Assembly (NCBI GenBank): GCA_021372515.1
Contig: JAJFUG010000207.1
Location: forward strand, 1 to 43,285
Reading direction: 5' to 3'
From: a bacterium
GTDB taxonomy: Bacteria; Gemmatimonadota; Glassbacteria; GWA2-58-10
Length of the DNA: 43,285 nucleotides
Below the pieces are notes generated by a model. It did no database searches, had not been told where the DNA came from, and saw nothing but the letters and a program-made list of their open reading frames with translations. Each line of letters opens with the position of its first letter. The first letter of the stretch is position 1. The position numbers and the translations under genes are program-made. This document shows, in pieces, positions 1 to 43,285 of the stretch.

Positions 1-126
1 TCCCTAACCGGACATTGCTGGGCAAGACCGAAAGGACGAAACAAGGACGGGCGGACACGCAGATCCGCCCCGCATTTTTACACATTACGGTTTGCCTTGG
101 AACGGCTCGACAGCCTCCGGCCCGGA

Positions 127-155
127 TTGAACCGGCGGGGATTTTGCGGTATTAT
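127..155 (+). promoter_or_regulatory. sigma70-like promoter of the glycosyltransferase gene
   Basis: A TTGAAC -35 box at 127-132 and a TATTAT -10 box at 150-155 are separated by 17 bases. They lie about 77 bases upstream of the glycosyltransferase ATG. The local sequence is AT-richer than its surroundings. The assignment rests on motif match and spacing alone. The rest of 1-232 shows no convincing gene. Confidence 0.5.
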
Positions 156-232
156 ATAGTGGATCGATGGTCCATAGCGGGGCGTAAAAAGATCCTCCCC
201 GTGCCACCCGTTCCTCCGCCAGGACACACTCC

Positions 233-1423
233 ATGACACAGACCCTCCCAAGCCCGGCGCAGCCGCTTCGCCTGCTCGTGCTGGCCAGCGCGGATGTGGT
301 GCACACGCGCCGCTGGGTGAGCTATTTCCGCTCCCGCGGCCACACGGTGCAGCTTGTCACCCTGGAGCCCTCACCCGGGCGCGACCTGGAGGAGAAAGTC
401 CTGCCCACCGCGTTCCTGCGTCCCCTGGCGCTGCGCTACAGCCTGGCCGCGCCCGCGCTGGCCCACCAGGTGCACCGTTTCCGCCCGGACCTGGTCAACG
501 CCCATTACGTGCCCGGTTACGGGTTCCTGGCAGCGCTGGTGCGCTCGGCCCGGCCCCTGGCCGTGACCTGCTGGGGCTCCGACCTTCTGGTCAACGCTGG
601 CCGCAGCCCGCTGCACAGTCTACGGACCGCCCTGGTCCTGCGCGCCGGGACGCTATTCACCTGTGACGCCACGGTGCTGGCCGACAAGCTGCGCACGTTC
701 AATGTGGAAAACGACCGCATAATCTGCTCGCCGCTGGGGATCGAAAAAGAGATATTCTTCCCGGCCGAACCGCAGCCCGAGCCTCCGGCAGCGCGTTGCG
801 GCGAGCCGGGACGTCCGTTCTCGATAATCAGCACGCGGCGCCTGGAGCCGGTCTACTGCGTGGACACCCTTCTGCGCGCCGCGCTGATCCTGCGCGAGGC
901 GGGCTGGAATTTCAGGCTCTCGGTGGTGGGCGAGGGCAGCGAGAGGGAACACCTGGAGCATTTCGCGGATTACTACGGCCTGGGGGAACGCCTGAGCGGG
1001 TTCCACGGCTGGCTCGACCCGCCCTGCCTGGCAGCGTCCTTGCGCGCCGCGGACATCTACGTGTCGTGCAGCCGCTCGGACGGGGCCTCGGTGTCGCTCC
1101 TCGAAGCAATGGCCTGCGGCGCTTTCCCGGTGGTGAGCGATATCCCCGGCAACCGCGAGTGGGTGGGCGATGGGGTGAACGGGCTGCTGTTCCCGCCCGG
1201 CGATTTCGGCCGTCTCTCCGAGTGCCTGCGCCGCGCCATGACCGACCAGGCCCTGCGCCGTCGCGCGCGCGGGCACAACCTGAAGCTGATCGCTGCGCGG
1301 GCGCTCTGGGAGAACAACATGCAGGTGGTGGAGGAACGGTTCATCCGCCTGGTGCGCGGCTCTCAGGCCGGGGCGTTGCCGCGGGGAAGGCAGAACGGGC
1401 AGAAACCGGTGGAGCGGTCGTAG
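233..1423 (+). CDS. GT4-family glycosyltransferase
   Basis: Encodes 396 residues, the usual length for a GT-B fold family 4 glycosyltransferase, an enzyme class that moves a sugar from a nucleotide-sugar donor to a glycan, lipid or small acceptor in the cytoplasm. The N-terminal acceptor domain has the typical opening (LVLASADVVHTRRWVSYF) and an LVNAHYVPGYG segment. The C-terminal donor domain starts near residue 195 (FSIISTRRLEPVYCVDTLL) and carries the diagnostic EAMACGAFPVVSDIPGNREW segment near residues 290-310, whose first Glu is the family's donor-phosphate/ribose-binding residue, followed by NGLLFPPGD. No membrane segment or signal peptide is visible. It stands alone on the plus strand behind a good promoter and converges on the queC genes; its last 61 bases overlap the small minus-strand gene. 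The acceptor and sugar cannot be read from the sequence; surface polysaccharide synthesis is the likely role. Confidence 0.85.
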   Translation: MTQTLPSPAQPLRLLVLASADVVHTRRWVSYFRSRGHTVQLVTLEPSPGRDLEEKVLPTAFLRPLALRYSLAAPALAHQVHRFRPDLVNAHYVPGYGFLAALVRSARPLAVTCWGSDLLVNAGRSPLHSLRTALVLRAGTLFTCDATVLADKLRTFNVENDRIICSPLGIEKEIFFPAEPQPEPPAARCGEPGRPFSIISTRRLEPVYCVDTLLRAALILREAGWNFRLSVVGEGSEREHLEHFADYYGLGERLSGFHGWLDPPCLAASLRAADIYVSCSRSDGASVSLLEAMACGAFPVVSDIPGNREWVGDGVNGLLFPPGDFGRLSECLRRAMTDQALRRRARGHNLKLIAARALWENNMQVVEERFIRLVRGSQAGALPRGRQNGQKPVERS

Positions 1424-1569
1424 TCCCAGCAGCGGCGGAACGAGCCGAAGGGCGGAGCGTCGCCCAGCACGCAGTCCTCGTCGAAATCCAGGCACAGGCG
1501 CTCGACCCGCATGCGTTGGTCCTCGCGGCGGACCTCGCCGGGTCTGTCCGGGCGCAGGAGGTCTTTCAT
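1363..1569 (-). CDS. 68-residue cysteine-containing protein coupled to queC
   Basis: A small protein (begins MKDLLRPDRPGEVRREDQ) that I do not recognise. Its ATG overlaps the queC stop codon as ATGA, the usual sign of translational coupling, and this is the main reason for calling it. It has acidic-aromatic stretches (LCLDFDEDC) and a C-terminal cysteine group, CWDYDRSTGFCPFC, that could bind a metal; together with the Cys in DFDEDC this gives five cysteines in 68 residues. No signal peptide or membrane segment is seen. Its 3' end overlaps the convergent glycosyltransferase by 61 bases, which argues mildly against it. It could be a chance reading frame in high-GC DNA, although the coupling and biased composition make a real gene more likely. 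Confidence 0.5.
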   Translation of the reverse strand: MKDLLRPDRPGEVRREDQRMRVERLCLDFDEDCVLGDAPPFGSFRRCWDYDRSTGFCPFCLPRGNAPA

Positions 1570-2255
1570 CGCGCCCCCGCCTCGTACGGGATCGGGTCCT
1601 CCACCCCGGCCTCGCGGAAAGCGCGCAGGCGCAGGGCGCAACTGTCGCAGCGTCCGCAGGCGCGCTGTTCGGACCGGTAGCAGCTCCAGGTCAGCTCGAA
1701 CGGCACCCCCAGCGACAGGCCCAGCCGCACGATCTCACTCTTCTTCATCCCGATCAGCGGGGTGCGGATGTCGATGCGCGTGCCGGGACGGGTGCCCAGG
1801 TCCACCGCGCGCTCGAAGGCCTCGAAAAAAGCGCGCCGGCAGTCGGGATAGCCGCTGGAGTCCTGCTCCACCGCCCCGATGTAGACCGCGTCCGCCCCCT
1901 GCACCTCGGCCCAGGCCACAGCGGCCGAGAGGATCTGCGCGTTGCGGAACGGGACATAGGTGCTGGGGATGGAGTGATTGGACAGGTCGGCCTCGGGCAC
2001 GGCGATCTGCGGGTCGGTGAGGCTGGAGCCTCCGATGGCGCGCAGGTGGTCCAGGCGGATTAGAAGGGTGCCGGTTGCCCCGAAATGCGCGGCCAGACGG
2101 CTGAAACGCTCGCGCTCGGTGGACTCGGTGAGCTGGCCGTAATCGGCGTGCAGGAAAAACACCCGCTCGTGGTCACGGCAGGCCAGGGCCGCACAGACCG
2201 CGCTGTCCATCCCGCCGCTGGCGCAAACCACCGCGCTGCCCGATTTATCCGTCAT
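1566..2255 (-). CDS. queC: 7-cyano-7-deazaguanine (preQ0) synthase QueC
   Basis: Encodes 229 residues, typical for QueC, the ATP- and ammonium-dependent enzyme that converts 7-carboxy-7-deazaguanine to preQ0 in queuosine/7-deazaguanine synthesis. The N-terminal PP-loop ATP-pyrophosphatase motif SGGMDS is at residues 13-18. The middle has the family's YVPFRNAQILSAA segment and GAVEQDSSGYPDCR. The C-terminus has the four-cysteine zinc site, one Cys in WSCYR and three in CGRCDSC, followed by ALRLRAFREAG. I chose the start at 2255 (MTDKSGSAVVC) because upstream in-frame codons lack family sequence. The gene is followed with an ATGA overlap by a small cysteine protein. No other queuosine genes (queD, queE, queF, tgt) are in the window, so the rest of the pathway must be encoded elsewhere. 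Confidence 0.95.
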   Translation of the reverse strand: MTDKSGSAVVCASGGMDSAVCAALACRDHERVFFLHADYGQLTESTERERFSRLAAHFGATGTLLIRLDHLRAIGGSSLTDPQIAVPEADLSNHSIPSTYVPFRNAQILSAAVAWAEVQGADAVYIGAVEQDSSGYPDCRRAFFEAFERAVDLGTRPGTRIDIRTPLIGMKKSEIVRLGLSLGVPFELTWSCYRSEQRACGRCDSCALRLRAFREAGVEDPIPYEAGAR

Positions 2256-2370
2256 GATCGTCTCTCTCCTGCATTGAAATCCCGTCTTCGATTCCCGCCC
2301 CGGTCCGCGCGGACGGTTAAATATGTGTCCGGCGCCGGTCCGGCGCAAGGGTGGCTCAGACGGCTCCACC

Positions 2371-2400
2371 TTGACAAAGCCAATCAATGTCCGATATTTT
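2371..2400 (+). promoter_or_regulatory. sigma70-like promoter of the TIM-barrel gene
   Basis: A perfect TTGACA -35 box at 2371-2376 is followed after 18 bases by TATTTT at 2395-2400 in an AT-rich stretch. It lies about 73 bases upstream of the TTG start at 2473. Judged by motif and spacing only. Confidence 0.5.
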
Positions 2401-2472
2401 AGCTTATCGAATAAACCGTGTCGCTATGTGCGGCGCAGTGCGGGGCAATGTTCAGCTTAAGGAGGCCTCCCT

Positions 2473-3234
2473 TTGATTAAACTCGGTCTTTGCAGCGTGA
2501 CTTTCCGCAAGATGAGCGTGGACGAGGTTATCCGCACCGCCCGTGACACCGGCCTTCAGGCTATCGAATGGGGCGGGGATGTCCACGTGAAGCCCTCCCT
2601 GGGAGCGGAAGGTATCCGCCAGATCGCGGCCAGATGCGCAGCCGCGGGGCTGGCAACCCCGAGCTACGGCTCGTATTTCAATGTCTACGAGCACGAGCCC
2701 GCCGCTTTCATGCCGGTGCTGGAGGCCGCAGCGACCCTGGGAGCGAAGGTGATCCGGGTCTGGGCCGGCTGGATCGAGGCGGTGGAGCTGACCGGCGAGC
2801 AACTGGCCAAGATAGCCGCCAACACGCGCGACATCGCCGACCTGGCCGCCGCGCGCAAGGTCAAGGTGGCTTTCGAGTTCCACAACAACACCCCGACCCA
2901 CGGCGGCGACCACGCGCTCAAGCTCCTGCGCGCCATCGACCATCCGAATGTTTTCTCCTACTGGCAGGTGCTGCCGTTCGACAGCTATGAGAAAAGCCTG
3001 GACAACCTGGTCAAGGTGCTGCCCTATCTGGCGATGGTGCACATGCAGAACCCGCAGGGCATGGATGACCTGGGTCCACTGGCCGACCGCGAGAAGGATT
3101 GGCGCGGCTATATCGGCAAACTGAAAGAGGCCGGCTGGAAAGGCTGCATGTTCTTCGAGTTCAACCTGGACAACAGCCCGGCCCAGTTGGCCAAGGACGC
3201 GGAATTCATCCAGCGTATGCTCGAAGAGGTCTGA
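2473..3234 (+). CDS. sugar phosphate isomerase/epimerase-like TIM barrel
   Basis: A 253-residue cytoplasmic protein of the xylose-isomerase-like TIM-barrel superfamily (AP endonuclease 2 clan), whose members isomerise or epimerise sugars and related polyols using a divalent metal. Visible family elements are the N-terminal strand LGLCSVTFRKMSVDEVI, then QAIEWGGDVHV, IRVWAGW near residue 95, VAFEFHNNTPTHGG near residue 135 (candidate metal-ligand Glu and His), MVHMQNPQG, and CMFFEFNLDN near the C-terminus. The start is TTG at 2473 with AAGGAGG about 8 bases upstream. The next Met is residue 14 and would remove the first beta strand, so TTG is preferred. A strong hairpin follows the stop. The gene is monocistronic, so its substrate is open. 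Confidence 0.8.
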   Translation: MIKLGLCSVTFRKMSVDEVIRTARDTGLQAIEWGGDVHVKPSLGAEGIRQIAARCAAAGLATPSYGSYFNVYEHEPAAFMPVLEAAATLGAKVIRVWAGWIEAVELTGEQLAKIAANTRDIADLAAARKVKVAFEFHNNTPTHGGDHALKLLRAIDHPNVFSYWQVLPFDSYEKSLDNLVKVLPYLAMVHMQNPQGMDDLGPLADREKDWRGYIGKLKEAGWKGCMFFEFNLDNSPAQLAKDAEFIQRMLEEV

Positions 3235-3262
3235 ACCGGCCAAGCCTGGAACATAAAAACGG

Positions 3263-3288
3263 AGGGGCGGGTCAGTTGACCCGCCCCT
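3263..3288. terminator. bidirectional terminator between TIM-barrel and pta genes
   Basis: A 12-bp stem (AGGGGCGGGTCA and its complement) encloses a two-base centre. It is followed on the plus strand by TTTTGCTTTTT and on the minus strand by a GTTTTT run. It sits between two convergent genes and can serve both. Its AGGGGC edges resemble other palindromes in this window. Confidence 0.75.
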
Positions 3289-3314
3289 TTTGCTTTTTCA
3301 CTTTCAGCCAGGGT

Positions 3315-4304
3315 TCAACTGACTGCGGTGATCGCGGTGACCGAGACGATATCATCCACCGAGCAGCCGCGCGACAGGTCGTTGACCGGCTTGGCGATGC
3401 CCTGGATCAGTGGTCCGTAGGCCTCGGCCCCGGCCAGGCGCTGGGTCAGCTTGTAGGCGATGTTGCCGGCGTTGAGGTCGGGGAAGATGAGGATGTTGGC
3501 CTTGCCGCCCACCGGGCTGCCGGGGGCCTTGCTGGCCGCCACTTTCTCGATCAGGGCGGCATCGCCCTGCAACTCGCCGTCCACGATGATGTCCGGCCGT
3601 TTCTCTTTGACAATATTCGTAGCGTTAACAACTTTATCGACCAGGGCGTGGCTGGCGCTGCCCTTGGTGCTGAAACTGAGCATGGCCACGCGCGGCTCCA
3701 CGCCCAGCATGGTGCGGAACGTGTCGGCCGTGGTGATCGCGATCTCGGCCAGCTCCTGGACATTCGGGTCGATCACCAGGCCGCTGTCGGCGTAGAACAG
3801 CACCCCCTCCGCGCCCCAGCGCGGGTCGGGGTGGACCATCATGAAATAGCTGGAGACGATGCTGATCCCGGGACGGGTCTTGATAATCTGCAGGGCGGGC
3901 TTGAGAGTCGCCGCCGTAGTACATTGCGCCCCGGCCACGTAGCCGTGGGCCAGGTCCTCCTTGACCAGCATGGCGGCGAAATACATATGTGTCTTGAGGG
4001 TCTCGACCGCCTGCTCCTCGGTCATGCCCTTGGCCTTGCGCAGCTCGTACAGGCGTCCGGCCAAACGCCCGGCCAGCTCGGTGCCCTGCACCGGGATGAT
4101 CTCGGCCCCGCTCACATCCGCGCCCACTTTCCTGGCATCCGCCAGGATCGTGTCACGCTCTCCCAGCAGGATGATCTTGGCCAGGCCCTCGGCCAGGATG
4201 ATCGGCACAGCCTTGAGCATGCGCTCATCGCCCGATTCCGGCAGGACAATGGTCTTGCCCGCGCTGCGGGCTTTTGCCTTGATACGGCTGATAATGTCGG
4301 ACAA
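3315..4304 (-). CDS. pta: phosphate acetyltransferase (phosphotransacetylase)
   Basis: A 329-residue single-domain phosphotransacetylase, the usual length for the short Pta class, which interconverts acetyl-CoA plus phosphate and acetyl phosphate plus CoA in acetate fermentation or assimilation. Family landmarks are IVLPESGDERML near the N-terminus, DLAHGYVAGAQCTTAATLKPAL in the middle, SSYFMMVHPD and LFYADSGLVIDPN, VAMLSFSTKGSA, and the C-terminal PDLNAGNIAYKLTQRLAGAEAYGPLIQG. The start is read as TTG at 4304, giving SDIISRIKAKARSAG as in homologues, with AAGGAG six bases upstream; a longer in-frame form from 4370 adds non-family sequence. No acetate kinase gene is adjacent. It lies 126 bases downstream of the DJ-1 gene and could be co-transcribed with the paaK operon, where acyl-CoA chemistry would fit. 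Confidence 0.95.
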   Translation of the reverse strand: MSDIISRIKAKARSAGKTIVLPESGDERMLKAVPIILAEGLAKIILLGERDTILADARKVGADVSGAEIIPVQGTELAGRLAGRLYELRKAKGMTEEQAVETLKTHMYFAAMLVKEDLAHGYVAGAQCTTAATLKPALQIIKTRPGISIVSSYFMMVHPDPRWGAEGVLFYADSGLVIDPNVQELAEIAITTADTFRTMLGVEPRVAMLSFSTKGSASHALVDKVVNATNIVKEKRPDIIVDGELQGDAALIEKVAASKAPGSPVGGKANILIFPDLNAGNIAYKLTQRLAGAEAYGPLIQGIAKPVNDLSRGCSVDDIVSVTAITAVS

Positions 4305-4430
4305 GGGAATCTCCTTAGCTTTTACTGTTGTTTCGGGGGCCGCAGCCGCCCGAGGCCGTCTATTCCCCATCGAACACGGGGATCGTGTTTGGTTTCATCC
4401 ACCGGCGCACCGTGGCCCCGCGGGATGTGG

Positions 4431-5021
4431 TCAATAATAGCCCTTCGGCATGACTCCACTCTTGAACGCCCTGTACCAGCCCTCGCGCATCTGCGGCGTG
4501 GCGATATCGAGCAGCTCGAATATCTCCCGCGCCGCCTCCAGCGCCCCCAGGCCGCTGGCGGTGATCACCCCGCGGTCGGTCACGGCCAGCTTGTCCACGT
4601 AGAGCGCGGGGTTCGTGGCGTCCGGGGCCACGCGCTCCAGGTATTCGCGCGAATTGCTGGTGTGCCTGCGCTGGCGCAGAATACCGGCCCGGGCCAGCAC
4701 GGTGGTCCCGGCGCAGAGCGCGGCGATGGGCACCCCGGCCCGCTCCATGCGCCACAGACAGTCCTCCACCTCGTCCACGGGGTACTGCTGCTCCCACAGG
4801 TGGCCGCCGGGCAGGATGAAAACGAGTGCTTCTGAAGGGTCTATCTTAGATATGACAGTCTGGGGCACGACATGCAAGCCGCCCATCGAGACCACGGTCC
4901 CGCCGTCAAAACCGGCCGCCTCCACCTCGAGGCCGCCGGTGCGGCGTATCTCGGCCAGGGCGAACCCGATTTCCCAGTCCGCGTAGCCGTCGAACACGAG
5001 CACGTAGGCTTTCTTCGGCAT
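4431..5021 (-). CDS. DJ-1/PfpI family protein
   Basis: A 196-residue protein of the DJ-1/PfpI superfamily (class I glutamine amidotransferase-like fold). The nucleophile elbow AALCAGTTVLARAG is near residue 102, giving the conserved Cys, and the conserved acidic partner is in DWEIGFALAEI near residue 17. Also visible are the glycine-rich ILPGGHLWE and the typical C-terminal VITASGLGALEAAREIFELL. Members act as glyoxalase III or deglycase-like enzymes, chaperones, peptidases or isonitrile hydratases; the sequence does not decide between them. It is the last gene of the paaK-aminotransferase group, 19 bases after the aminotransferase. A role in handling reactive carbonyls made by 2-oxoacid metabolism is possible but inferred. 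Confidence 0.85.
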   Translation of the reverse strand: MPKKAYVLVFDGYADWEIGFALAEIRRTGGLEVEAAGFDGGTVVSMGGLHVVPQTVISKIDPSEALVFILPGGHLWEQQYPVDEVEDCLWRMERAGVPIAALCAGTTVLARAGILRQRRHTSNSREYLERVAPDATNPALYVDKLAVTDRGVITASGLGALEAAREIFELLDIATPQMREGWYRAFKSGVMPKGYY

Positions 5022-5040
5022 ATCGACCTTCCCGTACAGC

Positions 5041-6249
5041 TTACAGGATCGAGCGCAAAGCCTCGGCCACGCGCGCGATCCCGGTGGTTATCTCCTCGCG
5101 GCTGGAATTGCTGAACGCCAGGCGCAGCTTGTTCTTCCCGCCGCCGTCCGCGTTGAACGGCTCGCCGGTCACGAACGCCACCTTGCGCTCGAGGCTGGCG
5201 CGCAGAAGGTCCTCGCTGTCCAGGTGTTCCGGCAGGCTGACCCAGACAAAGAACCCACCGGCCGGGTGCGACCAACTCACGCCTTTCGGCATCTCGCGCT
5301 CAAGGCACTCAAGCATCAAGCGGCATTTGCCGCCATAGACCTGGCGCATCTTGCGGGTATAGACCGGCACGTGCCCGGCGGCCAGGTAATCGGCGGCCAC
5401 CACCTGGCTGTAGGAGCAGGAACAGGCGTCCTCGCTCTGCTTGGCGGTCTCGCAGCGGGCGATCAGGGCCTCGGGGCCGGTCATCCAGCCCAGGCGCAAC
5501 CCCGGCGAGAGGATCTTGCTGAACGTGTTGACCAGCACCACCCGGTTGTCCACGTCCCGGCTCTTCAGGTTGCGGTAGTCGGAGGGCCCACCCGTGAAAT
5601 ACAGCTCGTAGTAGGGATCGTCCTCCAAGATCAGGATGTCGTGCTTGGAGCAGACCTCGTACACTTTGTCCCGGCGCGCCTGGGTCAGGCTCAGGCCCGA
5701 GGGGTTCTGGAAAGTCGGGTTGGTGTAGAGAAACTTGATCCGACGGCCGGCCTTGCGCAGCGCAACTATGGTCGCCTCCAGGCGCTCGGGCGGCAGGCCC
5801 TGGTCGTCCAGCTCCACTCCCACCGCCTCGGCCCCGTAGCCCGCGAACGCGGCCAGCGCCCCGATAAAGGCCGGAATCTCGACCAGGACCACATCCCCGG
5901 GGTCGGTCAGCACGCGGGTGAGCAATTGCAACGACTGCTGCGCCCCGGTGGTGGGCAGCACAGCCTGTCCGGCGAAGCTCACCCCGCCCAGGGCGACATA
6001 GGCCCGTATCTGCTCCAGCAGCGGCCCGTAGCCGCCGGTAGCTCCGTACTGAAGCGCCAGGGCGCGCTTGCGCTCATCCCAGGCCGCGGTGATCGCGTTG
6101 ATCTCCTCGTACGGGAAATGCTCGGCATCCGGGCTGCCCCCGGCCATGGAGATAATGCCCGGCTGCCCCATCAGTTTCATAAGCTCGCGTATCTTACTGC
6201 TCTTTAGCCGGCTGCCGGCCAGGCTGAAAAGATTGCTCACATCCATCAT
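5041..6249 (-). CDS. PLP-dependent class I aminotransferase (LysN/2-aminoadipate type)
   Basis: A 402-residue fold-type I aminotransferase of the group that includes 2-aminoadipate transaminase LysN and the MocR effector domains. It would exchange amino groups between an amino acid and a 2-oxoacid in the cytoplasm. Landmarks are [14 protein letters not shown] near residue 33, [17 protein letters not shown] near residue 65, [11 protein letters not shown] near residue 100, [16 protein letters not shown] near residue 198, [12 protein letters not shown] near residue 230, the PLP-lysine segment [15 protein letters not shown] near residue 265 and the C-terminal arginine in [10 protein letters not shown]. 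No GntR-type DNA-binding domain is attached. Its ATG overlaps the paaK stop as ATGA; a second ATG follows immediately. With paaK upstream, aromatic or branched amino acids are reasonable substrates, but that is inference. Confidence 0.9.
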
Positions 6250-7574
6250 TTACTCCTGTTGTCTATCACCCGCTTGGCCTTGCCCTCGCTGCGCGCGATG
6301 GTCCTGGGCTCGACCAGCTTCAGGTCGACCCCCAGGCCGAGGGTGGATTCGATCGACCGCTTGAGTTTCAGGTGGTGCTCGTGCAAGCGGCGCATCTCGT
6401 CATGGAACAGCGACTCGCTCACCTCGACCTGGATTTCCAGACGGTCGAGGTTGTTCTCGCTGTTCACGATTATCATGTAGTGCGGCTCCACGTGGTCCAC
6501 CTCCAGCAGCACGCTCTCGATCTGGCTGGGGAACACGTTGACCCCGCGGATAATGAGCATGTCATCCGTGCGGCCCGAGGTCTTTTCCATCCGCGCCGTG
6601 GTGCGGCCGCAGGCGCAGGGCCTGTCGGTCAGACGGGTCAGGTCCTTGGTCCGGTAGCGCAGCATGGGCAGGGCTTTCTTGGTCAGCGTGGTGAGCACCA
6701 GCTCGCCGGACCGCCCGGAGTCGCGCTCCACCGGGGCTTGGGTATCCGGGTCGATCAGCTCGGGCAGGAAATGGTCCTCTTGGATGTGCATCCCGTCCTT
6801 GCACGCGCACTCGCCGCTCACTCCGGGTCCAATGATTTCGCTCAGGCCGTAGTTGTCCGTGGCATGGATGTCCAGGGCCTGCTCGACCTTCTCGCGCATC
6901 CGGTTGCTCCAGGGTTCCGCGCCGAACAGCCCGATCCGAAGTTTCAGCTCAGCCGGGTCCATGCCCATCTCGCGCATGGTGTCGCCGATGTAGAGGGCGT
7001 AGCTGGGTGTGCAGACCAGGGCCGTAACCCCGAAATCCTTGAGCAGCTTCACCTGGCGGCGGGTGTTGCCGCTGGAGGCAGGGATCACCGCCGCGCCCAC
7101 TTTCTCCATGCCGTAATGCAGCCCGAAACCGCCGGTGAACAGGCCGTAGCCGAACGCGATCTGCACCGTGTCCTGGGCCGTCACCCCGGCGGCGGTGATA
7201 AACCGGGCGCAGACCTCGGCCCACAGGTCGAGGTCCTCGCGGGTGTAGCCCACCACGGTCGGGTTGCCGGTGGTGCCGCTGGAGGAGTGTATCCGCACCA
7301 GCTCGGTCTGGGGCACGGCGAACAGGCCGAACGGGTAGTTGTCGCGCAGATCGTCCTTGGTGGTGAACGGCAGGTGGCGCAGGTCATCCAGCGAGCGGAT
7401 ATCGTCCGGTTTCACACCGGCGGCCTCCATCCGGCTGCGGTAGAAAGGCACGCGCTCCCAGCACCAGGCGACTGTCTGTTTAAGGCGCTCGGTCTGGAGG
7501 CGGCGCAGCTCGCTGCGTTCCATGCATTCGAACTCGGGATGGCGGATATTGCGGGGCAGTGGGAGTTTGGGCAT
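6246..7574 (-). CDS. paaK: phenylacetate-CoA ligase family (arylacetate-CoA ligase)
   Basis: A 442-residue ANL-superfamily enzyme very similar to PaaK. It activates phenylacetate or a related aryl or acyl acid to its CoA thioester via an acyl-adenylate. It has the phosphate-binding loop [16 protein letters not shown] near residue 98, [60 protein letters not shown] near residue 250, [21 protein letters not shown], the [34 protein letters not shown] block, and a PaaK-type C-terminal domain ending KRVIDNRSK. It leads a minus-strand operon with an aminotransferase and a DJ-1 protein. In anaerobes that ferment aromatic amino acids, such ligases act with indolepyruvate:ferredoxin oxidoreductase, and can run toward ATP formation. 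No oxidoreductase subunit lies in this window, so that reading remains inference. Confidence 0.9.
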
Positions 7575-7745
7575 TTTACAGTTCTTCTTCGGTTGGATTG
7601 AAAGCGTCGGGTTAACGACTCGGGGCGGTGCGGGCCACCCCGGCGCGGGCCCGGAACACGTCCGGGCGGGTGCGGCATTTGACCGGAGCAGTGTTCTATA
7701 GGGCTTTGATTTATTTTCGTTTTTTCACGGCCGGTCTACAGCCTG

Positions 7746-8465
7746 TCAGACAGGCGGCGGCAAGTCCCGGCGGCGGCGCTTCACCAGCTCGAAACTCTGC
7801 CGGACCTTGGCGATCGTATCGGCGTCCAGACAGCCGCGCCAGGAGGCGCCGGGGTAGACAACCGAGCGCGGCCCGAGCAGTGAGCCGGGGTTGAGCACGG
7901 CGTTGCAGCCGACCTCGGCGGAGTCGCCCAGCACGGCCCCGAATTTCGGCAGGCCCGTGTCCAGAACGCGGCCGTCCGGCGCACTCACTGCCACCGTGCC
8001 GCCGCTCAGCTTGACGTTGGATATCTTGACCCCGGCCCCCAGGTGCGCCCGGTGGCCGAGGATGCTGTCGCCGACGTAGGCGAAGTGGTAGACCTCCGCC
8101 CCCTTGTGTAGGATACAGTTCTTGAACTCGCAGCAGTAGCCCAGGATCGAGCCCGCCCCGGCCAACACGCCGCCGCGGAGGTAGGCCCCGCTGCGCACCA
8201 CGCAGCCGGGTCCTATCAGGGCCGGCCCGGGGATCGAGGCCCCGTGCTCCACCACCACGCCCTCGCCCAGGCTCACCCGCTCGCCGATAAATGCCCCCGG
8301 GCTGACTCTGGCCGAGGGATGCACTCCCGGAACCAGATGTCTGTCCAGCAGCTCCGGTAAGCGTTCCAGCGCCTGCCAGACATATTCCACCCCGTCGTAC
8401 AGACCCTCCAGGGGCCAGTACGCCGGGTCGAAATAGTAGCCGGGTGTGAGCTGCGTCTCAGTCAT
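7746..8465 (-). CDS. left-handed beta-helix (GlmU C-terminal-like) protein
   Basis: A 239-residue protein with hexapeptide repeats of the left-handed beta-helix fold used by acyltransferases and nucleotidyltransferase C-domains. The repeats run from about residue 50 (HPSARVSPGAFIGERVSLGEGVVVE) to about residue 205, with LIGPGCVVRSGAYLRGGVLAGAGSILGYCCEFKNCIL and NAVLNPGSLLGPRSVVYPGA. The short N-terminal helical part contains LEGLYDGVEYVWQALERLPELLD. No nucleotidyltransferase GXGTRM loop is present, so it is not a full GlmU. Segments such as CEFKNCIL and FAYVGDSILG also occur in GlmU-like sugar-phosphate enzymes. Its ATG overlaps by eight bases the end of the IMPase-like gene, so the two are coupled. 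Transferase activity or a structural role is unproven. Confidence 0.75.
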   Translation of the reverse strand: MTETQLTPGYYFDPAYWPLEGLYDGVEYVWQALERLPELLDRHLVPGVHPSARVSPGAFIGERVSLGEGVVVEHGASIPGPALIGPGCVVRSGAYLRGGVLAGAGSILGYCCEFKNCILHKGAEVYHFAYVGDSILGHRAHLGAGVKISNVKLSGGTVAVSAPDGRVLDTGLPKFGAVLGDSAEVGCNAVLNPGSLLGPRSVVYPGASWRGCLDADTIAKVRQSFELVKRRRRDLPPPV

Positions 8466-9390
8466 CTTCCAGCCCGGTGCTGTCGGTCAAAGCCCCGGCC
8501 TTGAGAGCGTCGAGCAGACGCGTATGCAGCTTTCCATTGGCCGAGCAGGCGACGTTGATACGCCGGGAGGGGTCCTCACCGAACGCCACGCGCTGGCCCT
8601 CGAATGTGGTCGCCACGCAACCGGCGCGCTCGGCCACAGCCAGGCCGGGGAATATTTCGGTGCAGCGCTGGCCGAAAGCCAGGCAGGCATCCGCCTTGCC
8701 GGCGGCCACATCGCAGAACCCGGCGGGCCCGCTGTTGGGCAGCAGGAACTTGACCCCGCGGAACTGGAGCTTGAGCTTCTCGACCGCGGGAAAGTGCCGC
8801 ACGGGTTTCATCAGATAGACCTCGAGCTGCGCCTCGGCCAGCTTTTCGGCGCCGTTGGGCGAGATAGTGCGCCAGTCGACCAGCTTGCCGGCATGGTCCA
8901 GCCGCCCCTCGAAGGCGCTGCGCGCGCCGGAGAATGTCACCGAGCGCTCGGGGATATTCACCACAACCGAGGCCAGCGAATCGGCCAGCTCGGGACGGAC
9001 CGGGCGGGTATAGATGGCAAGGGCCGAGACTGCGACCGACTGCAGGCCTGGCTTGTTGAGCAGAGAGCTGTCGAACGGGGCGCTGACAAAATAGACCGGG
9101 CGGTCGTGCTCGACCTCGGGGGCGCAGCGGGGCTCCTCTTTCAGACGGCCGGCACTCGCGCTTAGGAACACGGTGTCAATCCCGCGCTCGGCCAATTGCT
9201 CGATGTAATAGTCCTCCATCTCACCTTCCAGGGTCATCTGTCCATCCACACCCGCGCCGCCCCCGGCTGCCGACCTGACAGCCCGGCCCGGCAAGGTCTC
9301 CCCGGTCCCGAATATCCCCCCCCGCAGGAGAGCCTGCGCGGCAAGTTCCAACCCGAGCCTGACCCAGGCGGCGGTGACACCGCTTTCCAT
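8458..9390 (-). CDS. degenerate inositol monophosphatase/FBPase-like protein
   Basis: A 310-residue protein that follows the inositol-monophosphatase/fructose-bisphosphatase fold pattern but lacks its metal ligands. The family's Asp-x-x-x-E helix region appears as EMEDYYIEQLAERGIDTVFLSASAG, where the usual EE pair is replaced by SA. The usual DPxDG is replaced by APFDSSLLN. The C-terminal GFCDVAAGKADACLAFGQ corresponds well to the family's segment before the last ligand. Metal-dependent phosphatase activity is therefore unlikely as normally understood; a binding or regulatory role, or a different active site, is inferred. It is the first gene of an operon with the beta-helix protein, behind a good promoter. 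I chose ATG at 9390, which has GGAGGG upstream. Confidence 0.55.
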   Translation of the reverse strand: MESGVTAAWVRLGLELAAQALLRGGIFGTGETLPGRAVRSAAGGGAGVDGQMTLEGEMEDYYIEQLAERGIDTVFLSASAGRLKEEPRCAPEVEHDRPVYFVSAPFDSSLLNKPGLQSVAVSALAIYTRPVRPELADSLASVVVNIPERSVTFSGARSAFEGRLDHAGKLVDWRTISPNGAEKLAEAQLEVYLMKPVRHFPAVEKLKLQFRGVKFLLPNSGPAGFCDVAAGKADACLAFGQRCTEIFPGLAVAERAGCVATTFEGQRVAFGEDPSRRINVACSANGKLHTRLLDALKAGALTDSTGLEDD

Positions 9391-9450
9391 CAGTCAAACC
9401 CTCCGGCGCGCCCAGTGAAAAAACTATACTCTAAACAAAACAGGTTTGGA

Positions 9451-9479
9451 AATATATACGACATTTTCCTCTATCTCAA
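9451..9479 (-). promoter_or_regulatory. sigma70-like promoter of the IMPase-like operon
   Basis: Read on the minus strand, TTGAGA (9479-9474) is followed by 17 bases and TATATT (9456-9451). The region is conspicuously AT-rich and lies 60 bases upstream of the ATG at 9390. Motif and spacing evidence only. Confidence 0.55.
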
Positions 9480-9558
9480 GTAAAATCAGGCCTTCCTAAA
9501 CGCTATTCATTCATTGTTTTCCAGCCTCAAGACAAGTTATCCCGCTGCGGGGTGAGAA

Positions 9559-11331
9559 TTAAAACAGCTCGCTCAGGCTCAGGTGCAGACGGGCCTGCCC
9601 GGGTCCGCGACCCGGTTGCAAACCCAGGGCCAGCCCCAGAAGGCCCAGGCGGCTTTCGAGCTGCATCCCGGCCCCGTAACCCTGCAATGTGGCAGTCTCC
9701 CAGCGCGCGCGTTCCATCCCCTCCGGCGCGCGCTCCGGGGTGTCGGGGGCCTGGACCGTGCAAAGGTCATAGAACAGGAACACCCGCCCCAGCTCACCAA
9801 TCGGCCAGCGCTGCTCCAGGCTGAACCAGAAAGCCCGCCTGGCGCGCAGTTCCTCCTCCGGGTGTCCGCGCACCACGGGCCCGCCCTCGCGTGAAACTCC
9901 GCCCACCGGGATACGGGCCTGGTAGGGCAGCTCGGCCACGCTGGAACTGCCACGGGAGACAAAGCTGTAGCCCGCAGCCAGGGCCGCCACCGGCAGGCCC
10001 CGCGTGACCGGGTGATAAGCCCGCAGCTCCACCGCGGCGCGAATCTCGCGCCGGTCGACCGCCTCCACGCTGCGCCTTCCGGCCGAGCCCGTGGCAGTCA
10101 CCCGGCTGCCCAGCCTTGGATTGTAGGGATTGTCCAGGTCGGAGCGCTCGTACAACCCCTCCACGCTCCAGAGCGAGCCGCTCCGCGACAGCTCCCAGGT
10201 CTCGCTGCCGGGGCTGGTCTTCTCATAGCGCGCCCCCAGGCCCAGACGGCCGCAGGCGCCGGCCGGGACAGTCAGGCGCAGGGACGCGCCGGTGCTGCTG
10301 TAGAGCGAGTCGCGCAGGCTCTGGGAGAGCATGGCCTCCAAGGCCAGGCCGGTCCCGAGGAGCCAGGGCTCGCGGTAGGAGACCTCCAGCGAGCTCCAGT
10401 CGCGGCGCGGGTGCTCCCAGCTCACCCGCGCCCGCCGCGCCGTGCCGAACAGGTTCGCCAGCTCCAGATGGAAATAGCCCGAAACAGTCGAGGCCCCGGA
10501 AGCCCCGCCCGAGCCCAGGGCCGCCTCCAGACGGCTGGCGGGGGCCTCTTTGAGCGGCAGGCTGACATCCGCGCGCCAGGAGTCGCGCCCGGGGGCCACC
10601 CGCACCTGTCCGGCCTCGCGGAAAAGGCCCGAGCGCAAGAGCCGTCCGCGGGCCGAGCGCAGCCCGGACTCGCGGTAATCCGCGCCAGGCTCCAGCCCGG
10701 ACAGGCGCAGGGCCGTCGCCGGACGGGTGAGACTCAGGCCCGGGAAACTCACCTCGCCCAGACGGCAGCGGCGGCCGGTTTCCAGGCGTACTGTCAGTTC
10801 CAGCCAACGGGCCGTGCTGTCCAGGCTCACAGCAGCCAGTTCCACCCGGCAGAACGGGTAACCCCGCTCGGCCACGGCGCGGGCCAGACGCTCCAAGGCC
10901 AGCTCCACCCCGGTGCGCCCGGCGGCCAGGCCGCGGCAGCTCTCCAGGGCCGGGCGGAGAGTCTCCCGCTCCGGGGAAACAGTGCTGTCCAGGCTCACCC
11001 GGCCTATCCGCGCCCGCGGGCCGCTCTCCAGGCGCAGACGCAGGCCATCGGTGGAGGTTTCCAAAGAGAGCAGGCGCGCGGCATAGTAGCCCCTGTCGGC
11101 GTGGAGGCTGCGCTGCACGCTGTCAAGGAGCGCCCGCGCCCCAGCGGCCCGGAAACTGTCGGGCAGGGCGGCGCGCAGGACCGATTCCTCCAGGGCGCTG
11201 CCGCCTGTCAGGTGCAGAGCCTCCCGCCGCAGCCAGGGTGCAGGCTCATCCGCGGCCGAGCCAGCCGCGGGAAAGGCAACCGCGACCAACAGTACGAACG
11301 AGAGTAAGGGTTTTAAGAATCCGCGAGGCAT
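9559..11331 (-). CDS. Omp85/BamA-TamA family outer-membrane protein
   Basis: A 590-residue outer-membrane protein of the Omp85 superfamily, which inserts or translocates proteins at the outer membrane. The start at 11331 gives a clear signal peptide (MPRGFLKPLLSFVLLVAVAFPAAG) with GGAG five bases upstream; a longer form from 11376 would bury it. Residues of about 30-270 look like POTRA-type repeats (for example RIGRVSLDSTVSPERETLRPALE and RRCRLGEVSFPG). The C-terminal half is a beta-barrel with the Omp85 loop motif VRGHPEEE in place of VRGF/Y, then FWFSLEQRWPI and GRVFLFYDL, and ends in an aromatic residue (SLSELF). At about 590 residues it is shorter than BamA and closer to TamA. It follows the 1168-residue barrel gene after 323 bases containing palindromes, so co-transcription is plausible but attenuated expression is possible. 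Confidence 0.85.
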   Translation of the reverse strand: MPRGFLKPLLSFVLLVAVAFPAAGSAADEPAPWLRREALHLTGGSALEESVLRAALPDSFRAAGARALLDSVQRSLHADRGYYAARLLSLETSTDGLRLRLESGPRARIGRVSLDSTVSPERETLRPALESCRGLAAGRTGVELALERLARAVAERGYPFCRVELAAVSLDSTARWLELTVRLETGRRCRLGEVSFPGLSLTRPATALRLSGLEPGADYRESGLRSARGRLLRSGLFREAGQVRVAPGRDSWRADVSLPLKEAPASRLEAALGSGGASGASTVSGYFHLELANLFGTARRARVSWEHPRRDWSSLEVSYREPWLLGTGLALEAMLSQSLRDSLYSSTGASLRLTVPAGACGRLGLGARYEKTSPGSETWELSRSGSLWSVEGLYERSDLDNPYNPRLGSRVTATGSAGRRSVEAVDRREIRAAVELRAYHPVTRGLPVAALAAGYSFVSRGSSSVAELPYQARIPVGGVSREGGPVVRGHPEEELRARRAFWFSLEQRWPIGELGRVFLFYDLCTVQAPDTPERAPEGMERARWETATLQGYGAGMQLESRLGLLGLALGLQPGRGPGQARLHLSLSELF

Positions 11332-11382
11332 CGAATCTCCCGATAATAAGCTATCGACTACCGACAGTTCCTTCATCTCCGC

Positions 11383-11406
11383 AGGGGCAATTCATGAATT
11401 GCCCCT
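11383..11406. repeat. 24-bp perfect palindrome with AGGGGC edges
   Basis: AGGGGCAATTCA joins its exact reverse complement with no loop; the right edge continues GCCCCTACA. It lies 52 bases upstream of the Omp85 ATG. It is one member of a dispersed set of REP-like palindromes in the window that share the edge but differ in the core. Confidence 0.75.
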
Positions 11407-11534
11407 ACATCTTCCCAAGATTCACCCGTGCTTCCGCCCAATCGCACACACCCCGTCGGCTACGCCGCCACCCCTCTTTTTAGGGGATTTACGACTCCAA
11501 CCCCACCCATCCACCAATTGCCGGTTCTTGTGTA

Positions 11535-11556
11535 GGGGCACGCTGCACCGTGCCCC
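11535..11556. repeat. 22-bp imperfect palindrome with GGGGCACG arms
   Basis: Arms GGGGCACG and CGTGCCCC flank a TGCA centre with one mismatched pair. The left edge is TGTAGGGGC, as in the other palindromes. It is probably a decayed copy of a perfect palindrome. Confidence 0.65.
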
Positions 11557-11591
11557 AGCCTCCGTGTCATATCCAAAGCAATCGGCCCATT

Positions 11592-11619
11592 GTAGGGGCT
11601 ACCGGCCGGTCGCCCCTAC
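11592..11619. repeat. 28-bp palindrome with GTAGGGGC edges
   Basis: GTAGGGGC and GCCCCTAC arms surround an ACCGGCCGGT centre; a single mismatched pair interrupts an otherwise perfect 28-bp palindrome. It lies 36 bases downstream of the 1168-residue barrel gene on the minus strand, so it could act as a transcript-end hairpin, although no T-run follows. Confidence 0.7.
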
Positions 11620-11654
11620 GGTAAACACCAGGCTCACTCCAAAACACCTCCCCC

Positions 11655-14600
11655 TCAGAACACATATTTCACCTCGGCCCGGCCATAGTTGACGAATCTG
11701 GAGCGCAGGTAATCCGTGCGGCCGGTGTAGCGCAGGTAGAGAGTCATGCGCTCGGTCGGCTCCACGCTCGCCCCGGCCGTGGCCTCGTAGCCCGAGCCGC
11801 TGGAGGCCAGGCCGAGGATATCGACCAGGGTCACGTCCGAGATGCCCTCCCCTGTCACCCGGAACGCGCTTCCGCCCGCCTCGATCCGTCCCCCGCGACC
11901 CAGGAAACGGGTGAGTGTGCCCCCCAGGGCGTAGCGCCCGTACAGGGCGCGGCTGCCTCCCTCCAGGCGGTGACGGGCTGCGTCGGCCTCGAGCCCCACC
12001 CGCCAGGCGCCGGTGATATCCCAGGTCAGGCGGTTCTCCAGGCCCAGCGAACGCACGGCCCGCCCCGAGCCGTTGAGGTTGGTGCGCGCGCGGCGGCTCC
12101 AGGACGGGGTCGGGTCCCACTGGACATGCCGCGCCAGGGGGATACGCATCTGCAGGCGCAGGGTGCGCTCGCCGCTCTCCTCGAACCCGCTTTCGAACCG
12201 GCGGTCGAATCGTGAGTTCCAGAGCAACTCCAGGCGGCTGTACACCTCCGGGTCGGCCCACTGCACGCTCAGGTCGGCGTTGATCAGCGTGCCGCGCATC
12301 ACCGCCCCGTCCTTGTCCCCCAGCGCCGAGGGCAGCAGGCAGTAGAGCTTCCAGCTTTCGACCGAGGTGTTCTCGCGCTCCAGTTGCACCGTGCTGCCGG
12401 CGGTGATGCGCCGGATGTGGGTGGCGGCGGTGTCGACCCAGCCGGTCAGGTCGATATTTTCACGCGAGGTCAGGCTGAGCGTGGCCGCGGCACGGGGGTC
12501 GATCCCGCCCACGATCACCTCGCGGCGGTGGGTGCCCTGCTCCTTGCCGACCCAGGTGCCGTCGGCCAGGTACTCCCCCTCGTCCGGGTAGCGCTCGGGC
12601 AGATAGCGCACCTGGGAGCGCAGCGAGGAGCCGTGGGATATCTCGTACAGAAGGTGCGACTGAAGCGCCCCGGCGAAACTCCCGGCGAACATCTCCAGCC
12701 GCCCGGCGGTGGAGGTGGCGCGTTCCTGGAGGGTGCGGCTGAACCGGCGGCTGCGGTGGCCGAGCCGCCCGCTCAGGCGGAACGAGCCGCGTCCCTGGTA
12801 GCTGAAATCGGCCTCCGTGGCCTGGACCGTGCTCTCGCGCCGCCAGTCGGCGGAAGCACCGGACAGGCTGTCCCAGGGAAGATAATCGTTGCCGCGCTGG
12901 TAGAAAGTCAGCCCGGTCTCGAAGCGGGGTGAAAAGCGCGCGCTCAGGCGCGGCTTGAGCTCCAGGTGCCCGATCCCGGCCGAGCCCGTGCCGTAGAGGC
13001 TGGCCGGGCCGCTCTCGCGCTCGCGCTCCAGGTCGAGGCGGGGCTGGAAAAGGCCAACGGCGGTGCGTAGGGAGAGGTTGTCGCGCAGACGGTGGCCCGA
13101 GGAAAGGGAGCTGTCGGCGAGGCTTTCCCCTGCCGGGGCCAGGCGTGTCGAGCTGACATTCAGGCGCTGCCAGGCCGCCTCCAGCTCGCGGGCCGGGCGG
13201 AACTCCAGGCCGTACTCGCGGCGCTCGGCCTGCTCGTCGTTGCTACGGCTCAAGCCGCCGTAGCCAGCCGAGAGGGCCAGGCCGCGGGGAAGGTCGAGCC
13301 GGGCGCTGGCCGCATGGCTGTTCTCACCCACCCCGGAGCCATCCTCGCCATCCGCCAGGGGACTGAGGTTCCAGGCGCGCTCGAAATCCGGCCCGTAGCG
13401 CCGTCCCTGGTACGTGAAGTCTTTCCCAACCCGGCTTTCCTCCCCGCGCAAGGTCAGCCGCACCCCCGGCAGAGCGGCCAGGCCCAGGGTGTCCAGGCTG
13501 AGGCCCAGGCTGTGGGCCAGGGCCGCGGGCAGCCCGGCCCCGGAGTAGAGGTTGAGCGAGCGCTTCAGCATCGCGCCCTCGCCGCTCAGGCTCAGATGCG
13601 CGGCCGGGTGCAGCTCGAACGCCGCCCCGGCGCGGTCCTGGCGCTGCGGCGGGCTGAACCGTCCCACCGGCTCGAAATTCCCCAACCCCTCACCCACGAA
13701 CATGTAGCCGCCGGTGGAGCTGTTGAACACGTAGGAGCCGCGCCAGTCGCCGACATCCCGGAACGTGAGCATCCAGTCGCCGCCGCCCGGGCCGGCGTAC
13801 TCGAACACGGAGCCCGCGCCGCCGTCGCCCCCCCCGCGCAGGTTGTACTCGCCCTTGCCCGGCCCCAGGTAGCGCACGCCCGAGAACTTGAGGCTGTCGG
13901 CGCTGACACCCTGGCTTTCCAGCCAGGCCCGCTCCTCGGCGGTGAAATCCTCGCCCAGGGGGCTGGACTCCAGGTCCGACTCGCGGATGAAATAGCCCCG
14001 CACCTGGCCCAGCTTGCCGTCAAGCCCGCCGGTCAGGCTGTAGAACGATTTCTTGAACGAGAGGCTGGTGTACTCGTAATCCACCTCGATACGGCTCTCC
14101 GCGCCCAGGATATGCCGCTCGGTAAAGTACAGCACGCCCTGGGTGTAGTCGATGGTGTAGTCGGCGCGGGCGCCGCGGGTGAGCCGGTTGCCGTCCAGGT
14201 AGACATGCTCCGTGCCCACCAGCACGCGCGCCGGGGCGCCGGTCTTGTCCGTGAGCTGGTAGGGTCCCTGGCTGCCCTCGCGGGCGTTGAACCGCAGGCT
14301 GTTGAACGTGCCGCCGCTCAGGGCCGCCGCAGCCGAAACCTCGGCGTCGCCGCGGGTGAGAGTCCCGGCCACCCCATCCAGCTTGCGCTCCACCTGGGCG
14401 AAGCGGAAACCGTCCAGCCGGAAATCGTAGTCCCCCAGCTCGACCGAGCCCAGAGGGGAATTGAGCCGCACCGAGACCTCGTCCAGCTCGCGCAGCTCGG
14501 TGCTGCGGCCCTCGGCGGTGAGCGGCAGGTCCTGATCGTTGAGACGCAGACTGAGGCTGGTGGTGCGGCTCAGCCGCCCGGCCACCTCCAGGCTGAGGTT

Positions 14601-15161
14601 CTGGTCCAGGGTGGTCCCGCCCACACCGCCGCCGCCGGCCACGGAGACGCTCTTGGTCCCGCTTATGTCGAACCCCACCAGGCGGAAACCCTCGGCGGCA
14701 TCGCCGGCTCCAGCCTCGGCCCCGCGCGGCAGGCTGTCCGGGCGGAGCACGGCGGAAAGCTCCAGGGTGTCGGGCGCGAGGTTGTCGCGGCTGGCCGAGC
14801 GAAGGCTGTAAGAGGCGGGAAAGGTGAACGGCCAAGTGCGGTAGCGGGCCACGAGCGGGCCGGGAGCGGGCGGAAACAGGAAAGTGAGCCGGCCGCCCAC
14901 GGCATCCAGACTGTAGAGGCTGTCGGGCAGAAGGCTGTCGCCGCGGAACAGGCGCAGGCTGCCTGGAACGACATAGCGCGCGCCCAGCCTCAGGCTGCTG
15001 TCGGCCAGGACCAGGCTGTCGCAGCGCTCGATTGTGCTAACGGTCCCGGCCTGCGCCTGCCCGGCGCTTAGCGCCGTGAGCGGGACAAGAAGCCAGGCTG
15101 CGAGGACGAGCGGAATGACGGGGGCCGCCGCCGTGCGCGCAACACTGTGGCCCCTGGGCAT
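11655..15161 (-). CDS. 1168-residue outer-membrane beta-barrel protein of unknown function
   Basis: A very large secreted protein that I do not recognise to family level. The N-terminus has basic residues and then a hydrophobic signal (PVIPLVLAAWLLVPLTALSAGQAQAG). After a beta-rich N-terminal domain (about 40-150), the segment GFDISGTKSVSV followed by LDQNLSLEVAGRLSRTTSL introduces a long series of alternating amphipathic strands continuing to the end. The last residues, GRAEVKYVF, have the terminal Phe expected of a BAM substrate. A middle segment (about 360-500) contains the repeated-looking glycine motifs YLGPGKGEYNLRGGG and SSTGGYMFVGEGLGNFEPVGRF. The ISGTK segment and barrel size distantly recall SprA-like translocon proteins, but I cannot confirm that. 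Its start overlaps the stop of the propeller gene (TGATG), so the two are translationally coupled; an Omp85 gene follows. Confidence 0.7.
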   Translation of the reverse strand: MPRGHSVARTAAAPVIPLVLAAWLLVPLTALSAGQAQAGTVSTIERCDSLVLADSSLRLGARYVVPGSLRLFRGDSLLPDSLYSLDAVGGRLTFLFPPAPGPLVARYRTWPFTFPASYSLRSASRDNLAPDTLELSAVLRPDSLPRGAEAGAGDAAEGFRLVGFDISGTKSVSVAGGGGVGGTTLDQNLSLEVAGRLSRTTSLSLRLNDQDLPLTAEGRSTELRELDEVSVRLNSPLGSVELGDYDFRLDGFRFAQVERKLDGVAGTLTRGDAEVSAAAALSGGTFNSLRFNAREGSQGPYQLTDKTGAPARVLVGTEHVYLDGNRLTRGARADYTIDYTQGVLYFTERHILGAESRIEVDYEYTSLSFKKSFYSLTGGLDGKLGQVRGYFIRESDLESSPLGEDFTAEERAWLESQGVSADSLKFSGVRYLGPGKGEYNLRGGGDGGAGSVFEYAGPGGGDWMLTFRDVGDWRGSYVFNSSTGGYMFVGEGLGNFEPVGRFSPPQRQDRAGAAFELHPAAHLSLSGEGAMLKRSLNLYSGAGLPAALAHSLGLSLDTLGLAALPGVRLTLRGEESRVGKDFTYQGRRYGPDFERAWNLSPLADGEDGSGVGENSHAASARLDLPRGLALSAGYGGLSRSNDEQAERREYGLEFRPARELEAAWQRLNVSSTRLAPAGESLADSSLSSGHRLRDNLSLRTAVGLFQPRLDLERERESGPASLYGTGSAGIGHLELKPRLSARFSPRFETGLTFYQRGNDYLPWDSLSGASADWRRESTVQATEADFSYQGRGSFRLSGRLGHRSRRFSRTLQERATSTAGRLEMFAGSFAGALQSHLLYEISHGSSLRSQVRYLPERYPDEGEYLADGTWVGKEQGTHRREVIVGGIDPRAAATLSLTSRENIDLTGWVDTAATHIRRITAGSTVQLERENTSVESWKLYCLLPSALGDKDGAVMRGTLINADLSVQWADPEVYSRLELLWNSRFDRRFESGFEESGERTLRLQMRIPLARHVQWDPTPSWSRRARTNLNGSGRAVRSLGLENRLTWDITGAWRVGLEADAARHRLEGGSRALYGRYALGGTLTRFLGRGGRIEAGGSAFRVTGEGISDVTLVDILGLASSGSGYEATAGASVEPTERMTLYLRYTGRTDYLRSRFVNYGRAEVKYVF

Positions 15162-16036
15162 CAGTCCGGGCGCTCCTTGGTATCGATCACCAGCCGGGGC
15201 GGATTGTCCATCAGGCTGTAGAACCCCGCTCCAGGCACATTGAGGATATCGCGTAAATTATCCCGTAAATCCGTATCCGTCGTGTCGGCGTTGCTCATCC
15301 AGCCACTGGCACTCGGCCCGACCACGTACCGCCTGCCGTCACGGGTCAGGATCAGCGGAGCGCCATAGCAAAGTGACAGTCGCACCGGCTCGGCGTGCTC
15401 CCCGCTGAGCGCCAGGGCCAGACCTTTCTGCCCGGAAAGGGAGTTGGAGCTGATCCCGCCGCTGCCCGGCCAGAGGAAAAAGACCTGCTTGCCCTCGGCG
15501 TCCAGGGCCATGTCCAGCGGCTCGGCGGCCACCTCCGGCCCGCCGGGAGGGAACGAGAACAGACTGCGCCCACTGTCGTCCAGCAGGTGCACGAGTCCCG
15601 AGGCCCGGTCGTAGACTACGAACTGCCGTCCTGCGGCCAGGTCGAAAAAGATCGGGTCCGTGGCGAAAGGAAGGTCCAGGCTGCCGCGTATCTCGCCCCG
15701 GTAGTCGATGCGCCAGACCTTGCGGTTGCCGCGGTCGGTCAGGTAGAGATAGAAACCGTCCGGACGGCTGAGAAACGACGGGTCGATAAACGCCTCGCCG
15801 CTCTCGGTGCCGTCCGTGCGCCACATCTCGCGCCCATCCCGCGGCGAAAACTTGTGCAGGCGGGCGTGCTCACGGTCGAGCACGAACACCTCGCCCGAGC
15901 CGCCCACAGCCAGACGCCAGGGCGTGAAGCTCTCCGCTCCGCCGGCTGGCAACAGCGGCAGCTCGACACGGGCGGTGAAACCGGGAACCGACCCGAGCAG
16001 GGCCAGGAAAGTCATTGTGACGAGCAGTCGGCGCAT
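15161..16036 (-). CDS. secreted beta-propeller-like (NHL/6-bladed) protein
   Basis: A 291-residue exported protein. The start at 16036 gives a signal peptide (MRRLLVTMTFLALLGSVPGFTA). Repeated blade-like units follow: WRLAVGGSGEVFVLDREHARLHKFSPRDG near residue 40, FYLYLTDRGNRKVWRIDYRG near residue 95, FVVYDRASGLVHLLDDSG near residue 140 and LDMALDAEGKQVFFLWPG near residue 175. This spacing is typical of NHL or six-bladed propellers, which usually mediate protein or ligand binding. There is no lipobox cysteine, so a soluble periplasmic or surface protein is likely. Its TGA overlaps the ATG of the 1168-residue barrel (TGATG), which argues that the two products work together, for example as a periplasmic partner of the barrel. 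A longer form from 16180 would put the signal peptide internally and is rejected. Confidence 0.65.
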   Translation of the reverse strand: MRRLLVTMTFLALLGSVPGFTARVELPLLPAGGAESFTPWRLAVGGSGEVFVLDREHARLHKFSPRDGREMWRTDGTESGEAFIDPSFLSRPDGFYLYLTDRGNRKVWRIDYRGEIRGSLDLPFATDPIFFDLAAGRQFVVYDRASGLVHLLDDSGRSLFSFPPGGPEVAAEPLDMALDAEGKQVFFLWPGSGGISSNSLSGQKGLALALSGEHAEPVRLSLCYGAPLILTRDGRRYVVGPSASGWMSNADTTDTDLRDNLRDILNVPGAGFYSLMDNPPRLVIDTKERPD

Positions 16037-16106
16037 GGATGAAACCTTTCGCCGCCCGGCGCGAAAGTCAAGAGAATCGAAGCAGTTACCCCGGTTCCGT
16101 ATTTGC

Positions 16107-16135
16107 TTGACTTGCCGGACCGGGAAAGCCAGATT
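16107..16135 (+). promoter_or_regulatory. possible promoter of the GH1 gene
   Basis: TTGACT at 16107-16112 is followed after 17 bases by CAGATT, a poor -10 box. It lies about 63 bases upstream of the GH1 ATG. The -35 match is good and the -10 weak, so this is tentative and may need an activator. Confidence 0.25.
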
Positions 16136-16197
16136 TCTACGTGCGACGCACCGGTACGAGCGACTTTTTGGGGACCACATATCAAGCGGAGTGGAGA

Positions 16198-17508
16198 ATG
16201 CTTTCTTCCAACGGCTTCGACAAGGCGACTTTCCCGAAGGATTTCCTCTGGGGCTCTGCCACCAGCGCCTACCAGGTGGAGGGCGGCAACTATAAAAACC
16301 AGTGGGCGCGTTGGGAAAGCCAGGGCAAGATCGAGAACGGCGAGCGCTGCGGCCGCAGCGCCAACCAGTACGAGCTTTACGAGGGCGATTTCGACCTGGC
16401 GGTCGAGTTGAAACACAACACCCACCGCCTGGGGCTCGAATGGAGCCGTCTGTGCCCCGAGGCCCCGGACCGTTTCGACGAGAAGGAAATCGCGCACTAC
16501 CGCCTGGTGCTCGAAGCGCTCAAAAAGCGCGGGCTCACGGTTTTTCTGACCCTGCACCATTTCACCGAGCCGCTCTGGTTCTTCGACGCGGGCAGTTTCA
16601 CCCGGTCCGGCGCTGAGCGCGACTTTGCGAAGTATGTGAGCCGCGTCGCCAAAGAGTTCGGCGACCTGGTGGATTTCTGGATCACGTTCAACGAGCCGCA
16701 GGTGGGGATGATGGGAACCTACTGGGCCGATTTCCCACCCGAGAAGAACGACCTGGAGCTGACCGCGCGCGAGTTCGCCGGGCGGCTGCGGGGGCACGCC
16801 GCGGCCCGCACCGCGATCAGGGAGCAGCGTCCCGGCGCCCGGGTGGGGTTTGTCAACTCGATCAGCGAGTTCCTTCCCCACCGGACCCAGGATTTTCTGG
16901 ACACCACCTACGCCGGGCTGTACGACTACCTCTGGAACCGCATCTGGTACGAGGCCCCCACCACGGGCTGGATCAGCCTGCCCAGCGGCGGGCCCGACCA
17001 GTTCGTGCCGGAGCTGAAAGACTCCTGCGACTGGTGGGGGGTCAATTTCTACACCGATCAGCGGGTGGACTCGCGCGACCCGCGTGGCGTGACCAACGCC
17101 CTGCGCGGCGAGCGGGTGACCCAGATGGGCTGGACCTGGCAGCCGGCCGGCCTCTACCGGGCGCTGCAGCGCTACTCCAGCCTGGGCAAGCCGCTCTACG
17201 TGACCGAGAACGGGATCGGCACCCTGGATGACCTGGAGCGCGTGCGTTTCGTGGCCGACCACCTGCGGATTGTCTCGCTGGCGGTGGAGAACGGCATGGA
17301 CATCCGGGGCTACCTCTACTGGTCGCTGATCGACAATTTCGAGTGGGCCAACGGGTTCCGTCCCCGGTTCGGGCTGATACACGTGGACTACGAGTCCCTG
17401 GCGCGCACGGTCAAGCCCAGCGGACGGTTCCTGGCCGAGGTGATTGAGGGCGGCGCGGTGACCAGGACCCTGATGGAGAAATACCTACCCGAGAGCTACC
17501 GGTTTTGA
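16198..17508 (+). CDS. GH1 family beta-glucosidase/beta-glycosidase
   Basis: A 436-residue glycoside hydrolase family 1 enzyme, close to the family's usual 440-480 residues, which hydrolyses beta-linked glucosides or galactosides from oligosaccharides with retention. The N-terminal FPKDFLWGSATSAYQVEGG is the family signature. The acid/base Glu is E166 in TFNEP and the nucleophile E337 in YVTENGIG. Other substrate-site segments are HNTHRLGLEWSRL, LTLHHFTEPLWF and YLYWSLIDNFEWANGF. No signal peptide is present, so it acts in the cytoplasm on imported sugars. I chose ATG at 16198 (GGAG upstream) over an upstream GTG at 16141, whose extra residues are not family-like. It is single on the plus strand, diverging from the envelope operon and followed by an IS remnant. 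Confidence 0.93.
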   Translation: MLSSNGFDKATFPKDFLWGSATSAYQVEGGNYKNQWARWESQGKIENGERCGRSANQYELYEGDFDLAVELKHNTHRLGLEWSRLCPEAPDRFDEKEIAHYRLVLEALKKRGLTVFLTLHHFTEPLWFFDAGSFTRSGAERDFAKYVSRVAKEFGDLVDFWITFNEPQVGMMGTYWADFPPEKNDLELTAREFAGRLRGHAAARTAIREQRPGARVGFVNSISEFLPHRTQDFLDTTYAGLYDYLWNRIWYEAPTTGWISLPSGGPDQFVPELKDSCDWWGVNFYTDQRVDSRDPRGVTNALRGERVTQMGWTWQPAGLYRALQRYSSLGKPLYVTENGIGTLDDLERVRFVADHLRIVSLAVENGMDIRGYLYWSLIDNFEWANGFRPRFGLIHVDYESLARTVKPSGRFLAEVIEGGAVTRTLMEKYLPESYRF

Positions 17509-17547
17509 GACGGGGCATTTATTTTCAGTTCAGCCTCGATTCCCGCA

Positions 17548-17576
17548 GGGGCTGCCGTAAAAGGGCAGTCCCTTTT
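17548..17576 (+). terminator. hairpin plus T-run after the GH1 gene, overlapping the IS left end
   Basis: GGGGCTGCC (17548-17556) pairs with GGCAGTCCC (17564-17572), including one G-U pair, around a seven-base loop and is followed by TTTT. It lies 39 bases after the GH1 stop, so it is a plausible rho-independent terminator as well as the IS end. Confidence 0.5.
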
Positions 17577-17581
17577 AATTT

Positions 17582-18364
17582 ATGGAGGTACTTGAGATCA
17601 AAGGGAGCAGTAAAAATCTGACCGGCGCCAGGGGATATGGAATGCCAGGCCAGAGCGGGGAGATAGTATTCAAGCCTTATGATCAGAACCAGTTGAGCTT
17701 GCTGCCGCCGAGTTTTGAGGAGTTGGTCCACGCCAGTGCGGCTGGTGAACGAGGCGGTGGAACGGATGCATGTAGAGCCGTTGTTGAGAGGATATAAAGG
17801 CGTGGGGACATCGAGTTATCATCCGAAGATGTTGTTGAAAGCGTTAGTATACGGATACAGTCAGCAGATATATACATCTCGGCGGATAGCGAAGGCGTTA
17901 CGAGAAAATGTGCATTTTATGTGGTTGAGTGGCGGGAACCGACCGGATTTTCGCACGATCAACCGGTTTCGGTCTTCACGTTTGAAGGCAGTGATAGATG
18001 AGGTGTTTGCGACGGTGGTGGCGTTGTTGGTGGAGGGAGGTCTTGTAGACCTGCGGGAATATTTTCTGGACGGGACAAAGGTAGAGGCGAATGCGAACCG
18101 TTGCAACTGCTGCGACAGCAGGCCAGAGAACGCCTGGAGTCTGAACAAGGCCGCTATTACAGGGCCAGACGGCCGGTGAAGGTTGAATCGGTCTTCGCTC
18201 AGATAAAACATAACCGCCAGTTCAGGCGCTTCCTGCTCCGCGGATTGGAAAAGGTAAACATCGAATACAGATTGGCAGCCATTGCACACAACTTGATAAA
18301 TGGGGGAAATCCACACACTTTTCCCCCCATTTCATCAAGTCAACCTATCGATAAAAACTCCTAA
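17582..18364 (+). pseudogene. IS1182-family transposase, frameshifted and internally deleted
   Basis: Fragments of an IS1182-family DDE transposase lie in order but in different frames. The N-terminal piece (17582 to about 17732) contains KPYDQNQLSLLPPSFEELV. A frameshift near 17732 moves into the frame of PVRLVNEAVERMHVEPLLRGYKG, YHPKMLLKALVYGYSQQIYTS and RPDFRTINRFR, and on to FLDGTKVEANANR. At about 18098 most of the catalytic core is missing, and another frame resumes with LLRQQARERLESEQGRYY, VESVFAQIKHNRQFRRFLLRG and IAHNLI. The intact protein is normally about 450-500 residues; roughly half is lost. It cannot encode an active transposase. Confidence 0.85.
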
Positions 18365-18388
18365 AAACACACAACTAAAAAAACAGGA

Positions 18389-18407
18389 CCATCCTCTTTC
18401 AGGATGG
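18389..18407. terminator. hairpin near the right end of the IS remnant
   Basis: CCATCCT and AGGATGG form a 7-bp stem with a CTTTC loop. An A-run lies on its left, so on the minus strand it is followed by TTTTTTT. It may insulate the element from leftward transcription. Confidence 0.4.
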
Positions 18408-18455
18408 CCCTGTGTCGGAGCTTTTGGGACAACCCCAAGGTTTTTCAGGCGGCCG

Positions 18456-18470
18456 CAGGGGCTGCCCCTG
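18456..18470. repeat. short AGGGGC palindrome
   Basis: CAGGGGC and GCCCCTG are separated by one base, and the right flank continues TAG. It is a short relative of the GTAGGGGC palindromes and lies just outside the IS right end. Confidence 0.4.
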
Positions 18471-18486
18471 TAGCGAATATAAATAC

Positions 18487-18521
18487 AAAAAGGCCGTCCC
18501 CCGTGCCCTGGAGACGGCCTT
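18487..18521 (-). terminator. rho-independent terminator of the DoxX-TIM fusion gene
   Basis: On the minus strand AAGGCCGTC pairs with GACGGCCTT around a 15-base interior that can extend the stem, followed by a TTTT run (plus-strand A-run at 18487-18490). It starts 24 bases after the stop of the fusion gene. Confidence 0.7.
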
Positions 18522-18544
18522 CGCAATGCTGAACTGGAACCCTC

Positions 18545-20098
18545 TTACGCCATCCAGCGGCGCTCGCGGCCCAGGTCGGAGCCGAGCACGTCCAGCGCCA
18601 GGTTGACATCCTCCACGAGCTGGAAATCGTACATCCCCACGCAGATGAAATCGGCGCCGCTCTTGAACGAGTAGGGGAACGCCACCTTGGGCTCGATAGC
18701 CCCGGCGGCCAGGATCTTGAACGCGATCCAAGGCTCCTCCAGGCTCTTCATGTACTCCACGGTCTCGACCGGGTTGTCGCACCAGATGTTGTCGCACTCG
18801 GTCTCGCCCACCCGCGCCGACCAGTAGTCGACATGGTGCAGGGTCTTGACCCAGAAATCCGGCTTGATCCCCAGGGCCACGCAGGCCTTGACCGTATCCA
18901 GCTTGTGCGCGCCCACTCCGGCGGGAAGGCCCTGCGAGCGGATGTAGTCCACCGCCTTGCCGATGTCCTCGACCTTGCCCTCCTTGAGCAGGCGGTCGGA
19001 GATGCCGCCCTGGACGTAGCAGGCGTTCGCGCCGCCGTCCACGCTCACCTTGATCCCCTCGATCGCGTCCCCGCCGTAGGCGCAGTCCGAGATGAACTGG
19101 ATCTTGCCACCCTCGCGCCGCCAGTACTCGTTGATCACGCGGGCCAGCACCGGGTTGGTGATGATCGCGTTCACGCCGCAGCGCTCGGCGAGCTGGAAAG
19201 TCTCGAACACTTTCTGGTCCGTGTGGTAGGCCTTGACCAGCTGCGAGGCGTAGATCAGGTCGCGGGCGTGGGCCCAGCCGCCGATCAGGTTGCCGCCCAG
19301 GATCATCCGGCTGAGCGGCATGTCCTTGATCTTGCCCTGGGGCAGGCTGCCCTTGAGCTCCTTGAGGCCGGAGAAATGGAAAGTCTTTATCGTGGCGCTG
19401 GTTACGGCCTCGGCGCCCTGGGCCGCCAGGAGGTGCTTTTCCTCCCAGCTCTCCCAGCCGCGCTTTTTCAGCACGGAGTAGACAAACCCGCCGAACACCG
19501 GCAGGGTGATGAGCGGGGTGAGTATCTGCCGCCGGCTGACCAGTCCGGGCGGGACCGGGGCGTTTTTCACGCTGTCCATCACCGGGTTGGCTTTCGCTGC
19601 GGCCGGCTCGGGCTTGGGCGCGGCGGCCCCGCGGCGGGAGGCGAACAGGCCATCCAGGCCGAGGAACTTACCTGTGGGAAACAGCGAGATCACCACCAGG
19701 GCCAGGGCCTCGACCAGGTTCTTGTCGATCAGAAGGTAGCTGCCCTCGGTGTGGGTGGTCAGCGGCATGCGGATCAGCGGCGGGTGCGCCGTGTAGTACA
19801 TCGCCAGCAGAAGGATGCCGCCCGCCGCAGCCACCCGGGAGAACGCCCCGAACATCAGCCCCAGGCCGACCAGGGTCAGGCCCCAGGCGTTCAGCTTGTC
19901 CACTATTGACATCAGGTTGGGGTTGGCCACGATCCAGCCGAAGACCCGCGAGCTGTCCAGGTAGCCGGCCGCGCTCCAGGACGGGTCGAGTAATTTCACC
20001 ACGCCCTCGTACAGAAAATGCCAGCCGATCGCGATCCTGAGAACGGTGAGGAAAGAAAGCTGCACCGTGGTTAGTGTGCTGTTGCGCTCGTTCTCCAT
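18545..20098 (-). CDS. DoxX-like membrane domain fused to a Tat-like anchor and TIM-barrel domain
   Basis: A 517-residue fusion. Residues 10-150 are a DoxX/DoxD-like four-helix membrane domain (TVLRIAIGWHFLYEGVVKLL, LTLVGLGLMFGAFSR, GGILLLAMYY, LVEALALVVISLF). A proline- and alanine-rich linker follows (about 155-185). Then VSRRQIL at 187-193 leads into a hydrophobic stretch (TPLITLPVFGGFVYSVL), which resembles a twin-arginine signal-anchor. The C-terminal 250-517 looks like an aldo-keto-reductase- or aldolase-like TIM barrel (MILGGNLIGGWAHARDLIYAS, GVNAIITNP, FKILAAGAIEP, GADFICVGMYDFQLVEDV). The arrangement implies a TIM-barrel domain held outside the membrane. The start at 20098 has GGGGAGAG upstream; 20140 would add non-family residues. 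Function is unknown: DoxX domains occur in quinone-linked and thiosulfate-oxidising proteins, so a redox role is only a suggestion. It is a single gene with its own terminator. Confidence 0.7.
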   Translation of the reverse strand: MENERNSTLTTVQLSFLTVLRIAIGWHFLYEGVVKLLDPSWSAAGYLDSSRVFGWIVANPNLMSIVDKLNAWGLTLVGLGLMFGAFSRVAAAGGILLLAMYYTAHPPLIRMPLTTHTEGSYLLIDKNLVEALALVVISLFPTGKFLGLDGLFASRRGAAAPKPEPAAAKANPVMDSVKNAPVPPGLVSRRQILTPLITLPVFGGFVYSVLKKRGWESWEEKHLLAAQGAEAVTSATIKTFHFSGLKELKGSLPQGKIKDMPLSRMILGGNLIGGWAHARDLIYASQLVKAYHTDQKVFETFQLAERCGVNAIITNPVLARVINEYWRREGGKIQFISDCAYGGDAIEGIKVSVDGGANACYVQGGISDRLLKEGKVEDIGKAVDYIRSQGLPAGVGAHKLDTVKACVALGIKPDFWVKTLHHVDYWSARVGETECDNIWCDNPVETVEYMKSLEEPWIAFKILAAGAIEPKVAFPYSFKSGADFICVGMYDFQLVEDVNLALDVLGSDLGRERRWMA

Positions 20099-20167
20099 GC
20101 CGGGTCTCTCCCCTGAAAAGGGTGTGCGCTGGAAAAACAATAGTTCGGAATCCGGATGAACAGGACC

Positions 20168-20198
20168 GGAAAAAACGCAGGCAGGCTGCGTTTTTTCC
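20168..20198 (-). terminator. strong hairpin downstream of the first URO-D gene
   Basis: A perfect 13-bp stem (GGAAAAAACGCAG and complement) with a GCAGG loop contains A/T runs that place TTTTTT at the transcript end in either direction. It lies 114 bases after the URO-D stop and 69 bases before the DoxX-fusion ATG, so it most likely separates these minus-strand units. Confidence 0.7.
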
Positions 20199-20312
20199 GT
20201 GGATTGATCTATGTTCGATTAACCGGCCCGTGGCCGGATTTTGAGCGGAGAGACAGGACAGAACAGTCCAATACGTTTAATTTAGCAGGGGGCCTGGAAG
20301 TTACAAGAAAAA

Positions 20313-21395
20313 TCAGCGGTAGGCCCCGAACTCTTTCACCGCCTCCACGAACGCCAGCACGTTCTCCCAGGGCACCTCGGGCTCGATCACGTGGGAGGGG
20401 CCGATCAACAGCCCGCCGCCCGCGCCCACGGTCTCGATGCGGGTTTTCACCTCGGCCCGCACCTCCTCGGGCGTGCCGAACGGCAGGGTGTGCTGGATGC
20501 CGATTGTGCCCCAGAACGCCAGACGGTCGCCGAAGAGGCGCTTGAACTCGGCCGGGTCCACGCACTCGGGCTGCACGGGGTTGAGGATATCCACCCCGAT
20601 CTCGATCAGGTCCTCCACCACCTGGGTCGCCTTGCCGTCCGTGTGGTAGAAAATCAGGCCGTCCGGCTGGTAGTGCTTCGCGCACTCGATTATCGTTTTC
20701 ATCCGCGGCTTGAGAGTTGCGCGCCACAGTTCGGGCGGGATCAGCATGCCGTGCTGGTTGGCGATATCATCCCCCAGCCAGAGGACATCGTAGCGTCCCC
20801 CGACAGCGGCATAATGTTCGAGCTGCCACAGGCGCACCTCGGTCCAGCGGTCGTAGACCGCCTCGCACAGCTCCGGCTCGGTGAGCAGCATCACGAGGAA
20901 TTCCTCCAGGCCGTACCAGGGCCAGGCGACCTCGAAAATGGTCTCCGCGCCCAGCGCCAGCGCGCTCAACCTTCCCTTGCGGTCGATCTGGTCGATCCGG
21001 GCCGCGGCCTGGCGGTAAATGTCGGGGTTCTTGTAGTCCGGCAGGGGGAAAGAGCGGATTGCAGTCAGGGAGTGCTCGGTCAGCGGAGGCACCATCTTGG
21101 TGAAATGCAGCCCCTCGGTCTCCTCGTGCAGCACCCCGTAGCGGTCGAAATGGAATTTTTTATCCACGGGCAGACGGTCGCTGTAATAGGCCTTCTGGTA
21201 GTCGAACGCGGCGCGCGGCTCCAACACCTCGTGGAACTCGACATCCAGGCCGAAATAGTCGAAATGGTTCGTGCTGCCGCTCTTTTCGACAAAGCGGTCC
21301 CAGGCCGCCCCGGCGAACCCGCCCGACAGGTCGAACGGCACGCGGTCGGGGGGCATGCGGTGCAGGGCGCGCAGGGCTCTTTCCTTGGAGTTCAT
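20313..21395 (-). CDS. uroporphyrinogen decarboxylase-family protein without the HxC site
   Basis: A 360-residue URO-D superfamily protein (TIM barrel), starting MNSKERALRALHRMPPDRVP, the usual opening of the family's uncharacterised sugar-associated branch. Family landmarks include RVPFDLSGGF, LWLGDDIANQHGMLIPPELWR near residue 225, LIFYHTDGKATQVVEDLIEIGVDILNPVQP near residue 270 and FWGTIGIQHTLPFGTPEEVRAEV near residue 310. The zinc-binding H-x-C of corrinoid methyltransferases is replaced by YHTDG, so it is unlikely to be a methylcobalamin:CoM-type methyltransferase, and it is also not a typical HemE. Function is unknown. The start at 21395 has GGGAGG eight bases upstream. It sits between the KDG-kinase terminator and the DoxX-fusion gene. 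Confidence 0.8.
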   Translation of the reverse strand: MNSKERALRALHRMPPDRVPFDLSGGFAGAAWDRFVEKSGSTNHFDYFGLDVEFHEVLEPRAAFDYQKAYYSDRLPVDKKFHFDRYGVLHEETEGLHFTKMVPPLTEHSLTAIRSFPLPDYKNPDIYRQAAARIDQIDRKGRLSALALGAETIFEVAWPWYGLEEFLVMLLTEPELCEAVYDRWTEVRLWQLEHYAAVGGRYDVLWLGDDIANQHGMLIPPELWRATLKPRMKTIIECAKHYQPDGLIFYHTDGKATQVVEDLIEIGVDILNPVQPECVDPAEFKRLFGDRLAFWGTIGIQHTLPFGTPEEVRAEVKTRIETVGAGGGLLIGPSHVIEPEVPWENVLAFVEAVKEFGAYR

Positions 21396-21448
21396 GGCCG
21401 GACCTCCCGGGCGGAGGATGTTGATCGACTGACCTGGGGACACACCAC

Positions 21449-21483
21449 AAAAAAAGGGCTGCCCCAATTTGCGGGGCAGCCCT
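21449..21483 (-). terminator. rho-independent terminator of the KDG-kinase gene
   Basis: On the minus strand AGGGCTGCCCC pairs with GGGGCAGCCCT around a seven-base loop, followed directly by TTTTTTT. It lies 16 bases after the kinase stop and separates it from the URO-D gene. Confidence 0.9.
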
Positions 21484-21499
21484 CGAAAGAGCAATGCAA

Positions 21500-22600
21500 T
21501 CAGCGCTGCACCCGGGCTCCGCCGCCTTTCATCACTTTCTCGACTTCCTTGAGCGTGGCCATGGTGGTATCCCCCGGCGTGGTCATGGCCAGGGCGCCGT
21601 GGGCCGCGCCGTAGTTGACCGCCTCGGCCGGGGTCTTGCCGTTCATCAGGCCGTAGATCAGGCCGCTGGCGAAACTGTCGCCGCCACCCACGCGGTCGTA
21701 GATCTGAAGGTCGGGCCGCTGCAGGGCCTCGCTGAACTCGCCGTCCATCCAGAGGATCGCGCCCCAGTCGTTGGTGCTGGCGGTCTTGGCGTTACGCAAC
21801 GTGGTGGCCACACCCTTGAAATTCGGGAAATCCTTGACCACGTTGCCGATCATCAGCTTGAACCCCTGCGGGTCCAGCTTGCTCAGGCCCTTGTCCACAC
21901 CCGGGACCTCGTAGCCGAACGCGGCGGTGAAATCCTCCTCGTTGCCGATCATCACATCCACCAGCGGGGCGATGCGCCGGTTGACCTGCTTGGCTTTCTC
22001 GGTGCCGCCGTGGTTCTGCCACAGGCTGGCCCGGAAGTTGAGGTCGAAGCTGGTGATCGTGCCGTGCTTCTTGGCGCATTCCATGGCCTCGATGATGAAA
22101 TCGCCGGTGGAGTCACCCAGGGCGGCGAAAATGCCGCCGCAGTGGAACCAGCGGACCCCGTCCTGCCCGAAAATCTTCTCCCAGTCGATATCGCCGGGCT
22201 TGAGCTGGCTGGCGGCGCTGTTGGCGCGGTCGGAGCAGCCCAGGGCGGCGCGGCAGCCGAACCCGGCCTCGGTGAAATTGAGGCCCACGCGGCAACTACG
22301 TCCCAGCCCGTCATACGGCACCCACTTGACATAGCCCATGTCCACACCACCCTGAAGGATCAGGTCCTCCAGAAGGTGCCCGACCTCGCTGTCCGGAATC
22401 GAGGTGACCACCGCCGCGCGCATCCCGAAACACTTGCGCAGGCCGCGGGCCACGTTGTATTCGCCGCCGCCCTCCCAGACCCGGAAAGCACGGGTGGTGC
22501 GGATACGCACATCGCCCGGGTCGAGGCGGAGCATGATCTCGCCCAGGGAGAGGATGTCGAACTTGCAGCTTTCGGCGCTCTTGATTTTGATCGTGTTCAT
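21500..22600 (-). CDS. kdgK: PfkB-family sugar kinase, probable 2-keto-3-deoxygluconate kinase
   Basis: A 366-residue ribokinase/PfkB-fold enzyme that phosphorylates a sugar or sugar acid with ATP. The N-terminal SLGEIMLRLDPGDVRIR and VWEGGGEYNVARGLRKCFGM (glycine-rich substrate loop) resemble KDG kinases. The C-terminal signature DRVGGGDSFASGLIYGLM near residue 310 carries the catalytic Asp and anion-hole glycines. Also visible are FDLNFRASLW and VMIGNEEDF. It is slightly longer than usual (about 310-340) because of insertions near residues 150-165 and 270-290. The start at 22600 has AGGAGG about ten bases upstream. It has its own promoter and terminator. Nearby URO-D and glycoside hydrolase genes suggest uronate or sugar-acid use, but the substrate is inferred. 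Confidence 0.85.
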   Translation of the reverse strand: MNTIKIKSAESCKFDILSLGEIMLRLDPGDVRIRTTRAFRVWEGGGEYNVARGLRKCFGMRAAVVTSIPDSEVGHLLEDLILQGGVDMGYVKWVPYDGLGRSCRVGLNFTEAGFGCRAALGCSDRANSAASQLKPGDIDWEKIFGQDGVRWFHCGGIFAALGDSTGDFIIEAMECAKKHGTITSFDLNFRASLWQNHGGTEKAKQVNRRIAPLVDVMIGNEEDFTAAFGYEVPGVDKGLSKLDPQGFKLMIGNVVKDFPNFKGVATTLRNAKTASTNDWGAILWMDGEFSEALQRPDLQIYDRVGGGDSFASGLIYGLMNGKTPAEAVNYGAAHGALAMTTPGDTTMATLKEVEKVMKGGGARVQR

Positions 22601-22709
22601 GGCTGTGGTTCCTCCTGCCTGCAGTTCAATATTTGTAAGTGAATCTTGATTCCGGCTGTGGGGAAAGCTCTTTCCGCCGACCGGACGCACGGGGGACGTA
22701 TGGAGGGGA

Positions 22710-22738
22710 ATAATATAAGGTTTCGCTCTTTCTGGCAA
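22710..22738 (-). promoter_or_regulatory. sigma70-like promoter of the KDG-kinase gene
   Basis: On the minus strand TTGCCA (22738-22733), a 17-base spacer and TATTAT (22715-22710) precede the kinase ATG by about 110 bases. The -10 box lies in an AT-rich patch. Assigned by motif and spacing. Confidence 0.55.
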
Positions 22739-22836
22739 GAGGATGGGGAGGGCTGTAACACATGCGGGCGATATTATCTGTTTGCATGGGATTATTGCAT
22801 GTAGGGGGAACGAAGGGGATTTTATATAAAAGAGAA

Positions 22837-22856
22837 GGGCACGGCCTGCCGTGCCC
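22837..22856 (-). terminator. hairpin after the second URO-D gene
   Basis: GGGCACGGC pairs with GCCGTGCCC around a two-base centre. On the minus strand it is followed by T-rich sequence (TTCTCTTTTATAT) and lies 32 bases after the URO-D stop. Its GGGCACGG arms resemble the palindrome at 11535. Confidence 0.6.
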
Positions 22857-22888
22857 CATAAATCAGCCGCAACCCGGATGGGTTCACC

Positions 22889-23896
22889 TCACCCCTGCCA
22901 GGGCACAGGCCCACAAAGGGCGCGCAGGTTGGCAGTCGGCGTGCCGGAGGGTATCTCGCAGCCCGCGCCCACCATGAACGGGTTACCCACGGTTTCGTAA
23001 GCGCGCAGCACTGTCTCGCGGATCGACTGGGGGTCACCTGCGGCCACGCCCGCGGCCGGGTCGATGTTGCCGCAGAGGGTTACGCCGTTTCCCACGGCCT
23101 GACGCGCCCGGCGCATGTCCACCATGTGGTCCACGTCCAGGATGTCCACCCCCAGAGCGGAGATGCCGGGCAACAGGCCGCTGATGTTGCCGCAGATATG
23201 CAACCGCACCCGCGCCCCGAACGAGTGCACTGCCTCCACAAGCTGTTTCTCGCGCGGCTGTATCAGGCGTTCGTATTGATCGGGCGAGACCTGGCTCGCG
23301 ATGGCGTCCCCGATGCCCACCGTGTCCGCCCCGGAGTCCACCTGCGCCTTGGCGAACCGTATCCCCGCCTCCACGCAGCGGTCCATCAGGGCTTCGCAGA
23401 ACGGCTCATCGTCCATCAGGTCTATCAGGAAATTCATCACCGTGCGCAGGTCGGCGGCCTCGGCTGCCGGTCCCTCGATCCAGCCCAGGATCGAATGCTC
23501 GCCCCGGTCGCGCGCCTTGAACAGGCGCACCGCCTCCACCCGGTCCAGCATGCGGCCGCCTTCGGCCAGAGGGTCGGGCTGCGGAAGGCTGTCCAGGTCT
23601 TTCGAGGCCTCCAGCGGCGGATGCGGGCAGCGCGGGACACCATCCGCCACGTAATGCACCGCCCCGCCGAAACCGTGGGTCTCGCGGTAGGGGTCGGAGA
23701 TCACGCTGAGCTGGTCCATCCCGAAATCCCGCGCGCAGGCGAGATTGGACTCCACCAGCACCCGGTGGTCGCTGGCGAACGCGCCGTAGTTGGAGCCGAT
23801 ATGCTCGGCCGCGTACTGCATCAGGATCGGCAGGCGGGGCAGGAAATCGACAGAGTCGCCGCGCAGGATGGCGTTGTAGCGTTCGAGGGAGGTCAT
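22889..23896 (-). CDS. uroporphyrinogen decarboxylase-family protein with HxC zinc site (MtaA-like)
   Basis: A 335-residue URO-D superfamily protein resembling methylcobalamin:coenzyme M methyltransferases (MtaA/MtbA type). It keeps the candidate zinc ligands: His and Cys in LHICGN near residue 235 and a Cys in GAGCEIPSGTP near residue 315, the H-x-C...C pattern by which that group binds zinc to activate a thiol. The N-terminal MTSLERYNAILRGDSVDFLPRLPI and GWIEGPAAEAADLR are typical. No methyltransferase partner or corrinoid protein is adjacent, so the thiol acceptor is unknown. It is the last gene of an apparent operon after GH43, a small membrane protein and a VOC protein, with a 49-base gap from the VOC gene. 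Confidence 0.8.
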   Translation of the reverse strand: MTSLERYNAILRGDSVDFLPRLPILMQYAAEHIGSNYGAFASDHRVLVESNLACARDFGMDQLSVISDPYRETHGFGGAVHYVADGVPRCPHPPLEASKDLDSLPQPDPLAEGGRMLDRVEAVRLFKARDRGEHSILGWIEGPAAEAADLRTVMNFLIDLMDDEPFCEALMDRCVEAGIRFAKAQVDSGADTVGIGDAIASQVSPDQYERLIQPREKQLVEAVHSFGARVRLHICGNISGLLPGISALGVDILDVDHMVDMRRARQAVGNGVTLCGNIDPAAGVAAGDPQSIRETVLRAYETVGNPFMVGAGCEIPSGTPTANLRALCGPVPWQG

Positions 23897-23945
23897 GGTC
23901 TGGTTATCCGGTAGGCTTTCGCGTTATGGGTAAAATATTACCGAT

Positions 23946-24281
23946 TCACTTGTCGGGGCTGCGGTCCAGATACTGGATGAATTCTACCGGTGCGCCGTTG
24001 TCCTCGATAAAAGCCACCCGGAGGCCATCCAAGGGGCTGTTGGGCTGGATCAGGATTTTCTTTCCGGCCAGCTCCGCGCTCAGGTCATCGACCCGAAAAG
24101 CGATGTGGGGCACGGTCCGGACCAGCTCCGGCAGCGGGCTGCCCGGCTCGAACCGCATCCATTCGATACGGTACGGGCTGGTGTCGTAGCCCGAAACATA
24201 CATCCCGAATTTCTCAAGGAAGGTTTCGCCTTCCCGTTTCACCTTGGTCGGTATGCCCAGGTGGTGGTATTCTCGTGCCAT
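23946..24281 (-). CDS. VOC-family (glyoxalase/bleomycin-resistance fold) protein
   Basis: A 111-residue single VOC module. Its paired beta-alpha-beta-beta-beta units begin with REYHHLGIPTKV and VPHIAFRVDDLSAEL, and end with the strand VAFIEDNGAPVEFIQYL. Candidate metal ligands are His in HHLG, His in PHIAF and Glu in VEFIQY. Such proteins include glyoxalases, dioxygenases, epimerases and isomerases; this one cannot be assigned. It lies in the GH43 operon, 32 bases after the membrane-protein gene, so an epimerase or isomerase acting in sugar use is possible. Confidence 0.75.
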   Translation of the reverse strand: MAREYHHLGIPTKVKREGETFLEKFGMYVSGYDTSPYRIEWMRFEPGSPLPELVRTVPHIAFRVDDLSAELAGKKILIQPNSPLDGLRVAFIEDNGAPVEFIQYLDRSPDK

Positions 24282-24313
24282 TTTTCCTCAACACGGGCCA
24301 TGCGACATGAAAA

Positions 24314-24757
24314 TCAATTTTTCTCTTTGAGCCAACCCCGCTCACAGAATATCTGCTGCACCCGCTCGAAATCCTCGACCGTAAACCCGATTTTCATCCT
24401 CTTGCCGCGCAGGCTGGCGATAAAGGCTTTTTTGCGCCCGCTGCGCCGCAGGTCCTGCGGGAACCAGGTGCGGAAATCGCCGGTGCCCTGGATGCGGTAC
24501 TTACCGGTCCGCAGGTTCAAATCCACCGTGTCCAGAGAGACAATATCCCCCAGCCGCACGGTCTTGCGGCCGAAAGGCCCGAAATAGTAGCCGTTCAGGA
24601 CAAACCGGTCGGGATAGAACTCGATCAAACGGTCCTGATAGAGCAGGCTCGCATCCTCGATCTTCCGTTTCCGGGCCGGAATAAAACCGATCACGATGAT
24701 GAGGTTGGCGAGTAAGATCACCACCACCAGACGTATTATCAGCGGGTCGATCACCAT
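24314..24757 (-). CDS. small single-span membrane protein of unknown function
   Basis: A 147-residue protein with one N-terminal membrane helix (IIRLVVVILLANLIIVIGFI, about residues 7-26), followed by basic residues (ARKRK), which places the rest in the cytoplasm. The soluble part is beta-rich (LIEFYPDRFVLNGYYFGPFGRKTVRLGDIVSLDTVDL) and looks like a PH-type barrel, a resemblance only, and ends in a short helix (VEDFERVQQIFCERGWLK). The start at 24757 has GGAGG eight bases upstream; a longer form from 24970 would overlap the GH43 gene. It lies 22 bases after the GH43 gene and 32 before the VOC gene, so it is co-transcribed. Confidence 0.6.
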   Translation of the reverse strand: MVIDPLIIRLVVVILLANLIIVIGFIPARKRKIEDASLLYQDRLIEFYPDRFVLNGYYFGPFGRKTVRLGDIVSLDTVDLNLRTGKYRIQGTGDFRTWFPQDLRRSGRKKAFIASLRGKRMKIGFTVEDFERVQQIFCERGWLKEKN

Positions 24758-24779
24758 CCTGGCGCCTCCAGGAGAGGAT

Positions 24780-25757
24780 TCACTGCTCCACGCTCGGATA
24801 CCCCCGGCTATCCCAGGTGATCGGCGCGACCCAGGGATAACGGCCGGTCCTTTCCTTGTCCCAGGCGTGGTAGCAGACCCACCAGGCGCCGTCCGGCCCG
24901 ACAAACACCGAGTTGTGCCCCGGCCCCCACTGGCCCTCCACGGTGTGAAGCAGGGCGTACGGCTCACCATCCGAGCCGCGCATCCGCTCCCAGGGCCCGT
25001 CGAGGCTCGACGAGCGCGCCACGGTCACGTGGTAGGAGCCATCGCGCCAGTTGCCGCGGCTGGAGAACAGGTAGAACACGCCCTCGCGCCGGATCACGAA
25101 CGGTCCCTCCTCCCATTCCACTGTCTCATCCGGGAACACCAGCCTGGGCTCGTTCGCCAGGTGCAGCGGATCGACAAAGCGGTCCACCAGGAGCTGGCCC
25201 ACGTGCGGGTTGCCCTCGTTGCCGGTATAGAAAAGGCGGCCGTCCTGCGGTGTTAAAAACTGCGGGTCCCCGTCAATGGAGGGCTGCTGCACGAGCTTGG
25301 CCCCGCTGTCCAGGTAGGGGCCCTCGATCCGCTCGGACACGGCCACCCGCACGTAGCGGCGCTCCGGGTCGCCATCCGAATCGGAGGTGTAGTAGAAATA
25401 GAACTTCCCCTCCAGCTCCACGAACTCCGGGGCCCAGTAGTTGGCCTTGTGGCTGCCCTCGTACTCCGGGCGGACCAGAACCGGGCCGAGTTCCTCCCAC
25501 TTTTTGAGGTCCGGGGAGCGGAACATCAGGTAGCGGCGCTCCTCGACTCCTTTTTTGTGCTCGGTGCCCACCAGGAACCAGAAATCACCCCGGCGCAGCA
25601 TGAACGGGTCGGCGACCGGGCAGCCGGTGTCCAGGCGCCAGGGCTTGACCGGCGCGCCGGTTTCGGCAGCCGCGCTCAACTTTGCCCCTATCGCCGCGGC
25701 CAGAAGCGGCCCGCCGGCCAGTCCCAGAAAGAACCGTCGCTGCAAGGTGCACCTCAT
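24780..25757 (-). CDS. GH43-family glycoside hydrolase with Tat-type signal
   Basis: A 325-residue five-bladed propeller hydrolase of the GH43/GH32/GH117 clan, probably GH43 (arabinanase, xylosidase or arabinofuranosidase). The N-terminus QRRFFLGLAGGPLLAAAIGAK has twin arginines followed by Phe-Phe-Leu, a Tat-type export signal. Catalytic-site segments are CPVADPFML near residue 48 (general-base Asp), NYWAPEFVE, SIDGDPQFL near residue 160 (pKa-modulating Asp) and WEEGPFVIRR near residue 215 (general-acid Glu); GPGHNSVF lies near residue 280. The mature enzyme is small and has no carbohydrate-binding module. It heads an operon with a membrane protein, a VOC protein and an MtaA-like URO-D protein. 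The exact substrate cannot be read from the sequence. Confidence 0.85.
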   Translation of the reverse strand: MRCTLQRRFFLGLAGGPLLAAAIGAKLSAAAETGAPVKPWRLDTGCPVADPFMLRRGDFWFLVGTEHKKGVEERRYLMFRSPDLKKWEELGPVLVRPEYEGSHKANYWAPEFVELEGKFYFYYTSDSDGDPERRYVRVAVSERIEGPYLDSGAKLVQQPSIDGDPQFLTPQDGRLFYTGNEGNPHVGQLLVDRFVDPLHLANEPRLVFPDETVEWEEGPFVIRREGVFYLFSSRGNWRDGSYHVTVARSSSLDGPWERMRGSDGEPYALLHTVEGQWGPGHNSVFVGPDGAWWVCYHAWDKERTGRYPWVAPITWDSRGYPSVEQ

Positions 25758-26086
25758 TGATAATATGACCCTTTGAGAGCAGGCGTAATGTCAAGATGCA
25801 GACGTAACATCCTACTCTTCTTTCGTTTCGGCGAAAGAAGCAAAGCCAGCGGGGGCGCGAACTCGTCCCGGCCACGTCTCCTCTTCGACTTCAAGTGTCT
25901 ACGGAATTCTGATTCCGCTCCAGAGTTGCAGGGCGGCGCTGCCGCGAATCGCCACCACACCGCAAGCATATCTGGGCCAAGATGTTTCACGCGCTCAGAC
26001 CCACGCTGCCTTTGCGGGAGGCTCAGACAGATGCGGCCCCCAAAGACAACTGCGCCCGGCCCTGCACAGGCTCGCGTTAATCCGGC
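25758..26086. other. intergenic region with a 9-bp hairpin
   Basis: About 330 bases between the moaCB stop and the GH43 start, both on the minus strand. The 24-base segment 25817-25840 folds as CTTCTTTCG and CGAAAGAAG around a TTTCGG loop. No convincing promoter or gene was found. The reading frames here lack family sequence and ribosome-binding sites. Confidence 0.5.
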
Positions 26087-27001
26087 TCATTGGTTGTGGC
26101 CCTCTCCGGCCAGCATGCGCAAAGCGTGAAAGAGCGCCGGGAACAGGGCATCCAGCGATTCCATCACCCCGCCGGGCGAGCCGGGCAGGTTGACGATCAG
26201 AGTGTTGCCGCGAAGCCCGGCCCGCCCGCGCGAGAGCATGGCAAGCGGCGATCTCTCGCCGCCGTAGACCCGCGCCGCCTCGACAATCCCCGGGGCCTCG
26301 CGCTCGATCACGCTCTCCATGGCCTCGGGGGTGACATCCCGCGGCCCGGCCCCGGTGCCGCCGGTGGTGAGCACCAGGTCGAGCTTGGCCTCATCGGCCA
26401 GGCGAACCAGGGCTTCGCGCACTTTTTCGGCATCATCCGGCACGATCACATATTCCGGCACCGCGAACCCGTCCGTCTCCAGGCGCTCCACGATCAGCCG
26501 CCCGGAACCGTCGCTGCGGCGGCCCTCTGCCACCGAGTCGGAGACCACCAGCACCCCGGCCCGCGCCCCCCGCGGCGGCTCGCTGTCCCAGCCGGACTTG
26601 CCGCCGGTCTTGGAGACCAGCCGCACCTCGCGTATCTCCATCGTGGTGTCGAGCATCTTGAGCATGTCGTACAGGGTGAGCGCGGCCACCGCGGCCGCGG
26701 TGAGGGCCTCCATCTCCACGCCGGTCTTGTGGATCGCTTTCACCTCGGCGCGCACCTTGATCCAGTCGTCGCCGAAAGTGTAGCTCACCCCGGCGTAATC
26801 CAGGGGCAGGGGATGGCAGTAGGGAATTATTGAAGGAGTGTTCTTGGCCGCCTGGACCGCGGCCACGCGGGCCACCTCCTGCGGGTCGCCCTTGGGCACA
26901 CGGCCCTCGCGGATCAGGCCGATGGTCTCGGGCTGAAGGCTCAGCACCGCCTCGGCCACGGCGATCCTGAGAGTCCTTATCTTGCGTGAGACATCCCGCA
27001 C
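26087..27001 (-). CDS. moaCB: bifunctional MoaC-MoaB molybdenum cofactor protein
   Basis: A 304-residue fusion. Residues 1-145 are MoaC, cyclic pyranopterin monophosphate synthase, with the conserved [60 protein letters not shown] and SKTGGKSG segments; the catalytic lysines are in PKGD and GGKSG. Residues about 150-300 are MoaB/MogA, which adenylates molybdopterin, with [38 protein letters not shown] and [11 protein letters not shown]. MoaC is shorter at the N-terminus than usual: it begins with (M)RDVSRK, equivalent to the family's MVDVS, so the leading strand is missing. The start is GTG at 27001 with GGAGG seven bases upstream. It follows addA after 40 bases. The fused architecture is known in other bacteria. 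Confidence 0.92.
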
Positions 27002-27041
27002 GTTGCACCTCCGGCGCTCGAATTGGGCTGATTGTGTCCGG

Positions 27042-30000
27042 TCAGATTTTAATGTATGTCCCCTCGCCGGTAAAGAAAAGCCCGCACTCGGCCACCGGCT
27101 CGCCGGTCATGCGCCGCCAGTAGTCGGCGTAGAGGCGCACCTGGGGGGCGTGACGCTCGACCAGGGGCCCGAAACCAGCCGCTCCAGGCCGCTCGGTCTT
27201 GTAGTCCACTATCACCCAGCCGGCGCTCTCGCGGAACAGAAGGTCGATCTGGCCGCGGACAATCTGGGGCCGCCCGGGCGGACTGTCCGGGGCGAGCACA
27301 GTGAACGGGGCCTCGGTCAGGCAGAGGGATGCCGCCCGGGCGCGGGCCCAGAGAGGCGAGCCAACCACGGCCCGCACGGTCTCGATGGCGCTCTCCAGCC
27401 GGGACTGCTCCAGTTCCTGTTCTCGCAGGACCGCACGGGCCAGGTTGTGCAGATCAGCTCCCGGGTGCGCCATGGCCGCCTGCAGTAGCTGGTGCACCAC
27501 CGAGCCGAACTCGGCCCCGGAGCCTGAGGCCACGTAGGAATCCTCGCCCGTGACTCCGGCTTTTTTTCGGGCGGCCAGAATGTCATAGCTGGGCTGCGCG
27601 GCGATGCTCCAGGCCGCCTGTATCTCAGTTTCCGCCTGTATAGGGTCGGGCAGGGTGAAGGCGGCAGCCGGCCCGGCCTCGCCCGCCTGCGGCCCGGGCG
27701 CGGGCAGCTCCGCGGCTCCCTCCAGTACTGGGGCGAAATAGTTCCAGGGGTTGCGGTTATTGTAGCTGGCGCGCTGGGTGACCACCAGCATCGAGCCGGC
27801 CCGGGTGGCGGCCACGTACAGAAGGCGCAGGTGCTCGGCCTCCAGGAACTGCTTTTCGCGCGCGGCAAAAGTCTCCCAGTCCGGGTGGCAGGCCACCGGA
27901 CGAGAGGCATACGGTCCGTAGCTTTCGCTGATCAGAAGGTAGCCGCGGGGGTTGCCGCCGCCGCGGTCCACGTGCACCTCGGGCTCGCGGCCGCCGCTGT
28001 CCGCGCCGGAGGGATCGGCCAGGAACACCACCGGCGCCTCGAGGCCCTTGGCCTGATGCAGGTTCATTAGCCTGACCGCCGGGCCGCCCGCGCCTGCGGC
28101 GCTGAGGCTTTCCTCCTGGCGCTTCCCGTAGGCCAGCTCGCCCAGGCGCTCGACCGCCGCGGCCAGGCCCTCGCGTCCCACCGCCCGGACCAGCTCCAGG
28201 GCGCGGGCCAGGCTCCCGGCCTGCATGTCTCCTCCCCCGGCGGCCACGGCCGAGGCGAAAAGGCCCAGCCGCGCGGCTATGCGGTGGAAAGCCGCCACCA
28301 CCGGGAGCTGACGCAGCCAGAGGGCGCACTCTTTCAGCGTGTCGAAGATGCCGGCCAGACTGTCACGCAGGGCGGGCTCCAGGCCGGCGGGCGGGGTTCG
28401 GCGGTAGTCGAACCGTCCCCCGGCGCGCACGAACGCGTAAAGCTCGCGGTCGCTCAGGCCGAACGCCGCGCTGCGCAACAGCGCCGCCAGGCGCACCGGG
28501 TCATCCGGCCGGACCAGGGCGGAAAGGGCCAGGTGCAGCATTTTGAGTTCCTCAACCCGGTCCAGCGCCCCCCCACCGGTGGCGGCGCAGGGCAGCCCGA
28601 CCGACTCCAGGGCGGCGGCGAAATCGCGCAGATGCTTGCGGTTGCGGGTGATGATCAGGAAGTCTCCCGGCTTGGCCGCTGGAGGCACCCCGCGTTCGAG
28701 CTGGGCCGCCGTGCGGGGCAGGCCCGCGCCGCTGTCCACGGCCTGACGGATGAACCGCGCCACCTGCAGGCTCTCCACCCGGGTGATCTGGCTCACCTCT
28801 TTCGGCAAGCGCAGGGCACGTATCCCCGACAGCTCGCCGGGGCTTTCCGGCTGGCGGCCGGGCAGAAGGGGCATCCACTCGGGCGAGCAGTCCCCGGCCC
28901 GCGCGGCGAAAGCCTCCTCGAACGCCCCGTTCACCCAGCCGATAATCTCCGGGTCGGAGCGGAAATTGGCGCTCAAGGCCACCCGCAGTCCACCCGCGGC
29001 CTCGATCCGGCCGCGCACCTGGTTGTAGGTGACTATATCGGCGCGGCGGAAACGGTAGATCGACTGCTTGGGGTCGCCCACCACGAACAGAGAGCCGGGC
29101 GCGGGTACGCAGCGCCGCCAGTCGGTTTCCTGCGGGTCGGTGGCGGTGAGCAGCAGAAGCACCTCGGCCTGAAGGGGGTCGGTGTCCTGGAACTCATCCA
29201 CCAGCACGTGGCTGAACCGCGCGCGGAAATACCGCCGCACCGCCGGGTTGTCGCGCAGAAGCGCCGCCGCCCGGCAGAGCAGGTCCTGGTAGCTGAGCAG
29301 GCCGCGCGATTCCAGAAGGCCGCGGTAGGCTTTCCGCCCCTCCAGGGCGAAACCCAGGGCCGCCTGATAGCGGTGCGCCCGCCAGCGCTCCAGCCAGGGC
29401 GCGGCGTGCTCGCTGCGGAATGTCTCCCAGCGTTCCAGTTCTTCCCCGGCCTGGGCCTTTTTCCCGGGCCAGATTTTCTGGACTGTCTTGACTTTCTTGA
29501 ACGCCTCCAGCACCTCGGCCAGGCCGGCCGGCTCATCGAGGTCGCGGGCCCGCACCAGGCGGGTCACCAGACGGCCCGTGGGGATCAGCTCATCGTTGCC
29601 CGTGTCCTCCGGCAGATCGAGCGAGTCAAAATGGGCGCACCAGCGTCGCAGTTCGGCGATCACTGCCGCACTGCCTGTCAGCGGGACCTCCGGGGCGGGC
29701 CAGGCGTCATCCCCCAGGTCGCCGAAACGGCAGAGGTTGCGGTAGGCGCTCTCCAGGACTGAGGGCTCCAGGCCCAGGGCCTCCAGACGGTCGAGCCAGG
29801 GACTGTCGGCGGCGTAGATCCCGGCCAGGAACTCCTGCCAGGCCTCGGCCATCACCCGCTCATCGGTCTCGTCATCCGCCTCCTCGAAGCCCACCCGCAC
29901 GCCGGCCTCCACTGGGCGCTCCCGCAGAAGGCGCGCGCAGAACGAGTGGATCGTGCCGATGAAGCAGCGGTCGAGGCTCCCGAGGGCCGCGGCCAGACGC

Positions 30001-30278
30001 GCGCGCTCCTGCGGCTCCGCGGAGGCGGCGGCTCGTCGCTCCAGCGCGGCCACGAACCGCCCGCGCAGCTCGGAGGCGGCCTTGCGGGTGAATGTCACCG
30101 CGGCGATGCTCTCCACCCGGCAGCTCCCCGCGGCGAGCAGGGCCAGCAGACGGTCGACCATCTTGGTGGTCTTGCCCGTGCCCGCGGCGGCCTCCACCAG
30201 GAGGCAGCGGGTCAGCTCCCGGTCGATCAGCTCGCGCTGGGCTTGGTCCGGGGGCGCGCTGTGAGGGTTGCCGCTCAT
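27042..30278 (-). CDS. addA: AddA: UvrD-type helicase-nuclease subunit
   Basis: A 1078-residue superfamily 1 helicase with a C-terminal nuclease, the AddA/RecB-type subunit that unwinds and degrades double-strand breaks for recombination. Walker A is LVEAAAGTGKTTKM at residues 27-40, motif Ia AAVTFTRKAASELRGRF, Walker B VLVDEFQDTDPLQ at 358-370, motif III VVGDPKQSIYRFRRAD near 400, later helicase motifs SANFRSDPEIIGWVN near 440 and VRLMNLHQAKGLEAPVVFL near 740. The nuclease domain at about 1010-1028 has QIDLLF and VIVDYKTE, the PD-(D/E)XK signature. The start at 30278 overlaps the addB stop as ATGA. The gene pair order addB-addA is typical. moaCB follows. Confidence 0.92.
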   Translation of the reverse strand: MSGNPHSAPPDQAQRELIDRELTRCLLVEAAAGTGKTTKMVDRLLALLAAGSCRVESIAAVTFTRKAASELRGRFVAALERRAAASAEPQERARLAAALGSLDRCFIGTIHSFCARLLRERPVEAGVRVGFEEADDETDERVMAEAWQEFLAGIYAADSPWLDRLEALGLEPSVLESAYRNLCRFGDLGDDAWPAPEVPLTGSAAVIAELRRWCAHFDSLDLPEDTGNDELIPTGRLVTRLVRARDLDEPAGLAEVLEAFKKVKTVQKIWPGKKAQAGEELERWETFRSEHAAPWLERWRAHRYQAALGFALEGRKAYRGLLESRGLLSYQDLLCRAAALLRDNPAVRRYFRARFSHVLVDEFQDTDPLQAEVLLLLTATDPQETDWRRCVPAPGSLFVVGDPKQSIYRFRRADIVTYNQVRGRIEAAGGLRVALSANFRSDPEIIGWVNGAFEEAFAARAGDCSPEWMPLLPGRQPESPGELSGIRALRLPKEVSQITRVESLQVARFIRQAVDSGAGLPRTAAQLERGVPPAAKPGDFLIITRNRKHLRDFAAALESVGLPCAATGGGALDRVEELKMLHLALSALVRPDDPVRLAALLRSAAFGLSDRELYAFVRAGGRFDYRRTPPAGLEPALRDSLAGIFDTLKECALWLRQLPVVAAFHRIAARLGLFASAVAAGGGDMQAGSLARALELVRAVGREGLAAAVERLGELAYGKRQEESLSAAGAGGPAVRLMNLHQAKGLEAPVVFLADPSGADSGGREPEVHVDRGGGNPRGYLLISESYGPYASRPVACHPDWETFAAREKQFLEAEHLRLLYVAATRAGSMLVVTQRASYNNRNPWNYFAPVLEGAAELPAPGPQAGEAGPAAAFTLPDPIQAETEIQAAWSIAAQPSYDILAARKKAGVTGEDSYVASGSGAEFGSVVHQLLQAAMAHPGADLHNLARAVLREQELEQSRLESAIETVRAVVGSPLWARARAASLCLTEAPFTVLAPDSPPGRPQIVRGQIDLLFRESAGWVIVDYKTERPGAAGFGPLVERHAPQVRLYADYWRRMTGEPVAECGLFFTGEGTYIKI

Positions 30279-33200
30279 GCCTCCCCTTTCTCCGGCCGCA
30301 GAAGGCGGAACGGTTCGAGGGCCGTGTTTTCGAGATTGCGCCGCTTGTCCGAGGAGGCAGCCACGGTGCGGTGAAGGTCGCCGCAGGCGGCCCGGTAGTC
30401 GCAATTGACACAGTCGGGCGGGTCGCCGGAGGTGCTGTCGGCATCCGTGGCGATAAAGGCCCCCGCGGCCAGGCTATCGCAGAGGTGGGTCAGGGTGTCG
30501 CCCCATTCCACCAAATCCTCGCGACGCCAGCGCAGGCGCCGCCCCTGTCCGCGCGGCCCGGGGAAGAAAAACCCGAACGCCGCGGCCCGCGCCGATTCGC
30601 CATGCAGCCCGCGCAGCGCCCCTCCGGCCAGCTCCAGGTAAAGGGCGGGCTGGACCACCCGCCCCTGCTTGAGCGGGTCGGACAGGCTGAACCGGCTTGC
30701 ACTCCCGGTCTTGTAATCCCAGATCACGAAAGCGCCGTCCGGCTCGCGGTCCACCCGGTCGATCCGTCCGCGCAGACGCAGCGTGCGGCCATCCGGCAGG
30801 CGAATCGCTCCCGGGGCTTCGCTCGTGTCCCCGGCCTGGGGGTCCTCCTGCATGCCGATCGACCATTCCAGGTAGAACGGCGTGCTACGGCGGCAGTGCT
30901 CGGCCTCCTCGGCCAGGAATACTGCCGCGGTGCGCTCCAGCTCGCGGCGACGGCGATGGTAAGCCCCCTCGGTGGCGGGCGGGTACTGCGCGCGGTAGCG
31001 GCCGACCACACGCTCAAGGGTCGCGGCCAGAAGATCACGTTGCGCGGGGGTATCCTCCGGTTTCGCCCCCTGTTCGATCAGGCTACGGATAAATTTATGG
31101 AAGACCTCGTGCAGAAGGCTGCCGGCCTGGCGGTGGTCCAGCCAGAGCGACAGGTCGGCGTCGTAATCCTCGGGTGGCTTGAGCCTGAGGGCGTATTGGA
31201 AAAAATAGGCCAGCGGGCAGCGTCCCAGGTGCTCGAACGCGGAAGGCGACATCACGCGGTCAGAAGCAAGAGTCGGGTCGAGGTCGCGCCCGGCCTCGGG
31301 CACGAACCCGTCATAGCCGGTCAGGTGGCCGCTGTGCCGGGCCCGGTCCGCGAGCCGCCCCTGTTCCAAAAACGGGAAACACTTTTCCACCACCGGCCGG
31401 GCCGCGTCGGCGGAGCCGTGCGGGCAGAGTTCGCGCAACCACCATTCACTTCCATCCAGGCAGGCCTGGCCCGGCGCAGGGGCGAAAGAGGCCGCCGCGG
31501 GCAGGTATTCCAGCATGCGGCCCTGGTCGGCCTCCGGCTCGCCGGACAGACGGCGGAAAATCTGCAGTAGGACCGGGCTGGGGAACATCTCGCGGCTGTC
31601 CTCCAGGCTGCGGCAGGAAAAACCCAGGTGCAGCTCGCCGCTCAGCCCCCCGATCAGGTCGCAGAAATCGGCCAGGCCCTGTTCCTGGCGCGCCGCAGCG
31701 GTAGGAAGGCTCCCGGACAGGACCGTGCGCTCGCTATCCAGAAGAACCGGGTCCTGGATCGCACCGCCGGGGAAACGGCTGTCATCCAGACCGAGGATGA
31801 AAGTCACCGGACGGCCGCTGTGGCCGCCCGAGCGCAGGTTGGCCACGTGCAGGCAGCCGGGCGCGGGGTTGGCCCCCAGCACGCTGACCGAATCAAGAAG
31901 CCCGGCCAGATGCGCACGCAGGTCGAGGCCGCCGCCGCTTTCGGAAGCCCAGGGGCGCAACTCATCCAGGCGCTCGCAGAGAGACTTGCGGGCGAAATTG
32001 TCCGGCTCGCCGGAGGTGCGTGCGAAACGTTCGAGGAAGTCTGCCGCCCGCGCCAGAAGAACCGGATCATGTGGGTCGAGTTCAGGGGTTATATCCAGCA
32101 GGCGTCCCGTGAAGTCTTTCAGCCAGCGGGTCAGCTCGATCTGGCGGGAAAGGCTTTCCGCTCCGGATGGATCGCTGTCCTCATCCGTTTGCCCGCTGGT
32201 TTTCAAGCGGCTTTGCAGGTTCTCCAGCCAGACGGCGAGGCCCGGACTGTAGCGGCTGCGGCCCAGGCCCAGGGGGACCCGGCGCAGAACGGCGGCCAGC
32301 TCGGCGCCCGAGGCCGGGGCCTGTCCCAGCTCCAGAAGCCCCTCCTGCAGCATCCCGGTCAGGGCGCTCTGCGGGTAACCCTGCGCCTGCCAGTCGAGCC
32401 AGGCGGCCAGGGCGCGCCCAGGACGGGTCAGGCGCAGGGGGATGCCCTCGGCGAAAGTGAGCGGCAACCCGAGCGGGCTGTTCCACTCTCCCGCGGGCAG
32501 GCAGGCCCGAACGATCTCGTAGAACAGCGGCACGTAGACCGCGCTGTCGGTGTGAAGGACCTCCACCCGGTCCAGGGGCGCGCCGGAGCCGAGCACTTCC
32601 CGCAGCACCGCGCGCACCTCGTTCGACTCGCCCACCGCGCGGAAAATCGAGGTGTGCAGAGCGTCTCCGCCCTCCGGGGCCAGGGCAGCCCCCAGGCGCT
32701 GCGGGTCGAAACCGCGCCGGACACAGGCATCCTCATTCTCAGTCCGCAACAGGCAGCCGGGAGGCAGAAGGCCGAGCAGGCGTTTTTCCAGGCGGGAGAG
32801 ACGGGGGCAGCCGGGCAGCAGCACCCGCAAAAGCGCGGGCAGAGCCGTGCTGTCGTTCTGCAGTCGAGCCGAGGCCAGCTCCAGCAGCCCGGCGTAATCG
32901 GTCAGGCGGCGGCGTTCCAGCTCGCGCAGGTATTCAGTCAGCAGAAGGCGCAGGTCCTCGGCCTTGCCCGGGTCCTCGAAACGGCGCGGGGCGAGCGCCT
33001 CCGGGCTCAGGCCAGCCAGGCGCAGGTCGGTCAACGCCCCCAGCAGGGTGTCGAACAGGCCCTCCCCGGCCGGTTGGGCCAGAAGGTAGCCCGAGCCCCG
33101 TCCGCGCAGGCGCTCGAACAGCACCCCGACCAGGAACGTGCCCACGCTCCGGGAAAGGAATCCCAGCCCGAGACCGGCCAGCCGCGGCGCGGCCAGCTCG

Positions 33201-33367
33201 AAAGCCATGAAGCGCAGGGTGCGCACCCGCATATTGATCGCAGGGGTCCCGTCTGCGGCCAGACGGTCGAGCCACTGGTAACCCACGCGGCGCGAGGGGG
33301 CGAGCAGCCATTTTTCGGTGAGCGGGTGCGTGCGGCACAGCTCGGACAGGGTCTCGGTCAGCCGCAT
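30275..33367 (-). CDS. addB: AddB: nuclease subunit of the AddAB complex
   Basis: A 1030-residue protein matching AddB/RexB-type subunits. The C-terminal third holds the PD-(D/E)XK nuclease (RGRIDRVDREPDGAFVIWDYKTG at about 875-897) and the iron-sulfur cysteines: one in LGRCPLAYFFQYALRLK near residue 710 and three in CVNCDYRAAC near residue 990. The N-terminal helicase-like region lacks an ATP-binding loop: the equivalent place reads LLAPSRRVGYQWL rather than GxxGSGKT. It is therefore likely a structural partner, with any Chi recognition unproven. Gene order and the ATGA overlap with addA support one complex. The start at 33367 is the first ATG; the opening MRLTETLSELCRTHPLTEKW has no export signal, so the complex is cytoplasmic. 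Confidence 0.88.
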   Translation of the reverse strand: MRLTETLSELCRTHPLTEKWLLAPSRRVGYQWLDRLAADGTPAINMRVRTLRFMAFELAAPRLAGLGLGFLSRSVGTFLVGVLFERLRGRGSGYLLAQPAGEGLFDTLLGALTDLRLAGLSPEALAPRRFEDPGKAEDLRLLLTEYLRELERRRLTDYAGLLELASARLQNDSTALPALLRVLLPGCPRLSRLEKRLLGLLPPGCLLRTENEDACVRRGFDPQRLGAALAPEGGDALHTSIFRAVGESNEVRAVLREVLGSGAPLDRVEVLHTDSAVYVPLFYEIVRACLPAGEWNSPLGLPLTFAEGIPLRLTRPGRALAAWLDWQAQGYPQSALTGMLQEGLLELGQAPASGAELAAVLRRVPLGLGRSRYSPGLAVWLENLQSRLKTSGQTDEDSDPSGAESLSRQIELTRWLKDFTGRLLDITPELDPHDPVLLARAADFLERFARTSGEPDNFARKSLCERLDELRPWASESGGGLDLRAHLAGLLDSVSVLGANPAPGCLHVANLRSGGHSGRPVTFILGLDDSRFPGGAIQDPVLLDSERTVLSGSLPTAAARQEQGLADFCDLIGGLSGELHLGFSCRSLEDSREMFPSPVLLQIFRRLSGEPEADQGRMLEYLPAAASFAPAPGQACLDGSEWWLRELCPHGSADAARPVVEKCFPFLEQGRLADRARHSGHLTGYDGFVPEAGRDLDPTLASDRVMSPSAFEHLGRCPLAYFFQYALRLKPPEDYDADLSLWLDHRQAGSLLHEVFHKFIRSLIEQGAKPEDTPAQRDLLAATLERVVGRYRAQYPPATEGAYHRRRRELERTAAVFLAEEAEHCRRSTPFYLEWSIGMQEDPQAGDTSEAPGAIRLPDGRTLRLRGRIDRVDREPDGAFVIWDYKTGSASRFSLSDPLKQGRVVQPALYLELAGGALRGLHGESARAAAFGFFFPGPRGQGRRLRWRREDLVEWGDTLTHLCDSLAAGAFIATDADSTSGDPPDCVNCDYRAACGDLHRTVAASSDKRRNLENTALEPFRLLRPEKGEA

Positions 33368-33487
33368 CTTGGTCTCTCCAGGCCGGGAATTCGATAACCG
33401 CGCTGGATAAACCTACAACGATAGGGGCCTCAACTCCAGACCAAAATGTGCGGATGGAGATAATAAAACACGGCTGGCCGCGGCGGC

Positions 33488-34870
33488 TCACTCGCCGGGA
33501 GGTTCGGTGGAGGAAGATTTTTCGAGGTCCACGATATGGCTCTTACCCACGTAATCGGCGGTGCGGTAGCGCGAGATGCCGTGGAGCTTCTTGACGATGT
33601 CGGCCACGCGGAGCACCTGCTCGCGGATGGTGACAAGGGACTGGGTGTTCGATTTACCGCAGGTGCAGGCCTTGGCGTTCATGATCGCCAGCTCGCTGTA
33701 GCCCAGGGCGGCCTGCAGGGGCTGGTTGATCTCGTGGCAGGTCGCGCCGGCCAGGGCCAGGGCCGCGGACAGGCGCTCGCGCTTGAGGCTTTCCTCCTGG
33801 TTCTTTTTCGTCTCGGTCATGTCGGTGAACATCAGCCGCATCCCGTCGTTGAATCCACCGCTGTCGTAGATGCGGCTGAAACGGCACCAAGCCGGAATCT
33901 GCCGCCGCTCGGTGGCCAGCACCAGCACCTCGCCCTCCCAGAAATCGAGCTTGCCGTCCAGGATGTCGGTCACGTGAGTCGCAGCCGCCGGCTCGTCGAA
34001 CAGGGCGTCTATTCCGCCGCTTTTCATGTCTTCGAGCGTGCGGCTGAACAGCAGGATGAAAGCCGGGTTGGTGTACACGGCCTGGCCGGATTCATCGGTT
34101 ATCAGGATCGCCTCGCTGGCGCATTCCACAGCCGAGCGGATACGGGTCAGCTCGCGCTGGACCTCCGAGTGGACACGCCTCTGACGGCCGAAACGCAGCC
34201 CGACCCAGAGCAGCCCCGAAAGACCGATAACCCACAGCACAAGATACGACAATCCTGTTTCCAGCAGGTGCATCCGCGCCACTCTGGTCGGACCGTCCAG
34301 CGGCAGCGAGATGCTCAGGCCGTTCTGGACCCCGTCCCGGCCGCCGTGGCAGGTGGAGCATTCATCCGCCCACTTGACCGGGCCCATGAAACGCAAATAG
34401 TTATGGCCCTCCTTGCGGGCCACGGCGTGCACCTCGCTGCTGCCACCCGCCAATTGCACCAGGGCCTCACGCTCCCAGTCATCGGGACGGTTTTCCTCGT
34501 CGAGCGGCTGCTGGCTGGTCAGGTGCAGAAAGGCGCCCGTAACGCCGAAACAAGCCACCGAAAAGTGGCCGGACGAAATTCTCAACCTGTCCAGAGTTGC
34601 CGCAGTCACGCCGGCGCCGGTCTGCTGCGGCGCTGAAAACGGCGTCTGCACCTGGCTGGTATCTCTTTTACCGGTCAACCAGTCCATGAGCAGCAACTCG
34701 CGCTTGAAAGATTCCCGCGCCTCGTTCAGGGCGTATTCCTCTTTCAGATTGCGCTGGGTGTAACAAAACCAGGCAAAGGACAGGGCGACCAGCATGGTCC
34801 AGACCAGCGCCAGGGAACGGATTCCGCCCCGGGTGATGGAGATGTCCTCTTTTTCATCCAATTCAGTCAT
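33488..34870 (-). CDS. DUF3365-type heme sensor with PAS and HisKA domains, no ATPase
   Basis: A 460-residue membrane sensor. A first helix at 17-36 leads to a periplasmic domain (about 40-200) with a single c-type heme motif, CSTCH at 171-175, resembling DUF3365/Tll0287-like sensor domains. A second helix (SYLVLWVIGLSGLLWVGL, about 208-225) precedes a PAS domain (about 240-350, AVECASEAILITDESGQAVYTN) and a histidine dimerisation/phosphoacceptor region (about 365-435). The phosphoacceptor is H379 in CHEINQPLQAALGYSEL. An unusual CTC pair (402-404) lies between the two HisKA helices. The protein stops at 460, so the HATPase_c domain is absent. The start at 34870 follows a weak ribosome site; an upstream ATG at 34972 adds nothing family-like. 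The gene precedes addB on the same strand and is divergent from the PepSY pair. Confidence 0.8.
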   Translation of the reverse strand: MTELDEKEDISITRGGIRSLALVWTMLVALSFAWFCYTQRNLKEEYALNEARESFKRELLLMDWLTGKRDTSQVQTPFSAPQQTGAGVTAATLDRLRISSGHFSVACFGVTGAFLHLTSQQPLDEENRPDDWEREALVQLAGGSSEVHAVARKEGHNYLRFMGPVKWADECSTCHGGRDGVQNGLSISLPLDGPTRVARMHLLETGLSYLVLWVIGLSGLLWVGLRFGRQRRVHSEVQRELTRIRSAVECASEAILITDESGQAVYTNPAFILLFSRTLEDMKSGGIDALFDEPAAATHVTDILDGKLDFWEGEVLVLATERRQIPAWCRFSRIYDSGGFNDGMRLMFTDMTETKKNQEESLKRERLSAALALAGATCHEINQPLQAALGYSELAIMNAKACTCGKSNTQSLVTIREQVLRVADIVKKLHGISRYRTADYVGKSHIVDLEKSSSTEPPGE

Positions 34871-35203
34871 AAATATTCCAGCGTTAGTTACCTTCGGCTT
34901 TCTCGCCGCCGCGGACAAAACAGCGGAGTGACAAAAGACTCCAGGATTCCAACTTAGCATGACGCATGCCACAATCCGGAATACCGTTAATCACTTAAGC
35001 CGCAAACATCTATGCCCCTCACGCCAATAGATCCTGTCCTGATTGAGCCGTTTATCCCGCCCGCGGCTGTACGAAATCGCGCACTGTGTCGGACGGCCCG
35101 TTTCACTTTGCTATAACCGTTATGATAATTCTGGCGTTTAATGCCGAAAGGAATATAATTGGCCTGCGCGCCATAGAAAGTGTTCCCCATCCAGGAGGTG
35201 CCG
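34871..35203. other. divergent control region between sensor and PepSY-type genes
   Basis: A 333-base gap. Near the sensor gene, GCATG and CATGC flank ACG (34957-34969), a 13-base inverted repeat. Near the plus-strand gene, ATAAC and GTTAT flank a single C (35113-35123), a candidate operator in an AT-rich patch that ends in a TATAAT box. No gene was found. Confidence 0.45.
35131..35159 (+). promoter_or_regulatory. possible promoter of the PepSY-type gene pair
   Basis: A perfect TATAAT box (35154-35159) has a weak CTGGCG 17 bases upstream as -35. It is 45 bases from the ATG at 35204. The weak -35 suggests activator dependence. The ATAAC-C-GTTAT repeat at 35113-35123 lies just upstream. Confidence 0.35.
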
Positions 35204-35791
35204 ATGCGCAAGTGGCTGTACCGCATCCATATGTACGGCGGCCTGCTCTGTTTCCCCTACCTGATCGTGTTCGGGTTCAGTTCGCTCAATTTCAACCACC
35301 GTTTCGCGTTCGCCAATCACGAGCCGACTCTGGCAAGCTGGGAGGCCGCCGTGCGCGTGGCCGGGCTCGGGGAGGACATGCCGCAGGCCGAGGCTCTGCG
35401 CGACTCGCTGGGCCTGATGGGCTGGCCGCTGCCCTGGGAGACTGAACGGGACTCCGGAGGGGTGTTCCAGTTCGGGCTTTCCAGGCCCGGCAAGCACTAC
35501 ACGGTGCACTACTACCCCGCGCGTGGGTTCGCCCGGGTGGAGGAGCAGCGTTTCGGGTTCTGGCGTGTGTTCGGCAACCTTCACGCCATGGAGCGGATCC
35601 CAGGCTCACGTTTCAGCGCCCTCTGGCCCTGGTATACGGAGTTCTGCACTTTCTTTGTCCTGTTCGCCGGCGTGAGCGGAATAGCGCTCTGGACCCAGGG
35701 CCGGCGCGAGCGGCTGTCCGGGCTGGTCGTGCTGGCCGCGGTGAGCGTTCTGTCGCTCCTGTTCATGCTTCTTGTCTGGCTGAGGGGGTGA
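35204..35791 (+). CDS. PepSY-associated membrane protein, first of a pair
   Basis: A 195-residue membrane protein. The opening MRKWLYRIHMYGGLLCFPYLIVFGFSSLNFNH is the PepSY-TM (PF03929-like) N-terminal helix with its His residues. The middle (about 45-125) is a soluble beta-rich domain (FQFGLSRPGKHYTVHYYP, GFARVEEQRFGFWRVFGNLHAMERIPG) and helices follow at about 147-165 and 172-193. PepSY-TM proteins include ferric reductase-like and siderophore-iron reductase proteins that may bind b-type heme. The start at 35204 has AGGAGGT upstream. It ends two bases before the next ATG. The half-size length (family members often run 350-500 residues) and the paired paralogue suggest a two-subunit version. 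Confidence 0.65.
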   Translation: MRKWLYRIHMYGGLLCFPYLIVFGFSSLNFNHRFAFANHEPTLASWEAAVRVAGLGEDMPQAEALRDSLGLMGWPLPWETERDSGGVFQFGLSRPGKHYTVHYYPARGFARVEEQRFGFWRVFGNLHAMERIPGSRFSALWPWYTEFCTFFVLFAGVSGIALWTQGRRERLSGLVVLAAVSVLSLLFMLLVWLRG

Positions 35792-35793
35792 GA

Positions 35794-36375
35794 ATGCGGG
35801 AGATACTGCGGAAAATCCACCTTTACGCAGGACTGGCCGCGGCCGCTTTCCTGATGATGTATTTCGTGACCGGGCTGGCCCTGGTCCACGAGAGCTGGTT
35901 CCCGCGCACGGACCCGGAAAGGACTGTCCGGAGCGAGCGCCTGGAGCTGAAAGGCAACCTGGAGCCGGAGCAGCTGGCCTCGGTGCTGGAGCTGCGTTTC
36001 GGCATCCGGGGTAAGCGCCTGGCCCCGCGCGGCCTGCCGGACGGCTCCTGGCAGCTGGACTGGATGCGTCCCGGCCTGGGCGTCCAGGCGCGGGTCTGGG
36101 CCTCGGGCGACAGCCTGACCCTGACCACCACCCGCCAGGGTCTGCGCGGCACCCTGGTCGGTTTCCACCGTCTGCACGGCTACGGCGGCGGGGCGCTCTA
36201 CGACCTGTGGGCATTCATGTACGATTTTTCGAGCGCCGCGCTGATCCTGTTCGCGGCCAGCGGGCTGTGGATCTGGTTCGGGCGGCGGGAGAAAAGTGGG
36301 GCGGGCTGGCTCTGCCTGGCCGCGGGGCTGGGGCTCACTGCGGCGATGGTGCTGTATTTCCTGCTGATGCCGTAA
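35794..36375 (+). CDS. PepSY-associated membrane protein, second of a pair
   Basis: A 193-residue membrane protein similar in design to the gene before it. It opens with MREILRKIHLYAGLAAAAFLMMYFVTGLALVHESW, a PepSY-TM helix with His residues. A soluble middle part follows (about 45-125, VLELRFGIRGKRL, LVGFHRLHGYGG), then two C-terminal helices (FMYDFSSAALILFAASGLWIWF, GWLCLAAGLGLTAAMVLYFLL). The ATG lies two bases after the upstream stop with a GAGGGGG ribosome site at the end of the preceding gene, so both are co-translated. A further in-frame GTG at 35788 is possible. Roles in iron reduction or heme-linked electron transfer are inferred from family and neighbours. Confidence 0.65.
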   Translation: MREILRKIHLYAGLAAAAFLMMYFVTGLALVHESWFPRTDPERTVRSERLELKGNLEPEQLASVLELRFGIRGKRLAPRGLPDGSWQLDWMRPGLGVQARVWASGDSLTLTTTRQGLRGTLVGFHRLHGYGGGALYDLWAFMYDFSSAALILFAASGLWIWFGRREKSGAGWLCLAAGLGLTAAMVLYFLLMP

Positions 36376-36414
36376 TACTGATTCGCGTTGAACCCGGGAA
36401 CAAAGAAAAATCGC

Positions 36415-36476
36415 GTAGGGGCGGCCCCCAGTGGCCGCCCGAAACAAACAGGGCAGGCACAGGGGCCTGCCCCTAC
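36415..36476. repeat. composite palindrome with GTAGGGGC edges
   Basis: GTAGGGGC at 36415-36422 and GCCCCTAC at 36469-36476 bracket two internal hairpins: GGCGGCC/GGCCGCC (36420-36439) and GGGCAGGC/GCCTGCCC (36451-36472). It resembles two head-to-head REP-like units. It lies 39 bases after the second PepSY stop. Confidence 0.7.
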
Positions 36477-36534
36477 AAAAACAGAAGCGCTTCCGAACCA
36501 ATGCCTCTTGAAGGCAAACCGGTATAAACGGCAA

Positions 36535-36557
36535 GGGGCGGGTTTGAAACCCGCCCC
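36535..36557. repeat. GGGGCGGGTTT palindrome
   Basis: An 11-bp perfect stem with a one-base centre. It lies 48 bases downstream of the tetraheme cytochrome stop on the opposite strand and could act as a bidirectional terminator, though T-runs are poor. The rest of 36376-36605 holds no gene. Confidence 0.55.
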
Positions 36558-36605
36558 CACGCATGGACGCCCCTTCGGATCAAGTCTCGTTCCAGATCGT
36601 TGCCT

Positions 36606-36974
36606 CTACTGCTTGTGGCACTCGTCACACTCGCGCGGCCCCACCTCCATCGCACGGTGGCAGTTCAGGCAGTTCTTGTGCAGCGCCACCTTGAGCTCCT
36701 CCACCTCCACCATGTTGATCTCCTTGCTGTGGCAGTGGTCGCAGGACTCGACATGGTGGCACTCGATGCACTCCAGGCCGTAGCCCTGCACGTGGGTCTC
36801 GTGGTCGAACACGATCTGGGTGCCGCCCTTGTACTGGGTCTGGAACACGTGGACCTTGGGCGGCTGCTTGATCTTGGCCTCGATGTTGTAGCCCAGGCGC
36901 ATGTTGGCCCGGATGAGCACCACGTTGGCCACGGCCATCAGCACGAAGCCGATCAACAGGAGCCTCTTCACCAT
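36606..36974 (-). CDS. membrane-anchored tetraheme cytochrome c
   Basis: A 122-residue cytochrome with an uncleaved or signal-type N-terminal helix (LLLIGFVLMAVANVVLI, about 5-21) and four CxxCH motifs at 69-73 (CIECH), 78-82 (CDHCH), 102-106 (CLNCH) and 116-120 (CDECH). Upstream His residues (H58, H61) could be sixth ligands, as in class III/c7 cytochromes. The heme domain would face the periplasm and receive electrons from a quinol-side partner. It is the last gene of an operon with an Fe-S protein and an NrfD/HybB membrane subunit, 28 bases after the NrfD stop. The start at 36974 keeps the membrane helix at the N-terminus. Confidence 0.85.
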   Translation of the reverse strand: MVKRLLLIGFVLMAVANVVLIRANMRLGYNIEAKIKQPPKVHVFQTQYKGGTQIVFDHETHVQGYGLECIECHHVESCDHCHSKEINMVEVEELKVALHKNCLNCHRAMEVGPRECDECHKQ

Positions 36975-37002
36975 CTGTACCTCGCACGTTCGAGTGAAAG
37001 GG

Positions 37003-38151
37003 TTACGCCCCGGCCGACTCCCGGCCCTCTTCCTCGGGGAAGATCGGCAGGTACTTGGCGCAGAGGATGAACACGATGAACCCGCCGGTAACCAGGAACA
37101 GCGAGAGCCAGATCTCCGACCAGGAGGGGAAATAGCTGAAACCTGCCGAGCGCGCCATGCCGACAACGCTCACGTTCAGACGGTTGGTCAGCACGGCCAG
37201 CACGGTGGAAAGCCCCGAGACAAACAGCACCGAGGGCCGCATCCGGTTGCGGAAAGCGAGCATCAGCACCAGCGGCAGCACGAACAGGCTCATTTCAAGC
37301 AGGAAAGCCCAGCTTTCGAGTTTCCCGCTGAACACGGCCGACAGCGGCACCCGGCCCCAGAGGTCCTGCAGCCGCACCACCAGGTGCAGCATCAGGGCCA
37401 CCACCATGAACTGGCCCAGGTCCACCAGGATCTTGGTCTCCAGGCTCTTGCGGAACAGGAAACTGGAAACGTAGCTCTCGACTATCACCATGGCGAAACC
37501 CACTGTCACCGCGCTCAGGAAAAAGTGCAGCGGCAGCAGCGGTGTGTACCACAGCGGGTGCAGCTTGAGCGGCACGATCAGGAACACCGTTCCCAGCGAG
37601 CTCTGGTGCAGGGTGGAAAGCAGCACGCCCGCGATCACGATGGGCAGGGTGAACGAGTGCACCGCGCGCAGCATCCGCTGCGAGCCCAGCTTTTCCAGCA
37701 CCACCGGGCTGAACTCCAGGGCCAGCACCGTGGAATAGAGCATCACGCACCAGGCCACCTCGAACATCACCGAGTGCGGGTTCCACATGATCAGCGGGTG
37801 CCAGATGTTCCAGGGCTTGCCGATGTCGTACAGAAGGCCCAGGCTGACCAGGATGTAGCCCAGGAACGCAGTGAGCACGGTGGGGCGCACCACGCTGCGG
37901 TAGCGCTCGAAATTCAGCAGGTGCACGGTGCCGGTCAGCACGAACCCGCCCGCGGCCAGGGCCACCCCGCCCAGGACATCGAACCCGATCCAGAAGCCCC
38001 AGGGCTGGTGGTCGTTGAGCGCGGTGACCGCGCCCAGCCCGCCGAAAAAGCGCAGGAAAGTGAGCACCACGCCCACTCCCAGAATAATCAGCATGGCGGG
38101 CAGCAGGATATGACGGCCCTTGACGTCCAGGATACGCCACAGTTCCCTCAT
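37003..38151 (-). CDS. NrfD/HybB-family quinone-reactive membrane subunit
   Basis: A 382-residue polytopic membrane protein of the NrfD superfamily, with the HybB-like opening (WRILDVKGRHILLPAMLIILGVGVVLTFLRF) and the segment PWGFWIGFDVLGGVALAAGGFVL. About ten hydrophobic helices can be drawn to the C-terminus. NrfD-type subunits exchange electrons with the quinone pool and may couple this to proton movement. The ATG overlaps the Fe-S gene stop as ATGA, and the tetraheme gene follows after 28 bases, so an Fe-S/NrfD/cytochrome complex is expected, related in plan to Hmc, Qrc or DsrMKJOP modules but with fewer subunits. No molybdopterin subunit is in the window. Confidence 0.88.
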   Translation of the reverse strand: MRELWRILDVKGRHILLPAMLIILGVGVVLTFLRFFGGLGAVTALNDHQPWGFWIGFDVLGGVALAAGGFVLTGTVHLLNFERYRSVVRPTVLTAFLGYILVSLGLLYDIGKPWNIWHPLIMWNPHSVMFEVAWCVMLYSTVLALEFSPVVLEKLGSQRMLRAVHSFTLPIVIAGVLLSTLHQSSLGTVFLIVPLKLHPLWYTPLLPLHFFLSAVTVGFAMVIVESYVSSFLFRKSLETKILVDLGQFMVVALMLHLVVRLQDLWGRVPLSAVFSGKLESWAFLLEMSLFVLPLVLMLAFRNRMRPSVLFVSGLSTVLAVLTNRLNVSVVGMARSAGFSYFPSWSEIWLSLFLVTGGFIVFILCAKYLPIFPEEEGRESAGA

Positions 38152-38933
38152 TGTCCGCCCCCTTTCCGGGAGCGCGGCTCGGTGCCGTCCGGCAGGTCTT
38201 CCCCGCCGGTCTTCTCGAGCTGTATGCGGCGGTTGATGATCCAGCTGATCCCGCCCAGGAGCACCCCGCCGGTGACCACGATCCCCGGGATGCGGCTGAG
38301 CACGGCCCAGGTGAGCGTGGGCAGCGGCTCATCGCCCAGTTTCATCGGGAAACCGAGCCGCTCGAACGGGACGCTTGACAGCATCAGCACACTGGTCCCG
38401 CCGGCATCATGCTCGCCGTAGATATAATTGACGTAGCGCTCCGGCCGCAGGGCGATGCGGGCTCGGGCGATCTCCAGCAGGTGGCTGCGCCGTCCCATGC
38501 GGGTCGCCCCCATCGGGCAGACCCAGGCGCAGGCGGTCTCGCCGCCCGATTCCACCCGGCTGTGGCAGAAAATGCACTTCTCGATCACGGGCACAGGCGA
38601 ATTCCAGTGGTAGCGCGGCACGCCGAACGGGCAGGCCATCATGCAGTAGCGGCAGCCCATGCACTTGTCCGCGTCGTACAGCACCGGCCCGTCCGGGCTC
38701 TTGGTCAGAGCCGCCACCGGGCAGACCGAGACGCAGGTCGGCTCCAGACAGTGCATGCACATCTTGCGGTAGTACATCTCATCGTGCTTGAGCACAACTG
38801 TGTAGTTCGCGGCCGACAGGTCCCGGTCGTTGGGCGTGCCGGTCAGGTGGTTCTCCTGGCGGCAGGCTTTGACGCATTCGCCGCAGCCGATGCACTCGGT
38901 GAAATCGATCAGTATCCCGAGCGGTTCTTCCAT
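38148..38933 (-). CDS. four-cluster 4Fe-4S protein (HybA/DmsB-like) with C-terminal helix
   Basis: A 261-residue electron-transfer protein with 16 cysteines for four 4Fe-4S clusters: CIGCGECVKAC at 14-24, CMHCLEPTCVSVCP, CMGCRYCMMACP, and CIFC with CAWVC. A C-terminal helix (TWAVLSRIPGIVVTGGVLLGGISWIINRR, about 207-231) resembles HybA. I see no Tat or Sec signal; the reading frame reaches an in-frame TAA 12 codons before the ATG, so none can be added upstream. I prefer ATG at 38933 (AGGAG five bases upstream) over GTG at 38939. It should move electrons to or from the NrfD subunit. Its side of the membrane is uncertain: the basic residues after the C-terminal helix suggest the main domain is outside, whereas the absent signal suggests it is inside. 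Confidence 0.85.
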   Translation of the reverse strand: MEEPLGILIDFTECIGCGECVKACRQENHLTGTPNDRDLSAANYTVVLKHDEMYYRKMCMHCLEPTCVSVCPVAALTKSPDGPVLYDADKCMGCRYCMMACPFGVPRYHWNSPVPVIEKCIFCHSRVESGGETACAWVCPMGATRMGRRSHLLEIARARIALRPERYVNYIYGEHDAGGTSVLMLSSVPFERLGFPMKLGDEPLPTLTWAVLSRIPGIVVTGGVLLGGISWIINRRIQLEKTGGEDLPDGTEPRSRKGGGQ

Positions 38934-39595
38934 ATACACTCCTCGAAGCGGGGTTGTCTTGAGAAGCGCTTAAAATATTCTTCTTTTCTGAAGTATGCAA
39001 TTATGTTGAGCCGCTGTCGCTCCGGCTCGCTTGACATGGATTTGCCGTATATGGCATAATCAAATAAGGTGGGATTTTGAAAAACCTCTACAAAATTGTG
39101 GCCGGAACAAATATGTTGTATATTTTTGTTTAACGTAGATGCGTTGCGAAAGTAATGCAATAATTTATTCATACAAGCTTTTTCCGCCTAAATCAAAGCT
39201 TTTCAAGCAAGTAAGAACCACACACGGGAGCGGCCGCACCCGCTCCTCCCGCACTGTCGGCTGCCGGGCCGGACCGGGCGCTATCTGCCCCGGACCGCCC
39301 GTTGGGATAGATAATCTTCATGCCTCCGGGCCGGACAGTATTTCAGTCCTCTCCCGGCCGGGAAGAATGAAACCCGGAGCGTTCCGGGGCCGTTAGACTA
39401 CCTGCGGCTTTCGTTGAACGGGCAGCCCTCCAGATCGAATTGTCCCGGCCATCGGGTCACGGACCCGGCGGCACGGCAACACAGTCTTCCCATATCAATT
39501 GTATCGCGCATCTCCCTCCAGGGATAGAAAGTGCCAGGCGGCGCGGCCGTTTTGCGTCCGGCCCCTGAAAGCGGGACTCAAGCACAGAGGTCAAA
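38934..39595. other. AT-rich divergent control region
   Basis: A 662-base region between two divergent redox operons. Its left half (about 38960-39210) is clearly AT-richer than the rest of the window and contains at least one good minus-strand promoter and possible further -10/-35 boxes, for example TTGATT-17-TATGAA on the minus strand. The right half (about 39220-39595) is GC-rich and shows no gene or clear promoter for the cytochrome operon. An 87-codon minus-strand frame here is treated as spurious. Confidence 0.5.
38972..39000 (-). promoter_or_regulatory. sigma70-like promoter of the Fe-S/NrfD/tetraheme operon
   Basis: On the minus strand TTGCAT (39000-38995), a 17-base spacer and TATTTT (38977-38972) lie 39 bases upstream of the ATG at 38933. 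The region is AT-rich. Motif evidence only. Confidence 0.5.
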
Positions 39596-40864
39596 ATGGA
39601 ATGTAGAAAACGCAGAGTCGGGCGAGTTTTTTCCGGAGCCACACTCTTTCCGGTGCTGCTGGCCCTCTGGCTCGCCTCCGGGGTGACTCCCGCCGCCGCG
39701 GCCGAGGGCCTGGCCGACCAGGCCTGCCTGCACTGCCACCTCAGTCAGGACAGCCTCTGGATTGACACCCTGGCCCTGAGCCACTCTGCGCACTCCGACC
39801 AGACTTGCACCGGCTGCCACACCGATGTCACCACCCTGCCGCACCCGGCCAAACCCGGACCGGTCAACTGCCTGAACTGCCACGAAAACTCCACCGATGT
39901 CCAGGGCAAGCCGGTCGAGCGTTGGCACGACAGCGTGCACGGCCGGGCGGTGGCGGCCGCTCCCGACAGCTCCGGGGCTGCAGTCTGCACCGACTGTCAC
40001 GGACGGCACGACATCCGGGGCCAGGACGACCCGCTTTCCATGGTCAACCGTCGCAACATCCCGCTCACCTGCGCCCGCTGCCACGAGGACAACCGGGTGG
40101 TGCTCAAGCACGACATCCACGCCGAGGCTCCGTATCACGAGTACGAGCGCAGCGTGCACGGCAAGGCGCTGTACAAGGACGGCCTGCTGCAGGTGGCCGC
40201 GGTCTGCACCGACTGCCACGGCGCGCACTCCATCCAGGCCGCCGGCGACAGCCTGCCCATGGCGGCCCAGCCCGCCACCTGCGGCAAGTGCCACGTGGCG
40301 GTGTACGACACCTACCGCGCCAGTATCCACGGCCAGCTGCACCTGGAACGGCACGACCCCAACGCCCCGGGCTGCATCGACTGCCACGGTGAGCACGGCA
40401 TCCTGGCCCCCACCAGCAAGGAGTCCCCGATCAGCCGGGCGAATATCCCCAAGACCTGCGCCTCCTGCCACGCCGACCAGACACGTATGGCCCGGTACGA
40501 TATCTCCACCGATCGCCTGGACACCTACAAGCAGAGTTTCCACGGCACGGCCACGGGCCTGGGCGACCAGAACGCGGCCAACTGCGTCAGCTGCCACGGC
40601 TGGCACGATATCTACCCGGCCTCGGACCCCCGCTCCAGCGTCAACCCGCAGAACATGCTCACCACCTGCGGCAAGTGCCATCCCAAGGCCACGGCCAATT
40701 TCATCGCCGGCAAGATTCATGTGGACGTGCGGTCCAGGAGCGCCGGGGCGGTCTTCTACCTGCGCCGGGCGATGATCTGGCTGGCCTGGGCCGTGGGCGC
40801 TTTCGTGGTTGTCTGGATGGTCCTGGACATAATCCTCAAAAAACGCCGGGGGCGGGATAAATGA
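39596..40864 (+). CDS. 11-heme membrane-anchored cytochrome c (first of a paralogous pair)
   Basis: A 422-residue multiheme cytochrome. The signal peptide (LFPVLLALWLASGVTPAAAA) is followed by eleven CxxCH motifs in order: CLHCH, CTGCH, CLNCH, CTDCH, CARCH, CTDCH, CGKCH, CIDCH, CASCH, CVSCH, CGKCH. Several SVHG, SIHG and SFHG segments between them (HDSVHGRAV, ERSVHGKAL, RASIHGQLH, KQSFHGTAT) supply His residues suited to the sixth axial position. A C-terminal helix (MIWLAWAVGAFVVVWMVLDIIL) with a basic tail (KKRRGRDK) anchors it with the hemes in the periplasm. It leads an operon; its TGA overlaps the next ATG as ATGA. The eleven-heme set and duplication resemble quinol-linked cytochrome modules rather than NrfA or MtrA. 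Its partner is probably the cytochrome b two genes on. Confidence 0.88.
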   Translation: MECRKRRVGRVFSGATLFPVLLALWLASGVTPAAAAEGLADQACLHCHLSQDSLWIDTLALSHSAHSDQTCTGCHTDVTTLPHPAKPGPVNCLNCHENSTDVQGKPVERWHDSVHGRAVAAAPDSSGAAVCTDCHGRHDIRGQDDPLSMVNRRNIPLTCARCHEDNRVVLKHDIHAEAPYHEYERSVHGKALYKDGLLQVAAVCTDCHGAHSIQAAGDSLPMAAQPATCGKCHVAVYDTYRASIHGQLHLERHDPNAPGCIDCHGEHGILAPTSKESPISRANIPKTCASCHADQTRMARYDISTDRLDTYKQSFHGTATGLGDQNAANCVSCHGWHDIYPASDPRSSVNPQNMLTTCGKCHPKATANFIAGKIHVDVRSRSAGAVFYLRRAMIWLAWAVGAFVVVWMVLDIILKKRRGRDK

Positions 40865-42120
40865 CCAGGCGAATACTCCTCCTCCCGGTCCTGCTGTTGC
40901 TCATCGTCCTGGCCGCCACGCTGCACGGCCAGGACACGGCTGTCTGTTTCGAGTGCCACAACGACCAGTCCGCCACCGGCTCACGCGGCGACACGCTCTA
41001 TGTCGACTCCGAGCGCTGGACCGCCTCGGTCCACGCCCAGGCCGGCCTGGAGTGCACCGCCTGCCACCAGGACCTGGCCGGCGTGACCGACTGGCCACAC
41101 CCGGAGAGCCTTAAGAAAGTGGACTGCTCGGCCTGCCACGACAAGGCCATGCTCGACTGGACCGGCAGCGTGCACGGCAAGGCGGCCCACGACAAGGGCG
41201 ACCTTGACGCCGCCGGGTGCGCCGACTGCCACGGCTCGCACTATATCCTGCCGGTCAAGGACCCGCAGAGTCCGGTCTACCCCTCCAACCTGCCGGCCAC
41301 CTGCCTGCGCTGCCACGCCGACAGCAGCCTGGGACTCAAGCACGAGGGTATGGGCAAGCCCGAAAAAGCCAGCCTCTACCTGGGAAGCGTGCACGCCCAG
41401 GCCCTGGAAAAGCGCGGCCTTGTGATCTCGGCCACCTGCTCGAGCTGCCACGGCTCACACAGCATCCAGCCGCTGGACAAGTTCCTGGCCGGCATTCCCC
41501 GCACCTGCGGCGAGTGCCACGCCGGCATCTACCGGGACTATGTGGAGGGCGTGCACGGCGCGGAGTACCTTAAAGGCAACCGGGATGTCCCGCTCTGCAC
41601 CGACTGCCACGGCGAGCACGACATCCGCCCGCCGGATGACCCCGAGAGCCGGGTGAACCCGCGCCAGCTGGCCCAGGTCTGCTCGCGCTGCCACGAGGAC
41701 CAGAGCCTGAGCGCCAAGTACGGCCTGCCCCTGGGACGGCTGGACAGCTATCTGACCAGCTACCACGGCGTGGCGCTCAAGCTGGGCGACATGCGTGTGG
41801 CCAACTGCGCCAGTTGCCACGGGTTCCACAACATCCGGCCCTCAAGCGACCCCAAAAGCCCGGTCAACCCGGCCAACCTGGCCGCCACCTGCGGCAAGTG
41901 CCACCCCAACGCCGGGGAGAATTTCGCCAAGGGCAAGATCCACGTGCAGGGCCAGCCGCACGAGAACCTGGGCGCTTGGCTGGTCAAGCGGGCCTATGTG
42001 CTGCTGATCCTGGCCCTGGTGGGCGGGTTCGTGGGCTACATCACGCTCGACCTGGCCGCGCGTCGCCGCAGACGGACGCAGGGCGGCGATAAAGAAGAAG
42101 GCCCGGAGAAAAAGCCATGA
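40861..42120 (+). CDS. 11-heme membrane-anchored cytochrome c (second paralogue)
   Basis: A 419-residue paralogue of the preceding cytochrome. After the signal peptide (ILLLPVLLLLIVLAATLHG) come CFECH, CTACH, CSACH, CADCH, CLRCH, CSSCH, CGECH, CTDCH, CSRCH, CASCH and CGKCH, eleven motifs in the same spacing order. The SVHA, SVHG, GVHG and YHG segments (TASVHAQAG, TGSVHGKAA, LGSVHAQAL) are again present. A C-terminal helix (YVLLILALVGGFVGYITLDLA) and a basic tail (RRRRRTQGGDKEE) anchor it. It overlaps the gene before it (ATGA at 40861) and the one after it (ATGA at 42117), which ties synthesis of all three proteins together. Sequence divergence between the two cytochromes suggests separate positions in a relay. 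Confidence 0.88.
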   Translation: MTRRILLLPVLLLLIVLAATLHGQDTAVCFECHNDQSATGSRGDTLYVDSERWTASVHAQAGLECTACHQDLAGVTDWPHPESLKKVDCSACHDKAMLDWTGSVHGKAAHDKGDLDAAGCADCHGSHYILPVKDPQSPVYPSNLPATCLRCHADSSLGLKHEGMGKPEKASLYLGSVHAQALEKRGLVISATCSSCHGSHSIQPLDKFLAGIPRTCGECHAGIYRDYVEGVHGAEYLKGNRDVPLCTDCHGEHDIRPPDDPESRVNPRQLAQVCSRCHEDQSLSAKYGLPLGRLDSYLTSYHGVALKLGDMRVANCASCHGFHNIRPSSDPKSPVNPANLAATCGKCHPNAGENFAKGKIHVQGQPHENLGAWLVKRAYVLLILALVGGFVGYITLDLAARRRRRTQGGDKEEGPEKKP

Positions 42121-42920
42121 GCGCGCGAGAGGACGAATACGCCGACCGCCTGGTCGAACACGAGGGCCGTCTGTACTACCAGCGCTTTTCAGTGGTCCAG
42201 CGGGTCCAGCATATCCTGCTCTTTTCGAGCTTTTTCGCCCTGATCGCCACCGGCATGCCTCTGCTGTTCGCCGGCAGCCCGCTCGTGCGCCACATGTTTT
42301 TCTTCGAAGGGGCCTACGAGCTGCGCGGGCTGATCCACCGGGTTGCCGCGGTGGTGCTCCTGGCGGCGTCGGTGTTTCATGTGTTCTACGTGCTGTTCAG
42401 CGTGCGCGGCAACAGCGACCTTCGGCGCATGGTGGTCTGGATCGACGACATCCGCCAGGCGTTCGCCATGCTGAGTTTCAACCTTGGACGCAGCGGCGAG
42501 CCGCCCCGTTTCGACCGTTTCAATTTCATCGAGAAATTCGAGTACTACGCCGCGGCCTGGGGCAGCGCGATCATGCTGGCCACCGGGGCCTGCCTCTGGT
42601 TCCCGGTCCAGGCTACGCTGGTGTTCCCGCGGCCCGTGCTCGACATCATCCGTGTGATCCACGGCTTCGAGGCGATCCTGGCTTTCCTGGCGGTGATCAT
42701 CTGGCACATGTACAACGTGCACCTGAACCCGGAGGTGTTCCCGATGAGCCGGGTCTGGATGAACGGCCGCATGGAGCTGGAGCACCTGGCCGAGCACCAC
42801 CCGCTGGAGTTCGAGCGCATGCTGCGGCACATCCCGGCGGATATGGCCGGACGGGTGCGGGCGCAGATGGGCGTGCATTTCCCCTCCGGCCCCACAGTGT
42901 CCGGGGCCGTCACGACCTGA
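42117..42920 (+). CDS. cytochrome b membrane subunit (b/b6- or FdhI-like)
   Basis: A 267-residue membrane cytochrome b with about four helices (VQRVQHILLFSSFFALIATGMPLLF, GLIHRVAAVVLLAASVFHVFYVLF, AAAWGSAIMLATGACLWF, HGFEAILAFLAVIIWHMYNV). Likely b-heme ligands are H32, H74, H88, H182, H197 and H202, a pattern for two hemes as in formate dehydrogenase gamma and related quinone-linked b subunits. It has no signal peptide and opens with an acidic cytoplasmic tail. It follows two 11-heme cytochromes with an ATGA overlap, and a third multiheme cytochrome follows after 42 bases. It probably carries electrons between menaquinone and the periplasmic hemes; the direction is inferred. Confidence 0.85.
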   Translation: MSAREDEYADRLVEHEGRLYYQRFSVVQRVQHILLFSSFFALIATGMPLLFAGSPLVRHMFFFEGAYELRGLIHRVAAVVLLAASVFHVFYVLFSVRGNSDLRRMVVWIDDIRQAFAMLSFNLGRSGEPPRFDRFNFIEKFEYYAAAWGSAIMLATGACLWFPVQATLVFPRPVLDIIRVIHGFEAILAFLAVIIWHMYNVHLNPEVFPMSRVWMNGRMELEHLAEHHPLEFERMLRHIPADMAGRVRAQMGVHFPSGPTVSGAVTT

Positions 42921-42962
42921 CAGAGACAACTGAACCATTCAACTCTTTACGGAACCCGGCGC

Positions 42963-43285
42963 ATGCACGCACTCGACCTTGAACGTTCTGTCACGAGCCG
43001 CAAAGCAGCCGCTTTTTGCCTCGTCCTGCCGCTTTTCTTACTCGGCCTGTTTGTCGCCCGGCCCGCCGCGGCCCAGGATTCCAAAGTCTGCCTGACCTGC
43101 CACGGCCAGACCGACCTGAGCACAACTGATTCCAGCGGAGCCGAGCACTCGCTCTATATCCGCGCGGCCCAGCTGGACAGCTCCAGCCACGCGTCCTTAA
43201 GCTGCGTGGACTGCCACGCCGCCCTGGCCGGAGTGGATGAGGGCGGCCACGACACCCCGGTGCCGCAGGTGGACTGTTCCACCTG
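42963..43285 (+). CDS. third multiheme cytochrome c, cut by window end
   Basis: Incomplete: 107 residues are visible before the window ends without a stop. The signal peptide (FCLVLPLFLLGLFVARPAAAQ) is followed by CLTCH and CVDCH, and a third motif is cut at CSTC. The spacing and SSHASLSC segment match the start of the two 11-heme cytochromes, so this is a third relative. It lies 42 bases after the cytochrome b stop, a wider gap than between its upstream neighbours. Its full heme number cannot be seen. Confidence 0.7.
   Translation, partial: MHALDLERSVTSRKAAAFCLVLPLFLLGLFVARPAAAQDSKVCLTCHGQTDLSTTDSSGAEHSLYIRAAQLDSSSHASLSCVDCHAALAGVDEGGHDTPVPQVDCST

Follow-up and report, generated by a model that had tools for sequence, protein, structure and literature searches.

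The gene cluster that closes the window (the entire contig of 43285 bases, C207, of the 99.5% complete genome G000, which is placed in the Ca. Glassbacteria group) carries two units of one type, each of which links a multiheme c-type cytochrome part to a diheme-type cytochrome b part. One of these c–b units is split over genes B and C, the other is represented by gene D, and sequence comparison shows that the two, although of one type, diverged anciently. Good support for the predicted function, that of a quinone-linked multiheme/cytochrome b oxidoreductase, comes from a fold like that of FdnI, the gamma subunit of E. coli formate dehydrogenase N (PDB 1kqf, chain C), from conserved heme ligands, and from the c and b parts being found clustered or fused again and again in different phyla. 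What appears to be new is the repeated occurrence, across phyla, of two such long-separated units in tandem, and B+C and D are probably used together. The features of the cluster are as follows.

39596..40864, + strand: gene A, 422 aa, 11 CXXCH motifs, signal-like N-terminus, C-terminal transmembrane (TM) helix, without a b domain of its own
40861..42120, + strand: gene B, 419 aa, 11 CXXCH motifs, signal-like N-terminus, C-terminal TM helix
41974..42060, + strand: C-terminal TM helix of B (about aa 372-400), located by hydropathy; its motif recurs inside the fused L116 and L131 proteins
42117..42920, + strand: gene C, 267-aa diheme-type cytochrome b, FdnI-like, with likely heme ligands H32, H74, H182, and H197
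42963..43285, + strand: gene D, first 107 aa, 2 CXXCH motifs, cut by the contig end

An earlier note on this DNA had described two 11-heme membrane proteins with ATGA overlaps at the first two junctions, and both the proteins (A and B, with the C-terminal TM helix of A at about aa 391-416) and the overlaps, at A/B and B/C, are indeed present, followed by a C/D gap of 42 nt. The count given there, 22 motifs in the first two proteins and at least two in the third, agrees with the 11, 11, and 2 (in the visible 107 aa) found here. In the six-frame translation of the window, 24 of the 31 CXXCH motifs, far above chance, lie inside A, B, and D, and all seven frames of the cluster and its neighbours have the high third-position G+C expected of real genes here. 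C has four predicted TM segments and no c-heme motif; the proposal of a probable diheme cytochrome b is upheld by a PF01292 match above the Pfam cut-off, the FdnI fold, and four conserved histidines. The third multiheme protein, D, is cut short at the contig end; its relatives show it to be an 11-heme domain joined to another cytochrome b in one protein. D, the relatedness of which had been questioned, has a heme domain homologous to those of A and B along the whole 11-heme stretch, and this three-fold use of one scaffold in a single operon looks new. A sigma-70-like promoter match at 39031-39060 (11/12), 535 bases from A, was not used, being one match against 0.6 expected by chance.

The model of C (pLDDT 88.8) has an FdnI-like fold, with 1kqf_C found by Foldseek at E=1.3e-5 and all other matches at E>0.6, and the family profile of C matches FdnI at E=1.3e-16; the identity is only 16–17%. 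H32, H74, and H182 of C align directly with histidines of FdnI that are presumably its heme ligands, and H197 lies beside a one-residue gap opposite the next FdnI histidine. These four residues are conserved in 131–132 of 133 b domains, and H88 in 123 of 133. On the c side, 94 eleven-heme proteins drawn from many phyla share 22 histidines at 95% conservation or more, 11 of them in the motifs and 11 elsewhere, as would be expected were every heme bis-His ligated. Over about 90 loci in many phyla, the 11 CXXCH motifs, the 11 distal histidines, and the 4 b-heme histidines are nearly invariant.

In the fused proteins, the counterpart of the C-terminal helix of B is helix 1. Two Myxococcota-type loci, L116 and L131, have the B and C parts in one continuous ORF, with local sequence likeness to B (GGFIAYIVLD vs GGFVGYITLD). 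By this correspondence, B+C is predicted to be a CbcL-type c–b unit encoded on two genes. L056, a candidate fused form of the L057 split pair, was discarded, because its apparent fusion crosses an X stretch (an assembly gap).

The full form of D was read from its orthologs in five genomes of the same family, which are 701–736 aa long and have an 11-heme domain with 10–11 CXXCH motifs (the G001 copy having 10) ahead of a PF01292-type cytochrome b. The 107 residues present in the window match the start of these orthologs (43% identity over 78 aa). In the AlphaFold model of the ortholog from G004 (Candidatus Glassbacteria, contig JAUVUV010000003.1; 52 homologs, pLDDT 87), six long membrane-type helices follow the heme domain, and the sole significant fold match in the PDB is FdnI, 1kqf_C. 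D is thus classed as a protein of the CbcL/MtrH/MtoC type, the six-helix b domain of the window copy being assigned by orthology only. The remainder of D was not found on the other contigs of its own genome, and its truncation there counts against the reading preferred here.

The linkage of the two parts extends far beyond this family. A scan of genome contigs with the 11-heme alignment yielded at least 80 loci, distributed among the matches listed over Aminicenantes, Poribacteria, Armatimonadota, Omnitrophota, KSB1, Zixibacteria, Acidobacteriota, Verrucomicrobiota, and other phyla, and in nearly all of them the c and b parts are fused or adjacent. As a check unbiased by the c part, the b domain alone was compared with 395 genomes of the phylum, 71 of which have a match; a multiheme stretch occurs in the same or the next ORF in 29 of the 30 loci fetched in this way, the exception being L146, which lies at a contig start. 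The c–b genes of the window, whose clustering elsewhere had been in doubt, do therefore cluster elsewhere. The idea of a new quinol-to-cytochrome oxidoreductase survives as to the quinone–multiheme kind, which is well supported, and fails as to novelty of kind, D being CbcL-type and B+C its split equivalent.

In the tree of b domains, C falls into the deep group T3 with other split units and D into T2 with the 19-heme and 11-heme fusions; T1 holds most of the lone fusions, and T4 a further set of split units. C and D, placed in separate deep groups, are therefore not a recent duplication. Among the matches listed, neighbouring b units belong to different clades in 39 of 41 pairs, where shuffling of the labels leads to an expectation of 29.8 pairs from different groups (p about 0.0002, uncorrected for relatedness). 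Both homotypic pairs come from L043, the long ORFs of which overlap in other frames, and are unreliable. The heme-domain tree mirrors the grouping of the b domains, including that of the split pairs L127 and L063/L067. The parsed list of the phylum search contains 67 genomes, and 45 of these have at least two copies, lying within 4.5 kb of each other in 29 and farther apart in 16. Targeted literature searches retrieved no description of the two-clade pairing, which is weak evidence of its novelty. Fusions of ~940 aa, combining 19 CXXCH motifs with a cytochrome b, form a subgroup of their own and usually stand beside an 11–13-heme fusion (L039:7191-10013, L040:9731-12532, and others).

Within the six genomes of the Glassbacteria family (G000-G005), B-C-D is retained in four relatives, and B is 62–65% identical to its four family orthologs. 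A is present in two relatives (G001 and G002); it is not a core part and is found only in a subset of the family. In G003-G005, D is followed by a 17-heme protein with a NapC-like start (L036:12320-14320, L037:9800-11803, L038:5011-7011), a gene that is absent from the genome studied here. Divergent from the cluster lie three further genes of the window.

38148..38939, - strand: HybA/HmcB-like protein of the 4x[4Fe-4S] type, C-terminal TM helix, no Tat signal
37003..38151, - strand: NrfD/HmcC-like membrane protein (PF03916)
36606..36974, - strand: small cytochrome, 122 aa, four CXXCH motifs, candidate periplasmic electron carrier, with 122-aa orthologs in L034 and L038

The Tat signal of the HybA-like protein is absent in the Glassbacteria family (window, L034, L035, and L038), whereas the relatives in other phyla (L065, L075, L087, L094, and L077) begin with a twin-arginine motif. 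A sensor-kinase-like protein, encoded at 33488-34972 on the - strand, has one CXXCH motif (CSTCH, aa 205) flanked by two TM segments and may be a heme-based sensor near the cluster. A second multiheme cluster of the same genome, at 9000-28000 of contig C39 (L133), contains a candidate SlipAM-like barrel protein, an 11-heme and a 14-heme lipoprotein-like cytochrome, a Rieske protein and cytochrome b accompanied by a 9-heme protein, and a 9-heme protein whose C-terminal domain is FlgD-like, possibly amounting to an outer-membrane conduit and a multiheme bc complex. The genome-wide CXXCH count (280 vs 148 in the backward control, about twice) was useful only for locating this cluster.

It is likely that A-B-C-D encode inner-membrane quinone:multiheme cytochrome c oxidoreductases (menaquinol/quinone by the preferred reading) working in the manner of CbcL and CbcBA, with a probable role in extracellular or periplasmic electron transfer. 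Two b hemes would be held in the FdnI-like helix bundle of C, and likewise in that of D's b domain. Homology to CbcL and FdnI leads one to expect a quinone site near the cytoplasmic side of the b domain, where quinol would be oxidised or quinone reduced. Electrons would cross the membrane via the two b hemes, reach the first c heme, and enter an eleven-heme periplasmic wire, which would be B in the case of C and its own N-terminal domain in the case of D, A serving as an additional 11-heme relay. From the wire they could pass to small periplasmic cytochromes, possibly the divergent c7-like protein, and then to a periplasmic or extracellular acceptor, or they could run in reverse from a donor. 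The multiheme cluster on C39 is a candidate exit. This exit route is a proposal only, since a search of the genome for an MtrB/PioB porin found none, and no ImcH-like match was found in the six Glassbacteria-family genomes; both results count against the preferred reading. In 30 of 69 loci among the matches listed, an ImcH-like gene lies no more than 2.5 kb from the T1 relative, an adjacency that supports a role of the wider family in extracellular respiration.

We can speculate further that the paired diverged units, here B+C and D, form one heteromeric complex in many uncultured phyla, which would contain two quinone sites, four b hemes, and no fewer than 22 c hemes; one unit might oxidise quinone and the other reduce it, or the pair might feed two acceptors. 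Such a complex must be considered rather unlikely. That B-C and D are instead independent neighbouring CbcL-like oxidoreductases, each tuned to the potential of its own acceptor, with no joint complex, is a real possibility, not far short of even. Geobacter deploys separate inner-membrane quinol oxidases (CbcL, CbcBA, and ImcH) according to potential (PMC12307469), a single unit is found in many loci, and the copies are not within 4.5 kb in 16 of the 45 multi-copy genomes. In G005, D and the HybA/NrfD/c7 set are present with B-C not nearby, which also counts against the preferred reading. Joint use of the two units is favoured by the recurrence of different-clade tandems in many phyla (39 of 41 pairs), which is no proof of a complex, and by the proximity of the copies in 29 of the 67 genomes.

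The neighbouring genes bear on another arrangement, in which the c–b genes and the divergent HybA-NrfD-c7 genes would build one larger Hmc- or alternative-complex-III-like assembly, its heme wires joining two kinds of quinone site in a quinone loop or at an entry point for other donors rather than at an exit to the outside. HybA/NrfD-like genes adjoin c–b units in G000, G001, G002, and G005, in Omnitrophota and Verrucomicrobiota they directly follow fused units (L065, L075, L087, and L094), and the best NCBIfam profiles of the neighbours are HmcB and HmcC. Yet the two gene sets are divergent here and do not form one operon, G003 has no HybA set beside B-C-D, most of the at least 80 loci have no HybA/NrfD nearby, and the HmcB/HmcC scores are under the curated cut-offs, which makes such an assembly distinctly unlikely. 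Delivery of electrons to a periplasmic reductase (of nitrite, for example, or another soluble acceptor) in place of extracellular electron transfer would be in keeping with the negative search of the genome for an MtrB/PioB porin, and with the weak matches of the heme domains to NrfB/DmsE-type profiles. These scores, however, are far under the curated cut-offs, the same genome has 14-heme lipoprotein-like and 11-heme outer-membrane-conduit-like proteins in one cluster, and the published CbcL/MtrH/MtoC family is tied to extracellular electron transfer (PMC6295460), so that this destination, too, is judged unlikely. The oxidoreductases of the CbcL/CbcBA working type remain the preferred reading of the cluster. 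Enzymes of the CbcL type, which serve in the respiration of extracellular metals, set the redox window for respiration outside the cell and, if tandem use is common, annotation and models of extracellular electron transfer for Acidobacteriota, Omnitrophota, Zixibacteria, Hydrogenedentes, Glassbacteria, and others would need a second partner. The pairing predicts co-purification of the two units and a joint phenotype.

The likeness of the cluster to Hmc lies in its neighbours, a HybA/HmcB-like gene, an NrfD/HmcC-like gene, and that of a small cytochrome; unlike Hmc, the window has no 16-heme HmcA and its HybA-like protein has no Tat signal, and membership of the neighbours in Hmc was rejected at NF045714/NF045715 scores of 235.8 vs 420 and 316.9 vs 550 (curated cut-offs). 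A and B are likewise not DmsE/MtrA decahemes (TIGR03508, 46.8 bits for A and 55.0 for B vs a cut-off of 192.2). C shares with FdnI its fold and heme-ligand histidines, as does the b domain of D, although the partner is a multiheme wire and not an Fe-S/Mo enzyme; C is not FdnI proper (TIGR01583, 46.5 bits vs a cut-off of 115.85). The features of ImcH (three N-terminal TM helices, CX3CH beside TM3, and about six CX2CH) were not found in the window set and were found in neighbours of T1 relatives. Such ImcH-like genes, with three N-terminal TM helices, CX3CH, and five to six CX2CH, stand beside CbcL-like T1 genes at L112:11871-13526 and about 34 other loci, in Acidobacteriota, Omnitrophota, and others.

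In CbcBA of Geobacter, the multiheme c-type and the b-type cytochrome are encoded by separate genes. By description, the present set shares this division of one inner-membrane oxidoreductase between genes (role of CbcBA: PMC12307469, PMC10553843), and differs in heme number and gene order. In Mco of ANME archaea, a proposed methanophenazine:cytochrome c oxidoreductase, a cytochrome b gene lies beside that of a 7–11-heme cytochrome (PMC9012536); the likeness is one of gene arrangement. Mco is archaeal, has a VhtC-type cytochrome b, and has the b gene first. CbcL itself, of Geobacter sulfurreducens, consists of nine c hemes and then a six-helix diheme b domain (PMC9129911), and the CbcL/MtrH/MtoC family, which spans 416–1034 aa, 3–23 hemes, and 15 phyla, is implicated in both directions of electron flow (PMC6295460). 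Likened by published layout, D as seen in its relatives has the same succession of a multiheme c domain and a six-helix HydC/FdnI-type diheme b domain, with all hemes apparently bis-His and a similarly wide range of phyla. The set described here departs from CbcL in its 11 c hemes rather than nine, in the distribution of the B+C unit over two genes, in the tandem of two different units, and in the extra 11-heme gene A.
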